Of a stretch of DNA of 64,000 nt, positions 1 to 64,000 are shown piece by piece. The notes under the pieces were generated by a model. It saw only the letters and a list, made by a program, of their open reading frames with translations. It did not search any database and was not told where the DNA came from. The DNA is from Mariprofundus sp. (GTDB lineage: Bacteria; Pseudomonadota; Zetaproteobacteria; Mariprofundales; Mariprofundaceae): assembly GCA_030951045.1 (NCBI GenBank), contig JAUZQJ010000021.1:16944-80943 (forward strand). The letters run 5' to 3'. A program made the translations under genes and the position numbers. Every line of letters starts with the position of its first letter. Position 1 is the stretch's first letter.

Positions 1-597
1 AACGGGCACCAAGTCTAGAGGCTTCACTGAATTCGCCAGTTTAAATAATACCCCATCGCGATGTTCTTTTTGTCCTGTAGAGCTTTGAACAGCCCAGCGG
101 GCATATGCAGCTGCCTTATTCAGTGCTTTTGTATTGTTCTCTTTATCCGGCAGCCAGCCCATGACATGTGTGGCAAAAGCCAGCTCAGTAAATGTCTCGG
201 CAAATATGATGCTGAATTCATCGGCAATCTGCGCTGCTTGCTCATCATCAATGATATCGTCATCGGTCTGTTTGTTCAGGCGCTGTACGAACTGTTTTTT
301 ACACTGATATAGTGGAGACAATTGTTGTTGTTTCTCAGCCAGTTGTTTGATGTCGCTATCAATATCAAATAGCGCTGCGATGAATGTCTCAAGCTGTGGT
401 GCCAGTTCAATCAACAGGGCAGCTTCATTTTTCTTATCAAGAGAAGAAGGATTGGATCTGGCCGCCAACAGACGATCCGCAAGATCTGAATTCTGAGATT
501 TAAGCAGGCCGATAAATAGTTTATCAATACGTTTCAGGCCCTTGCTGTGATACAGGTCCATGAAATCCAGATCGTGTTTCAGATGCAGCTCATGCAA
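1..597 (-). CDS. Partial CDS running off the left edge; N-terminal part of a large protein, possibly a GltD-like FAD-dependent oxidoreductase
   Basis: Reverse-strand frame open from 597 to 1 with no stop: (M)HELHLKHDLDFMDLYHSKGLKRIDKLFIGLL...HRDGVLFKLANSVKPLDLVPV. TTG start preceded by GGGAGG; in-frame stop just upstream. Not in the ORF track because it is truncated. Confidence 0.5.
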   Translation of the reverse strand, partial: MHELHLKHDLDFMDLYHSKGLKRIDKLFIGLLKSQNSDLADRLLAARSNPSSLDKKNEAALLIELAPQLETFIAALFDIDSDIKQLAEKQQQLSPLYQCKKQFVQRLNKQTDDDIIDDEQAAQIADEFSIIFAETFTELAFATHVMGWLPDKENNTKALNKAAAYARWAVQSSTGQKEHRDGVLFKLANSVKPLDLVPV

Positions 598-917
598 ATC
601 AGCCTCCCGAAGTGTCCATGTTCAGCATAGAATAATCTTTTTCTTACCTAAATTACAGTAGGTGTTCAGTTCATAACGTAATCGTTTTTTGAAATGTGAT
701 GCTATTCATGAATGGGGTGATAAATATTGTTGAATGCATCATGTTTAATCGCATGTGCGTTGCTGAGAGGGGAGAACAGATCAGTCACATTGGCTTCTAT
801 ATGATTGTGGTCGCTAGATGGATGTGATCAGGCCATACTGCGCGGATTATTGATCAGCTTGAATGACCACCTTGGTATAACCCAATATGTCTTGCTCAAT
901 AATTAAGCGAGGATGCT

Positions 918-1208
918 ATGAAAAAAACGTTTCAATTAAGTCACCCGAAAAAAAAGGTCGCAAGGCTGGTGGACTCTGTACGGTGCGATGTGAAAAAATA
1001 CCTGAAAAGAGAGCGTAAAAAAGATCTATCTGAAGGTGTGGACTATTGGGATTTTGATTGCAAATTTGGTCCCAGTGCTGAACTGGCTGAAGTGATTGAA
1101 GTGGCGGATATTGGAAAAGCTATTGATGAGGCAGAAAAACAGCAGTTTGAGGCAGTATATGTAGAAATTCTGGCCAAACCGGGTTACAGAGCAGAACGGG
1201 ATAATTGA
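918..1208 (+). CDS. DUF6172-like small conserved protein
   Basis: ORF MKKTFQLSHPKKKVARLVDSVRCDVKKYLKRERKK..VDYWDFDCKFG...YVEILAKPGYR; family recognised from memory. Confidence 0.65.
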   Translation: MKKTFQLSHPKKKVARLVDSVRCDVKKYLKRERKKDLSEGVDYWDFDCKFGPSAELAEVIEVADIGKAIDEAEKQQFEAVYVEILAKPGYRAERDN

Positions 1209-1290
1209 AGGCTCCAGCATAAGTCTGCTTAAGCATAATTGTTGAAGGGGTAATAGCGGTGCTATGCCCTACTGTATGACTTGGTTATAG

Positions 1291-3195
<1,905 letters not shown>

Positions 3196-3217
3196 TTACC
3201 ATATTAGTCAGCATTTT

Positions 3218-3263
3218 CCACCGCAGAGTACGCAGAAGGTGAGTTTTTAATGCGATTGCCCTG
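3218..3263. repeat. Composite intergenic repeat half-copy
   Basis: ccaccgcagagtacgcagaaggtgag + tttttaatgcgattgccctgg; the second part is the reverse complement of the A part at 14543-14560. Confidence 0.55.
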
Positions 3264-3361
3264 GAGTAAACATAGTGATGGATTTACGCTGTGTGATTTT
3301 ACTGTATAATGGATGATAGTCGGTTGTTTATGCTGCCGCTTTGATTCACAGGAGGACTGTT

Positions 3362-3829
3362 ATGGCATATTCCAAGGTTTTTGCGCGTGATATTATGAAT
3401 GCTTCTCCGCCGCATTGTCATATGGATCTATCAGTGGAAGCGGTCGCTAAACGATTTGCTGATGAAGGTATCACAGGCATGTTGGTGGTGGATGATGACA
3501 AGCGTTTGTTGGGAGTGATCACCGAAAGTAATTTGGTCGATCAGCAGCGAAACCTGCATCTGCCGACTGCGATTGCATTGTTTGATATGGTTATCCCCAT
3601 GGGAGCGGCGAAGTTTGAGCAAGAACTTAAGCAAATGCAGGCCATGACGGTGGGTGATCTGGTAGAAGATGATGTGGTATCTGTGAAGGATAGCGCTGAT
3701 TTGAACGAAGTATCCAGTATCATGAGTGATCATCGTATTAATCATTTGCCGGTATTGGATGAATCTGGCGATGTGGTAGTAGGTATGATTTGTAAACATG
3801 ATGTGATCAAAGCGCTGGTCGCTCACTGA
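3362..3829 (+). CDS. CBS-domain pair protein
   Basis: Two CBS-like repeats (GITGMLVVDDDKRLLGVITESNLV / HRINHLPVLDESGDVVVGMICKHDVIKAL); start after GGAGGA. Confidence 0.85.
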   Translation: MAYSKVFARDIMNASPPHCHMDLSVEAVAKRFADEGITGMLVVDDDKRLLGVITESNLVDQQRNLHLPTAIALFDMVIPMGAAKFEQELKQMQAMTVGDLVEDDVVSVKDSADLNEVSSIMSDHRINHLPVLDESGDVVVGMICKHDVIKALVAH

Positions 3830-3835
3830 ATTAGC

Positions 3836-4273
3836 TTGAACTTTTTATCCCGTAACGAAACAGACACGATAGGTATCGCCAACGATTTTTCTGCATCACT
3901 TCAAGCGGGTGATGTGGTGGCTTTGTCTGGTGAACTTGGGGCTGGAAAAAGTGTCTTTTGTCGTGCCTTGATGCGCTCCTTGGGCGTTCAGGATGAGGCT
4001 CTTCCCAGTCCAACCTTTGCTATTATTCAGGAATATGATGGCGCTATTTATAAATTGGCACATATGGACTGGTATAGGCTCGAGGATGCCGATGAAATTG
4101 AGATGCTCGGCGTACGCGACTATTTTCAACCACCATGGATTTGTTTGATTGAGTGGGCAGAGCGAGCAGATACGCTGCTTTCTGATCGCGTTATTCATGT
4201 TGAAATAAGCTGTGTAGAGCATGATCTGGATGCACGCGTGATTAATATTATGGGGTCAACGTCTAAGCCGTAA
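3836..4273 (+). CDS. tsaE: tRNA threonylcarbamoyladenosine biosynthesis ATPase TsaE
   Basis: GELGAGKSVFCRALMRSLG Walker A, SPTFAIIQEY, HMDWYRLED, LIEWAERA; TTG start. Confidence 0.9.
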   Translation: MNFLSRNETDTIGIANDFSASLQAGDVVALSGELGAGKSVFCRALMRSLGVQDEALPSPTFAIIQEYDGAIYKLAHMDWYRLEDADEIEMLGVRDYFQPPWICLIEWAERADTLLSDRVIHVEISCVEHDLDARVINIMGSTSKP

Positions 4274-4310
4274 GTGTATTGGGGTGTCGATCTTTAACTA
4301 TTTGTCTTTA

Positions 4311-4946
4311 TCAGTCGGAAAATGATTCACCATAACAGGCTTCCCACTCTTTCTGGCTGCGGAACTCAAGCCCTAGCTGTTTTAGATGACCATCGTGAAT
4401 ATCGAAAATTAGACCAATCACACTCACGTGTTGTCCCCGTTTCCACGCTTCACGCACAATGGTGTTGCGGCAAATATTGTGTACCTGTGCTTGAACATTG
4501 AGTTCAGCCAAACGCTCAGAACGTTCCTTAGGGGGGAGTTTTTTTAATTCCCCAGCATGTCTGTTGTAAACAAAACGTACCTGATCCAGCCATAGATCTA
4601 CTGGCTGCACGCCGCTGTGTTCGAGTGCCGCATGAATACCACCACAGTCATAATGGCCGCATACGATGATGTTGGGTATTTTGAGTTCATCAATGGCATA
4701 TTCGAGTACGGCCAACGAGTTTAAATCATTGGTGGCAAAGATATTAGCAACATTGCGATGCACAAATACAGAACCTATTGGCAATCCTGCCAGTTTGTCT
4801 GGACCGACACGCGCATCTGAACAGCCTATCCACAGGGTTTCCGGATTCTGGGTTTGTGAGATGCTTTTGAAAAAATCAGGAGTATCCCGTATGACCTGAT
4901 CGGCCCATGAGTGATTGTAAGCAAGCATTTTATCGAGAAATGGCAT
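4311..4946 (-). CDS. can: Beta-class carbonic anhydrase
   Basis: GCSDARV, NVANIF, CGHYDCGGI motifs. Confidence 0.93.
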   Translation of the reverse strand: MPFLDKMLAYNHSWADQVIRDTPDFFKSISQTQNPETLWIGCSDARVGPDKLAGLPIGSVFVHRNVANIFATNDLNSLAVLEYAIDELKIPNIIVCGHYDCGGIHAALEHSGVQPVDLWLDQVRFVYNRHAGELKKLPPKERSERLAELNVQAQVHNICRNTIVREAWKRGQHVSVIGLIFDIHDGHLKQLGLEFRSQKEWEACYGESFSD

Positions 4947-5020
4947 AATGGTGGATAAGACTAGACAGGTGGATCGGTGGGGGGAAGAAAAATTGATGAT
5001 ATGGTGTATTGAGGGCCTCG

Positions 5021-6169
5021 CTAAATGGATAACTCCAAACCATCACTATCATCACCTTGAATGCTTTCTGTTTTGGGAGTGTTCGACGTTGAATCCAAAT
5101 TAGCCATTTTCATCTTTAAACGCAGATTGTTGGCTGAGTCTGCATTTCTAAGCGCTTCCACTTCTGTGATTTTGCCATCTTTCCAAAGCTCAAAAAGGGC
5201 TTGATCAAATGTACGCATGCCATATTGGGCACTCTCTTCCATGGTTTCTTTGATGGCGCTGACATCGCCTTTAAGAATCTGGTCGGATAAGCGGGGTGTG
5301 TTGATCATGATTTCGATGGCGGCAGCGCGTTTGCCATCGACTGTCTTGACCAGACGTTGTGATAAAATGGCGCGAAGATTCAAAGCCAGATTCATATATA
5401 CTTGTTGATGCTGTTCTTCGGGGAAGAAATTAATGATACGATCAAGTGCTTGATTGGCGTTGTTGGCATGTAGGGTGGCCATCGCCAAGTGACCCGTTTC
5501 GGCAAATGAGATGGCATGCTCCATGGTTTCTTTCTCTCGGATTTCACCGAGCAGAATAACATCGGGAGCTTGTCGGAGGGTGTTTTTCAGTGCGGCGCGA
5601 AAGGATGCTGTATCAGAGCCTACTTCACGCTGAGAAACAAAACACTTCTTATGGGTGTGCATAAACTCAACAGGATCTTCAATGGTAATGATGTGGCCAG
5701 CCTGATTGGCATTGCGCCAGTCCACCAATGCCGCCAATGACGTGGATTTACCTGAACCGGTCGCGCCGACCATTAGTACAAGCCCACGCTTACTCATGGC
5801 GATGTCCTTAAAAATGTCTGGTAAATGTAATTCATCAAGAGAGGGTATTTCTGTCGTGATTTGACGAATGACCATGCCGACTGAACCACGCTGGCGATAG
5901 GCATTGACGCGAAATCGCCCCAGAGAAGGTACGGCTGTAGAGAGATTCATTTCCATTTCAACAGCAAATTCAGCTTTTTGTTTTTCGTTCATCAGGCTGT
6001 TGGCCAGTTTTTCAATAATGGCCGGATTGATAGCGGTTTCCCCCAAGCGCAGAATAACGCCGTTAATGCGATAGCCTGGAGGCGCTCCAGCCATCAAATA
6101 TAGATCAGAAGCATCTTTTTCTACCATGACCTTTAATAACTGTTTGATCGAAATATCATCGTTCATCAT
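5021..6169 (-). CDS. pilU: Type IV pilus retraction ATPase PilU/PilT family
   Basis: GATGSGKSTSLAALVDWRN, HIITIEDPVEFMH, ILLGEIREKETMEHAISFAETGHLAMATLHANN; PilU-like length and C-terminus. Confidence 0.88.
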   Translation of the reverse strand: MMNDDISIKQLLKVMVEKDASDLYLMAGAPPGYRINGVILRLGETAINPAIIEKLANSLMNEKQKAEFAVEMEMNLSTAVPSLGRFRVNAYRQRGSVGMVIRQITTEIPSLDELHLPDIFKDIAMSKRGLVLMVGATGSGKSTSLAALVDWRNANQAGHIITIEDPVEFMHTHKKCFVSQREVGSDTASFRAALKNTLRQAPDVILLGEIREKETMEHAISFAETGHLAMATLHANNANQALDRIINFFPEEQHQQVYMNLALNLRAILSQRLVKTVDGKRAAAIEIMINTPRLSDQILKGDVSAIKETMEESAQYGMRTFDQALFELWKDGKITEVEALRNADSANNLRLKMKMANLDSTSNTPKTESIQGDDSDGLELSI

Positions 6170-6310
6170 CTGCTCCGTTGATGTGTGTACGCATCATCAA
6201 GATGTAAGAAGCAAAACACATACCAACTAGCCAGACCTGTGTTGAGCCTGAATCAGGCTGGTTGCTGTTGGAGGCTAAAGGCGTGCTTCAGATGCTACTG
6301 TGTGTCGCTG

Positions 6311-8434
6311 TCACGATGTGCTGTTGAAGCAGCTGGATACTACCTCCTGAAAGTGATCAATGAGATATGGTTTCTGAATAAAACCGGTCAGTCCCTTGCC
6401 TTTAAAGCGCGCGGTAGCATCTTCGGCGCTGTAGCCTGATGAGAGAATCACCCTGATGTCCGGTTTTATGTTGTGCAATGCGTTGTAACACTCTTCACCA
6501 TTCATATGCGGCATGGTCATATCAAGCAGTACACCGGTGATACGATGTTGGTGCTGGCGAAAACATGCAACACCATCTCGACCATCGACAGCGGTGATCA
6601 CTTCAAAGCCCATCTCTTCGAGTATCATGCTGGCCAGCTCACGGATGGTTTCTTCATCATCAATAACAAGGATCAGACCAGAGGAAGGTTCCATCTGAGC
6701 TTTGCTGGTCGGTTCACTCTGCTTGGGTGATTCGGTTATGGGTAAGGCGATTTTAAATGTTGTGCCTTTGTCGGGTTCAGAATAGAGCTTGAGCAAGCCG
6801 TGATGACCATGCACGATGCCCAGTACTGCGCTCATACCCAAGCCTCGACCTGTAAATTTGGTGGTGAAAAAAGGATCAAAGATTTTCTTTTTGGTGTCGG
6901 CATCCATGCCGCAGCCGGAATCAGATACTTCCAGATAGACAAAGCGGCCAGTAGAAATGTCCGGTTTATGGATTGAGCTGTTTAGACAGAGCTCATCAAC
7001 CTGCATAATCCCCGTTGCTACCACGATGACACCACTCTGTTTGAGCATGGCTTCAGAGGCATTGATGACCAGATTCATGAGCACTTGCTGTATCTGGGTG
7101 ATATCAGCGTCAACCATTGGCAGTGTTGTAGAGAGATCACATTTCAATATAACGCTTTTGTCGATGGACACTTCCAGCAGGGAGTGCATCTCTTCAACAA
7201 GCGTGGAAAGGTTGATCGGCTTAATAATAAAATCACCTTTACCTGAATATGCCAGCATCTGCTTGCACAGGTTGGCGGCCTGAAGGCTGGATTGCTCGAT
7301 TCTCTGCAGGTATTCCTGTCCTAGCGAATAGGGATCGATTTTGCGTTTGGCTATGCCGGTATTGCCAATGATAGCGGTAAGAATGTTGTTGAAATCATGC
7401 GCGATGCCACCGGCCAATACTCCCATGGATTCCAGTCTGTCCACATGCTCCATCTGTTGTTGTAAGGCGATCTCCCGACGCAGGTCTCGTGCAATAACAG
7501 CTATACGGTTCGGGTTTCCCTGCGTGTCGGGTAAAGACATGAATGTGCAGGCGGCGGCAATACTATTGGTTTGCTGATCGAGGAATTCACATGCGGATTC
7601 ATAAACGCCCTGTTTGATGGTTTGTGGGAAAATACGTTCTTGCAGCAGTTGATATGTTTCAGGGCTATGGAATGCATCGACTGTCATGTCATCCACTGCC
7701 TGCTCCTGATTCAAACCTATCATGTTTCTGCCTGCCGGGTTGATGTAGAGCACATGCCCCTGCAAGTCAGCGATGCCTACAAAATTCAGCGTGGCTTCAA
7801 TGATAGAGGCCAGATCCCTGACTTCACCGGTGCGTGCTTCCACCAGTGCTTCCAGGTCGGCATGCGATTTCCGCAAGGCTTGCTCGGCAGCTTTGCGCTC
7901 GCTTATATCGCGCAGAACCATGGCATAAGCCAGCGTGTCCCCCTGTTGTACGACCGAACCGACAAACTCGACAGGGAGCTCTGTGCCATCTTTGCATTGC
8001 GCAATGCCTTCGACTCTCTGGTTCATCAAGGCACCACGGCCGCGTGCTAAATGACGATGAAAATAATTCAGGCTGGTGGCATGCAGATGTTTGGGGATGA
8101 GGATGTCTTCAAGCCGTTGATCGATGACTTCCTGGGCGCTGAAGCCAAACATCTGCTCAGCCATGGGGTTCCATGATTTGATATATCCATCATGATCCAG
8201 CCGAATGATGGCGTCCATAGCGTTTTGAACAATCAGTTCAAACCAGTCCTCAACTTTTTCCAGTGCCTTGGATTTTTCTGCAATGCGCTGCTGATAGGAT
8301 TGCAGTTGTTTCTGAAAAGGCAGTTGAGACGCGTTGCTGTCCAACTGGCGCATGCGTTTGCTTAACGCTTTGATGGTTTCCTGTGCAGCATCCAGCTGTT
8401 TTTGCAGTGTGTCCGCAGTCGGCTTGTCGCTCAT
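6311..8434 (-). CDS. PAS-domain hybrid sensor histidine kinase with C-terminal receiver
   Basis: PAS (AIIRLDHDGYIKSWNPMAEQMFGF), HisKA (GGIAHDFNNILTAIIGN), HATPase, REC (LVIDDEETIRELA...). Internal Met (MSDKPTADTLQ) overlaps the upstream stop as ATGA. Confidence 0.9.
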   Translation of the reverse strand: MSDKPTADTLQKQLDAAQETIKALSKRMRQLDSNASQLPFQKQLQSYQQRIAEKSKALEKVEDWFELIVQNAMDAIIRLDHDGYIKSWNPMAEQMFGFSAQEVIDQRLEDILIPKHLHATSLNYFHRHLARGRGALMNQRVEGIAQCKDGTELPVEFVGSVVQQGDTLAYAMVLRDISERKAAEQALRKSHADLEALVEARTGEVRDLASIIEATLNFVGIADLQGHVLYINPAGRNMIGLNQEQAVDDMTVDAFHSPETYQLLQERIFPQTIKQGVYESACEFLDQQTNSIAAACTFMSLPDTQGNPNRIAVIARDLRREIALQQQMEHVDRLESMGVLAGGIAHDFNNILTAIIGNTGIAKRKIDPYSLGQEYLQRIEQSSLQAANLCKQMLAYSGKGDFIIKPINLSTLVEEMHSLLEVSIDKSVILKCDLSTTLPMVDADITQIQQVLMNLVINASEAMLKQSGVIVVATGIMQVDELCLNSSIHKPDISTGRFVYLEVSDSGCGMDADTKKKIFDPFFTTKFTGRGLGMSAVLGIVHGHHGLLKLYSEPDKGTTFKIALPITESPKQSEPTSKAQMEPSSGLILVIDDEETIRELASMILEEMGFEVITAVDGRDGVACFRQHQHRITGVLLDMTMPHMNGEECYNALHNIKPDIRVILSSGYSAEDATARFKGKGLTGFIQKPYLIDHFQEVVSSCFNSTS

Positions 8435-9567
8435 GCTGAACCCAGCGCCAATGCAACCAGTGTCTGATTCACATGCAAGCCTTGCCATTGTTCGCCATAG
8501 GTATCAAAACCGATCACATGATTGCTTATGGCAGTGGTTTTTTCTGCCAACTGCTGGTTTATATTGGCATCACTACCTTCCAGTGCGCGGTAAATACAGT
8601 TGCATATCAAAAGCAGCTCTGCTTTACCTGTCTGTTGCTTAATCTCTGTGATGAACTTGTTATACTCGTCAATCATGTTCTGGTGTTTGCACAAATTCAG
8701 CACCATGCCCTCTTCGATCGCACATCCGAATTCAAGCGAATTATCTTCGCAAACTCGCCTGAGTGCACGTACATAACACTCATCGCCATAAGGGTAGGTC
8801 AGTGGATTATCCGAAAAGATCTGTGCTGTCAGATCACCCATTTCAATGCCGAGTAACTGGGCATAACGCTCGGCGGCGGGTATGCCATCAAGTCGATATA
8901 CCAGCCGTTTATCGACATCCGCTTTGGTAATCACCACATCAATATCACCGGGCATATAATGCTGATGTTTGACGGCATGAAATGGAACCCTGCTCTCTGC
9001 CAGAATAAATAGTGCTGCATGCTGATATGTTTTGCCATTGGCAATCACAAAGGTATGCTCAAATTTCAGGTCATCACCGGCTGAGCCACCGAGCAAAGGA
9101 ATATTTCCCAATTCATTGGCCATGGCTGCGATCACAGGTTCTTCGCGTGTACTCAGACCATCGAAGAAACTCAGGCAAAAATAGTGTTCGGGGTTGAGTT
9201 CGCTGCATGCGATATCCAGCTGCGTTAACATCGCATTACATACTGATTTTGCACTCTCGGCAGCAGAATCGTTGAGGTTCTCAATCACTGCACTGGCCCA
9301 ACGGATATCAGGCGTTGTGATAGCTGAGAGTACCAGTGAACTGTTTTTATGTTGTCCGCTAATCCATTCTCCGGCAGTTGTGCAGCCGGCGATTAATGTG
9401 TTCGGGAAGCGTGTGTGAAGTGCTGCAGCAACGTCGGGTGAATACTGGGCTGAAGAGTGAAACACAAACAGGATGTCGGGCGACACATCATCAGCCCAGT
9501 GGCCTGTCGCTTCAACAATAGCATCGAATGCATCTGGATTACTTGAAGAACCTTCAACGATTTGCAT
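8431..9567 (-). CDS. FIST domain signal-transduction protein
   Basis: FIST N/C features (DILFVFHSSAQYSPDVAAALHTRFPNTLIAGCTTAGEW; YCLSFFDGLS..EEPVIAAMANELGNIPLLGGSAGDD). Confidence 0.85.
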   Translation of the reverse strand: MQIVEGSSSNPDAFDAIVEATGHWADDVSPDILFVFHSSAQYSPDVAAALHTRFPNTLIAGCTTAGEWISGQHKNSSLVLSAITTPDIRWASAVIENLNDSAAESAKSVCNAMLTQLDIACSELNPEHYFCLSFFDGLSTREEPVIAAMANELGNIPLLGGSAGDDLKFEHTFVIANGKTYQHAALFILAESRVPFHAVKHQHYMPGDIDVVITKADVDKRLVYRLDGIPAAERYAQLLGIEMGDLTAQIFSDNPLTYPYGDECYVRALRRVCEDNSLEFGCAIEEGMVLNLCKHQNMIDEYNKFITEIKQQTGKAELLLICNCIYRALEGSDANINQQLAEKTTAISNHVIGFDTYGEQWQGLHVNQTLVALALGSA

Positions 9568-9695
9568 GCTTTAATCCTCCACCAGCATTGATGAGCTTAG
9601 CATACGGTAGCGTCTGTTGTAACAGAAATAAATCAGCATCTCCCTGCATAAGGCCAAAAAATACTCTTAACATATCGAGAGTGATCACGAGGCTG

Positions 9696-9965
9696 TTAAT
9701 CTCTGTTAGGCCAAGGCGATTTTTTTTCGGCGGGCTCTTTCTCTCTTAGCATTTCGAGGTATAAATTTTCTACCTTTGTTCTGGCCCAGGGGGTCTTGCG
9801 TAGAAATTTCAGGCTGGATTTCACTGATGGGTCACTATTGAAACAGCGGATCCTGACGTAGATGCCCAGCTCGCCCCAGCCGTAATGTTTAACCAGATCG
9901 GTGATCATTTTTTCAAGAGTAATGCCATGCAGAGGATTGTTGATTTGCGTTTGTTTGTTAGACAT
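9696..9965 (-). CDS. VF530-type small DNA-binding protein (DUF2132)
   Basis: [53 protein letters not shown]. Confidence 0.75.
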
Positions 9966-10025
9966 GGGGCAAACCTATGCAAGGCTTAACAAATAGTAAA
10001 AGGAGAGAGGTGAATGTGAACTTTT

Positions 10026-12791
10026 TCATATTTCATTGCCATCAGGCAATGTGATGGCGTTCAAGTTAGTGAGAGCCGCATCAAAATCATAAGCGGCGAG
10101 ATGCTGGCGCAGGGATGATATATGCTGCGTATTGCTATCCCCAAGTGCTACGCTGAGCTCATCCAGTAGATCCACCGCATCGCCATCATAATCTTCTAAT
10201 AACAGACGCATCTGATCGATAAGGTTGTTGACTGTATCACGATCCACACTCTTTTCGTGTCTTTGATCTTCTGGTGTTACCGTAGCACATAGGCCGCTTA
10301 AACTTTCAGTAATCGTTGTAAGTTGCATTTCAGCCGTTTCCCAGATGTTGTCATCAACGGGTTCCCCTGTTGATAAAGCCGACTCCAGCGTTGCTATCTG
10401 TTGCATCAGTACTTTGGCCCCTATATTGCCTGCAAGTCCTTTCAGTATATGTGCAATTGACCCTGCCGAGGCATAATCATCCGCTGCCACAGCAACTTGC
10501 ATGCGTTGTATGCTATCGCCTTGTGAATCACGGAAACTGCACAAGATTTGTCGATATAGTTGTTTGTCGTCTGCCAGTCGCTGTAAACCATCATCAATAT
10601 CTATGCCTTGCAGACCAGAAAATTCAATATCGTCAGGCTGTGTGTTGCTGGCAGCGGAGCCAGAGAGATCTATTTCATTCGATGCTGAATGGGTGATCCA
10701 TCGCGCTAATGTGTTGTACAATACGCCCGGGTCAATGGGTTTGGAAATGTGATCATTCATGCCTGCATCAATACATGCCTGTTGATCAGCACTCATGGCA
10801 TTAGCTGTCATGGCGATGATTGGTAGTTGAGCAAAAGCACCATCTGCACGAATCAGTCGTGTAGCTGTCAGGCCATCCATGACCGGCATCTGCATATCCA
10901 TTAGCACAGCATCAAATGCTTTGGATTTGACTGCGCCCACGGCCTGTTTGCCATTATGAACGATGTGCAGATTCACACCGGCTTTACTTAATAGTCCATC
11001 GGCAACTTGTTGGTTGATCTCGTTGTCTTCCACCAGCAACACATGCGCACCTTGTAGTGCTTGCATGTTGTTTGATGGCGCGTTGTTGCCAGCTGTGAAT
11101 AGTGCTCTGGCATTGGCATCACCGAGCCCAAAGTGAATATCAAACTGGAAACTACTACCCTGATCAGGGGCACTTTCAACGGTGAATTCTCCCTGCATTA
11201 AGTTTACCATCTGCTTACAAATAGCCAGTCCCAAACCTGTTCCACCATAATTGCGTGTGGTTGATGCATCGGCTTGCGTGAAGGCTTCAAACAGATGTGC
11301 CATCTGATCTTCAGACATACCAATACCGGAGTCCGAGATATTGAAGCGGAGGTCGATGCCTGTATCACTTTGTTGGATCGGTGATATTTTGACCTGTACA
11401 TATCCTGTTTGCGTAAATTTCACGGCGTTGCTGACCAGGTTTAGCAGCACTTGACCCAGCCTCAGGGAATCACCATGTAGCATGGGGATATCAGCTGGCA
11501 CATCCACGATAAATTCAAGGCCTTTTTGGTGAGCTTGTATTGCGGCCACGCTATCGACATGATCCAGCGTCTCCTGCAGATAAAAATCGGCCGGATCCAA
11601 CTCCATTTTTCCTGCTTCGACCTTGGAAAAATCGAGAATATCGTTGATGATTTGCAATAGGTTTTCTGAAGCGGTGAGTATTTTATCAAGATATTGGCGT
11701 TGTGAACTGTCTGTGGCGCCATCTCTGGCCAGGTGCGTCATGCCGATCACGGCATTCATAGGGGTGCGGATTTCATGGCTCATATTGGCCAGAAAATCAC
11801 TTTTTGTGCGTGTCGCCGCTAGCGCTTTGTCGCGTGCTTCGGCTAGCTCACGGGTGCGTTTTTCAACTTTATCTTCCAGTGTGTGGCTGTGTTCTTCGAG
11901 TTGTGCATAAGAGTGTTTGAGTGACTCGGCCATGTCTTCAAGGGATGCTGCTAGCAGGCCAATTTCATCATCGTTACGGCTGCTGATATGGGCGGTAGCG
12001 GAAAAGTCACCATTGGCCAGTTTGTGCGAAAAATGGACGAGTTTTTGAATAGGGTCTGTCCATCGGCGGGCAAAATAATATACTCCGAAGGCTCCTAAAA
12101 TAAGAAACAATAATGATGTCACAGAGGCTCTGGTTAAAGCTGCTGCAATGGCAGCATGATTGCGTAAACGGGATGTGGCCAGGTTTTCATTTAACTCATC
12201 GACAGAGAACCCCAGACGAACGACGCCCCATTGTTTCTGATTAACCATAATGGGAACAACGCTTTCCATAAAAGCATGATTACCAACTGTGAAGTCATGA
12301 TGCATGGTCTCTGTTTGCATGGCGGCAAAGGCTGATATCTCACCTGAGAGGATGTATTCACGAAGGGCTGAATCAACGAGGTCACTGCCGATGGCTGATT
12401 TGGCTTTTTTTCCCTCTACGAGGATAACATATTTCAGGTCATCAATGTCCTTAATAACATTGTTAATGTATGTATCAGTAAGACGAATACGGTAGGTTGA
12501 AACGAGTCTTTCGATCTGAAGTGACATTTTCTTACTGGCTTTACTCGCTTTCTTATGCACCTGCTCTTGCAAGAAAGAGCTATGTGCAGCCAGAGCATTA
12601 TTAAGGCTGTCTTTTTGTGCTGAGACTTGCAGGACGGTCAACATTACAATCATGGTCATAATAATCCCGACCATGGCCACCATCATGTGCCAGCGCATGC
12701 CGCGCTTTATATTTAGCTGAGGTACAATTTCCTTATCGGGCATATAGAATTCGCAATCCTTTTTATCTACTTTATGACGATCTGTTGACAA
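10026..12791 (-). CDS. BarA-like hybrid histidine kinase (sensor-HAMP-HisKA-HATPase-REC-Hpt)
   Basis: SDFLANMSHEIRTPMNAVIGMTHLA H-box, N/G boxes, LLVEDNEINQQVADGLL...VLMDMQMPVMDG receiver, Hpt AHILKGLAGNIGA. Confidence 0.9.
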   Translation of the reverse strand: MSTDRHKVDKKDCEFYMPDKEIVPQLNIKRGMRWHMMVAMVGIIMTMIVMLTVLQVSAQKDSLNNALAAHSSFLQEQVHKKASKASKKMSLQIERLVSTYRIRLTDTYINNVIKDIDDLKYVILVEGKKAKSAIGSDLVDSALREYILSGEISAFAAMQTETMHHDFTVGNHAFMESVVPIMVNQKQWGVVRLGFSVDELNENLATSRLRNHAAIAAALTRASVTSLLFLILGAFGVYYFARRWTDPIQKLVHFSHKLANGDFSATAHISSRNDDEIGLLAASLEDMAESLKHSYAQLEEHSHTLEDKVEKRTRELAEARDKALAATRTKSDFLANMSHEIRTPMNAVIGMTHLARDGATDSSQRQYLDKILTASENLLQIINDILDFSKVEAGKMELDPADFYLQETLDHVDSVAAIQAHQKGLEFIVDVPADIPMLHGDSLRLGQVLLNLVSNAVKFTQTGYVQVKISPIQQSDTGIDLRFNISDSGIGMSEDQMAHLFEAFTQADASTTRNYGGTGLGLAICKQMVNLMQGEFTVESAPDQGSSFQFDIHFGLGDANARALFTAGNNAPSNNMQALQGAHVLLVEDNEINQQVADGLLSKAGVNLHIVHNGKQAVGAVKSKAFDAVLMDMQMPVMDGLTATRLIRADGAFAQLPIIAMTANAMSADQQACIDAGMNDHISKPIDPGVLYNTLARWITHSASNEIDLSGSAASNTQPDDIEFSGLQGIDIDDGLQRLADDKQLYRQILCSFRDSQGDSIQRMQVAVAADDYASAGSIAHILKGLAGNIGAKVLMQQIATLESALSTGEPVDDNIWETAEMQLTTITESLSGLCATVTPEDQRHEKSVDRDTVNNLIDQMRLLLEDYDGDAVDLLDELSVALGDSNTQHISSLRQHLAAYDFDAALTNLNAITLPDGNEI

Positions 12792-12862
12792 TTCTATAGT
12801 AGAATAATCATTTAGTGAAAAACATCATAGGCTGAATCTATCTTCGGCGCTATGCTTGGGCT

Positions 12863-13804
12863 ATGACACTACATACAGATCTCTCCGTTTCTTTTGCAGG
12901 CCTTAAACTGCAAACACCCCTAGTGCTATTATCCGGCTGTGTCGGTTTTGGTGAGGAATACACCCATATTGAAGGCTGGAATAACTGTGATATTGGTGCG
13001 GTGATTCTTAAAGGAACGACGCTGGAGCCACGCATGGGTAATGCGCCGCGTCGGTTGTATGAAACGCCATCGGGTATGCTCAATGCCATTGGTCTGCAGA
13101 ATCCCGGCGCGCGTTATGTGATCGATAAGATCCTGCCTAATCTGCCGCATGATCAAACACAGTTTTGGGCCAATGCCAATGGCACCAGCCCTGAAGAGTA
13201 TGCGGAAATGGCGCGTATCTTCGATGATTCACCGGTCACTGCAATTGAGATCAATATCTCCTGCCCCAATGTAAAAGAGGGTGGCGTGCATTTTGGTAAT
13301 AATCCGGCCATGGCAGCACGTGTGGTTGAAGCGATGCGTCCGATGACAAAAAAACCATTGATTACCAAGCTCTCGCCGAACAATGCTGATATTGCAGAAA
13401 CAGCCCGTGCGGTGATTGAGGCGGGTAGTGACGGTCTCTCTGTGATAAATACATTGGTGGGTATGGCCGTGGATGTTCATAGTCGCAAGCCGATCATTGA
13501 TAATGTATCCGGCGGCCTGTCCGGTCCTGCGATTAAACCGGTAGCACTATGGAAAATTCATCAGACACGCGCTGTGGCTGCCAAACATGGTATCCCTATT
13601 CTGGGGCAGGGTGGTATTTCCAATGCCAAAGATGCGATTGAATTTGCCATTGTGGGTGCGGATGCGATTGGTGTTGGCACTGGCCTGTTTTATGATCCGT
13701 TGATGTGCAAGAAGTTACTCGATGGTATGTCTGAATATCTTGAGCAGCATGATATGAATACTTACACTGATCTCGTAGGATCACTTGTTAGGCAACCTGC
13801 TTAA
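12863..13804 (+). CDS. pyrD: Dihydroorotate dehydrogenase, class 1B-like catalytic subunit
   Basis: AIEINISCPNVKEGG, TKLSPN, VDVHSRKPIIDNVSGGLSGPAIKP, GQGGISNAKDAIEF. Confidence 0.9.
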   Translation: MTLHTDLSVSFAGLKLQTPLVLLSGCVGFGEEYTHIEGWNNCDIGAVILKGTTLEPRMGNAPRRLYETPSGMLNAIGLQNPGARYVIDKILPNLPHDQTQFWANANGTSPEEYAEMARIFDDSPVTAIEINISCPNVKEGGVHFGNNPAMAARVVEAMRPMTKKPLITKLSPNNADIAETARAVIEAGSDGLSVINTLVGMAVDVHSRKPIIDNVSGGLSGPAIKPVALWKIHQTRAVAAKHGIPILGQGGISNAKDAIEFAIVGADAIGVGTGLFYDPLMCKKLLDGMSEYLEQHDMNTYTDLVGSLVRQPA

Positions 13805-14534
13805 ACTCTTATGTGTGGCGCTGTTGTGCTTTTATGCAGCAGCTGTGCACGCAGGTACACTCTCTGTTGTTGGTCAATCGCGCTGGGTGCAGGTGGCATA
13901 CGTATTTGATGGCGACACGTTTCGCACCAGTGGCGGTGAAAAGGTGCGTTTGTTGGGCATCAATAGCCCGGAAGTTGCACATGGTAAGCAAGCCGCACAG
14001 CCTTATAGTCAACAGGCAAAACGGCAACTGAAGGCATTGCTTTCTAATCAATTGGTGCAATTGCGTTTGGACAGAGAAAAGCGTGATAAATATGGTCGTA
14101 CATTGGCGCAAGTCTATCTGCGTGATGGTCGCTGGGTGAATGAGATCATGGTGCGAGAAGGTTTGGCGCATGTATATACCTTTGCACCTAATTTCTATTG
14201 GACTAAGGCACTGTTAAAGAGTGAGCTGGCGGCCAGAAATGAGATGCGTGGTATGTGGAAATCTGAGCGATGGCGTGTACTGGATGCCTCTGATGTTAAG
14301 AACCATCACATTGGCCAGTTCCATCTGGTGCGTGGTTATGTGGATGGTGTTCGGTCATGGCGTTTTAGACTGGGGAAACTCTCGATCAGTGTGCCACGTG
14401 TTGCTCGACAATGGTTTGTAGCCTCCGATCTTCCCAAGGCTGGACAGAAGGTGACCATTGCAGGGGTGATTCGTATGTCATTCATGGGTAATTTGTATCT
14501 GAGCTTACACTCCCCTTATGATCTGCGCCCATAA
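13785..14534 (+). CDS. Secreted thermonuclease (SNase)-like protein
   Basis: Signal peptide; VFDGDTFRTSGGEKVRLLGINSPE, DKYGRTLAQVYLRDGRWVNEIMVREGLAHV. TTG start overlaps the pyrD 3' end. Confidence 0.82.
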   Translation: MLGNLLKLLCVALLCFYAAAVHAGTLSVVGQSRWVQVAYVFDGDTFRTSGGEKVRLLGINSPEVAHGKQAAQPYSQQAKRQLKALLSNQLVQLRLDREKRDKYGRTLAQVYLRDGRWVNEIMVREGLAHVYTFAPNFYWTKALLKSELAARNEMRGMWKSERWRVLDASDVKNHHIGQFHLVRGYVDGVRSWRFRLGKLSISVPRVARQWFVASDLPKAGQKVTIAGVIRMSFMGNLYLSLHSPYDLRP

Positions 14535-14540
14535 CGAGAG

Positions 14541-14810
14541 TAGGGCAATCGTATTAAAAGTCTTTAAAATCATTCACCGCAATCCCCCAGGGGAGTCTCT
14601 CTTGCACAAGCGCGCAATTCACCTTCAGGACGCAAAGGAGCGCAAAGTAAAAACAACAAACATTATCTGTTTGAAAACTCTTTAATCCATTCAATACTCC
14701 GCTCCTAAAGTGAAGCCTCTTAAATAAAGTGTCGTTGACTTACGCTGCGGTGAAATATGCTGAATCATGATCGTAAACAAAGGATATTTTAATGCGATTA
14801 TTCTGGTAAT
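14541..14810. repeat. Composite intergenic repeat, copy with both inverted ends (A-B...B'-A')
   Basis: A: agggcaatcgtattaaaa (14543-14560). B: ttcaccgcaa (14574-14583) and ggacgcaaaggagcgcaaag. B': gcggtgaa (14748-14754). A': ttttaatgcgattattctgg (14787-14806), imperfect reverse complement of A. Confidence 0.6.
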
Positions 14811-14858
14811 GATAGGGTGTAAATTGATATTCGCGGGTGAACGCGTAATAATTGAAAC

Positions 14859-16313
14859 ATGATCTATTTACGCTTCTTTAGTGCTGCAATGCTGTTTTTG
14901 CTCTCCGCTTGTGCTACCAATCCTGCCACCAACAACAACGATTTTGTCATGATGACTGAAAAACAAGAGCTGGATCTGGGTCAAAAAGCTGCGGCGGAAG
15001 TGAATAAGAGTCTGGGGTTGCTTGATGCAAAAGATCCTCTGGTGCGTTATGTGGATCGTGTTGGCCAGAAAATGGCCAGGGTTTCTGATCGACCAGAGCT
15101 TTTTTATCGCTTCTATGTGGTCGATGACGATACGATTAATGCTTTCGCGTTGCCGGGTGGTTATATCTATATACATCGCGGTTTGATCAATCATATGAAT
15201 AGTGAAGCAGAGCTGGCTGCTGTGCTCGGGCATGAGATCGGCCATGTCACGGCACGGCATTCGGTAAAACAATATTCCAAAGCACAGGCGTATCAGATGG
15301 GAACGATGATTGCCTCGGTCTTTGTACCTATTCCTCAAGCTGCAGGTATGCTATCTGACCTGTTGGCAACGGCAGTGATTAAAGGTTACGGGCGAGATGC
15401 TGAGCTGCAATCGGATGAATTGTCGGTCACCTACCTTGCCCGGGCAGGTTATGACCCCAAAGCTACAGTGGGTATTCTTAAAACACTGAAACGTCTGCAT
15501 GATCTGGATACCAAAGAGAAAATTGATGCCGGTGATAAAGTGCAGGAATATCACGGTGCTTTTGCCAGTCATCCGAAAACAGAACAGCGCATCATTGAGG
15601 CGGTCACGCGAGCCAAGTCCACCCATGCATCGTTTTCTATGGATAATCGTAATGTTATGCTGGCTGCGGTGGATGGATATCCCTATGGTGATAGTCCTGA
15701 ACAGGGGGCCGTGGTTGGCCGGCGATTCCTGCATCCCGACCTTGGTATTCAGCTTGCGTTTCCTGAGCAGTGGGTGATCACCAATACGCCGTCGTCGTTG
15801 AATGCGCGTTTGCGCCAACAGAAGGTGTTCTTTCAATTGCAGCTCAAAGAGTTGCAGAAACGGCAGACGCCGACTGAATTCTTGCACAGTGCTTTTCCAA
15901 GGCGACACACCAGCATTGTGCAAACAGGCCAACAGGCCGGTATGTCTTTTGTGCATGCTGAAATTATGATGTCTGCGCCGCATGTAAGTGAGGCTAAGAT
16001 TGATGCCAGAATTTTTATGCGGCAGCAGCAGGCATTTGTGATGTTGATGTGGAGTCCTCGTAGTGAGTACGTTAACCATTTGTCGGACTTTTCCAGTATC
16101 GCACGGAGTTTCTCATCTTATACAGGAGAGCGTGAAGGGGATATCCCACGCATCACACTGCATATATGGAAACGTGGCGATAGCTGGGCTAAATTAGCAC
16201 GCCTGCACAATCAAATACTTGGTCGTTTTACAGCAGAAAAACTGGCGGCGCTTAACGGAATGGGTGTTGAAGAGTTTCCTCGCGCAGGAGCGCTTGTTAA
16301 AACAGTGCATTAA
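14859..16313 (+). CDS. M48 family lipoprotein metalloprotease (BepA/YfgC-like) with C-terminal LysM-like tail
   Basis: Lipobox LLSACAT, HEIGH zinc motif, DAELQSDELSVTYLARAGYDP. Confidence 0.88.
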   Translation: MIYLRFFSAAMLFLLSACATNPATNNNDFVMMTEKQELDLGQKAAAEVNKSLGLLDAKDPLVRYVDRVGQKMARVSDRPELFYRFYVVDDDTINAFALPGGYIYIHRGLINHMNSEAELAAVLGHEIGHVTARHSVKQYSKAQAYQMGTMIASVFVPIPQAAGMLSDLLATAVIKGYGRDAELQSDELSVTYLARAGYDPKATVGILKTLKRLHDLDTKEKIDAGDKVQEYHGAFASHPKTEQRIIEAVTRAKSTHASFSMDNRNVMLAAVDGYPYGDSPEQGAVVGRRFLHPDLGIQLAFPEQWVITNTPSSLNARLRQQKVFFQLQLKELQKRQTPTEFLHSAFPRRHTSIVQTGQQAGMSFVHAEIMMSAPHVSEAKIDARIFMRQQQAFVMLMWSPRSEYVNHLSDFSSIARSFSSYTGEREGDIPRITLHIWKRGDSWAKLARLHNQILGRFTAEKLAALNGMGVEEFPRAGALVKTVH

Positions 16314-16396
16314 ACTGTTTTTCATGCCTGTTTCAGTTTCTTGCTGGATGAACGATCAACGCATATCATGGCTAACTATTGAGAGGGACAGATGGT

Positions 16397-18370
16397 GTGA
16401 TAAAAGGCAGTCAAACAGCAGATGACCAGAATCGAGCAGACCAATTTCCACTTCTTGATCATATTGAAAGTGGCATTCTGGCTATCGATCGCGATGCGAC
16501 CATTGTTCTTTGGAATAAAAATATGGAGCAATGGTGTGATCTGTCCAGAGATCAAGTGCTTGGACAGAACTTGTATGAGCTATTTCCAAATACGAATGCA
16601 GATGCCTTTAAAATATGCATAGAGCAAGTCCTGACTGGAGGCGCTCCGGTTATTTTCTCTCCGCAACAGCATTATCATGTGATTCCTTGTCCTCTGGCCA
16701 ATGGTGAATTCAGAAAGCAACAGGTTACTGTGACCTGGTTACAAGATTATCAGGTCGCCCTGTTCAGCATTCAAGATCAGACAGAACAAATACGATTGAT
16801 TGAGCAATATAAGCAATCGGCTCTGTCACTCAAGAGTGAGCTTGATCAACGGCAAAAACTGGAAAAGAAAAATATGCAGCTGGCTGCTGCTATTGATCAG
16901 GCTGGAGAGGCAGTGATTATCACTGATATTTATGGTCAGATTGAATACGCCAACCATAGTTTTGTGGAACAAACTGGGTGGCGTAGTGATGAAATAAATA
17001 CTGTTGGCTATTTTGATACATTGATTGAAAAGAGTGAAAATCATGTTAACCAGCAATTGAAGCTAAGCATTAAAGCTGAAGAAGCTTGGGTAGGTAGGCA
17101 GAACATTGTTCGGCGGGATGGAAGCAGTTTTACTGCTTCGATCAGTATCGCTCCAATTATCGATGGTGATGGGGCATTAACACACCATATCATTATTCAA
17201 GAAGATATTAGTCAGTATATCTCTCTGGAAGAAAAAATGCGCGATACCCAAAAGCAGGAGGCCTTAATTACCCTTATTGGCGGCATTGCGCATGATTTCA
17301 ACAACCTGCTGGCTGGTTTAATTGGTCAGGTGTATCTGGCTTCGCGAGAAGTATCGCATCTGCCCAAAACAGCCGAGCGGATGAAAAAGATTCAGGCTTC
17401 TGCTCAGGATGCTGCAGAAATTGTCAAACAGCTGCTGACATTTGCGCGGCAGGGTGAGCATTTTGCCAAAGAGTTTTCGCTATCGTCATTCATGAATGAG
17501 TTTGTGAAACTGGCTCGACACAATGTGCCGGAAAATATCAAACTTATATCAAGTTTTGAGCGGGGAGCGGTTCATTTTCGCGGTGATGCAAATCAACTGC
17601 AATTATCGTTACTCAATATTGTGCAAAATGCAGTCGATGCCTGTAAGGATGTTGAAGCCCCCCAGATAGAAATTACCCTGACGCCGTTTAATAGTAGTGC
17701 GCATGGGGAGCTGTTGAAGAAATATCCTGTGCTCAGGCATGGGAACTTTGCCCATGTATTGATTCGTGATAATGGTAAAGGCATACCTGAAAATATGATT
17801 GATCGTATTTTTGATCCGTTCTTTTCGACCAAACAACTGGGTAGTGGGTTGGGTTTGGCGATGGTAATGGGCTGTGTTCGACACCATCACGGTATTATTG
17901 ATGTTGAAAGCAAGCCCGGGCATGGCAGTAGTTTTCATCTGTTTTTACCCACGCTTATGCCTCAGAAAATAGCCTTAATAGATACGGATAAAACCTTTGC
18001 TGAGGGGATTAATATTTTACTGGTGGATGATGATGAACGCGTATTGGAATCCACCAAAGAGCTGCTCGAATGTATGGGCCATGAGGTTACCATCGCTTGC
18101 GATGGGCGTGCAGCTTGTAGGGCCTTTGAAGAGCAGTCTGATCTGTGGGATATTCTAATTACCGATATTGTTATGCCACATATGGACGGGGTGGCGGCAT
18201 CCAAAAAAATGCGTTTGTTGAGGCCTGACCTGCCAGTGATTTATGCAACCGGTTATGATCAGTCTTTGGTGACAGAAGAGACGCGCAATATGAACAATAC
18301 TATTCTGATCAGTAAACCCTTTAATCCGGATGACCTTGACCGGCTTATCAGTAAGCTGGTCAATAAGTAG
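16397..18370 (+). CDS. PAS-PAS hybrid histidine kinase with C-terminal receiver
   Basis: PAS motifs, GGIAHDFNNLLAGLIGQ, HATPase, receiver (ILLVDDDERVLESTKELL). GTG start with GAGAGGG RBS chosen; ORF track begins at 16379. Confidence 0.88.
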   Translation: MIKGSQTADDQNRADQFPLLDHIESGILAIDRDATIVLWNKNMEQWCDLSRDQVLGQNLYELFPNTNADAFKICIEQVLTGGAPVIFSPQQHYHVIPCPLANGEFRKQQVTVTWLQDYQVALFSIQDQTEQIRLIEQYKQSALSLKSELDQRQKLEKKNMQLAAAIDQAGEAVIITDIYGQIEYANHSFVEQTGWRSDEINTVGYFDTLIEKSENHVNQQLKLSIKAEEAWVGRQNIVRRDGSSFTASISIAPIIDGDGALTHHIIIQEDISQYISLEEKMRDTQKQEALITLIGGIAHDFNNLLAGLIGQVYLASREVSHLPKTAERMKKIQASAQDAAEIVKQLLTFARQGEHFAKEFSLSSFMNEFVKLARHNVPENIKLISSFERGAVHFRGDANQLQLSLLNIVQNAVDACKDVEAPQIEITLTPFNSSAHGELLKKYPVLRHGNFAHVLIRDNGKGIPENMIDRIFDPFFSTKQLGSGLGLAMVMGCVRHHHGIIDVESKPGHGSSFHLFLPTLMPQKIALIDTDKTFAEGINILLVDDDERVLESTKELLECMGHEVTIACDGRAACRAFEEQSDLWDILITDIVMPHMDGVAASKKMRLLRPDLPVIYATGYDQSLVTEETRNMNNTILISKPFNPDDLDRLISKLVNK

Positions 18371-18422
18371 GTCTGCTTCAAAGATGTGCTAAATCCATTA
18401 TTAAACTCTGATGTTTAGCGTA

Positions 18423-19046
18423 TTAGATGTTCACGTTGCTCATCAATGCTGAAATCATCTGATCCTTATGTTCTGGGAAAAAGTGCCCTGCACCTTCTAT
18501 ACGATGAAAATCAATATTGGTCTGTCCTTTTATATTCAAATACACTTGCTCAAAGGGCACGATTTCATCTGCCGTTCCAGAAATTACTGTAAAGGGGCGC
18601 TGCTCTCCAGCCATGAAAGCAAATGACCAGAGGTTCACCGCCGGAGCAACGGCAAACAGACGCGATACTCTTTGATCTTTTCTGGCAGCCTGAAGTCCTG
18701 CATAACAGCCAAAGGAGAAACCTGCCATCCATAAGGGGAGGCTGGGGTGCTGCGCATATAGCCAATCCAATGCTGCGGCCGCATCATCTGCTTCACCACG
18801 CCCTTCATCCCATTCGCCTTCGGATTGCTCCACGCCGCGAAAATTGAACCTCAATACTGAACAGCCTGCATCTTCAAAAGCTCTAGCGATCCAATAGACC
18901 ACTTTATTGCGCATGGTGCCACCATATTGTGGGTGTGGATGGCATACAACGACGGCTGGTTTGTTGACATCACCCTGTTGATAGAGCCCCTGCAATATCC
19001 CTGCAGGCCCTGCAAATTCAATGTGTTGATGGTGGTGTTGTTTCAT
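18423..19046 (-). CDS. Alpha/beta hydrolase
   Basis: VCHPHPQYGGTMRNKVVYWIARAFEDAGCSVLRFNFRGVEQSEG..DEGRGEADD; GFSFG nucleophile elbow. ATGA overlap with the upstream gene. Confidence 0.85.
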   Translation of the reverse strand: MKQHHHQHIEFAGPAGILQGLYQQGDVNKPAVVVCHPHPQYGGTMRNKVVYWIARAFEDAGCSVLRFNFRGVEQSEGEWDEGRGEADDAAAALDWLYAQHPSLPLWMAGFSFGCYAGLQAARKDQRVSRLFAVAPAVNLWSFAFMAGEQRPFTVISGTADEIVPFEQVYLNIKGQTNIDFHRIEGAGHFFPEHKDQMISALMSNVNI

Positions 19047-19387
19047 GCAAACAGCGCTTGATAGCGCATGTCGGAGAAGCCTGCTTCGATGTGATTGCCA
19101 CAAACCAATATGGGGCGTTTGATCATGGATGTATGTTCACACATCAAGGCGATGGCTTTGTCCTGATCGATATCATGTTTGAGAGCATCAGGTAGTTTGC
19201 GCCAGGTTGTGCCGCGTTTATTGAGTAGCGCTTCCCAACCAAGCTGATCGACCCATTGCTTCAGTACCTCTGGGGTGATGCTATCTTTTTTATAATTATG
19301 GAATTGATATGCCACATCGTTTGCATCCAACCAACGGCGTGCTTTTTTTATGGTGTCGCAATTCGGAATGCCATACATCGTTGTCAT
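19043..19387 (-). CDS. ArsC/Spx/YffB-family protein
   Basis: MYGIPNCDTIKKARRWLDANDVAYQFHNYKKD; NKRGTTWRKL; MIKRPILV. Confidence 0.88.
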   Translation of the reverse strand: MTTMYGIPNCDTIKKARRWLDANDVAYQFHNYKKDSITPEVLKQWVDQLGWEALLNKRGTTWRKLPDALKHDIDQDKAIALMCEHTSMIKRPILVCGNHIEAGFSDMRYQALFA

Positions 19388-19391
19388 CTTT

Positions 19392-20207
19392 TTACCTCTT
19401 GAGTCTGTATTGAGCGAATAATTGCTGACAGGATATATCCGTGTCCAGGTAGAGTGATAGCAGCTCCAGCTCGGTAGCACTCATGTTGCCGTTCAGGATG
19501 GTATGATATGCATTTCCTGCCAGCAGGTTCAAGCGTGTGGTTAAAAACAGATGATCGAGTACCTGCTCACTGATGAGTGTGTGATGGACTGCAGGGCCTG
19601 CGATCATATAAGCACTGCGGTATCCGAATTCAATGAGCTGTTGTTTGAGCTGTTTACCTTCAACCTGATGATGTCCGGCGATCAGAACCGTCAGGCCTGA
19701 TGCTTTAAGCTGATTGACCTTCTCATCGTCTGCTTGCTTACTGGTGCAAACGATAACGCGCCGATCATTTAATTGCGCCAATGCCCGGACAGGGAGCTCC
19801 AGCGAGTTGGAGATGATTACGACATCTGGCTGTGGGTTTAGCCCCTGTTGCGCACGCCATGCAGTCAGGTCGCTATATTCAGGCGCTGTTCCCACCGGAA
19901 GCAAATCTTGAGCTTTACCTATAGCCAATTGCCTAAAATAACGAGCCGAGGTGATCATGACATCGGCTTGCGCTGCCAGCTCTTGATATAGTCGCCAATC
20001 TCGTTTGTTGGCAATGTTGTCGGGCACCATGAATTCGCCAGATTCGGCATCACGTAAAGCAATACGCCCATCGACGCTGCTAATATAATTGGCATACATA
20101 AATAGCTCTGATGGGGCTGCTATTTGATGTAAATTCAGCTTTAAATAGAGACCTTTAAGTGAACATTGCAGCTGAGTTTGTGGATGCAGTTGTAAAATAT
20201 CCGTCAT
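19392..20207 (-). CDS. RibD C-terminal-domain (dihydrofolate/pyrimidine reductase-like) protein
   Basis: YISSVDGRIALRD, VMITSARYFRQL, IAGPAVHHTLISEQVLDHLFLTT. Confidence 0.75.
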   Translation of the reverse strand: MTDILQLHPQTQLQCSLKGLYLKLNLHQIAAPSELFMYANYISSVDGRIALRDAESGEFMVPDNIANKRDWRLYQELAAQADVMITSARYFRQLAIGKAQDLLPVGTAPEYSDLTAWRAQQGLNPQPDVVIISNSLELPVRALAQLNDRRVIVCTSKQADDEKVNQLKASGLTVLIAGHHQVEGKQLKQQLIEFGYRSAYMIAGPAVHHTLISEQVLDHLFLTTRLNLLAGNAYHTILNGNMSATELELLSLYLDTDISCQQLFAQYRLKR

Positions 20208-20370
20208 GGATGGAAATGATATACACTCACAAGAGAAATGTTAGCGGTGAGGCATGTCGTCTATGTCAGCGCGATAATTCCCCTGTCAGGTTGATAATGT
20301 CCACATGTCTTAATCATGCTGATGTTTGCAGACTGATCATGTTTCGATGTTCAAAGACAAGGAGATGATC

Positions 20371-20937
20371 ATGAAAAAAATATTATTTGGTTGTTCGATG
20401 ATGTTATGTGCAGCGCTGCCGTTCACTGCTGCTGCCGGGCCGCAAGAGCGAGGTATGTTGACCGGTGCGGCAGTTGGCGCGACAGCCGGTGCTTTGATTG
20501 GCTCACAGACCGATGAAACTGCAGAAGGAGCTATGATGGGCGCTATGTTTGGGGCATTTGCAGGTGCTCTGTTATCCAATGTGCATACCGCGCCAAGGCA
20601 TGCGCAAAGTCCACAACGCGTTGTTTACCCTGCATATCAATATCACCAGCGTGATCATTATAGAAATTCGATATATAGGGATCATCGTTATCAAGCGAAA
20701 CATAGAAGAGATCACAAACAGAGATATGAACAAACACGCCGCAGCCATACGTATCAATATGCCCGCTACAGTACAAACAGGAATCCGCACTATCATGGTA
20801 GATTTGATCACCATCAGAGCCGGATGATGAGGCCTTCAAGAGAGCATCGGCATGCAGAGGTGTATGCGAATGATCGATTGAGCAGGAGTGCGAACCGTTC
20901 AATTGGCCGGATTCAGCATTACGCGAGAGCAGATTAA
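20371..20937 (+). CDS. Secreted glycine-zipper protein with His/Arg/Tyr-rich tail
   Basis: Signal peptide; GMLTGAAVGATAGALIGSQTDETAEGAMMGAMFGAFAGALL glycine zipper; low-complexity H/R/Y tail. Confidence 0.75.
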   Translation: MKKILFGCSMMLCAALPFTAAAGPQERGMLTGAAVGATAGALIGSQTDETAEGAMMGAMFGAFAGALLSNVHTAPRHAQSPQRVVYPAYQYHQRDHYRNSIYRDHRYQAKHRRDHKQRYEQTRRSHTYQYARYSTNRNPHYHGRFDHHQSRMMRPSREHRHAEVYANDRLSRSANRSIGRIQHYARAD

Positions 20938-20986
20938 TATCGATTTGAAGCGAGGATTGAAGCTCGATAGAGGATAGATGGAATAA

Positions 20987-21028
20987 TCTCTGAATCGGGT
21001 TATTGAAAATGATAACCCGATTCAGAGA
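20987..21028. terminator. Perfect 17-bp inverted repeat between convergent genes (putative bidirectional terminator)
   Basis: tctctgaatcgggttat-tgaaaatg-ataacccgattcagaga. Confidence 0.6.
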
Positions 21029-21041
21029 CTGGTTGCGTAGT

Positions 21042-22247
21042 TTAGTCGTTTAAACTGTTGGCGGCTTCAGAGATGCGGTTGACCGCATCCTCCAGGGTGT
21101 CCTGGCTAACTGCATAGGAGAAACGGATATGACCGGGGGAACCAAAGGCCGTGCCCGGCACCAGTGCAACACCTGCTTCTTCGAGTAACCATTCACAAAT
21201 GACCACATCGTCTGTCAGCGTGATGCCGGATGGCGTGGTTTTTCCAATCCAGGCTTCTACGGATGGAAATACATAAAAGGCACCATCAGGTGTGATGGCG
21301 TTCATGCCCGGAATAGCATTGATGGCTGCTACCAACCATGTGCGGCGGGTTTCGTAGGTGGCAACCATCTTGTCCAATTCATCGGTTGGCCCCTCAAGAG
21401 CTGCCAGAGCTGCCTTCTGTGCAATGGAATTCGGGTTGGATGTGCTCTGACCCTGAATTTTGGACATGGCTTTAATGATTAAGCTTGGCCCTGCACAAAA
21501 ACCAATGCGCCAGCCAGTCATGCAATAGGCTTTGGATACACCGCTTAGGGTTACGGTTTGATCTTTTAAGTCCGGGTTGACCTGTGCAAAGGTGGCAAAG
21601 GCTTTCCCATCAAAGAGAATTTTTTCATACATATCATCGGTAGCAACAATCAGTTCCGGATGTTTACGCACCACATTGCCAATGGCCTTCAATTCTTCTG
21701 CAGAATAGGCCATGCCGGTAGGGTTCGAGGGGGAGTTAAGGAACAGGATTTTGCAACGATGGCACAATACTTCATCCAGTTGTGCTGCGGTGATTTTAAA
21801 GCCGTCCGCCGCAGTGGTCTGTACAATGACAGGTGTGCCTTCCGCTAATTTTACCATATCCGGATAAGATACCCAGTAAGGCGCAGGGATAATTGCGCGC
21901 TCACCCGGATTCATAACGGCCATCAGCAGGTTATAAATACACTGTTTGCCGCCTGATGATACCAGGATATCGTCAGCGCTATATTCAAGATCATTATCAT
22001 GCTTGAACTTCGCGGCGACTGCTTTCCGTAGTTCAGGGATACCGGCAACTGCCGTGTAGCGGGTGAAACCGGTTTTGATAGCCTCAATGCCTGCCTCACG
22101 GGCTGCTTGTGGTGTTTCAAAATCCGGCTCTCCGACAGAGAGTGAAATCACACTTTTTCCCGCAGCGCGCATTTCGGCTGCTTTGGCAGTGATGGCCAGT
22201 GTGGCCGATGGTTTAATTTGTTGGACGCGAATAGATAGTCTTTTCAT
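21042..22247 (-). CDS. Class I aspartate/aromatic aminotransferase
   Basis: SLSVGEPDFETP, NSPSNPTGMAYS, LSGVSKAYCMTGWRIGF (PLP lysine). Confidence 0.93.
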   Translation of the reverse strand: MKRLSIRVQQIKPSATLAITAKAAEMRAAGKSVISLSVGEPDFETPQAAREAGIEAIKTGFTRYTAVAGIPELRKAVAAKFKHDNDLEYSADDILVSSGGKQCIYNLLMAVMNPGERAIIPAPYWVSYPDMVKLAEGTPVIVQTTAADGFKITAAQLDEVLCHRCKILFLNSPSNPTGMAYSAEELKAIGNVVRKHPELIVATDDMYEKILFDGKAFATFAQVNPDLKDQTVTLSGVSKAYCMTGWRIGFCAGPSLIIKAMSKIQGQSTSNPNSIAQKAALAALEGPTDELDKMVATYETRRTWLVAAINAIPGMNAITPDGAFYVFPSVEAWIGKTTPSGITLTDDVVICEWLLEEAGVALVPGTAFGSPGHIRFSYAVSQDTLEDAVNRISEAANSLND

Positions 22248-22332
22248 GACTTTATTCTGCCATAGCGAAAAGAATGCTCAAGTGGAATGTGAAAAGAATG
22301 TTATTTATGCATATGTGTTTGATCAGGTTGCG

Positions 22333-24948
22333 TTACTCCTGTCTCCACAGAATTTGCGGTAGCGGGCTCTCCAGAAGCCAGCGACTTTGATCCGTATTGT
22401 TTTGTATGATCCCGGTCAAATCTGAATCTGAGTTTATGCTGGCTTTGCCTTGGAATGACTGTTCATGACTAAGCAAGGAGATGCCGGATATATCTGCTTT
22501 TTTTTCAAACACACGAAAGCGAAATTCTAGTTTTTTGTAAGCATAAGCGTGTGTTAAAGAAGGGGATTTAAAGCCCAAACGTACAGACAGAGATTCTGCC
22601 TTTTTGTGTTGTTTCCAGTTGCCACTATAGATCAAGATATCACCATTGCTTCGCCGCCATGTATCCTGCCAGTTACGCTCTGGAATCGTGCTTGTGATAA
22701 GACCCTTCAAAATGATATTGGCCTGCAGGGAGCCGCTGATATCCGCTTGCATCCAATCATTTAAGCCCTGAACCTGATCGAGTTGAATGTTCTGGCCCAG
22801 TATATCTCCTTGAATTTGCAAGCCATCAGGAGTAGGTGAGAATACAATCTGTTTGCTTGTGAGCGTACCGGCAGCAAAGGCACTCTGTAGTTTTTTTAGG
22901 GTCAACGCGCCTTGAGATAAGCTGTAGACACTGCGTATATTATGCCATTGATTATGTAATAGTGTTAATTCAGCCTGTTTGATCTCTCCGCGCAGATATA
23001 TTTGTAGCAGCGGAGAAGAGAGGGGGGGCAGGCTACTCCAATCCAGTGTGCCGCTGATGATATCAATATCGCCGCGTTGGCTGTCCTGGTTGAAGGAGCC
23101 CTGCAAGCTTGCTTTGCCAAATATGCCATCAACAAGCAGATGCTCGGAGCTGAAGGTGCCCTTGTCGATCTGTACTTCACCATCGCTATGCCAATCCTGG
23201 GTGCCGATATGTTGAAGTTGAAAGCTACCACGCAAATTGGCAGTCCAGTGCTGCGGTGCTTTCCAATGGCTGCTTCCGCTGCCTGTAAGCTGGCCGGTAA
23301 TATCCTGCATGCTGGCTGGAACGGCGATGGATTGTTTTTTAAGTGAGTCAAAATCCAATTTCAATGTCTCAATGCTCAGAGCATGTTGTTCTTTTTTTTC
23401 TGACCAGTTTAACCCTGTAATGCTCGATGCATCCAGCTGGCAACGGTTCATATTGATAGCAGAGGGTTTGTGATCAGATATTGTGATATCAACCTGACAA
23501 AGTGCAACTACATTGGCTGCTTTATTTCCCCATGGTTGATAGTTGATATGTGCTGGTGTCGCATCGATGTTTAGCTCCAGCGTTTTCTTTTTTTCATGCT
23601 GGTGAAGGTGTACAGAGCCTTGAATGCTGCCACTTGCTTGCAATACCGGTTTCAGCCCTAATGAAGATAGCAATAAATTACTTAATGGTTGCCATAGCAC
23701 ACTGTCACTATCATGGGTTTCAAGTTCCAGGTTTTTATCACCGTTTTCTTTTTGATCACTTAATACATTGATGGTGCCGGTCACGTTGGATGAGGAAATA
23801 TGCGACTTCGCATTCCATGTCGTTGTGCTACCGGAAAGCTCATACACATCCAGGTGTAATGGCGGTAAAGCAATGGTTTGGTCATCATACTGGAAGCTGG
23901 CGTCATTGAGCTCCAGAGCGGCCTGGCCTTGCCATGTTTTTTCATTCCATTGTAGCGATGCCATCAACTGAGTTGTGCCTGAAATGTCGCGGTGGAAGGT
24001 GACGCCCTTAGGGATAAATGGATGCCAGCGCATCAGTTCAATATTTTTAGCATCCAGCGTGGTGCTGCAGTTGTTGTGTTCACAAGAGCCGACAATAGCA
24101 ATGACCGCCTGCCCATCCAGATGAATGAAGCTATCTTTCCACTCCAGTTTACCATCACTCAGATGACTAAGTTTACCACGCAGTTTGACGGCCAACTTGT
24201 TCGGCTCGTTTTCGAGCATCATTTCACCGAATAGGGCCCATGTCTGATGTTTACTGATATCCATCGTGACCGAACCGGATAGATTGTTTCCTTCGCCTTC
24301 GATCCAGTGCATCAAGGAGGTTGGGGCAAAGGCACTCAGTTTTGCTACGGGTAAATTGGCCAGCTTTATTTTGCCAAAGCCACTCTCAATGTGGCCCTGA
24401 TGAAACAGGATTCGACCATGTCCACTGACAGCCTGTTTTTCTTTCTGGGCATTGAACTCCCACAGTGTTTCACGCTCTGTGCCGAGGCCCCTGAGTTCTA
24501 ATTGCAGATTGCTGAGCAGAGGGGTTCCATCAGGAGCTTCAACAGTGCTTCGAATAAGATGAATGCGTTCAACAGGTAGCCTTGAGATGAATGTTGCACT
24601 TAAATCTACAGCATTGGATTTAAGCTTGAAGAGAGCATCATGCATATCAAGTGTATCGACTTTAATTTGCCCCATTAGCAGGGGCAGTAGCCGAAGGCTT
24701 ATATTGATATGTTTGGCTTGAAGCTGAAAGTCCGGGTGATCAAGTTTTACCTGATCCAAGCGTAGCCCTATGCCATGCATAAATGTCACCGCAGTTTTTT
24801 CACTCTGCATGCTTGCATTGGCATAATGGCTCATATGCTCACTTAAGCGGGTATTGAGTGCGTCTGCATCCAGACGCACCCACAATAGAACGATCAGCGC
24901 CAATACAACTGCGCAGACTCCAATAGCCGTGCGCAGTTTAGCTGTCAT
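22333..24948 (-). CDS. AsmA-like/TamB-type large periplasmic membrane-anchored protein
   Basis: N-terminal TM (AIGVCAVVLALIVLLWV), then ~850 aa of beta-rich AsmA-like sequence (LKLDHPDFQLQAKHINISLRLLPLLMGQIKVDTLDMHD). Confidence 0.6.
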   Translation of the reverse strand: MTAKLRTAIGVCAVVLALIVLLWVRLDADALNTRLSEHMSHYANASMQSEKTAVTFMHGIGLRLDQVKLDHPDFQLQAKHINISLRLLPLLMGQIKVDTLDMHDALFKLKSNAVDLSATFISRLPVERIHLIRSTVEAPDGTPLLSNLQLELRGLGTERETLWEFNAQKEKQAVSGHGRILFHQGHIESGFGKIKLANLPVAKLSAFAPTSLMHWIEGEGNNLSGSVTMDISKHQTWALFGEMMLENEPNKLAVKLRGKLSHLSDGKLEWKDSFIHLDGQAVIAIVGSCEHNNCSTTLDAKNIELMRWHPFIPKGVTFHRDISGTTQLMASLQWNEKTWQGQAALELNDASFQYDDQTIALPPLHLDVYELSGSTTTWNAKSHISSSNVTGTINVLSDQKENGDKNLELETHDSDSVLWQPLSNLLLSSLGLKPVLQASGSIQGSVHLHQHEKKKTLELNIDATPAHINYQPWGNKAANVVALCQVDITISDHKPSAINMNRCQLDASSITGLNWSEKKEQHALSIETLKLDFDSLKKQSIAVPASMQDITGQLTGSGSSHWKAPQHWTANLRGSFQLQHIGTQDWHSDGEVQIDKGTFSSEHLLVDGIFGKASLQGSFNQDSQRGDIDIISGTLDWSSLPPLSSPLLQIYLRGEIKQAELTLLHNQWHNIRSVYSLSQGALTLKKLQSAFAAGTLTSKQIVFSPTPDGLQIQGDILGQNIQLDQVQGLNDWMQADISGSLQANIILKGLITSTIPERNWQDTWRRSNGDILIYSGNWKQHKKAESLSVRLGFKSPSLTHAYAYKKLEFRFRVFEKKADISGISLLSHEQSFQGKASINSDSDLTGIIQNNTDQSRWLLESPLPQILWRQE

Positions 24949-24955
24949 GAAGGTA

Positions 24956-26389
24956 TCAACCTTTGAGAAGTTCTGCTAAACGCTGATTGACCATGCCCGG
25001 ATTGGCTTTGCCGCGTGATGCTTTCATGACCTGACCAACAAAGAAGCCCATCAGTTTATCTTTTCCACCACGGTAACCTGCCACCTGATCCGGGTTGGCA
25101 GCCATCACTTCAAGAATGATTGTATCAATAGCACCGGTATCACTAACCTGCTTCAGTCCTTTGGCTTCAATAATGGCGTCGGCATCATCATCCGATTCCA
25201 TCATGTCATCGAGAATATCTTTGGCACTTTTCCCATTAATAGTGTTGTCTCCAACACGGTCGAGCAGGCCAGCCAAACGTTTGGCTGAAACGGGTGAATC
25301 AGCCAGATCTTTGCCAGCTTCCTTAAGGCGCCCAAGTAGTTCATTGGCCAGCCAGTTGGCACAGCGTTTCGGATCCGCCGGATGCGCTGCGACCAGAGAT
25401 TCATACCACACGGATATTTCACGCGTCTGGCTTAATACATCGGCATCATAGGAGGAGAGACCGTATTCGGTTTCAAAGCGTTTACGCAGCTCGCCGGGTA
25501 GTTCTGGCATGCCTGCTTTGATGGCATCAACTTCCTGTTGTGAAACACGCAGCGGTGGTAGGTCTGGCTCAGGGAAGTAGCGGTAATCATGGGCTTCTTC
25601 TTTGCTGCGCATGGAACGGGACTCAGATTTTACAGAGTCCCAGAGACGGGATTCCTGTATCACTTCGCCACCATCTTCAATGATTTCAATTTGTCGAACG
25701 ACTTCGAATTCAATGGCTTGTTTGATGAAACGGAAGGAGTTCATGTTTTTCATTTCAGTGCGTGTACCAAAAGGTTCTCCAGGGCGACGAACCGATACAT
25801 TGGCATCACAACGGAACTGACCTTTTTCCATGTCACCACCAGACACACCAAGAAAACGAATCAGTTGATGTAGCTGTTTGAGATAGGCGATGGCTTCATC
25901 AGCAGAGCGCATGTCCGGTTCGGAAACGATTTCCATCAATGGTACACCAGAGCGGTTCAGATCGATATGTGAGACGGCATCAAGCCCCTCATGCATCGAT
26001 TTGCCGGCATCTTCTTCCATGTGAATGCGTGTCACACCAAGACGTTTCTCACCACCATCTTTGGTAGGGATGTCGATATAACCACCTTCCACAATAGGCA
26101 CGGTAAACTGAGTGATTTGATAACCCTTGGGTAGATCCGGATAGAAATAGTTTTTACGATCAAATTTGGATTCTAGATTGATATGGGCATTGATCGCCAG
26201 ACCAGTCAGAATAGTTTTATCAACAGCTACGGTATTGAGTACTGGTAGCTGGCCGGGCATGCCAAGACAAACAGGGCATGTCTGCGTGTTTGGCTCAGCG
26301 CCAAAAACGGTGGAGCAGCCACAGAATGCTTTGGTGTCAGTATTAACCTGGCAATGAACCTCGAGTCCGATAACGGTTTCCCAACTCAT
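24956..26389 (-). CDS. gatB: Asp-tRNA(Asn)/Glu-tRNA(Gln) amidotransferase subunit B
   Basis: WETVIGLEVHCQVNTDTKAFCGC..TCPVCLGMPGQLPVLN; full-length GatB. Confidence 0.96.
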   Translation of the reverse strand: MSWETVIGLEVHCQVNTDTKAFCGCSTVFGAEPNTQTCPVCLGMPGQLPVLNTVAVDKTILTGLAINAHINLESKFDRKNYFYPDLPKGYQITQFTVPIVEGGYIDIPTKDGGEKRLGVTRIHMEEDAGKSMHEGLDAVSHIDLNRSGVPLMEIVSEPDMRSADEAIAYLKQLHQLIRFLGVSGGDMEKGQFRCDANVSVRRPGEPFGTRTEMKNMNSFRFIKQAIEFEVVRQIEIIEDGGEVIQESRLWDSVKSESRSMRSKEEAHDYRYFPEPDLPPLRVSQQEVDAIKAGMPELPGELRKRFETEYGLSSYDADVLSQTREISVWYESLVAAHPADPKRCANWLANELLGRLKEAGKDLADSPVSAKRLAGLLDRVGDNTINGKSAKDILDDMMESDDDADAIIEAKGLKQVSDTGAIDTIILEVMAANPDQVAGYRGGKDKLMGFFVGQVMKASRGKANPGMVNQRLAELLKG

Positions 26390-27864
26390 GATTCACCTCC
26401 ATTCATATTAAACTCAGCAGGATGTTGATTGCTCCAGTCGGTTGCACCTTCATAAGCGGCAGCAGCAGCAAGCACCGTGTCTTCATGCCATGCGGGGCCG
26501 ATCCACTGCAGACCAACAGGTAAGTTGCTGGCGAAACCACACGGTTGCGACAGGCCGGGAAGCCCCGCCAGGTTGACTGCAATAGTGAAGATATCTGAGA
26601 GGTACATGGTTAATGGGTCATCTGTTTTTTCACCCAGTTTGAAGGCTGGAATAGGGGATGTCGGGGTGGCAATAACATCCACCTGTTCAAAGGCCTGAAT
26701 GAAGTCCTGTTGAATGAGGGTGCGTACTTTTTGGGCTTTGAGGTAATAGGCATCGTAATAACCGGACGAGAGTGTAAATGCACCGGTCAAGATGCGGCGT
26801 TTTACTTCAGAACCAAAACCTTCATCGCGGGAGCGTGTGTACATATCCAGCAAATCTTCCGGATTATCGCAGCGATGGCCGAAGCGCACACTGTCATAGC
26901 GGGATAGGTTGGCAGAAGCTTCAGACGGTGCAATAACATAATAGGCAGCTACAGCATGTTCGGTGTTTGGTAGGCTGATATCGATGATTTCAGCGCCGAG
27001 TTCTTCACATTTTTGCAATGCTGCTTCAACAGATTGACGTACTTCTGCATCCATACCATCAACAAAATACTCTTTTGGTTTACCAATCTTCAAGCCTTTC
27101 ATGTCCTGTGCTTCACATGCTGCGAGCCAGTCAATGGCCGGAGCATCGGATACGGATGTTGCATCGCCAGCGTCATGGCCGGAGATGGCTGCGGTGATCA
27201 TGGCACAGTCTTTAACATTGCCTGCCATTGGGCCAGCCTGATCAAGCGAAGAAGCAAAGGCGATGATGCCACGACGAGATACACGACCATAGGTTGGTTT
27301 AAGGCCGGTAATGCCTGTGAGAGCGGCGGGCTGACGAATGGATCCGCCAGTATCGGTGCCAAGGGCTGCAGGTGTGAGAGCTGCGGCAACAGAAGCGGCA
27401 GAGCCACCAGATGAACCACCGGGGATGCGCTCTGTGTCCCAAGGGTTGCGGCATGGACCAAAAGCAGATGTTTCATTGGATGATCCCATGGCGAACTCAT
27501 CCATATTGGTTTTACCCACCAGTACAGCACCGGCTTCTTTCAGTTTTGTGATGACATGAGCGTCATACGGGGCTTCAAAACCTTCAAGTATATTAGAGCA
27601 GCAGCGCGTAGGCCCGTCTTGCGTACAGAAAATATCTTTTACTGCAATCGGTAGGCCTTCCAGTGCACGTGCTCCATGTTCTTTGCGATAAGCATCGGAA
27701 GCGGCAGCTTGAGCGAGGACATGATTTGCATCAAGATGTACAAATGCGTTGAGTGTACTATTGAATGCTGCGATGCGATCAAGATAAAGCTGCGCAATTT
27801 CAACAGCAGTGGTTTCTCCGTTGTTTAAACGGTTTTGAATATCAGATAAAGAAGAGAATGGCAT
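26386..27864 (-). CDS. gatA: Asp-tRNA(Asn)/Glu-tRNA(Gln) amidotransferase subunit A
   Basis: Amidase signature IPGGSSGGSAASVAAALTPAALGTDTGGSIRQPA. Confidence 0.96.
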   Translation of the reverse strand: MPFSSLSDIQNRLNNGETTAVEIAQLYLDRIAAFNSTLNAFVHLDANHVLAQAAASDAYRKEHGARALEGLPIAVKDIFCTQDGPTRCCSNILEGFEAPYDAHVITKLKEAGAVLVGKTNMDEFAMGSSNETSAFGPCRNPWDTERIPGGSSGGSAASVAAALTPAALGTDTGGSIRQPAALTGITGLKPTYGRVSRRGIIAFASSLDQAGPMAGNVKDCAMITAAISGHDAGDATSVSDAPAIDWLAACEAQDMKGLKIGKPKEYFVDGMDAEVRQSVEAALQKCEELGAEIIDISLPNTEHAVAAYYVIAPSEASANLSRYDSVRFGHRCDNPEDLLDMYTRSRDEGFGSEVKRRILTGAFTLSSGYYDAYYLKAQKVRTLIQQDFIQAFEQVDVIATPTSPIPAFKLGEKTDDPLTMYLSDIFTIAVNLAGLPGLSQPCGFASNLPVGLQWIGPAWHEDTVLAAAAAYEGATDWSNQHPAEFNMNGGES

Positions 27865-28142
27865 TATTCGATCACCTTCGGCACAACATAGAGGCCAGAT
27901 TCAATTTTAGGGGATGAAGCTTGCAGGTCATCACGACGGTTGCCGTTGGTTACGATGTTAGCGCGTAACGGCATAGCAGCATCATGGGGGTGGGCCGTTG
28001 GTTCAATGCCATCGGTATCCACCTTACTTAGCTGTTCAACATAACCAATAATATTGGCCAGTTGGGGGCCGAGTTCAGCCGCCTCATCATCAGTCAGGCG
28101 AATGCGGGAAAGCATGGCCACTTTTTTTACATCAATATCCAT
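27864..28142 (-). CDS. gatC: Asp-tRNA(Asn)/Glu-tRNA(Gln) amidotransferase subunit C
   Basis: VKKVAMLSRIRLTDDEAAELGPQLANIIGYVEQLSKVDTDGIEPTAHP. Confidence 0.94.
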   Translation of the reverse strand: MDIDVKKVAMLSRIRLTDDEAAELGPQLANIIGYVEQLSKVDTDGIEPTAHPHDAAMPLRANIVTNGNRRDDLQASSPKIESGLYVVPKVIE

Positions 28143-28295
28143 AGGGTTGCCTCATCATAAAATCGGAGCGAAGCATAGCCAGAAAAGAGCAGCGACTCCA
28201 CCCGTATGATATGGGGCGGCACGATATGGCCGGGATGAATAAATCCACATGCAGTCCTCTCTTGAATCTGTATGATGGCCGCGTGGGGGATAACT

Positions 28296-28853
28296 ATGCA
28301 TGATTTAATAGAGCAGAAAGCGCAGATTAATCCCGTATTGGTTGGCTTGATGGGGTCAGGAAAAAGCAGTATTGGCCGTCGTTTGGCAAAACACCTCAAG
28401 CTCGAATTGATAGATCTGGATCATTATATAGTTGAAAAAGATGGACGTTCCATTCCGGAAATCTTCGCGCAAGAGGGCGAACCTTTCTTCAGGCAGTTAG
28501 AAACAGCCTGTCTGCGTGAAGTGCTGGGGAAACCTGCGGTGATAGCTACCGGTGGTGGTGTGGTAATGTCGGAGGAGAACTGCCAGCTGTTAAAAGCACA
28601 TCCACCAGTCATCTGGTTGAAAGCCAGTCCCCGTTTTTTAGCGAGACGCATTCATGGTGATAGCAATCGCCCCTTGCTTGCTGGTGAACAAACAATGGCA
28701 GATACATTGAGCAAGTTACAAACGCTGGCTGATCAGCGTTATCCCTTATATGAAGCGTGCGCTGATTTTACCTTGCCACGCGGGGATATGAAAAAGCCTG
28801 AAGCGTTAAACGCGATTATTGTTTTTCTCAGTCACTGGCGTGGAGAGCATTGA
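28296..28853 (+). CDS. aroK: Shikimate kinase
   Basis: LVGLMGSGKSSIGRRLAKHL, DLDHYIVEKDGRSIPEIF, ATGGGVV. Confidence 0.93.
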   Translation: MHDLIEQKAQINPVLVGLMGSGKSSIGRRLAKHLKLELIDLDHYIVEKDGRSIPEIFAQEGEPFFRQLETACLREVLGKPAVIATGGGVVMSEENCQLLKAHPPVIWLKASPRFLARRIHGDSNRPLLAGEQTMADTLSKLQTLADQRYPLYEACADFTLPRGDMKKPEALNAIIVFLSHWRGEH

Positions 28854-29074
28854 TTTGCTTTGACTGCTGCCCCAAGTTGGAACATTAGAAAGATTGTCTG
28901 ATTGGCATAGTTGGTCTTGTTCGAAAAAGGGTGAATTGCTTCACGATGGGGTGTGTTGCATGCCTTCGAAATTTTAGATGATGATGTTTTAAGTTGTTTT
29001 GTCTGCTTTCTGTTGCCAACAAATGAGCAGTAGGTAGCTTGCCGCTCCCTTTTATATCTATATGGAGTGACCGA

Positions 29075-30646
29075 ATGAGTTCTATCCCCGCGACATCAAT
29101 TAAACAGGCACTAATTAGTGTGTCAGACAAAACCAACGTGGAAGCTTTTGCCAGAGCTCTGGTAGAGCGAGGTGTGAACATCTTATCAACCGGCGGTACT
29201 GCCAAGTTGTTGCGCGCTGCAGGTATTGAGTGCCGTGATGTGTCTGATTACACCGGCTTTCCTGAAATGATGGATGGTCGTGTGAAAACACTGAACCCTA
29301 AGGTGCATGGTGGTATCCTGGCGCGTCGTGATAATGATGGTGATCTGGCCTCCATGGCAGAGCATGGCATTGAGCAAATTGATCTGGTTTGTGTGAACTT
29401 GTATCCATTCCGCGAAGCTGTGGCCAAAGAAGGCTGCACTGTGGATGATGCGATTGAAAATATCGATATCGGTGGCCCTTGCATGGTGCGAGCCTCTGCC
29501 AAGAATCATAAGTTTGTAACGATTGTGGTTGACCCTGCTGATTATGATGTGGTTATTAATGCGATGGATACGAATGCTTTAAGTGAAGGTGTACGTCGTG
29601 CGCTGGCGACCAAAGCGTTTGCGCATACAGCAGCCTATGATGGTGCTATTGCCAATCATTTTTCAGCTCTGAATCCGGATGCTTCCAAACGTAAGTTCCC
29701 TGATATTTTCACGCGTCAGTTTATTAAGACACCTGACACATTGCGCTATGGTGAAAATCCGCATCAGGATGGTGCTTTTTACGCTGATATCGAAGATGAA
29801 GGTTTGTCATTGGCTGATTGTGAAGTATTACAGGGTAAAGCGATGTCTTACAATAATATCGCTGATGCTGATGCTGCCTTTGCACTGGTACGTGACTTGA
29901 ATGAAGAAGCTGTTGTGATCGTTAAGCATGCCAACCCATGTGGTGTGGCGATGGGTTGTGGCACGCAGGCCGAGATCTATGAGCGTGCACGTGCAGCTGA
30001 TTCAGTATCTGCTTTTGGTGGTATTGCAGCTTTTAATCGTGAACTCACAGCGGATACCGCGAAATTGATTGCACAAACGTTTATGGAAGTTGTGATTGCG
30101 CCCGGTTTCACAGATGAAGCACGTGCAGTATTGAAAGAACGCAAAAACCTGCGCCTGCTGTTTGCTCCGTCCATTGAGGCTGTTACCGGCGGTTTGGAAT
30201 TCAAACGTGTGAGTGGTGGTCTGTTAGTGCAGGAACGTGATGCACACATTCTTGATCGTGACGCTTGTACCGTGGTGACCAAGCGTGCGCCTACAGAAGC
30301 TGAATGGAATGATATGTTGTTTGCATGGTCTGTTGCCAAGCATGTGAAATCCAATGCTATTGTCTTTGTCAAAGAGGGTGTGACCTTAGGTGTTGGAGCG
30401 GGACAGATGAACCGCGTGAGCTCTACCCGTATCGCAGCACATCATGGTGGTGATTCCATTCAGGGGTCAGCTGTTGCATCGGATGCGTTTTTCCCTTTCC
30501 GTGATGGTGTCGATGCGTTGGCTGATGCAGGTGCAAAAGCAGTGATTCAGCCGGGTGGTTCGATCCGTGATGATGAAGTGATTGCAGCAGCCAATGAACA
30601 TGGTTTAGCGATGATTTTCACTGGTATTCGTCACTTTAAACATTGA
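29075..30646 (+). CDS. purH: Bifunctional AICAR formyltransferase / IMP cyclohydrolase
   Basis: [56 protein letters not shown]. Confidence 0.96.
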
Positions 30647-30831
30647 TGATTATTCAGTTTGATGACTTCGAAAAAAGCCATCATCCTGTTTGAACGATAA
30701 AAGGATTTTAATATTTGATTCATTAGGGGCTCATGCGATGGCTGCATCGTTCGTGCTGTCCGGAGCGGATCTCCTCCTCCCTCCCTTTTGATTCCTTCGG
30801 GCAACTGTTTCTCCCTAGAGAACATATTTCA

Positions 30832-30860
30832 GGCTCCGGTTTATACCGGGGTCTTTTTTA
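30832..30860 (+). terminator. Rho-independent terminator
   Basis: ctccggt-ttat-accgggg followed by tcttttttat. Confidence 0.75.
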
Positions 30861-30921
30861 TGTGCCTGTTTTCCATGTTGCTGTCCCAAGTGTTCATAAT
30901 AGTTGACGATCGTTCGTTATA

Positions 30922-31482
30922 ATGAATACAATTCAAACCATGGTGAATGTGGCGGAACGTATAAAGTTGTTACGGAAAGAACAGGGTTTAAGTCTGCGGG
31001 CGTTGGCAGATGCTGCGGGTGTGAGTCCTGCAACATTGTCGCAAATTGAGTCAGGACAAGCATCACCTTCTGTTGCTACATTGGAAAAGTTGGCTGATGG
31101 ATTGGGTAGAACAGTCGCTGCCTTTTTTCTCGATAGAGTAGAAGACACCGATGTTGAGATTTTTGCGCTCGACGAACGTACCGCTGTACCGCTCAAGGGT
31201 GGCAGTAGCTTTGTACCGCTGACGGCACAACACCGGCCTGCCGGTTTTGAGCCCATGCTTGTGCATCTGGAACCGGCCGGGAAACTCGATGAATCGCTAT
31301 ACGGTATTAACAGTGCGCAGGTATTCGTCTGGGCGCGTCGGGGCCGTGCCGTGCTGGAACACAATGGCAGCGAGTACGAAGTGCATGAAACCCAGTCGGT
31401 TTATTATGATGCTCGCAAGCCGCACAACTGGAGCAATCCCTTTGAAGAATGCTGTGAACTGCTGATGGTACGCTCCCGGTGA
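30922..31482 (+). CDS. XRE-family HTH regulator with C-terminal cupin domain
   Basis: KLLRKEQGLSLRALADAAGVSPATLSQIESGQASPSVATLEKLADGL HTH plus cupin C-terminus; 4-nt overlap with the next gene. Confidence 0.88.
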   Translation: MNTIQTMVNVAERIKLLRKEQGLSLRALADAAGVSPATLSQIESGQASPSVATLEKLADGLGRTVAAFFLDRVEDTDVEIFALDERTAVPLKGGSSFVPLTAQHRPAGFEPMLVHLEPAGKLDESLYGINSAQVFVWARRGRAVLEHNGSEYEVHETQSVYYDARKPHNWSNPFEECCELLMVRSR

Positions 31483-33620
31483 GTAGTATGCTGTCGCTCA
31501 ATGCGGCACTGGCTGCATGTATGGTATGCACATTGGCAACCCTTATCCCTGCATTCTGCTCCAGAAACGGACTGCAGCGCAGTCTGCTTTGCCTGCTGTT
31601 GGCTGTTACAGGGTTGCTCGCCTGTATAGCTGGTCTTGCTGGCCTGCTTGTCGGCGGCGGCGATCTCACTCTGCCCCTAGGACTGCCGTGGCTACCCATG
31701 CATTTGCGCATCGATGCATTGTCATCATTCTTCCTGTTACTCATCGGTTCACTACTACTGTCGGTCGCTATTTACTCTCAGGGCTATCTGCGCGGGATGG
31801 CACATATCGCGTCGCTGACAGTATTTATGCCGCTGTTCGTGCTCGGCATGCTTGGCGTGGTGCTCTCAGATGATGCATTCACGTTTATGCTGTTCTGGGA
31901 AATTATGAGTGTGTCCTCTTACTTCCTTGTGACCTTCGAACATCAGCATGTTGAAAACCGTAAAGCCGGCTATATTTATCTGCTGATGGCACATCTGGCT
32001 GGGCTGCTGATTCTCGGTAGTTTTGCGACCCTTTATGCTGCCAGCGGGTCATTCGAATTTGCTGCTATGCGTGAAGCGGTTATCTCACCACTATGGGCTG
32101 CGATTGCCTTTTTACTGGCTGGTGTTGGCTTTGGCACCAAGGCTGGTATGGTGCCTATGCACGGCTGGCTGCCGGAGGCGCATCCGGTAGCGCCAAGCAA
32201 TGTATCGGCGCTGATGAGTGGTATCATGCTTAAGGTCGCTATCTTCGGTTTTCTCCGCGTGGTCTGGGATTTGATGGGGCCGGGCGACTTCCAGTGGTGG
32301 TGGGGAATGCTGGTACTAGCTGCAGGCTCCGGCTCGGCAGTGACGGGCGTATTGCTGGCTCTGCAACAGAATGATCTGAAGCGGTTGCTGGCTTATTCTT
32401 CGATTGAAAACATAGGCATTATCCTGATTGGTCTGGGGCTGGGGATGTTGTTGGCACGCTTCGAATACCCGATGTTGTCTGCGCTGGCGTTAATCGGTGC
32501 CCTCTATCACGCCATCAATCATGCGCTGTTCAAGGGTCTGCTGTTCATGGGTGCTGGCGCAGTTCTGCACAGCACAGGCACGAGAAATATGGAGGTCATG
32601 GGCGGACTGATTCATCGTATGCCATGGACTGCTGCTCTATTTTTGGTGGCCTGTATTGCTATTGCCGGTCTGCCGCCGTTCAACGGTTTTGTCTCCGAAT
32701 GGCTTATTTTTCAATCAGCACTGATGGCGCCGCAACTCGGTGGCACCATGCTCTCCACCATGATTCCGTTTTCCGCCGCCATGTTGGCGCTGGCCGGCGC
32801 ACTGGCAGCAGCCTGTTTCGTCAAAGCCTTCGGTGTGGTGTTTCTCGGTCGTAGCCGCAGCGAAGCAGCAAGCCATGCTCATGAGGTGGATCACTGGATG
32901 AAACTGGGTATGGCTATTCCGGCACTGCTCTGTCTGCTGTTCGGCTTGTCTCCGGTGCTGGTCATTCCTGTATTGGATGCCATTCCCCAATTGCTGTTGC
33001 ATACCTCGATATCCGATTCAGTGCATGCACACGGCTGGCTATGGCTGACACCGGTTGATACCGGCCGCGCCTCGTACTCTGCCCCGATCATATTGGCCGG
33101 TATGCTGGTACTCGGAGGAGTGACGTTCTGGTTGCTGCATCCCAAAGGCAGAACCATACGCCGGAGTAAAATGTGGAGTTGCGGCAATCCGCACCTGAAT
33201 GCTCGCATGCAGTACAATGCCACCGCCTTCTCGCAGCCCTTGCGGCGTATATTTTCAGGCGTCTATCAGCCCGAAGAAAAGACCCATATCGCCAGACCAT
33301 TCCATACACTGCTGACACAGCAGGTTCGTTATATCGTGCATATTCAGGATCTGATGGTGCAGAGGCTGTATCAGCCGGTAGCTGATTATGTGTTATCGCT
33401 GGCAAAACGACTGGATCGCCTGCACCAGCAGGATATCCGTGCCTATCTGGCCTATACCTTTTATACCATTCTATTTCTGTTGGCGCTGTTATCTATCAAA
33501 CAGTCTATTGCCGCTTACCATTTTTGGCCCTTGATGCAGGGCAAGGCCTTAAGCACACAGATACTTGCTGGGCAGCCTCGTCTGCCTGTAGCAGGCTTGG
33601 TTACAGGGGTGGCAGTATGA
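31479..33620 (+). CDS. HyfB-like proton-translocating/antiporter-like membrane subunit, paralog 1
   Basis: NuoL/HyfB family (FMLFWEIMSVSSYFLVTFEHQ, GFGTKAGMVPMHGWLPEAHPVAPSNVSALMSGIMLKVAIFGFLR); GTG start. Confidence 0.9.
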   Translation: MSSMLSLNAALAACMVCTLATLIPAFCSRNGLQRSLLCLLLAVTGLLACIAGLAGLLVGGGDLTLPLGLPWLPMHLRIDALSSFFLLLIGSLLLSVAIYSQGYLRGMAHIASLTVFMPLFVLGMLGVVLSDDAFTFMLFWEIMSVSSYFLVTFEHQHVENRKAGYIYLLMAHLAGLLILGSFATLYAASGSFEFAAMREAVISPLWAAIAFLLAGVGFGTKAGMVPMHGWLPEAHPVAPSNVSALMSGIMLKVAIFGFLRVVWDLMGPGDFQWWWGMLVLAAGSGSAVTGVLLALQQNDLKRLLAYSSIENIGIILIGLGLGMLLARFEYPMLSALALIGALYHAINHALFKGLLFMGAGAVLHSTGTRNMEVMGGLIHRMPWTAALFLVACIAIAGLPPFNGFVSEWLIFQSALMAPQLGGTMLSTMIPFSAAMLALAGALAAACFVKAFGVVFLGRSRSEAASHAHEVDHWMKLGMAIPALLCLLFGLSPVLVIPVLDAIPQLLLHTSISDSVHAHGWLWLTPVDTGRASYSAPIILAGMLVLGGVTFWLLHPKGRTIRRSKMWSCGNPHLNARMQYNATAFSQPLRRIFSGVYQPEEKTHIARPFHTLLTQQVRYIVHIQDLMVQRLYQPVADYVLSLAKRLDRLHQQDIRAYLAYTFYTILFLLALLSIKQSIAAYHFWPLMQGKALSTQILAGQPRLPVAGLVTGVAV

Positions 33621-33642
33621 TGATCAGCAAGGAGAGCATGCA

Positions 33643-35655
33643 ATGAACACCGCTATTATCCTCGCACTGGCTTCATGCAGTATGGCTCTGGTTGCAGCAC
33701 TGGCACCACTGTTTTTACGGCAACCGGTTGCCCAGCGTACAGGCTTGAGCCTGTTGCTCGCGGCCTCTGGCTTGCTGGCCATGATCGCTGGCATCTGCGG
33801 ACTGATACTGGGCGGTGACGCACTAATTTTGCCATTGGGACTGCCCTGGATGCCCATGCATGTGCGTCTGGATGCGCTCGGTTCTTTCTTCTGTCTGGTC
33901 ATTGGCTCACTGCTGTTACCCGTTGCGATCTATTCACAGGGTTACTTGCGTGACGAAACGCGTTTAACATCACTGGCTATTTTCATGCCTTTGTTTGTTC
34001 TGGGCATGTTGGGTGTTGTGCTCTCCGATGATGCGTTCACGTTCATGTTATTCTGGGAACTAATGAGCGTATCATCCTACTTTCTCGTGACATTCAAGCA
34101 TGAAAACCTGGAAAATAGAAAAGCCGGCTTTATCTATTTGCTGATGGCGCATATGGCTGGATTGTTGATTCTCGGTAGTTTCGCCGTGCTCTACGCAGCG
34201 GCCGGATCATTTGAATTTAGCGCCATGCGTGACGCAACCATTTCACCGTTTTGGGCTTCGGCAGCATTTCTGCTGGCTGGCTTCGGCTTTGGTACCAAGG
34301 CCGGTGTCGTACCATTGCACGGTTGGCTACCGGAGGCCCATCCGGTAGCGCCAAGCAATGTGTCGGCACTGATGAGCGGCATTATGCTCAAGGTAGCCAT
34401 CTTTGGTTTTATCCGTGTCTGTTGGGATTTGATGGGGACAGGGGATTTTCAGTGGTGGTGGGGTGCACTGGTGCTGGCTGCAGGCTCTTCATCAGCCATC
34501 ACCGGCGTATTGATGGCTCTACAACAGCATGATCTGAAACGTTTACTGGCCTACCATTCGATAGAAAACATCGGCATTATTCTGATTGGTCTTGGACTTA
34601 GCATGCTGCTGGCCCATTTTGGGCACCCGATGTTGGCTGCGCTGGGGCTGGTTGCAGCGCTGTATCACACGATCAATCATGCCCTGTTCAAAGGCCTATT
34701 GTTTATGGGGGCCGGTGCCGTGTTGCATAGTACGGGCACACGCGACATGGAATCAATGGGTGGACTTATTCATCGTATGCCATGGACAGCGGCCCTGTTT
34801 CTGGTGGCGTGTTTGTCGATATCGGCATTGCCCCCATTCAATGGTTTTGTTTCCGAATGGCTGACTTTTCAGACAGCTCTGATGGCGCCACAGATGGGTG
34901 GTGCACTGCTCACCGCCATTGTTCCTTTCTCGGCAGCTATGTTGGCCCTGGCCGGGGCTCTTGCTGCTACCTGTTTTGTGAAGGTGTTTGGCGTCGTGTT
35001 TCTCGGGCATGCGCGCAGTGAAGTGGCTGCATCAGCCCATGAAGTCGATAACTGGATGAAAGTGGGCATGGCGATTCCGGCGGTGTTCTGTTTGTTGCTG
35101 GGCTTGTTGCCGGTGCTGTTTATTCCGTTAGTGGATCGCGTGCCGCAATTGCTGCTGCATGCTTCACTGGCAGATTCTATCCATGCACATGGCTGGTTAT
35201 GGCTGACGCCGATTGATGTTGCACACAGTTCCTACTCTGCACCCATTGTTCTGATTGGTATGCTGGTTCTTGGCGGACTGGCTTTCTGGTTACTGCACCC
35301 CAAAGGTAGAACTATACGCCGCAGTGTTATGTGGAGTTGCGGTAACCCGCATGTGAATGCGCGCATGCAGTATAATGCAACCAGTTTTTCACAACCACTG
35401 CGCCGCATTTTTGCCGGTATTTATCGCCCTGAAGAAGAGCTGCGTATCGAGCGCAGTCGTCATAAGCTGCTCGCCGATAGTGTACATTATGCGGTGCATG
35501 TCGGCGATATGGCAGTGCAATATCTTTATCAACCTATTGGTAAGCTGACGTTATATGTCGCAAAATTGCTCCAGCATGAGCATCAACGCGGCATTCACGC
35601 TTATCTGGCTTACACATTTATTACGATCCTGTTTTTGTTGGCGGTGTATATATGA
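33643..35655 (+). CDS. HyfB-like proton-translocating/antiporter-like membrane subunit, paralog 2
   Basis: Very similar along its length to the preceding ORF, with the same motifs. Confidence 0.9.
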   Translation: MNTAIILALASCSMALVAALAPLFLRQPVAQRTGLSLLLAASGLLAMIAGICGLILGGDALILPLGLPWMPMHVRLDALGSFFCLVIGSLLLPVAIYSQGYLRDETRLTSLAIFMPLFVLGMLGVVLSDDAFTFMLFWELMSVSSYFLVTFKHENLENRKAGFIYLLMAHMAGLLILGSFAVLYAAAGSFEFSAMRDATISPFWASAAFLLAGFGFGTKAGVVPLHGWLPEAHPVAPSNVSALMSGIMLKVAIFGFIRVCWDLMGTGDFQWWWGALVLAAGSSSAITGVLMALQQHDLKRLLAYHSIENIGIILIGLGLSMLLAHFGHPMLAALGLVAALYHTINHALFKGLLFMGAGAVLHSTGTRDMESMGGLIHRMPWTAALFLVACLSISALPPFNGFVSEWLTFQTALMAPQMGGALLTAIVPFSAAMLALAGALAATCFVKVFGVVFLGHARSEVAASAHEVDNWMKVGMAIPAVFCLLLGLLPVLFIPLVDRVPQLLLHASLADSIHAHGWLWLTPIDVAHSSYSAPIVLIGMLVLGGLAFWLLHPKGRTIRRSVMWSCGNPHVNARMQYNATSFSQPLRRIFAGIYRPEEELRIERSRHKLLADSVHYAVHVGDMAVQYLYQPIGKLTLYVAKLLQHEHQRGIHAYLAYTFITILFLLAVYI

Positions 35656-36599
35656 GTTCGGCTTCTGTTCAAATCATACAAGCAGTGATGTTACTGCTAT
35701 TTGCTCCCTTGGCGGCCGGCTTCATTTCGACCTGCAAGGCTCGCCTGCAAAACCGTAGAGGAGCAGGGGTGCTGCAACCCTGGCGCAACCTGCGCAAGCT
35801 GTTCAAAAAGGAAGTGGTGATGGCGCACCACGCATCATGGGTCTTCCGTTTTACTCCCTATATTGTATTCACTGCCACGCTCATGGCCGCCAGTGTGGTA
35901 CCGGCTCTGCTGGTGGATACTCCCTTGTCGCTGACAGCCGATGTGATTGCGCTGGTGGCACTGTTGGCACTGGCTCGTTTTTTTCTGGCCTTGGCAGGCA
36001 TGGATATCGGCACGGCCTTCGGTGGCATGGGTGCAAGCCGTGAAATGACATTCTCGGCCTTGGCTGAACCGGCCATGCTAATGAGTATATTTGTGCTATC
36101 GTTATCTGCACACAGCACCAATTTGACGACCATGATCACCCATACTCTTAACTCACCATTTGCCCTGCATCCATCGCTGGCCTTCGCCATGGTCGCCATG
36201 GTGATGATAGCAGTGGCAGAAAATGGCCGTATTCCGATTGATAACCCGACTACGCATCTGGAACTGACCATGATCCATGAAGCGATGATTCTTGAATATT
36301 CCGGCCGACATCTGGCGTTGCTGGAGTGGGCAGCGATGGTGAAACTACTACTTTTTTCTACTCTGATTGTGGATTTGTTCATGCCGTGGGGCATGACAGC
36401 ACAGGCAGATTTGACCGGGGTGGCAATCGCACTGGGGCTGTGGATGGTGAAAGTGGCGGGACTGCTGTTTGTCTTGGCGGTGTTTGAAACGAGTATGGCC
36501 AAGCTACGCTTGTTTGAAGTGCCTGAATATTTGAGCGGCGCTTTTGTTATCTCATTTCTGGGTTTGCTCTCCTATTATATGCTGGAGGTAGGCGCATGA
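35652..36599 (+). CDS. HyfC/NuoH-like membrane subunit
   Basis: NGRIPIDNPTTHLELTMIHEAMILEYSGRHLALLEW. Confidence 0.9.
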   Translation: MSSASVQIIQAVMLLLFAPLAAGFISTCKARLQNRRGAGVLQPWRNLRKLFKKEVVMAHHASWVFRFTPYIVFTATLMAASVVPALLVDTPLSLTADVIALVALLALARFFLALAGMDIGTAFGGMGASREMTFSALAEPAMLMSIFVLSLSAHSTNLTTMITHTLNSPFALHPSLAFAMVAMVMIAVAENGRIPIDNPTTHLELTMIHEAMILEYSGRHLALLEWAAMVKLLLFSTLIVDLFMPWGMTAQADLTGVAIALGLWMVKVAGLLFVLAVFETSMAKLRLFEVPEYLSGAFVISFLGLLSYYMLEVGA

Positions 36600-37273
36600 G
36601 TGCTACTCTCATTCAGCAATTGGTTGATGGCTTTGCAGCCCTGATGTTACTCACATCCTTTGCCCTGCTTGCTCAGCACCGCATGCTATCCGTACTACAC
36701 TGGTTCGCTGGTCAGGGGCTATTGCTGGCGGCTACTGCCGCTATCGTTGCTTACGGCACCGACAATGAGGAGCTGTATATTTCAGCCCTCATGGCTCTGT
36801 TGCTCAAGGGTATGCTCCTGCCCTGGTTGCTGAGGCGAGTCATTCGCCAGTTGCATGTACACCGGGAAGTTGAACCGCTGATGAACAGCTCTATGACCAT
36901 GCTGGTGGCGCTTGGCGTTACCCTGTTTTCATTCCATATTATTCAGCCGATTGAAAAAACATCGCTACTGATGACGCGAGATTCGATGGCGATTGCTACT
37001 GCCTGTGTGCTGCTCGGTATGCTGATGATGATTACACGTAAAAAAGCTATTACTCAGGTGATTGGTTTTCTGGCGGTGGAAAACGCACTGTTTTTTGCTG
37101 CTATCGGAGCCACCAATGGCATGCCACTGGTGGTGGAAATCGGTATCGCCTTTGATGTGCTGATTGCCGCGCTGATTTTCGGACTGTTCTTTTTCCAGAT
37201 ACGCACCACCTTTGACTCCCTCGAAGTGGATACGATGAATGCACACCTGATCCACAAGGATGATGACGAATGA
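36596..37273 (+). CDS. HyfE-like (NuoK-like) membrane subunit
   Basis: VIGFLAVENALFFAAIGATNGMPLVVEIGIAFDVLIAALIFGLFFFQIR; operon position. Confidence 0.85.
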   Translation: MSATLIQQLVDGFAALMLLTSFALLAQHRMLSVLHWFAGQGLLLAATAAIVAYGTDNEELYISALMALLLKGMLLPWLLRRVIRQLHVHREVEPLMNSSMTMLVALGVTLFSFHIIQPIEKTSLLMTRDSMAIATACVLLGMLMMITRKKAITQVIGFLAVENALFFAAIGATNGMPLVVEIGIAFDVLIAALIFGLFFFQIRTTFDSLEVDTMNAHLIHKDDDE

Positions 37274-38751
37274 ATCTGTTTCTCGCCACTTTGCTCTCTC
37301 CGCTGTTGGGCGGTCTGCTGCTGGCACTGATCAACAACCCTCGCCTGGCCGCCCGACTCAATGTTGCGACAGGCATATCCACCTTTATATTTAGTGTTCT
37401 GCTGGCGCTGGAAGTGCTCGGTGTAAAATCGGTGGATGCCATGGATGGTTGGTTTCATCTGGATGCCTATAATGTATTTTTGGTGGTGCTTACCGCCTTT
37501 GTTGGCATGACCACTACCATCTTTTCCGGCCCTTACATGCGGCATGAGCTGGAAAACGGACGGGTCAATGAGAGGCGTTTACGTCTGTATCACAGTATGT
37601 TTCAACTGTTCCAGTTCGGTATGCTGCTCGGATTTACCACCAATAATATCGGCGTGCTGTGGGTGTCGCTGGAGCTGGCTACGCTGGCGACCGTATTGCT
37701 GGTATCTCTGTACCGTACGCCAGCATCGATTGCTGCGGCATGGAAGTACTTTATCCTGTGTGGCATGGGCATCGCCCTGGCCCTGTTCGGCACTGTGCTG
37801 GTGTTTTTCACGTCATCGGCGGTGCTGGGACATGGCAATGAAGCATTGAATTGGACGGCTTTATACGCTCATGCTGCCCAGCTGGATCCGGCCGTGATGA
37901 GTATTGCGTTTTGTTTTTTGATGGTGGGTTACGGTACCAAAGTGGGTTTAGCGCCCATGCATGCGTGGCTGCCGGATGCGCACGGTGAAGGCCCAACACC
38001 GGTGTCGGCTGTACTCTCAGGCCTGTTGCTGAATCTTGCCTTGTATGCGCTGGTGCGCTGTAAAATGCTGGTGGATGGCTCAACCGGTACAGAAATGGCG
38101 GGGCATATCATGATGGGCTTCGGTCTGTTATCACTGGCAGTCTCTGCTCTGTCCCTGCATAAACAGCGGGATATCAAGCGTATGTTTTCCTTCTCATCTA
38201 TTGAACATATGGCGTTAATGACCTTTGCCTTCGGTATCGGCACCTCTTTGGCGACCTTTGCTGCTTTACTGCATATGACCGTGCATTCATTGGTGAAATC
38301 GGCTATTTTCTTTACCGTAGGCCATGCAGCACAGGCAATGGGTACGCAGAAGATGTCCGAAATTCGCGGCCTGATTCGTCATCACCCCGGCATCGGCTGG
38401 GGTCTGTTGGTCGGCGTGGCCGCCATTGCAGGCTTTCCGCCGTTTGGTGTGTTTACCAGTGAATTTCTGATCTTTACTGCCGCACTCGAATCTTACCCGT
38501 GGACAACAGTACCATTGTTGCTGGGGCTGCTGGTGGCTATGGCTGGTCTGTTCCGCTTTGTACAACCGATGGTCTATGGTGAAGCGCCGGACTATGCCAA
38601 ACATGTGCATGTGAATATGACACCGGTCTATATTCATCTGTCGCTGGCGCTATTATTGGGTTTGGCTATTCCGGGCTTTCTGGCTGATTGGTATCATCAG
38701 GCTGCGGCGTTGATTACGATGGTCACACCAAGCGTAGGAGGCAACGCATGA
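37270..38751 (+). CDS. HyfF-like antiporter-like membrane subunit
   Basis: NNIGVLWVSLELATLATVLLVSLYRTPASIAAAWKYFILC; GTKVGLAPMHAWLPDAHGEGPTPVSAVLSGLLLNLALY. Confidence 0.9.
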   Translation: MNLFLATLLSPLLGGLLLALINNPRLAARLNVATGISTFIFSVLLALEVLGVKSVDAMDGWFHLDAYNVFLVVLTAFVGMTTTIFSGPYMRHELENGRVNERRLRLYHSMFQLFQFGMLLGFTTNNIGVLWVSLELATLATVLLVSLYRTPASIAAAWKYFILCGMGIALALFGTVLVFFTSSAVLGHGNEALNWTALYAHAAQLDPAVMSIAFCFLMVGYGTKVGLAPMHAWLPDAHGEGPTPVSAVLSGLLLNLALYALVRCKMLVDGSTGTEMAGHIMMGFGLLSLAVSALSLHKQRDIKRMFSFSSIEHMALMTFAFGIGTSLATFAALLHMTVHSLVKSAIFFTVGHAAQAMGTQKMSEIRGLIRHHPGIGWGLLVGVAAIAGFPPFGVFTSEFLIFTAALESYPWTTVPLLLGLLVAMAGLFRFVQPMVYGEAPDYAKHVHVNMTPVYIHLSLALLLGLAIPGFLADWYHQAAALITMVTPSVGGNA

Positions 38752-40340
38752 AGCATCTGGTGAATACCTGGTTTGCCGAACAGCTCAGTGAACATGGCAT
38801 GTACACCAATTATCTGGCTGATCATCATCCTGAACAAATGCCGTGCCTGGAAATTCGTTTTATTGATTGGGAAAAGGCGGCGGAAACAGCGCGTCGTCTG
38901 GAGATGCGACTGGTGGCTGTATGGGCTGCTGAAGGTGGCTGCCATGAACAGGACGAGGGCATGTATGTTTATATGTCTTTTGCACACCCTGAGCATCGGC
39001 ATGCGCTGGTGCGTACCTTGCTAGGTAAGACGCGCCGTGAAATTCCATCTATCAGCAAGCATTATATTGCAGCTTCCCGCATGGAACGGCATATCCAGGA
39101 TATGTTCGGTATTGTAGTGACGAACATTCCCGATGAGCGGCGCTGGATCAAGCATGAGCATTGGCCGGAAGATGCCCGTCCGTTGTTGCGTACCTTTGCC
39201 CGGGATACGCGTATGGAACAGTCAGAGGGAGAATATCCGTTTGTGCAAAGTGATAGCGAAGGCGTTTACGAAATTCCGGTAGGTCCTGTGCATGCCGGCA
39301 TTATCGAGCCCGGTCAGTTTCGCTTTTTGGCTGTCGGTGAACAGATTTTGAACATGGAACAGCGTTTGGGTTTTGTGCATAAAGGTATAGAAAAATCTAT
39401 GCAAGGACGCACTGCTGAACAGGGTGTACGGCTGGCTGCACGCGTTTCCGGCGATTCCACTGTTGGGCATGCTTGGGCCTTTGCCCAGGCCTGTGAATAT
39501 GCTGCTGATATCAGGGTGTCTAAACGGACTAGTTATCTGCGCGGTGTGTTGTGCGAACGGGAACGCATGGTGAATCATATCGGTGATATAGGCGCTATCT
39601 GCAATGATGCAGCCTTTTCTTTCATGCATAATCAGTGTCTGCGATTGCGTGAGGATATGGCGCGCCAACATGCTCGTCTGTTCGGGCATCGACTGATGAT
39701 GGACACCATTACCCCTGGCGGCGTGACGATCGATCTGAGCCAGCAGGAAAGTAGCGAACTGATTGATGATACCCGTCAGTTGGCTGCCGAGGTAGAGCAC
39801 CTACGCACCATTTATGCAGATAACCCGTCGATTCAGGAACGGGTTATAGGCTCGGGGTCAGTGAGTATTAGTGATGCCCGCGATATCGGGCTACTCGGTT
39901 ATGCCGGACGCGCATCGGGTGACTATCCGGATGAACGCATCGAAGAAGCTTACCCGCCTTATGATGATTTGGATGTGAATATCCCGCAGGGTAAACTCGG
40001 TGATGTGGCGACCCGCGTGTGGGTACGTTTTGAAGAGATGGCTGATTCGGCGCGTATGATTATCCAGTTATTAGAAAACCTTCCCGAAGGAGATGTCCTG
40101 ACTCAATGGCATGCGCCTGAAGCGGGTGTTTCCGGTTTTTCTGCCATTGAAGCATGGCGCGGTGAGATTGCTTGCTGGCTACGTTTTGGTGAAAATGGTG
40201 TTCTTGATCGCTATTTCGTGCGCGATCCATCTGTAATCAACTGGCTGGGGCTGGAGCTGGCAGTGCGTGAAGTGCCTGTTCCCGATTTCCCACTCAATAA
40301 TAAATCCTTTAACTGCTCCTATTCGGGTAACGACGTATGA
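38748..40340 (+). CDS. HyfG-like (NuoC+D fusion) hydrogenase-related large subunit lacking the [NiFe] cysteine set
   Basis: N-terminal NuoC-like domain, then FRFLAVGEQILNMEQRLGFVHKGIEKSM...; L1 region RVSGDSTVGH, C-terminus NKSFNCSYSGNDV. Confidence 0.88.
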   Translation: MKHLVNTWFAEQLSEHGMYTNYLADHHPEQMPCLEIRFIDWEKAAETARRLEMRLVAVWAAEGGCHEQDEGMYVYMSFAHPEHRHALVRTLLGKTRREIPSISKHYIAASRMERHIQDMFGIVVTNIPDERRWIKHEHWPEDARPLLRTFARDTRMEQSEGEYPFVQSDSEGVYEIPVGPVHAGIIEPGQFRFLAVGEQILNMEQRLGFVHKGIEKSMQGRTAEQGVRLAARVSGDSTVGHAWAFAQACEYAADIRVSKRTSYLRGVLCERERMVNHIGDIGAICNDAAFSFMHNQCLRLREDMARQHARLFGHRLMMDTITPGGVTIDLSQQESSELIDDTRQLAAEVEHLRTIYADNPSIQERVIGSGSVSISDARDIGLLGYAGRASGDYPDERIEEAYPPYDDLDVNIPQGKLGDVATRVWVRFEEMADSARMIIQLLENLPEGDVLTQWHAPEAGVSGFSAIEAWRGEIACWLRFGENGVLDRYFVRDPSVINWLGLELAVREVPVPDFPLNNKSFNCSYSGNDV

Positions 40341-40846
40341 TGAGAATTCTGAAACAGCTGGTCAAAGTAGGTACGATCACCGAGCCACTGGGCGATGCAA
40401 ATAACGATATTGAACAGGTTGGTGAGAAGCTTGAGCCGATTATCCGCAAACGCTTTGCTGGTTCACTGGCCATTCGCGCAGTCGATGCCGGATCCTGCAA
40501 TGGTTGTGAACTGGAAATTCATGCCGCTAACAATGCCTATTACGATATTGAACGTTTCGGCATCTGTTTTACTGCCAGTCCGCGTTTCGCCGATATGCTG
40601 TTGGTGACGGGGCCTGTGACTCGCAATATGGAAACCGCCTTGAAAATGACTTTCGATGCCATGCCGCAACCAGCGCTAGTGGTTGCTATGGGTGATTGCG
40701 CCGCCGATTGCGGCGTGTTCGGACGTGATAATTATGCTATTGCAGGTGCGGTGAGTGATATTATTCCCGTTGATGTGGTTATCCATGGCTGTCCGCCAAC
40801 ACCGACAGATATTATTCGTGGTATCCTTACCGCGCTTGAATCATAA
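40337..40846 (+). CDS. HyfI/NuoB-like [4Fe-4S] small subunit
   Basis: Cluster ligands retained: GSCNGCE, GDCAADCG, HGCPPTPTDIIRG. Confidence 0.92.
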   Translation: MMRILKQLVKVGTITEPLGDANNDIEQVGEKLEPIIRKRFAGSLAIRAVDAGSCNGCELEIHAANNAYYDIERFGICFTASPRFADMLLVTGPVTRNMETALKMTFDAMPQPALVVAMGDCAADCGVFGRDNYAIAGAVSDIIPVDVVIHGCPPTPTDIIRGILTALES

Positions 40847-40899
40847 TGTATCTTTGTGCTGATCCGTTGTTGGTATAGCAGGCCTTACTGCAGGATAAT

Positions 40900-41072
40900 G
40901 ACATTAAAATCGTTAAAAGTTTTTATCACAGGCTGCACAAAGTAAAGAGAAGACAGATCAATCCTTATTTTTATGCTTCGGCGTGCATCTTTTGATCTCT
41001 GTCATGATTCTTTTGCATGCTTTACAGTGAATTATGACAGTGAAAAACAGACCGTTTTAATACGATTTCCCT
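40900..41072. repeat. Degenerate composite intergenic repeat copy
   Basis: attaaaatcgttaaaagtttttatcacaggctgcacaaagtaaa (A/B-like) and inverted A' gttttaatacgatttccct at 41054-41072. Confidence 0.4.
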
Positions 41073-41183
41073 CTTCAATAAATGACATATGCTTAATAAT
41101 TTAAAATATCTTGTTATGGTTCGCCCATCGGGTAATCGATGCTCTCAGGCATCATCCAGACTGGATAGTAATCAGGAGAAACA

Positions 41184-42467
41184 ATGAAAGTTTTAGTTGT
41201 TGGTGGTGGTGGTCGTGAACACGCCTTATGTTGGAAATTAAAACGTTCAGATTCGGTGCGCGAAGTCATCTGTGCGCCGGGAAACCCTGGTATTTCCCGC
41301 GAAGCACGCTGTGTGAGTATAAGGGCTGACGATATTGATGCTTTGATGGCATTCGCTGCTACTGAAAAACCTGATCTGGTTGTGGTTGGGCCAGAAGTAC
41401 CATTGGTGGCCGGGCTGGGTAACCAATTGCGTGAAGCTGGCTTTGCTGTGTTTGGTCCTGATAAAGCAGCAGCAAACCTTGAAGGCAGTAAATCATTTTC
41501 CAAGCGCTTGATGCATGAAGCGGGTGTGCCGACGGCGCGTTTTGAAGTGCATGTGAATGTCGAAGATGCGCTGGAAACCATTCGTTTATGGGGTGCTCCG
41601 ATTGTGATTAAGGCTTCAGGCCTGGCTGCAGGCAAGGGCGTGATTGTTGCTCAGACAGAAAAAGAGGCGATTGCTGCAGCGCGTGATATGTTAGCCGGTA
41701 ATGCATTTGGTGATGCAGGTTCACAGGTTATTATCGAAGAGTGTCTTGTGGGTGAAGAGGCCAGTTGTTTGTTCATTGTTTCAGGCGATACCATTTTACC
41801 ATTGGCATCTTCACAGGATCACAAGGCGTTATTGGACGGTGATAAAGGTCCGAATACTGGTGGTATGGGGGCTTATAGCCCTGCTCCATGTGTGACAGAT
41901 GCTGTTGCAGATGAAGTGCTGGAAACCATTGCCAAGCCAATTATTGCAGCACTTAAGAAGAAGGGCGCGGAATTTATCGGTATTTTGTATGCTGGCGTGA
42001 TGTTGACAAAAGATGGTGTAAAAACATTGGAGTTCAATGTGCGTTTCGGTGATCCGGAATGTCAGCCACTGATGAGCCGATTGAAATCTGACCTTGGCGA
42101 AGTATTGCTGGCCGCTGCTGAAAAACGGCTTGATGGCGTGGAATTGGAATGGGATGCAGGCACTGCGTTATGCGTGGTTGTTTCTTCTGAAGGTTATCCT
42201 GCAGACTTTAAAAAAGGTCAGCCTATTGGTGGTCTGGAAGCGGTCGAGGCTTCCGGAGCTACGGTATTCCATGCCGGCACAGCTGAAAAAGATGGTGTTA
42301 TTGTCAATGCTGGTGGACGTGTACTTGGTGTGACAGCAGTAGCTGTGAGTGCAAAAGAAGCACAGCGTAAAGTCTATGCGGCACTGGAGTCATTGGATTG
42401 GCCGGGTGGTTTTTATCGTCGTGATATTGGCTATCGTGCTGTAGCACAGGAAGAGCAAGCAACATAA
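41184..42467 (+). CDS. purD: Phosphoribosylamine-glycine ligase
   Basis: MKVLVVGGGGREHALCWKLKRS, IVIKASGLAAGKGVIVA, NVRFGDPECQPLM. Confidence 0.96.
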   Translation: MKVLVVGGGGREHALCWKLKRSDSVREVICAPGNPGISREARCVSIRADDIDALMAFAATEKPDLVVVGPEVPLVAGLGNQLREAGFAVFGPDKAAANLEGSKSFSKRLMHEAGVPTARFEVHVNVEDALETIRLWGAPIVIKASGLAAGKGVIVAQTEKEAIAAARDMLAGNAFGDAGSQVIIEECLVGEEASCLFIVSGDTILPLASSQDHKALLDGDKGPNTGGMGAYSPAPCVTDAVADEVLETIAKPIIAALKKKGAEFIGILYAGVMLTKDGVKTLEFNVRFGDPECQPLMSRLKSDLGEVLLAAAEKRLDGVELEWDAGTALCVVVSSEGYPADFKKGQPIGGLEAVEASGATVFHAGTAEKDGVIVNAGGRVLGVTAVAVSAKEAQRKVYAALESLDWPGGFYRRDIGYRAVAQEEQAT

Positions 42468-42489
42468 GCAATGGGTGTTGCTTATGTTG
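42460..42489 (+). other. 11-bp perfect hairpin overlapping the purD stop codon
   Basis: caacataagca-atgggtgt-tgcttatgttg; no T-tract. Confidence 0.4.
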
Positions 42490-42685
42490 TGCGATAGGGT
42501 GCAATTAAAAGCTAAGCAGTAGGTGCTGATTTCTCGCTTCGCGATTCACCTGATCTTACGCAAGCATTGTCGCAGAGAAAGCGGTACAATGAAAAAAAAC
42601 ATAACGTAACCGGATAGTAGCATAGAAGGGGATATCTTTTTCGTCTTTACTTTGCACAACGCTACGTTGAAATATGAGGTTTAAA

Positions 42686-43159
42686 ATGGAAGACATCAAA
42701 GTATTGATTTTGATGGGTAGTAAATCTGATCGCCCCATCATGCAGAAAGCTGAAGTAGTGCTGGAAGAGTTCGGTGTGGCGTATAAAACGATGATTCGAT
42801 CTGCGCACAGGACACCGGAAGCAACAATGCAGGCTGTCATGGATGCAGAAGCAGCCGGTTGTCAGGTGTTTATCTGTGGCGCGGGTATGGCGGCGCATTT
42901 GGCTGGCGTAGTTTGTTCGAAAACAGTCAAGCCTGTGATTGGTGTGCCGATCGCATCCGGTCCGCTGCAGGGTGAAGATGCATTGCATGCAACGGTAATG
43001 ATGCCTCCGGGTTTACCTGTTGCCACTGTAGGCATTAATGGTTCTAAAAACGCAGGTTTGCTGGCAGTGCAAATGTTGGCGCAAACGGATGAGGAATTGA
43101 GTGAAAAACTCAAAGCTGACCGTGTTGCACAGGCCGAATCCATTCTCGCAGAAGACTAG
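42686..43159 (+). CDS. purE: 5-(carboxyamino)imidazole ribonucleotide mutase
   Basis: VLILMGSKSDRPIMQKAEVVLEEFGV, RSAHRTPEATM, GAGMAAHLAGVV. Confidence 0.95.
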   Translation: MEDIKVLILMGSKSDRPIMQKAEVVLEEFGVAYKTMIRSAHRTPEATMQAVMDAEAAGCQVFICGAGMAAHLAGVVCSKTVKPVIGVPIASGPLQGEDALHATVMMPPGLPVATVGINGSKNAGLLAVQMLAQTDEELSEKLKADRVAQAESILAED

Positions 43160-43161
43160 TT

Positions 43162-43731
43162 TTGACCAATGTTGTGAGTGTGCGTAACAGGCTTCGTGCT
43201 TTGCGTATCACTCGGATACTACGGCAGGGTGGTTGTATTGCGCATGCCACTGCCACGTTACCGGGTATTGCCGCGAATCCAAATAGCAAACCAGGCGTTA
43301 GACAACTTCAGCGTTTCAAACAACGACAAGGGCCATTTTTACTGCTGGCTGATTCTATTGAAACAGCCTTGCGGCAGGCGCGTTATATTTCACCGGTCTT
43401 ACGTAAAACGGCGCGTTCATGCTGGCCGGGGCCAGTGACATTGATTATTCCGGCCAAACCCGGGCTGCATTCCGCATGCTATAAAAATGCTAGTTTGGCT
43501 ATTCGTGTAGATGCATCTGAGACAACCAGAGTACTGGCTAAAGCTTGTGGCGGCCTATTGTTGTCGTCCAGCTTGAATCGAAAAAAGAAAAAAACCTATA
43601 AACCTGATCGTAAAACAGAGCTGCGATTTTCCACTTTTTTGAGTGCCAGACTTAACTGTGATCAAAGTTCGGGAAAAGCCTCAAAAATCATGCGTGTATG
43701 GCGTAATCATTGCACTGTGCTTAGAGCATGA
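43162..43731 (+). CDS. Divergent Sua5/YciO/YrdC (TsaC-like) domain protein
   Basis: CWPGPVTLIIPAKPGL, SLAIRVDAS, GGLLLSSSLN; N-terminal motif degenerate. TTG start. Confidence 0.72.
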   Translation: MTNVVSVRNRLRALRITRILRQGGCIAHATATLPGIAANPNSKPGVRQLQRFKQRQGPFLLLADSIETALRQARYISPVLRKTARSCWPGPVTLIIPAKPGLHSACYKNASLAIRVDASETTRVLAKACGGLLLSSSLNRKKKKTYKPDRKTELRFSTFLSARLNCDQSSGKASKIMRVWRNHCTVLRA

Positions 43732-43745
43732 CGTGGCAGGATTGA

Positions 43746-45446
43746 ATGGCTAACATGCCGCCCATGCAATCATTTCCTGAACTATTAAAAAAACTGTGGC
43801 AACGATTAGGTTCGATGTCACTGGCTATTATTCTACTAATGGTATTGGCCATTGCCTCTGTTATTGGCACGGTGCTGTTACAAAATCAGAACCAGACAGA
43901 TTACCTACAACAATTTGGGCCATTATGGTATTGGGTATTTCGCTCGCTTGGTCTATTCGATATGTATCATACCTGGTGGTTTATTACGCTACTTGGTTTT
44001 CTGATGGTTTCACTTTCATCCTGTTTGTGGCGCAATGTGCCAAAATTCACAAAAGAGATGCGCGCACGAAAAGGAACAATCAGTGCACGTGCTCTGGCTC
44101 GAATGAAACTGCAAGAGCAATGGCCGTTAACATCCGATATATCCATTGATTCCCTGCAAGAGACATTCCGTAGCCGTTTGTATGGTTGGGAATTCAAACA
44201 GACTGAAGAAAACGGTGTGCATTATGTTCGGGCTGATAAGGGGCGTTTTCAAAAAGTAGGTTATATCAGCGTGCATTCAGCAATGTTGATTATTTTGATT
44301 GGTGGCTGGATGAGTGTGGAGTTTGGTTTCCGTGGTAATATGGCTGTGCCAGAAGGAGCTAAGGGTCATACAATTGAATTTTTGAAGGGAACGGATACAG
44401 CGACGTTGGATATGCCTTTTGAGGTGCGTTGTAACTCTTTTGTAATTGACTTTTTTCCAACAGGTGCACCTAAAGAGTTTCGTAGTAATTTAACCATTAT
44501 TGATGATGGTAAAGAAGTGCTGACAACCGACATTATTGTCAATGAGCCACTATTGTATAAAGATGTCTATATCTATCAGGCCAGCTTTGGTGATGGCGGT
44601 TCTGATATCACGTTCAAACTATATAATATGGATGGAACGGCGGAGACACGTACAGCTAAAACAAGTGTTTATAAGAGTTGGACGGATGAAAAAACAGACA
44701 TAACGCTTAAGGTGACGGATTTTAAACCTTATAATGTTGAAAATATGGCAAACCCTGGTGAGCCGGTAAACTTTAAAGATCTCGGACCATCTGTGATCTA
44801 TGAAATTCGTGGGCCGGGTCTGAAACCCGCTAAGATTAAAGCGTATATGAATCCATTTTTTGATATTAAAGGTAAAAATATGGGATCATGGTTGCAGGTT
44901 TCTCTAACCGGTGATGCGGCTGATTTTCAGTCGGTGGGCTTGGGTCTTGATTTGACCAATCCGCAAGAGTGGAAGCTGTTTCATGCGTTTATGAGCCATC
45001 TCAGCACTACGGATGTTACGCAAGAGAAAACGAAACGCATGCGCTCAGCCTTTAAAATGGCAATGCAGGATGTGTTTGGTGATGAACGGCCTGAAAACTT
45101 TCAGGAGATGGCAGTACGCACCATGGAAGCAATGCAGACTTTGCCTCAAATTCCATGGCCATATATTCCAATGCTGGATGATTACACTCACGTATATTAT
45201 ACCGGTTTACAGTTGGCTAAAGACCCGGGCATGAATGTGGTTTGGGTTGGTAGTGGTATTCTGGTGATTGGCTTGTGTATTATGTTTTATATGCCACATC
45301 GTAAACTGTGGTTGGTGATACGACCTGAAAATGATGGAATAACCGTAGTTTTTGCAGGTTTAACCAATCGAAATCATATGGCATTTAAACAAACGTTTAA
45401 TGATTTGTTCACGCAGTTTGATCAAGATTTCAAGCCTAAGATTTAA
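43746..45446 (+). CDS. resB: ResB-like cytochrome c biogenesis protein (system II)
   Basis: LGSMSLAIILLMVLAIASVIGTVLLQNQ, DMYHTWWFITLLGFLMVSLSSC; next to CcsA. Confidence 0.9.
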   Translation: MANMPPMQSFPELLKKLWQRLGSMSLAIILLMVLAIASVIGTVLLQNQNQTDYLQQFGPLWYWVFRSLGLFDMYHTWWFITLLGFLMVSLSSCLWRNVPKFTKEMRARKGTISARALARMKLQEQWPLTSDISIDSLQETFRSRLYGWEFKQTEENGVHYVRADKGRFQKVGYISVHSAMLIILIGGWMSVEFGFRGNMAVPEGAKGHTIEFLKGTDTATLDMPFEVRCNSFVIDFFPTGAPKEFRSNLTIIDDGKEVLTTDIIVNEPLLYKDVYIYQASFGDGGSDITFKLYNMDGTAETRTAKTSVYKSWTDEKTDITLKVTDFKPYNVENMANPGEPVNFKDLGPSVIYEIRGPGLKPAKIKAYMNPFFDIKGKNMGSWLQVSLTGDAADFQSVGLGLDLTNPQEWKLFHAFMSHLSTTDVTQEKTKRMRSAFKMAMQDVFGDERPENFQEMAVRTMEAMQTLPQIPWPYIPMLDDYTHVYYTGLQLAKDPGMNVVWVGSGILVIGLCIMFYMPHRKLWLVIRPENDGITVVFAGLTNRNHMAFKQTFNDLFTQFDQDFKPKI

Positions 45447-45457
45447 GGAGTAACTAT

Positions 45458-46699
45458 ATGACTAGCAGTACAGCTGAAATATCTTTTTATAGTAGTATGA
45501 ATGCGGGTCGCATCGCTCTGATGCGTTTTTACGCCTATATTGGCTTGGCGCTCGGTATAGCAGGACTGGCTATGTATGGGCAGAGTGGTTACAACGAAGA
45601 TGCATTCCTTTATCAGATTCTCAGTATGCAGGGATTAATCTGGGGCGGAACAGGCGCGCTGTTAGGCAGTGGTGTGGCGATGATTGTATCAGCCATGAAA
45701 CCGGCCATGTTACAGGGTAAAGTTGCAGGTAATACTGTGCCATGGTTTGATGGCATGTTATTGATGGTTACATTGGCTGTGATCGCAGCTCAATTTGAAC
45801 CAGCACGTGAATTTATTACCTATGAAGATCAGTCCAATCTGTTGGCACCAAGCATTGTAATGACGATGAACATGCTGTTGGTCTTTTCTGCGGTGACCTA
45901 TATTGCATATCTGTTTGCTCCGGCAGAATTTATAGGCCGTTTGGCAACGGGAACCGCCTATTTGGGTGTTTTCGCTGCCGGTACTGCTCTGCTGTTACGT
46001 TGGCATGAGTCCTATCTGTTTGATATGGAAATTGGGCATGCTCCGGTTTCTAATCTGTACGAAGTGTTTATTTTCATGTTTATTATCACCGCTGCTGTCT
46101 ATCTCTCGTTTGAACGCCGTTATAATGCTCGGGCAATGGGTGCGTTTGTGATGTCGATAGTTGCTGCGGGTGTGTTCTTTGGTATCTGGCTGGATTCTGT
46201 AGGTCAGGGGCTGATTAAACCGTTGGTGCCGGCACTGCAGTCATACTGGATGAAAATTCATGTGCCTATGAACTTTGTTGGTTATGGTTCGTTCGCAGTT
46301 GCCTGTGGTGCAGGTATGGCTTATCTGGTGCGTTACAGGTTGGAAGCCAAAGGTGGTACAGCCAAAATGCTGGCCGTGTTCCCGAGTCTGGAGCAACTGG
46401 ATCAACTGGCATATAAAGCTGTAGCGGTAGGTTTTCCGGCCTTTACGCTGGCAACCATACTTGGCGCTGCTTGGGCTGCTGAAGCATGGGGTGGTTACTG
46501 GTCCTGGGATCCCAAAGAGACATGGGCTTTGATTGTCTGGTTGGTTTACGGTGCATATCTGCATGCGCGTGTATCACATGGTTGGCATGGTAAGGCGCTG
46601 GCCTGGTGGGCAGTAGCAGGCTTCCTGGTAACAGTATTCTGCTTCCTGGGTGTAAATATGTATCTTTCAGGTCTTCATTCATATGGTCGTCTCACTTGA
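45458..46699 (+). CDS. ccsA: CcsA/CcsB-type cytochrome c synthase subunit (system II)
   Basis: WWD-type motif WGGYWSWDPKETWALIVWLVYGAYLHAR. Confidence 0.92.
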   Translation: MTSSTAEISFYSSMNAGRIALMRFYAYIGLALGIAGLAMYGQSGYNEDAFLYQILSMQGLIWGGTGALLGSGVAMIVSAMKPAMLQGKVAGNTVPWFDGMLLMVTLAVIAAQFEPAREFITYEDQSNLLAPSIVMTMNMLLVFSAVTYIAYLFAPAEFIGRLATGTAYLGVFAAGTALLLRWHESYLFDMEIGHAPVSNLYEVFIFMFIITAAVYLSFERRYNARAMGAFVMSIVAAGVFFGIWLDSVGQGLIKPLVPALQSYWMKIHVPMNFVGYGSFAVACGAGMAYLVRYRLEAKGGTAKMLAVFPSLEQLDQLAYKAVAVGFPAFTLATILGAAWAAEAWGGYWSWDPKETWALIVWLVYGAYLHARVSHGWHGKALAWWAVAGFLVTVFCFLGVNMYLSGLHSYGRLT

Positions 46700-46795
46700 T
46701 TTAAAACTGTGCTATACTGTCGGCGGTAGTAAGTTATAATCCGTTCTGATCAGTGAGATCGAGCACATATTTTACTCCTTTAGGGGCTATTTATC

Positions 46796-47665
46796 ATGAG
46801 ACCATTGCGTAAAATTATTTTTCCAGCCGCTGGCATGGGCACGCGTTTTTTGCCCGCGACAAAAGCTAGTCCAAAGGAAATGTTGACCATCGTTGATAAG
46901 CCATTGATTCAATATGGCGTTGAAGAAGCGCTGGCTGCAGGCATGGATCAGATCATCATGATCACTGGCCGTGGTAAGCGGGCGATTGAAGACCATTTTG
47001 ATATTTCTGCTGAGCTTGAAGCGAACCTTAAAAGAGCCGGGAAAAGTAAATTATACAAAGAAGTGTCGCGTATTGCGCGTATGGCCGAAGTGGTTTATGT
47101 GCGCCAAAAACAAGCAAAAGGCTTGGGCCATGCGGTACTATGTGCGGAACACTGGATTGCTGATGAAGCCTTTGGTGTGCATCTTGCTGATGAATTGATC
47201 GTGCATGAAAGGCCTGCTATGCAGCAATTGGCTGAGGTGTATCATAAAACGGGACATTCGGTGGTCGGTTTGATTCAGGTGCCGGCTGATCAGGTGTACA
47301 AGTATGGTATTGTTGCTTATGAGGCGGAAGGTCACGGTTTACTGCGCTTGACTGATATGGTGGAAAAACCATCTGTCGAAGATGCACCATCACATATGGC
47401 TATCGTGGGACGTTATATTTTCACGCCGCGTTTGATGGAAATATTAAAGGACGTTCAACCGGGCTCAGGTGGTGAAATTCAGCTGACAGATGCCATGGCA
47501 CTGCTTGCAAAGGAAGAGCCCGTGCATGGTGTTGTGCTTGAGGGTCAGCGGTTTGATGCGGGTCATCCTGAAGGTTTTTTGGTAGCGAATGCACTCCTTG
47601 GTTTGCAGCATGAAGAATATGGACCGGCGCTGCGCGAGGCATTAAAAACCTATCTGAGTGAGTGA
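46796..47665 (+). CDS. galU: UTP-glucose-1-phosphate uridylyltransferase
   Basis: KIIFPAAGMGTRFLPATKASPKEMLTIVDKPLIQYGVEEA. Confidence 0.95.
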   Translation: MRPLRKIIFPAAGMGTRFLPATKASPKEMLTIVDKPLIQYGVEEALAAGMDQIIMITGRGKRAIEDHFDISAELEANLKRAGKSKLYKEVSRIARMAEVVYVRQKQAKGLGHAVLCAEHWIADEAFGVHLADELIVHERPAMQQLAEVYHKTGHSVVGLIQVPADQVYKYGIVAYEAEGHGLLRLTDMVEKPSVEDAPSHMAIVGRYIFTPRLMEILKDVQPGSGGEIQLTDAMALLAKEEPVHGVVLEGQRFDAGHPEGFLVANALLGLQHEEYGPALREALKTYLSE

Positions 47666-47669
47666 TGAA

Positions 47670-48320
47670 ATGAATATTCTCTCCCTTGATACTGCGTGTG
47701 GAGATATATCTGTCTCTGTGATTAAAGACGGGCGTATATATATGTCGGAGCCTGTTGAAAACACCAACGGAAAAACACGTTCAACGACTATTGTACCTGT
47801 GCTTGAGCATCTGCTCAAAAAAGCTGAACTGGATTGGAATGAGTTGCATGCATTAGCACTTGGGGCTGGGCCCGGATCATTCACGGGTTTGCGTATTGCT
47901 GCGGCAACACTGGCAGGAATCAATAGTGGGCTGAAACTACCGATTTATCATCTCTCTTCATTGGCGATTACTGCCTGCCAGGCGGATGCGGATGGGCCTG
48001 TATGGGTGCTTGAAGATGCACGCGCTGGCGAAGCCTTTGTTGGCTGTTATCAGAATGATACACAGATCAGAGCGGATGTTTGTCTGAGTTGGAAGGATGT
48101 TGCAGCGCTTTCGCTGGGGCATTTCTGCTGCCATGGAGAACCACCGGTAGAGCTCAATGGGTGGACGCGCCTGCCACTGACTATAGATAGAAGTGCGGCT
48201 CTGGCGATGGAGACACAATTATTTTCTGCACGCTTAAATACAGCGGGGAGTGATTTACCGGTTTACCCCTCTCCAACCTATTTACAATTGTCACAAGCGG
48301 AGAGAAATGCTCATGAATGA
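47670..48320 (+). CDS. tsaB: tRNA threonylcarbamoyladenosine biosynthesis protein TsaB
   Basis: MNILSLDTACGDISVSV, ALALGAGPGSFTGLRIAAATLAGI. Confidence 0.92.
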   Translation: MNILSLDTACGDISVSVIKDGRIYMSEPVENTNGKTRSTTIVPVLEHLLKKAELDWNELHALALGAGPGSFTGLRIAAATLAGINSGLKLPIYHLSSLAITACQADADGPVWVLEDARAGEAFVGCYQNDTQIRADVCLSWKDVAALSLGHFCCHGEPPVELNGWTRLPLTIDRSAALAMETQLFSARLNTAGSDLPVYPSPTYLQLSQAERNAHE

Positions 48321-48789
48321 GTCAAATAAAACCCGGGTGCTGTTTGTCTGCCTCGGTAATATCTGCCGCTCCCCATTGGCTGAGGTGGTGGTAAAATCGG
48401 TAGCCAAACAGAGAGCCTTGGATCACTATCATTTTGAATCTGCGGGCACTGGCGACTGGCATATTGGTAAGTCTGCTGATCATCGTTCTGCCAGCAAGGC
48501 CATTGATCATGGTTTGGACCTTAGCCAACATCGTGCCCAGCAAATCACAGACCAGAATATTCATAATTGGAATTGGTTTGTGGCCATGGATCAGGCCAAT
48601 TATCAGGATCTGTTGTCTATGGGGGCTGATGCTTCTAAGGTGTTATTGATGCGCCAATTTGAAAATCCTACAAACATCCCCGATGTGCCAGACCCATATT
48701 ATGGTGGTGCAGCTGGTTTTGAAGATGCTTATCAGATGCTAGTGGCCAATGCTGAGGGTTTGTTAGAATTTCTCGAATTACAACACTGA
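48313..48789 (+). CDS. Low-molecular-weight protein-tyrosine phosphatase
   Basis: VLFVCLGNICRSPLAE P-loop; VPDPYYGG. Confidence 0.93.
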   Translation: MNESNKTRVLFVCLGNICRSPLAEVVVKSVAKQRALDHYHFESAGTGDWHIGKSADHRSASKAIDHGLDLSQHRAQQITDQNIHNWNWFVAMDQANYQDLLSMGADASKVLLMRQFENPTNIPDVPDPYYGGAAGFEDAYQMLVANAEGLLEFLELQH

Positions 48790-48845
48790 TCTGATTGATT
48801 CATCGATTGGAGTTACGACTTTAGTCGTGTTTTGCTGTAATGGGT

Positions 48846-49286
48846 TTAGCCATCATCTTCCTTTTCCATTTTGCTGAAATTGGCCAAACAACAACGGCCG
48901 GATGGGTTTCTGGATTCACATGCACATAGACCTTCTTTGGTTTGCTGTACTACAAAGGCTTTCATGTCTGCCCCTGTGCCATCGCTCAGAGCGGCGCGGT
49001 AGTCTGATTCGGAGATATCAAAGCAGTGGCATAGCATGGCTTTCTGACCGGGTTGAAATGCCCGTAATTGAGATGTTGAAATGCGTACTGATGTTGAAAA
49101 ATAAGCGTTTGTGCAATCCGGGTTAGCGCAAAAGGCGTAACCACCGGCTTCAAGAGTTTGATTATTTGGGAACTGTACCTGATGTAATATGGTTTGCCTG
49201 CTTATGGGAAAGCACTTTTTACCGCACTTGGGACAATCCATTCGCCCTTTTTTTGTAGCCGTGCTACAACAGGAGCATGACATCAC
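48846..49286 (-). CDS. Putative Fe-S cluster-binding metallochaperone (CopZ-like, BFD-type [2Fe-2S] domain)
   Basis: CSCC...CPKCGKKC, MLCHCFDISESDYRAAL, CACESRNPSGRCC; coupled to merF. Confidence 0.75.
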   Translation of the reverse strand: MMSCSCCSTATKKGRMDCPKCGKKCFPISRQTILHQVQFPNNQTLEAGGYAFCANPDCTNAYFSTSVRISTSQLRAFQPGQKAMLCHCFDISESDYRAALSDGTGADMKAFVVQQTKEGLCACESRNPSGRCCLANFSKMEKEDDG

Positions 49287-49519
49287 GCGTCACCTTTCTG
49301 ATCTGTTTCGCAGCAGTCATCCTTATCTTTTCTCAAGAAGGCATAGATGGTCAAGGCAAGGAACAAAAAGAGTGCAGGCACCAGTATGGAGTCCAAATGT
49401 CCTACCCATGTAGCCAATCCAACCGCCCCAAACAGTGTGACCAGTAGGGGCGTAAAACAGCACAGTGCAGCGATGGCGCTGCCGACGATACCTGTTTTAA
49501 GTAGTGTGGCATTTTTCAT
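49283..49519 (-). CDS. merF: MerF-like mercury transporter
   Basis: TGIVGSAIAALCCFTPLLVTLFGAVGLATWVGHLDSILVPALFLFLALTIYAF. Confidence 0.85.
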   Translation of the reverse strand: MKNATLLKTGIVGSAIAALCCFTPLLVTLFGAVGLATWVGHLDSILVPALFLFLALTIYAFLRKDKDDCCETDQKGDA

Positions 49520-49545
49520 TTCTTCTCCCTATAAAATCAAAAGCT

Positions 49546-49676
49546 ATCACCGCAAAGGACGCGAAGGACGCAGAGTGAAAGCAAAAAATATCATACAGAC
49601 AGTCATCAGCGCCATGTGACTTACCATTGATTGGCTTTTGACTTTCCTCTGTGCCCTTTGCGTCCTCTGTGGTAAA
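49546..49676. repeat. Inverted pair of 9-nt-periodic ACCGCAAAGGACGC elements (potential long hairpin)
   Basis: tcaccgcaaaggacgcgaaggacgcagagtgaaagcaaaa (from 49547) and gcttttgactttcctctgtgccctttgcgtcctctgtggtaa (49634-49675). Confidence 0.7.
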
Positions 49677-49709
49677 TATGTTTGTGTCATTGGATGTGAG
49701 GTTTAAAAA

Positions 49710-49826
49710 TTAATGGCATGTCGGGCACTGCGTTATCAGCCAGACCACACAGGCAAGTGCTGCAACGCCGATAATGATATTTAGAATTAGCCGTCCTCGA
49801 CGCTGTTGCGTAGTAGATTCAGTCAT
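49710..49826 (-). CDS. 38-aa single-TM small protein with C-terminal CPTCH
   Basis: MTESTTQQRRGRLILNIIIGVAALACVVWLITQCPTCH*; between merT and merF on the same strand; below the ORF-track size cutoff. Confidence 0.6.
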   Translation of the reverse strand: MTESTTQQRRGRLILNIIIGVAALACVVWLITQCPTCH

Positions 49827-49832
49827 TATTTT

Positions 49833-50174
49833 TCATCCTTGTTTAATCAGATAAGGCAGCAAAGATGGTGAAATTAGTAACAAGACAGCAAACCCACCCA
49901 ACATCCATAAAAGTACGGGTTTCTTTGGCGGGCAGCTATTGGCTATACACACTTTCCTGCCCTGCCAGTGGCGCCACCCAGCCCAGCCGATCAGTCCCAG
50001 CGTAATGGTCGCAAAGAGGGGGCGGTACGGTTCCATCGCGATAAAGGCCGAGGCGGAACCGAGTCCCAGCATCACTACAATCAGCGGCCCGATACAGCAG
50101 GCAGATGCTAGTCCTCCAGCTATAATAGCACCGACCAATGGTGTGTTTTCTTTGTTTACTTCAGTATTATTCAA
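49833..50174 (-). CDS. merT: MerT-like mercuric transporter
   Basis: GAIIAGGLASACCIGPLIVVMLGLGSASAFIAMEPYRPLFATITLGLIGWAGWRHW; TTG start overlaps the merR stop (TTGA). Confidence 0.85.
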   Translation of the reverse strand: MNNTEVNKENTPLVGAIIAGGLASACCIGPLIVVMLGLGSASAFIAMEPYRPLFATITLGLIGWAGWRHWQGRKVCIANSCPPKKPVLLWMLGGFAVLLLISPSLLPYLIKQG

Positions 50175-50557
50175 GATAAATCCCCTAATGATTTTAAAAT
50201 GGGGCATGGATCGTTTGCTGCCGATTTTTCGCATTTGTTGGACAATTCGACGAGTACATCTCTCATTCGGGATAATTTGGTGATGCGATCTTCCAATTCA
50301 CGAGCCTTACTTTTGGCAATGGATTGCACTTGTTCACAATCGTTGGCTCCGATATTAAGTAGCTGTGATATTTCTTTAAGGGTAAAGCCGAGCTCTTTAG
50401 CCTGGGTAATGAACTTTAAGCGCGTGATGTCATCCGTTGAATATTGCCGATAGCCGGATTGTGTCCTTGTGGCCTGAGGTAATAGCTCCCGCTGCTCATA
50501 GTAGCGGATGGTATCTATGGATACGCTGGTTATTTTTGATAATTCCCCGATCTTCAT
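50171..50557 (-). CDS. merR: MerR-family (Hg-type) transcriptional regulator
   Basis: KIGELSKITSVSIDTIRYYEQRELLPQATRTQSGYRQYSTDDITRLKFI; Cys in NDCEQ, NKCEKS, DPCPILKSL. Confidence 0.88.
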   Translation of the reverse strand: MKIGELSKITSVSIDTIRYYEQRELLPQATRTQSGYRQYSTDDITRLKFITQAKELGFTLKEISQLLNIGANDCEQVQSIAKSKARELEDRITKLSRMRDVLVELSNKCEKSAANDPCPILKSLGDLS

Positions 50558-50564
50558 GGGCGCA

Positions 50565-50595
50565 TGATAAAGCATGGAGTATACTCAAGAGTCAA
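50565..50595 (-). promoter_or_regulatory. MerR-type promoter: TTGACT-19 nt-TTATCA with GAGTATACTC dyad in the spacer
   Basis: Reverse strand: ttgact cttgagtatactccatgct ttatca; overlong 19-nt spacer with a palindrome. Confidence 0.65.
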
Positions 50596-50614
50596 GGCTT
50601 TGTGGACATCCAGC

Positions 50615-50950
50615 TTAAGATGAGGTGATGGATCTGGGAGCGAAGAGGATGATAGCGGCACCGATCAGGCATATGCTTGCGCCCAGTATATCCCATGGAT
50701 CAGGTCTTTGCCCTTCGGCCAACCAGAGCCAAAGTAATGAGGTGATAATATAGATGCCTCCGTAGGCTGCATAAGCTCTACCTGCAAAATCAGAGTCAAC
50801 CTGCGTTAGTAAAAATGCGAATAGTATCAGGCTCACTATGCCGGGGATTAACCACCAGATTTCACGATCCAGTCTCAACCAGGCCCAAAAGGCAAAGCAG
50901 CCGGCGATTTCTGCCATGGCTGCTCCGATGTAGAGGTAGATGCTATGCAC
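50615..50950 (-). CDS. ynfA: YnfA family (UPF0060) membrane protein
   Basis: [69 protein letters not shown] start inferred. Confidence 0.85.
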
Positions 50951-51713
50951 TGGCTGGTTGAGCTGGTTTTTTACGCAGTCCGAGCAGGTATTCAACATTA
51001 CCCTTCGGGCCGTGGATGGGTGACTCGGTGATAGCAATGATCTCAGCACCAGTCAGTTCGGATTCGACCATGGCGGTGACGCGTTCTATGGCCCACTGAC
51101 GCCATTCATCTTCACGTACTACGCCGCGATCAAGATGTTTGGGGTCGACTTCAAATTGAGGTTTGATCAGTGCCACACACCAGCCACCGACTTTCACAAA
51201 TGGCCATGCGCAAGGTAATACCTTGGTCAGGGAGATAAATGAGGTATCAATCACCAGTGCATCAACCGGTTCCGGAATAAGGTCGGAGCTTAGCTTGCGT
51301 ACATGTGTCTTTTCCAGATTGATCACACGTTCATCGTTCTGAAGTTTGTAGTGTAGCTGACTATGTCCAACATCAACGGCATATACTTTTTCTGCTCCAT
51401 TCTGAAGTAGTACATCGGTAAAGCCGCCAGTGGAGGCGCCGACATCAAGACCAACAATACCTTTGGCGCTAAAGGGGAACACCTCGATGGCTTTTTCAAG
51501 TTTAAGGCCGCCGCGTGAGACATAACGCAGCACTTCGCGCACCTCGATTTCAGCATTTTCAGCGATTAAATTACCAGCTTTATCTGATTTCTGACCTGCA
51601 ACATACACAAGGCCGGCCATAATCAGGCGCTGGGCGCGATCTTTGGATTCGGCCAGCTGACGTGAAACCAGTAGCTGATCCAATCGCATTTTCTTAATTT
51701 TAGCTTTTGCCAT
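50943..51713 (-). CDS. tlyA: TlyA-family S4/FtsJ rRNA methyltransferase
   Basis: [51 protein letters not shown]. Confidence 0.92.
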
Positions 51714-51723
51714 AAAGAACGAA

Positions 51724-53580
51724 TTAATTGCTGCGCAGCTGTTTGAGAATACCTGCGGTATCGAGCTCCAGATCACGCAGGATTTCAGCCTGCGTTCCAT
51801 GTGTAGGAAAGCTGTCTGGCATGGCGATGTGAATAAACGAACCGCTCCAGCCAGATGAGAGGGCAAGGGCTGCAATCTGCTCACCAATGCCGCCCTGACG
51901 AATACCTTCTTCGATGACAACCAGTGGTTTACCTGACTGTAAATGGGCTAGAATTGTGGATTCATCAAGCGGTTTAATAAAACGAAGATTGAGTAGGGTA
52001 AAGGCGCGATCATCTTCATCATGCAGGATTTGCACCGCTTGTCGGGCATCTTCAACACGGCTGCCAACAGCCAGGATCAAACCGTCAGAGCCTTTTTCTA
52101 ATAGTTCAGCCTTACCGATGCTTAAGGCTTCAGGTTCAGTGATTTCAACCCCACAACCATTGCCGCGTGGATAGCGAATGGCGACGGGGCCATCAATAGT
52201 TAAGGCGGTGGCCAGCATGTGTTTAAGTTCCATTTCGTTTTTGGGGGCCATGATGGTCATATTCGGCAGGCTGCGCAGAAATGCGATATCAAACATACCG
52301 GTATGGGTTGCACCATCAGCACCCACAATACCAGCACGGTCTATGCAGAAGGTGACGGGGAGATTCTGAATGCAGATATCGTGGATAATCTGATCAAAAG
52401 CGCGTTGTAAAAAGGTGGAGTAGATGGCGACGAAAGGACGTTTTCCAGCCACGCACAAACCACCGGCAAAGGTTACAGCATGCTGTTCGGCGATACCGAC
52501 ATCAAAGCAACGTTCGGGATGCCGTCTGGCAAAGCGTGTCAGCCCTGTGCCGCCCGGCATGGCGGCGGTGATGGCAACAATGCGGTCATCGGCATCAGCT
52601 AAGTCAGCCAGCGTTTCAGCAAACACCTCAGTATAACTTGGTGGTGTGCCGGTGCTTTTGTTGGGCTTGCCCGTTTGGATATTGTAAGGGCCAAGACCAT
52701 GCCATGTTTCCGGATCTTCTTCGGCGGGAGAAAACCCCAAGCCTTTTTTAGTGATCGTATGTAGCAGGATCGGGCCATCAAGTTCTTTGCAATTGGTTAG
52801 TGTTGGCAACAAATGATTAAAATCATGGCCATCAATCGGGCCGATATATCTGAAGCCCATCTCTTCAAACAGGGTACCGGGGGTGATCATGCCTTTGACA
52901 TGTTCTTCAACCCGCTTAGCGGCATCGAGTGCACCTGGCAGTTTATCTAGAATACGTTTGGCTGTGTCTTTTGCCTGGGTATAGGGCTTGCCGGTAATAA
53001 TGCGTGCCAGATAAGAGGACATTGCACCGACATTCGGGGCAATCGACATTTCGTTGTCGTTGAGGATGACCAGCAGACGGTTGTTGTGCGCGCCAGCATG
53101 GTTGAGTGCCTCAAAAGCCATGCCGCCTGTTAACGCACCATCACCAATGACGGCAATGACGTGATTGTTTTCATGGTTGAGGTCGCGCCCGGCTGCCATG
53201 CCATATGCAGCAGAAATCGAAGTGGATGCGTGGCCTGCACCAAAGGGATCATGTTCGGATTCGGAACGTTTGGTGAAACCACAAAGACCACCATATTGAC
53301 GAATCGTTGGCATACCGGAGAGACGGCCGGTGAGAATTTTGTGTGGATATGCCTGATGGCCTACGTCCCAGACGATTTTGTCTTGTGGTGAATTGAAGAT
53401 GTAGTGCAGGGCAATGCTCAGCTCAACCACGCCTAGACCTGCGCCCAGATGGCCGCCAATAGGTGCCAGGGTTTCAATCAGATACTGCCGCATCTCTTTG
53501 GCAAGCTTTGGTAGTTGATCTTCATACATCGCTTTGAGATCAGCTGTATTATGAATTTTTTCCAGCATTGGGAATGTCAC
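51724..53580 (-). CDS. dxs: 1-deoxy-D-xylulose-5-phosphate synthase
   Basis: GHLGAGLGVVELSIALHYIFNSPQDKIVWDVGHQAYPHKILTGR and full-length DXS motifs. Confidence 0.97.
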   Translation of the reverse strand: MTFPMLEKIHNTADLKAMYEDQLPKLAKEMRQYLIETLAPIGGHLGAGLGVVELSIALHYIFNSPQDKIVWDVGHQAYPHKILTGRLSGMPTIRQYGGLCGFTKRSESEHDPFGAGHASTSISAAYGMAAGRDLNHENNHVIAVIGDGALTGGMAFEALNHAGAHNNRLLVILNDNEMSIAPNVGAMSSYLARIITGKPYTQAKDTAKRILDKLPGALDAAKRVEEHVKGMITPGTLFEEMGFRYIGPIDGHDFNHLLPTLTNCKELDGPILLHTITKKGLGFSPAEEDPETWHGLGPYNIQTGKPNKSTGTPPSYTEVFAETLADLADADDRIVAITAAMPGGTGLTRFARRHPERCFDVGIAEQHAVTFAGGLCVAGKRPFVAIYSTFLQRAFDQIIHDICIQNLPVTFCIDRAGIVGADGATHTGMFDIAFLRSLPNMTIMAPKNEMELKHMLATALTIDGPVAIRYPRGNGCGVEITEPEALSIGKAELLEKGSDGLILAVGSRVEDARQAVQILHDEDDRAFTLLNLRFIKPLDESTILAHLQSGKPLVVIEEGIRQGGIGEQIAALALSSGWSGSFIHIAMPDSFPTHGTQAEILRDLELDTAGILKQLRSN

Positions 53581-54518
53581 TGACCACGCTCCAGAATGTA
53601 ATGCACCAGCGCCTGCAGGTGATCGGACTTGTTATTGTTTGATACTGTTGATGTTTTTGCATCTGTTCTGTCCAACGGTTCACAGGCTGCGATGGCTAGT
53701 TCGTGCATTTCATTGGCCAGTTCACGGGCACGTTGCAAACCCAGTACAGATACATACGTTGCTTTGTTCTGAGCCTCATCCTTACCTGCGCTTTTACCTA
53801 ATGCAACCGAACTGGCTGTGGTGTCGAGAATATCGTCGGCAATCTGGAACAGCAGGCCAACGGATTTACCATAGCGTGAACATGCTTGAAATTGTTTGTC
53901 ACTGGCGTTGGCTAACAGTGCACCGGCTTCACAACACCAGCACAATAGCGCTCCGGTTTTGTGTAGATGGATGCGTTCAACAGCCAGTAGATCCATGCCT
54001 TCGCTATCACTTTCGGCCTGCATATCCAGCACCTGACCACCCACCATACCCTGGCAGCCAGATGCAAGGGCCAATGAATGAATAAGATTGCAGCGTAAAT
54101 TACTGTCGATATTTGCGCTGGCTAGCAGTTCAAAAGCCAAAGCCTGCAAGGCATCTGCGGCGAGAACAGCGGTCGCTTCATCAAACTGTTTGTGACATGT
54201 TGGATTGCCGCGTCTGAGGTCATCGTCATCCATGCATGGCAGATCATCGTGAATCAATGAATAGGTGTGAATGCATTCAATGGCCAGTGCTGCAGGCATG
54301 ATTGTTTCAATATTAGCCAAGCCTGACTCTGTCCCACCACAGGTCTGATAACATTCGAGCAGTAGGGCAGGACGAATGCGCTTGCCGCCAGCCAGCAGGC
54401 TGTAGCGCATGGCAGCAAGCAGAGAGGGGGCGACCACGGAAGATCGTGCATCGAGCATGGATGCAAGTGCTTGATCCACATCGGTGGCATGTGTTGAGAG
54501 AAATTGAGGTGCTTGCAT
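53577..54518 (-). CDS. ispA: Polyprenyl (farnesyl/geranylgeranyl) diphosphate synthase
   Basis: GGKRIRPALL, LIHDDLPCMDDDDLRRGNPTCH, FQIADDILD. Confidence 0.94.
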   Translation of the reverse strand: MQAPQFLSTHATDVDQALASMLDARSSVVAPSLLAAMRYSLLAGGKRIRPALLLECYQTCGGTESGLANIETIMPAALAIECIHTYSLIHDDLPCMDDDDLRRGNPTCHKQFDEATAVLAADALQALAFELLASANIDSNLRCNLIHSLALASGCQGMVGGQVLDMQAESDSEGMDLLAVERIHLHKTGALLCWCCEAGALLANASDKQFQACSRYGKSVGLLFQIADDILDTTASSVALGKSAGKDEAQNKATYVSVLGLQRARELANEMHELAIAACEPLDRTDAKTSTVSNNNKSDHLQALVHYILERGQ

Positions 54519-54519
54519 G

Positions 54520-54732
54520 TTATTGATCTGTATCGCTATCCAGGATCTGTAAACGCTGTTCGGCCTGATCCAGCAGTGATTCGCAACGGCGGGATAGCTT
54601 TACGCCCTGTTCAAATGCCGCCACGCTCTCTTCTAATGGCAATTCACCGGATTCAAGCTTATCAACCAGAGCAGTGAGTCCATCAAGTGCTTGCTCAAAG
54701 GAGAGTTCGGTGTCCTTGCTCTTATTACTCAT
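54520..54732 (-). CDS. xseB: Exodeoxyribonuclease VII small subunit
   Basis: SFEQALDGLTALVDKLESGELPLEESVAAFEQGVKLSRRCESLLDQAEQRLQIL. Confidence 0.93.
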   Translation of the reverse strand: MSNKSKDTELSFEQALDGLTALVDKLESGELPLEESVAAFEQGVKLSRRCESLLDQAEQRLQILDSDTDQ

Positions 54733-54830
54733 AACTGGCATCTCCTAGCCTCGGGTGTGTTCGAGGAGTGCTGGATTCTAAGCTACGATCTTCCTTGGTC
54801 AATGCGAAGCCTTGAAGGTAAACTCGGCCG

Positions 54831-55448
54831 ATGCATATACGTCACCATGACAGTCAAGATTACCCTGATTCCATTGCAGAACAGGAAGCGCTGGTTGCCG
54901 ATATCTTAGCCGGTAAAGCAGCGTCGAGTCTTATTTTTACAGAGCACCCGCCGGTATATACCATTGGCACCTCCGGTTCCGAACAGGATGTATTGCATCG
55001 GACTGTAGAAGGTGAACGCATCGATGTGTATGCCAGCGGTCGGGGTGGTGAAGTGACCTATCATGGGCCGGGCCAATTGATCTGTTATGTCATTGCTGAT
55101 CTGCGTCAACAACAGGATTTGCATCAACATGTGCATCGTCTGGAGCAGATGATTATCAACACCTTGGCTGAATTCGGTGTGCAGGCAGGGCGTGATGAGC
55201 GTGGTATTGGTGTTTGGGTAGATGGTAAAAAAATTGCAGCAATCGGTGTGCGTTGTCGCAAGTGGATCACATTTCATGGCATTGCTCTGAATATTGATCC
55301 GAACCTGAAACATTTTTCAGGCATTGTTGCGTGTGGAATGACAGATAGTCCAGTGACGTCGATGCGCGCACTCGGCATCAAAGCTGATCGGGCGGCAGTA
55401 GAAGCAGTTATTGCACGTCACAGCGCAATATTTAATGAAAGGTTGTAG
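54831..55448 (+). CDS. lipB: Octanoyltransferase LipB
   Basis: GRGGEVTYHGPGQLICYVIADL, KKIAAIGVRCRKWITFHGIALN. Confidence 0.94.
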   Translation: MHIRHHDSQDYPDSIAEQEALVADILAGKAASSLIFTEHPPVYTIGTSGSEQDVLHRTVEGERIDVYASGRGGEVTYHGPGQLICYVIADLRQQQDLHQHVHRLEQMIINTLAEFGVQAGRDERGIGVWVDGKKIAAIGVRCRKWITFHGIALNIDPNLKHFSGIVACGMTDSPVTSMRALGIKADRAAVEAVIARHSAIFNERL

Positions 55449-55455
55449 GTAATAT

Positions 55456-56571
55456 ATGAAAAATTATATCAAAAGAATTTGTGGTTCTGTGTTGAGCCTA
55501 TTGTGCATGGGAATCACTCCGGCTCTTGCAGAGGACGTTTCTCCTGCCGTGGCGGCAGAACTCAATTATATCGCCGAAGCTGTGCGTAATCATGGTGGTG
55601 GCGGTCTGCGTAAGGGCATGCGGTATGAGGCGGCTGGAACGCTGACCACTACGGTTGATACGGAAAAACTGGGTTGGTGGCCGGGTGGCACAGCCTATGT
55701 GGAGTTTATTGTGAATCACGGCAGTGACCCCAGTGCGGCATTGGTTGGTGATTTCCAGACGCTAAGCAATATTGCCGATGGTAATCGTACGCGCCTGCAA
55801 CAGCTATGGTTTGAGCAGAGTATGATGGATGGGGCGCTATCCCTGTTGCTTGGCACCCATGATCTGAACTCTGAATTTAATGTTTCAGAATATGCCGGTT
55901 TGTTTACGAATTCATCCTTTGGTATTACTCCTGAAATGAGTGGTAATGCAGCCATTTCTTTATGGCCGGAGGCAGGGCTGGCAGCACGTGTCGCATTACA
56001 ATTTGGAGGTCATACATCATTTCGCATGGCAGCTTACGATGGTGATCCGGCCACACGCGGGCTGAAGGCATCTGAAGGGTATCTCTATATTGCTGAAGCA
56101 GCATACGTGGATGAAGATGCCGTCTATAAGGTGGGGGCATGGCGTCATAGCAAGGCACCAAGACAGGGTGGCGGACTGGGTTTGAGTGGCACTTATCTGG
56201 TGGTGGATCAGCCGCTTTGGCAGTGGGATGAGCGTGCTTTGGGCGCTTTTTTGCAGCTGGGCTACGCTCAGCGCGGTGCTGAAAATATTAAAAATTATGT
56301 CGGTGCAGGCCTGCATGTCAGTGGGCTTATTCCAGGTCGTGCGGATGATGAAGCAGGCGTGGCTATGGCACGTGCAGACTTTTCAAAAGCCTATTTGCTG
56401 GCCAACAAGGGATTTAAGAAAAATGAAACCGTGTTTGAAATTACCTATCGTGCCCAGTTGACCGATTGGTTGGCAATTCAGCCGGCTTTCCAATATATCA
56501 TATCACCATCAGGGGATCCGGCATTGAAGAACGCCAAGGTTGCTTTGATTCGAGTGGAAGCAGGGCTTTAA
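55456..56571 (+). CDS. OprB-family carbohydrate-selective porin
   Basis: Signal peptide; GDFQTLSNI, LWFEQSMMDGALSLLLGTHDLNSEFN, C-terminal IQPAFQYIISPSGDPALKNAKVALIRVEAGL. Confidence 0.85.
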   Translation: MKNYIKRICGSVLSLLCMGITPALAEDVSPAVAAELNYIAEAVRNHGGGGLRKGMRYEAAGTLTTTVDTEKLGWWPGGTAYVEFIVNHGSDPSAALVGDFQTLSNIADGNRTRLQQLWFEQSMMDGALSLLLGTHDLNSEFNVSEYAGLFTNSSFGITPEMSGNAAISLWPEAGLAARVALQFGGHTSFRMAAYDGDPATRGLKASEGYLYIAEAAYVDEDAVYKVGAWRHSKAPRQGGGLGLSGTYLVVDQPLWQWDERALGAFLQLGYAQRGAENIKNYVGAGLHVSGLIPGRADDEAGVAMARADFSKAYLLANKGFKKNETVFEITYRAQLTDWLAIQPAFQYIISPSGDPALKNAKVALIRVEAGL

Positions 56572-56582
56572 TTCTGATCTAC

Positions 56583-57014
56583 TTATCCGGGGTGCAATAA
56601 GGCCGGGTAATTTTGCTTTTCACGCATGGTATTGATGGTATTAAAAATAAGTGGTTTCCGAATGATCGCACACTCTAAGCGGTATTTACCCGGATAATTC
56701 ATAATCATTAAACCGAACAGTATACTCAGCAAACCCTGCCCCGGGGTGAATAACATGATGATACCTGCCGTGAGTAGCAGTGCACCAAGTGTGTTTTTTA
56801 TACAGGCGAGTAACAATCGAAGCATAGGGTGGCGTTGTTGATGCTCCTGACACAGGCGCTGCTGTCCTGATAGGGTGAAATAATCGACTGGAATACGTGC
56901 AAGAATCAATGGTATGGATGCAATGCTGACGATAAACATAATGAGTGAAGCAATAGCGATCCACCAGCCATAAGCGTGAAAAAAAATGATGATTTGATCC
57001 CATAGTTCAATCAT
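56583..57014 (-). CDS. PGPGW-like transmembrane protein
   Basis: TLGALLLTAGIIMLFTPGQGLLSILFGLMIMNYPGKYRLE; several hydrophobic segments. Confidence 0.6.
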   Translation of the reverse strand: MIELWDQIIIFFHAYGWWIAIASLIMFIVSIASIPLILARIPVDYFTLSGQQRLCQEHQQRHPMLRLLLACIKNTLGALLLTAGIIMLFTPGQGLLSILFGLMIMNYPGKYRLECAIIRKPLIFNTINTMREKQNYPALLHPG

Positions 57015-57201
57015 TATTGTATATCCTGATCATATTCATGAGGGCTCACTATGGTCATAGTTTATTGCCCTGCAAGTATGACCATGGTGGAAAGTTTTTC
57101 CTTGTTGGTGGAAAACATTTCCTGCCTCTTTGACTTACTATTTGTTAAGCAGTTGATTTTTAATGGTTTTATCCTTGGCCTTCTTCCTGCTTAGGTATGG
57201 C

Positions 57202-58737
57202 ATGATAGAACAAATAAATGGAACCGGCCTATCCGGCATTTCGGGTAAATCCACGAAGCACGGTAAGAATAGCTTGTTTGCTAAATTACTGGCCATGCTA
57301 GAGAAGAATGCTGAAACCTCTGGTAAGGGCAAAGGGCTTCAACTCAATGCAGCTAATTCGGGTAAGGCCAAAGGTTTGCTTTCTTTGGCTGAGAAAACTG
57401 ATCCTGTGTTGGCTGCGAAAAGTAAACTTCTATTGGCTTTGGCTACAAAAGAGAAAGCAGAGGGCAAAGAGAAGATAGATGAAAGTACGACTACTTTGTT
57501 CGCAGCTCATGTGATTGTTGATCAGGCATCCCAGGTTAAAAAGAGTGATAAAATTGGCAAGGATTCACTGTTGATTAAGGGTCAAGTCAGTGGACAAGCA
57601 CATGGGAAAGCGGGAACGCAAGGTGCTGAAAAAGGCGCGGGAGCTGACAATACTGCCTTTATCAAAGGTGCGGATAAGCTTGATCAGGGAAATACTGTAT
57701 TGAACGAGAAGGCTCAGGGCATGTCCGCTAAAGCCGATGGTATGCTCGCATCTCAGTTTAATGGAGAGCTGGGCAAGCAGGTTCAGGCTTTGGATTCAGC
57801 ACGCCTGGTTTCTGATAAAGTTGCTACTGATATCTCAGCTTTGGCGCAAAAGAGTCAAGGGGCTGAGCAGAGTGTTAAGGGGGCTTCACTCACAGGTGTC
57901 GGTCAACTGGAGGCGAATGCACAGCCCTTGTTGAATAAACCAGATAGTACCGCTCGCGCAGGTATTGAAGAGAAAAAAGCTGATTTGATTGGAATGGCTA
58001 AACAGGGCTTGGGTGAAAAGAGTGTTACAAAAACACCTGCCGAGGTGATGGGAGCTGCTGTCGGTGCACACCTTCAACATGCTAAAGCAGTTCAGGCTCA
58101 CCAGTCACAACAGGCGCAGCAAATCAATGTAAATGCTGTTGCTGCATCCGGGGTACAGGTCACAATGTCTGAATCATCGTTGGGTGATTCAGGTTCACAG
58201 TTCTCAGATCATAAGGGTGGTCAAGGTACACAGACATCCACATCCATGCTGGGCGATGTGAAGTCAACAGGCTCATCTTCATCTGCAAATGCGAATTTTC
58301 AGAGTTATTTGACCAGCAAAGCCGCACCGGTTTTGTCTGTCTTTGATAGCATGAACCATATCGCTCAGTCAGCCAAAAATGGTCAGACACGTTTAGAGAT
58401 TCAACTTGATCCAGCCAATCTCGGAAAAATACAAATTTCATTGCAAAGTGATGCCTCTAAGCATTTGCAGGTGCACATGATTGTGGATCAGAGCATGACA
58501 CGTACAGCACTTGAACAGCAATTGCCGCAATTAAGGACGGCATTGGCACAGCAGGGTTTTGATCTTTCCGGTTTTTCCATGGATTCACAGGGTCAACAGG
58601 CATCATCAGGTGGTGGTGGCCATGGAGCGCGATCACAAACTGGAGCCAATCTACTGGAAAACGTGATGGTTGATGGTTCCCTGCCAACACAGACACAACA
58701 GGCGATGACAGGTTCCGGCCTGAGCATCCGAGTTTAG
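57202..58737 (+). CDS. fliK: Flagellar hook-length control protein FliK
   Basis: C-terminal GQTRLEIQLDPANLGKIQISLQSDASKHLQVHMIVDQSMTRTALEQQLPQLRTALAQQGF; Q/G/A/S-rich middle; upstream of flgDE. Confidence 0.85.
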   Translation: MIEQINGTGLSGISGKSTKHGKNSLFAKLLAMLEKNAETSGKGKGLQLNAANSGKAKGLLSLAEKTDPVLAAKSKLLLALATKEKAEGKEKIDESTTTLFAAHVIVDQASQVKKSDKIGKDSLLIKGQVSGQAHGKAGTQGAEKGAGADNTAFIKGADKLDQGNTVLNEKAQGMSAKADGMLASQFNGELGKQVQALDSARLVSDKVATDISALAQKSQGAEQSVKGASLTGVGQLEANAQPLLNKPDSTARAGIEEKKADLIGMAKQGLGEKSVTKTPAEVMGAAVGAHLQHAKAVQAHQSQQAQQINVNAVAASGVQVTMSESSLGDSGSQFSDHKGGQGTQTSTSMLGDVKSTGSSSSANANFQSYLTSKAAPVLSVFDSMNHIAQSAKNGQTRLEIQLDPANLGKIQISLQSDASKHLQVHMIVDQSMTRTALEQQLPQLRTALAQQGFDLSGFSMDSQGQQASSGGGGHGARSQTGANLLENVMVDGSLPTQTQQAMTGSGLSIRV

Positions 58738-58746
58738 GAGAGCTAT

Positions 58747-59415
58747 ATGTTAGCAACGAATCTCAGCAGCACGAGCTCGGCCACAGCGACAACTGCAACC
58801 AGACAGACCGATATCGGTCAGAAAGATATCTTTTTGAAATTACTGGTTGCACAAATGGAGAATCAGGACCCTTTGAAACCACAGGATGCTACACAGATGT
58901 CATCCCAGTTGGCGCAATTTAATATGGTAGAGCAGCAGACTCAGAGTAATAAATATCTCGAACAGATGGTTGCTGCCGGTGGTGCTTCTTCTTCAGTCGC
59001 TCAGCCAGGCACTGGCGCTTCTTATCTGGGGCATTCAGTAACAGTGAATCAAGATCAGCTATTGTATGATGGTACAAGCCAGAACTTTACGGCTGTGTTG
59101 GATGAACCTGCAACAGATGTGTTGGCCTTTGTCTTTGATGGTGCCGGTAACCCGGTTCGCACGATGCAGTTTGCAAATCTTCCGGCTGGAGCTACTTCAA
59201 TGGTTTGGGACGGTACTTTGGATTCCGGAGCTATTGCACCTCAAGGTAATTACAGCGTGCAGCTCTCGCCACTCAATATCAATGGTGCTGAAGTGGGGTA
59301 TGCGATTCAGCGCACAGGACAGGTGGATGCGGTTCGATTTAACGCAACTGGCACAGAGTTAATGGTGGGTGGTGTAGCTACATCCATCGCAAATATCACA
59401 GAACTTCGTTTGTAA
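58747..59415 (+). CDS. flgD: Flagellar hook assembly protein FlgD
   Basis: FLKLLVAQMENQDPLKPQDATQMSSQLAQFNMVEQQ. Confidence 0.93.
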   Translation: MLATNLSSTSSATATTATRQTDIGQKDIFLKLLVAQMENQDPLKPQDATQMSSQLAQFNMVEQQTQSNKYLEQMVAAGGASSSVAQPGTGASYLGHSVTVNQDQLLYDGTSQNFTAVLDEPATDVLAFVFDGAGNPVRTMQFANLPAGATSMVWDGTLDSGAIAPQGNYSVQLSPLNINGAEVGYAIQRTGQVDAVRFNATGTELMVGGVATSIANITELRL

Positions 59416-59451
59416 TAGAACACAAACGGTAATAAACATAAGGAGTAAATC

Positions 59452-61182
59452 ATGGGTATTTATAATGCACTATATATCGGCGCTTCCGGTCTTTCATCGT
59501 TTGGTGAGGCTGTGCGTGTAGTTGGTGATAATATCTCCAACGTCAACTCTCTGGGTTTTAAGAGCCAGAATGTAAACTTTTCAGATGTGCTTTCACAAAC
59601 AGTGGGTGTATCCAGGTCTAATATTGCTAACCAGGTAGGTAATGGTGTGCGTATCGGTTCAATTACCCGTGATGCTGCGCAGGGGTCGTTGCAGAACACC
59701 ACCAGCCCTACAGATATGGCGATCAATGGTAATGGGCTCTTTGCCATGCGCGATCCGGCCACAGGTCAGTTATCTTATACCCGAGCGGGTGCATTCATTC
59801 TGGATAAAGATTTCAATTTGATTGATGCGCAGGGTAACGTGGTTCAAGGGTTTCCTGTGGATCAAGTTACCAATACAGCAACTGGTAATGTTGGCGATAT
59901 TACCTTCGCTAATCTGGCAGCGCAGGCGCAGGCAACCACTGCAGTTACTGCTGCGGTTACATTGGATTCCAATGCAACAGTGTTGGCTACAGGTACTGTG
60001 TTTGATCCGAATAATCCGGCCACATTCCATTATAAAACAGAAGTGAATGTGTTTGATTCACTTGGTCAGACCCATGCTACGAGTTTGCAGTATACTAAAG
60101 TTGGCCAGGATTCTGCAGGCAATACCGTTTGGGACTGGCATGCTTCTGTTGATGGTGGCGACCTGGCCGGTGGTACACCCGGTGTTGCCACACCCATTGG
60201 CGGTGGTTCAGCGGCAGTATCAACTATAACGCCTGCCGTCGCTGCAGTTGCTGATACGACCAGTGGTGCATTCACAGTGGCTAGTACTGCTGCAGCAGCA
60301 GGTACTGCGGTTACAAACTTCCAGGCATCGGCAGTGGGTGCGACCTACAGCATTGCTTCTGATGGAGCTGGTTTAATTACTGTTACATCGAGTGTGGCCG
60401 GAGTAAGTGGTACGGGAACGTTTGCTGCTGGCGGCACTCAGGCAATCACCTTAAGTGATGGTACGATTGTTAGTGTTAATTATGGTGCTACCGATGTGGT
60501 TGGTACAGCTGGTACATTGGCAGCATCAACCGGTGGTACTGCTGCCGTTGCTGCTGTTGTTGCAGCAGCAGGTCCACAGTCCATTGTGTTCGGACCTAAC
60601 GGTGAGTTGGTGCAGGAAAATTCACCCGCTTTAACATTCAACTGGAGCGGTGCTGCTCCAAGCACTGTCTCTCTGGATTTCGGTAATGCTGCAGGTCAGG
60701 GAACTCTTTATCCCGTAAACTTAGCAGATGGTGGGCAGGGTGTTACAGGTACCGGTCTTGAAGCAACTGTGCAGGTGGCCGGTTCATTTGCTACCCGTCA
60801 GATGACACGTGACGGCTTTGCATCAGGCTTCCTGGATAAACTGGAAACGGATTCTTCCGGTAAGATCTTCGGTGTATTTACCAATGGTCAGCGTCGTGGC
60901 CTGTATCAGGTGGCGCTAGCGAACTTTCCGAACGATGCTGTGTTAAACCATGTCGGTAATAACCTGCTGCAGGAAAGTATCGCATCAGGTACACCAGTAC
61001 TGGGTCTGCCTGGAGCTGGTGGTATGGGCACCATCTCACCATTCGCACTGGAGCAGTCCAATGTGGATCTGGCAGCGGAATTTGTGAAACTCATCATTAT
61101 TCAGCGTGGTTATGAGGCCAACTCCAAAACCATTCTGACTACCGATCAGATGCTTTCATCTTTGATGCAAGTGAAACGTTAA
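59452..61182 (+). CDS. flgE: Flagellar hook protein FlgE with Ala/Thr/Gly-rich central insert
   Basis: LYIGASGLSSFGEAVRVVGDNISNVNSLGFKSQ; C-terminal NVDLAAEFVKLIIIQRGYEANSKTILTTDQML. Confidence 0.94.
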   Translation: MGIYNALYIGASGLSSFGEAVRVVGDNISNVNSLGFKSQNVNFSDVLSQTVGVSRSNIANQVGNGVRIGSITRDAAQGSLQNTTSPTDMAINGNGLFAMRDPATGQLSYTRAGAFILDKDFNLIDAQGNVVQGFPVDQVTNTATGNVGDITFANLAAQAQATTAVTAAVTLDSNATVLATGTVFDPNNPATFHYKTEVNVFDSLGQTHATSLQYTKVGQDSAGNTVWDWHASVDGGDLAGGTPGVATPIGGGSAAVSTITPAVAAVADTTSGAFTVASTAAAAGTAVTNFQASAVGATYSIASDGAGLITVTSSVAGVSGTGTFAAGGTQAITLSDGTIVSVNYGATDVVGTAGTLAASTGGTAAVAAVVAAAGPQSIVFGPNGELVQENSPALTFNWSGAAPSTVSLDFGNAAGQGTLYPVNLADGGQGVTGTGLEATVQVAGSFATRQMTRDGFASGFLDKLETDSSGKIFGVFTNGQRRGLYQVALANFPNDAVLNHVGNNLLQESIASGTPVLGLPGAGGMGTISPFALEQSNVDLAAEFVKLIIIQRGYEANSKTILTTDQMLSSLMQVKR

Positions 61183-61200
61183 ACACCGATTAATACTGTA

Positions 61201-61255
61201 GCGTCTCAAATTAACAGGCCGGAGGGTAAGCCTCCGGCCTGTTAATTTGAGACGC
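61201..61255. terminator. 25-bp perfect inverted repeat with 5-nt loop downstream of flgE
   Basis: gcgtctcaaattaacaggccggagg-gtaag-cctccggcctgttaatttgagacgc. Confidence 0.7.
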
Positions 61256-61571
61256 GTGTGAGGTGGCAGATGAACCCGTAGTAGTGAAGAAGTTCCGGCC
61301 AAGTGTGGAGGACAAAACCGGAATGACCGCTGCTATTGATGCAGTGGGATCGGCCTGATCAAAAGTCATGTCGATGTGCGAAGGGGAAGAAGCAGATACA
61401 GAAGATTCCGACAGGGTTTCGCTCTGTTCAGTCGGGATGCACAAGCCATGCGATAGCATGGGGTGTTTCTGTCTCAGTTATCTGAGGTAAGTATTTGCAG
61501 GAGCCGTATACGAGGTCCGTACGTACGGCTCTGTGAGAGGGAGGCGGGAGTGATCCCACCCTCTACTCGAT
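61256..61571 (+). mobile_element. Degenerate ORF-less group II intron (domain V and VI recognisable)
   Basis: 5' GTGTGAGG-type end; domain V gagccgta-tacg-aggtc-cgta-cg-tacggctc (61501-61531) with 2-nt bulge; domain VI gagggaggcgggagtgatcccaccctctactcgat to 61571. Confidence 0.7.
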
Positions 61572-61588
61572 ATTTGAAATTGGCAAAT

Positions 61589-62134
61589 TTAGTCGGCAAT
61601 AATACGTGCAGCAGTTTCACTGAGATGCGCACCATAACTGCGTGCGGCGGCGAGGGCTGCATCACTGATGCCTGATGGCATGCCTTCATGATTGCCTGTA
61701 CGGCCATAAGGTCCCCATTGCAGACCGCCATCGGCATAACCGGGTAATGATTTGGGAAATCCGATCACGATCATGCCGTGTTCGAGAAAGTTGGAATAGA
61801 GAGAGATCATCGTTTGCTCAACGCCGCCTCCTGCACCACCAAAACCGCCACCGGTTGCAAATACGCCGCCGACTTTACCTTCCAGTGAATCATCCATCCA
61901 TAGCTTTCCTGCCTGATCAATCAGTTTTTTCATCGGCCAGGCCATAGACCCCATATGCACAGAGGTACCAAAAAGGATGATGTCTGCATGGATAAGGTCA
62001 TCTAAATCCGTGTCTGCAGCATTTTTTAACACTATATGTGCACCTGCTTGGCTGACCTTTATACCTGCTGCGATGGCTGAGGCCATTTTCTGTGTGTTGC
62101 CGTAATCGGAATGATAAGCAATGAGTACATTCAT
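61589..62134 (-). CDS. Flavodoxin-fold NAD(P)H:quinone oxidoreductase, WrbA-like
   Basis: MNVLIAYHSDYGNTQKMASAIAAGI, FGTSVHMGSMAWPMKKLIDQ, FATGGGFGGAGGGVEQTMIS. Confidence 0.82.
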   Translation of the reverse strand: MNVLIAYHSDYGNTQKMASAIAAGIKVSQAGAHIVLKNAADTDLDDLIHADIILFGTSVHMGSMAWPMKKLIDQAGKLWMDDSLEGKVGGVFATGGGFGGAGGGVEQTMISLYSNFLEHGMIVIGFPKSLPGYADGGLQWGPYGRTGNHEGMPSGISDAALAAARSYGAHLSETAARIIAD

Positions 62135-62220
62135 AATCTCTCTCCTGATGGAGTGAGGACTATATTCGCAGGCTGCGGGCTGTCTATCTATCCGGGGCAG
62201 TGCATTCGCGTTATGAATAT

Positions 62221-62288
62221 TTTGACTTTGCTTTGCATAACTTTGCGTCCTCTGCGGTAAACGCTTTTAAGTATTTTAATACGACTGC
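62221..62288. repeat. Composite intergenic repeat half-copy (B'-A')
   Basis: tttgactttgctttgcataactttgcgtcctctgcggtaa, then attttaatacgact. Confidence 0.55.
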
Positions 62289-62338
62289 GCTGCTATCCGG
62301 ACGCTGCATTAGCGTGCTTTCTTGGTTAGTGTGCGCAG

Positions 62339-62542
62339 ATGGAAGAACGATTGATTGAACTGGAAACAAAAATATCTTATCAGGATCATCTGATTAATGA
62401 ATTGAATGATGTGGTGGTGCGTCAGCAGCAGCAGATTGATAAGCTTGAAAAACAGATGGTGCGTTTCGGTGATCACCTTAAACAAGCCAGTGGTTCAGGA
62501 CTGGCCAGGCCCGATGAAGAAGTGCCTCCTCCGCATTATTAG
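62339..62542 (+). CDS. slyX: SlyX-like coiled-coil protein
   Basis: LIELETKISYQDHLINELNDVVVRQQQQIDKLEKQM..PPPHY. Confidence 0.9.
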   Translation: MEERLIELETKISYQDHLINELNDVVVRQQQQIDKLEKQMVRFGDHLKQASGSGLARPDEEVPPPHY

Positions 62543-62609
62543 CCGTTACGTTTCCGTTATCTTCATTGCATAGCTATAGTTGCAAAATCTTTAAAAGCAG
62601 GTGACAAAC

Positions 62610-64000
62610 ATGTCTGAAAAACCATGGGGCGGTCGTTTTGAATCCCCAACTGATGAATTTGTAGAGGCCTTTAATGCCTCCACTGATGTTGATGCACGTA
62701 TGTATGCGGAAGATATAGCAGGCTCAAAAGCACATGCTAAAATGCTATGTCAGCAGGGTATATTATCGTCTGAAGATTTGAAGGCTATTTTACGCGGTCT
62801 CGATGTTGTGTATGGCGAGATAGAAAGTGGTGAACTTGAATTTACCATTGCCCTTGAAGATGTGCATATGAATATTGAATCGCGCTTAACAGCTCTTATT
62901 GGTGATGCCGGTAAACGCTTGCATACAGCCCGCTCCAGAAATGATCAGGTTACTACCGATACGCGCCTGTATCTGCGTCGCCGGACTGATGGGATGATAG
63001 ATCGTTTGCGCCACCTTCAATCGGTTCTGGTGCTTTTGGCTGAAGAGCATGCTACCAGCATTATGCCGGGTTTTACGCATCTGCAAACAGCACAGCCTGT
63101 TACGCTGGGTCATCATTTATTGGCGTACGTGGAGATGTTTGAACGTGATGCGGCGCGTTTTCTTGATGCGCGCCAGCGTATGAATCAGTGTCCGCTTGGC
63201 TCAGCCGCGCTGGCCGGTACAACATTTCCTATTGATCGTCATATGACTGCTGATCTGTTGGGCTTTGAGGCGCCAACGGCCAACTCTCTGGATGCAGTCT
63301 CTGATCGTGATTATATTATGGAGCTGCTTGCGGCCGCTTCGATCTGCTCCATTCATCTGTCACGTTTTTCTGAAGAATTGATTTTGTGGATGAGTGCCCA
63401 GTTTGGTTTTATTGATCTGCCCGATGCGTTTTGTACCGGTTCATCGATCATGCCGCAAAAGAAAAACCCGGATATGCCGGAACTGGTGCGTGGTAAATCC
63501 GGTCGCATTATTGGTGGCTTGGTGGCAATTTTAACAACGGTGAAAGGTCTGCCGTTGGCATATAATAAAGATATGCAGGAAGATAAAACGGCCGTGTTTG
63601 ATGCCTTTGATAACCTGGAAGGTTGTTTGCGTGTGTTTGGCGATATGTTGCCGGGTATGAAAGTGAATAAAGAGGTGTTGCATAAGGCTGCATCTTCCGG
63701 TTTTTCCACCGCGACGGATCTTGCTGATGCCTTAGTGCGTGCCGGTGTTCCTTTCCGTGATGCGCATGAGATTGTTGGAAAATCAGTAGGTCATTGTATT
63801 AGAGAAAAAATTGAGTTGCATGCCATGGATGCGGCTGTCTGCGCAGCAATTGATGCGCGCTTAAATGTGGAGATGGTACGAGAACTCTCTGTTGAAGCGT
63901 GCGTGGCAGCGCGTGATCATATAGGCGGTACTGCACCTCAACAGGTGCAGCAGCAGGTTGTTCTGTGGCAACAGCGTTTGGCGACAGAAGCAGCTGCTTC
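62610..64000 (+). CDS. argH: Argininosuccinate lyase (truncated by right edge)
   Basis: MSEKPWGGRFESPTDEFVEAFNAS, HTARSRNDQVTTDTRL, GSSIMPQKKNPDMPELVRGKSG; open to the window end. Confidence 0.96.
   Translation, partial: MSEKPWGGRFESPTDEFVEAFNASTDVDARMYAEDIAGSKAHAKMLCQQGILSSEDLKAILRGLDVVYGEIESGELEFTIALEDVHMNIESRLTALIGDAGKRLHTARSRNDQVTTDTRLYLRRRTDGMIDRLRHLQSVLVLLAEEHATSIMPGFTHLQTAQPVTLGHHLLAYVEMFERDAARFLDARQRMNQCPLGSAALAGTTFPIDRHMTADLLGFEAPTANSLDAVSDRDYIMELLAAASICSIHLSRFSEELILWMSAQFGFIDLPDAFCTGSSIMPQKKNPDMPELVRGKSGRIIGGLVAILTTVKGLPLAYNKDMQEDKTAVFDAFDNLEGCLRVFGDMLPGMKVNKEVLHKAASSGFSTATDLADALVRAGVPFRDAHEIVGKSVGHCIREKIELHAMDAAVCAAIDARLNVEMVRELSVEACVAARDHIGGTAPQQVQQQVVLWQQRLATEAAA

What the first reader, a model, noticed from the sequence alone, without database searches (positions are those of the whole stretch)
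61256..61571. Short ORF-less group II intron remnant inserted right after the flgE terminator hairpin
Seen: a 34-nt-type domain V (GAGCCGUA/UACG-AGGUC-CGUA/CG bulge/UACGGCUC) then a domain VI hairpin with a CUACUCGAU end. A GTGTGAGG 5'-like end begins at the base of the 25-bp hairpin. At about 316 bp it has no room for an RT and much of domains I-IV must be missing. Knowledge: bacterial class C group II introns preferentially insert just after transcription terminators.
Basis: partly seen in the sequence, partly recalled or inferred. Interest (0 to 1): 0.6.

Follow-up and report, generated by a model that had tools for sequence, protein, structure and literature searches.

The report
Broken mobile intron after flgE terminator
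A dead, shortened copy of a common bacterial mobile RNA element (a group IIC-type intron) sits just behind the stop signal of the flagellar hook gene; it is ordinary genomic debris, though the join to the neighbouring hairpin records an unusual copying scar.

Summary
Window 61499-61571 (+) matches the Rfam group II intron D5/D6 model above its gathering score, and 14 relatives support D6 with covariation. A same-genus genome, G010, carries the empty site: flgE terminator, U-run, then the 3' flank. So the intron's 3' end was inserted directly after the U-run, as group IIC introns do. Two other defective copies in the same genome also follow terminators (rpoD, cytochrome c), both empty in G010.

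Correction: GTGTGAGG is not the intron's 5' end. The C140 copy starts GTTTGCCCGGC directly after a terminator, and GTGTGAGG is its base 330. The window copy lacks the first 329 nt and the reverse-transcriptase gene. It cannot be a working intron in cis.

The 25-bp perfect hairpin is partly a secondary product. The outer part of its 3' arm (AATTTGAGACGC) differs from G010, matches the 5' arm perfectly, and overlaps the intron's TTGAGATGC at 8 of 9 bases, pointing to a template-switch or microhomology junction. No RT was found in the host assembly (87% complete), yet two copies share the same ORF-less domain IV, so the ORF-less form probably moved in trans.

The parts
59452..61182 (+). flgE-like flagellar hook gene; its terminator is the insertion target
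Evidence: The same 3' end and terminator occur in G010, G008 and G012.
61201..61255 (.). 25-bp perfect hairpin: the core (about 61211-61243) is the ancestral flgE terminator stem; the outer 3' arm is derived
   Evidence: Inverted repeat. G010, G008 and G012 have the same kind of core followed by TTTT. Folding energy -50.8 against -28.9 kcal/mol for the G010 site.
61244..61255 (+). Derived 12-nt outer 3' arm AATTTGAGACGC: perfect complement of the window's own 5' arm; replaces the U-run; 8/9 match TTGAGACGC/TTGAGATGC to intron positions 321-329
   Evidence: Comparison with G010 and with the C140 intron.
61256..61498 (+). Intron interior: 3' end of domain I, domains II-III and an ORF-less domain IV. 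Limits between these domains were not determined
   Evidence: 89-99% identical to the C140 and C44 copies; aligned with ORF-less relatives L050, L051, L055, L065.
61465..61488 (+). Possible relic of the end of the RT gene (GVSVSVI-stop, 15 nt before D5; coordinates approximate)
   Evidence: RT genes in relatives end ...TGTSVSV* (L067) or ...TGISVSI* (L043), the stop about 16-19 nt before D5 in L067 and others. The profile test was not significant, so this is suggestive only.
61499..61571 (+). Domains V and VI; 3' end of the intron at 61571 (CTACTCGAT)
   Evidence: RF00029 hit; D6 covariation at 8 pairs with an unpaired A in the 3' strand.
61572..61588 (.). 3' flank (ATTTGAAATTGG...) that directly follows the terminator U-run in the empty site
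   Evidence: G010: CCTGTTTT|ATTTGATATTGG.
61589..62134 (-). WrbA-like flavodoxin / NAD(P)H:quinone oxidoreductase gene, convergent neighbour (assignment by eye)
   Evidence: 181-aa ORF; 96% identical protein at the empty site in G010.

Best explanation
It is a dead 3' fragment of a group IIC-type intron retroelement. An intron RNA (probably already without its RT gene and moved by an RT encoded elsewhere) integrated behind the flgE terminator, its 3' end joining the base after the U-run. Shown: the insertion site, the 3' end, the missing 329-nt 5' end and the missing RT gene. Inferred: the 5' end was lost either because reverse transcription stopped early or in a later replication error. In either case the DNA end at the terminator hairpin was extended by copying the hairpin's own 5' arm, or was joined by microhomology and then made perfectly palindromic, and was rejoined inside the intron at TTGAGA(C/T)GC. 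With the 5' splice site and most of domain I gone, it should not splice or move in cis, and no role could be shown.
For: D5/D6 covariance hit and D6 covariation. Empty site in G010. Other copies in the same genome: C44 after the rpoD-like terminator and C140 after a cytochrome-c-like gene's terminator, with empty sites in G010. C140 supplies the true 5' end and places GTGTGAGG at intron base 330. Relatives with intact 5' ends (L050, L051, L055, L065, L067) sit after terminator-like stems. The RT of relative L067 is closest to GsI-IIC RT in the PDB and passes TIGR04416. Group-II-D1D4-3 hits in C140, C44 and relatives but none in the window copy.
Against: The order of events at the 5' junction cannot be settled from one allele. 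The 5' arm also differs from G010 at three of about 18 positions, so which arm was the template is open. A direct repeat ATTTGA at 61245-61250 and 61572-61577 allows a target-site-duplication reading. The class (IIC in the strict sense or a neighbouring terminator-targeting class such as g6/U1/U2) was not settled by a tree.
Confidence: 0.93

Rival explanations
1. A complete, unusually short (316 nt) ORF-less group II intron with 5' end GTGTGAGG that still splices.
For: GTGTG resembles the GUGYG consensus 5' end (consensus given in PMC4028801); D5 and D6 are intact.
Against: The same GTGTGAGG is internal, at base 330, in C140, and lies in the same alignment column in C44 and the ORF-less relatives. 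The D1D4-3 match present in C140, C44 and the relatives is absent here.
Confidence: 0.02
2. The intron inserted whole, and the 5' 329 nt plus the U-run were lost later by a replication template switch at the hairpin (as opposed to abortive reverse transcription at insertion).
For: The perfect hairpin and the 8/9 homology at the junction fit template switching at inverted repeats, a described mechanism (PMC8794818 abstract). The other copies also suffered secondary deletions: 94 bp between GAAGAAG repeats in C44, and the 3' end plus about 137 bp of flank in C140.
Against: Joining of a 5'-truncated cDNA would give the same junction, and the ATTTGA repeat on both sides is a weak hint of a staggered insertion.
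Confidence: 0.5
3. The remnant retains a regulatory role, for example as an extended 3' end for flgE mRNA or as a barrier between the convergent flgE and wrbA transcripts.
For: Very stable hairpin (-50.8 kcal/mol); structured remnant.
Against: The U-run was lost. The remnant was seen at this site only in the window's genome; flgE and its terminator stand without it in G010, G008 and G012. Conservation could not be measured.
Confidence: 0.04

Closest known systems
Bacterial group IIC (class C) introns inserting after intrinsic terminators (Robart et al. 2007, as cited in PMC7161350 and PMC8919778)
   Same: D5/D6 structure; insertion directly after the terminator U-run; relatives' RT closest to a solved IIC RT.
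   Different: The window copy lacks the 5' 329 nt and the RT gene. Intact relatives begin GTTTG or GTTCG, not the GUGYG consensus.
ORF-less bacterial group II introns (Simon et al. 2008, reviewed in PMC4424553)
   Same: No RT; relatives of the same family carry the RT, and two ORF-less copies in this genome share one domain IV.
   Different: Those are complete ribozymes; this copy has lost most of domain I. No RT was found in this (incomplete) assembly.
Truncated group II intron fragments in bacterial genomes (PMC4028801: a majority of copies are truncated)
   Same: Same kind of object.
   Different: The 5' junction lies in a perfected palindrome, which allows the truncation event to be partly read.
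Template switching at hairpins / quasi-palindromes (PMC8794818, PMC7202029)
   Same: One arm of an inverted repeat is changed so that it matches the other perfectly.
   Different: Here the event also joins to a mobile-element interior; the link is inferred.

Membership tests
Group II intron | Domain V (with domain VI) recognised by a covariance model | tested here: met
   RF00029, 42.1 bits, above the gathering score.
Group II intron | Domain VI stem with an unpaired (branch-site) A | tested here: met
   Consensus fold leaves the A before CTCGAT unpaired; eight covarying pairs, all in D6.
Group II intron | 5' end GUGYG and complete domain I | tested here: not met
   First 329 nt absent; no D1D4 model hit in the window. 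Hence filed as a remnant, not as a functional intron.
Group II intron | Intron-encoded RT/maturase in domain IV | tested here: not met
   No room for it and no ORF; no RVT_1 hit in the assembly.
Group II intron | Self-splicing activity | not testable with these tools
   Needs in vitro splicing or RT-PCR.
Group IIC (class C) intron | Insertion directly after an intrinsic terminator | tested here: met
   Empty site in G010 for the window copy, and the same for C44 and C140.
Group IIC (class C) intron | RT belonging to the class C clade | tested here: inconclusive
   Only relatives carry an RT; L067's best PDB match is GsI-IIC RT (E=1.2e-83), then another group II RT/maturase (7uim). No class-labelled tree was built, so g6/U1/U2 are not excluded.
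ORF-less mobile group II intron | Same ORF-less form at more than one site | tested here: met
   C44 and C79 share 188 bp of ORF-less domain IV-VI at 99% identity, with different target sites.

The most novel reading that the evidence does not exclude
An ORF-less lineage of terminator-targeting introns spread in this genome through an RT supplied in trans (or since lost), and its 5'-truncated copies are sealed by copying the target's own terminator hairpin before jumping into the intron. The terminator would thus be both target and repair template.
Probability: 0.25. Interest if true: 0.4.

Novelty: new member of a known kind. Interest (0 to 1): 0.2.

Why it matters
Mainly an annotation result: it explains an otherwise odd structured intergenic segment and a 25-bp perfect palindrome. 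It adds three terminator sites with natural empty-site controls to what is known of IIC targeting, and one readable 5'-truncation scar that suggests how truncated intron copies, said to be the majority in bacteria, may be sealed at a hairpin target.

Tried and rejected
A search for an RT (RVT_1) in the host genome found none; the assembly is 86.9% complete in 164 contigs and C44 ends inside the intron, so absence is not proven. Using the L067 RT against 78 genomes of the order found only RTs at most 42% identical, no obvious partner. A profile of RT C-termini against the three frames of the remnant gave no significant hit (E=0.2), so the GVSVSVI-stop relic stays a suggestion. Weak Rfam matches MIR6143 and sX6 at the hairpin are well below their gathering scores and were rejected as chance matches to a long hairpin. 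Trans-splicing between the 5' half at C140 and the 3' half at C79 was considered and rejected: there are no coding exons to join, and C140 is followed by an unrelated gene.

Full report
What was checked. The D5/D6 module is real: RF00029 matches window 61499-61571 (+) at 42.1 bits, above its gathering score of 40, and is the only curated-level RNA hit in the whole window. Fourteen D5/D6 sequences from diverse bacteria give one consensus fold with eight covarying pairs, all in D6, and an unpaired A at the usual branch-site place. The 25-bp perfect hairpin is at 61201-61255.

Where it inserted. In a same-genus genome (G010, neighbouring protein 96% identical, flanking DNA about 95% identical) the same flgE-wrbA gap is empty...AACAGGCTGGAGGATAATCCTCCGGCCTGTTTT|ATTTGATATTGG.... 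The window reads ...CCTGTTAATTTGAGACGC[remnant ... CTACTCGAT]ATTTGAAATTGG. So the 3' end of the intron joined the base right after the terminator's U-run. Two more copies in the same genome agree. C44 ends CTCGAT|ATCTCTGATCTG, and in G010 this sequence directly follows the U-run of the terminator behind a gene ending like rpoD. C140 begins GTTTGCCCGGC directly after the terminator of a cytochrome-c-like gene, again empty in G010. Insertion after terminators is the known habit of group IIC introns (PMC4424553; PMC8919778).

What is missing. Three copies give the anatomy. C140 has the 5' end but lost its 3' part. C44 is cut by the contig end, lacks the ORF, and has a 94-bp deletion between GAAGAAG repeats. 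The window copy lacks the 5' end and the ORF. The D1-D4 model (RF02001) hits C140, C44 and relatives but not the window. A complete ORF-less form would be about 650 nt (estimate). Relatives with an RT, such as L067 at 2,101 nt, begin GTTTGCCCGGC and follow a terminator; the L067 RT is a TIGR04416 group II RT, nearest to GsI-IIC RT among solved structures. The five relatives whose 5' end was read, and C140, begin GTTTG or GTTCG, not GUGYG.

The RT question. The host assembly has no RVT_1 match, and the order has no RT above 42% identity to L067's. Yet C44 and C79 carry the same ORF-less domain IV (188 bp, 99%) at different sites. The simplest inference is that an ORF-less form moved with an RT acting in trans; known bacterial ORF-less introns nearly always share a genome with a related RT-bearing intron (PMC4424553). 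The assembly is incomplete, so an RT copy may simply be unassembled. Other ORF-less relatives exist in Acanthopleuribacter, Ningiella, a deltaproteobacterial MAG and Colwellia; of these four genomes, three encode a related RT and the deltaproteobacterial MAG does not.

The hairpin. In G010, G008 and G012 the terminator stem is followed by TTTT. In the window the U-run is replaced by AATTTGAGACGC, a perfect complement of the 5' arm. The fold goes from -28.9 (G010 site) to -50.8 kcal/mol. The last nine bases match intron bases 321-329 at 8 of 9. Two readings fit: (A) the end was extended by copying the 5' arm and then switched into the intron at TTGAGAYGC; (B) the ancestral CCTGTTTTATTTGA was joined to the intron through TTGA, leaving ATTTGA on both sides of the remnant, and the arms were later made identical by hairpin template switching. 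In (B) two 5'-arm changes relative to G010 (G to T, T to C) agree with intron-derived bases. Both need hairpin-templated synthesis, a described process (PMC8794818). One allele cannot decide between them.

Verdict. The object is a non-functional remnant of a known kind of element. Interest is low, with a small bonus for the readable junction.

Noticed in passing
L011 (G000:C60:12861-12959, minus strand): A second, different group II intron D5/D6 (39.8 bits, just under the gathering score) at a contig end in the same genome; its D5 differs clearly from the flgE remnant.
   Followed up: partly
L050, L051, L055, L065, L067, C140 (L010:4248): Members of this intron family with a readable 5' end start GTTTGCCC (L055 GTTCGCCC), not the GUGYG consensus.
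   Followed up: partly
L065 genome (G116, Candidatus Colwellia aromaticivorans): About a dozen D5/D6 hits with the same score (47.3 bits), many at contig ends, suggest a high-copy intron; the only RT found there is 38% identical to L067's.
   Followed up: no
61245-61250 and 61572-61577: Direct repeat ATTTGA on both sides of the remnant, possibly a target-site duplication, which is not expected for group II introns.
   Followed up: partly
L111 (G028:C13:122125-122220): A closely related D5/D6 in another genus of the family, close to a run of N and short tandem repeats; probably a broken assembly of another intron copy.
   Followed up: no
L009 3274-3451: 6S RNA gene on the contig that carries the C44 intron copy.
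   Followed up: no
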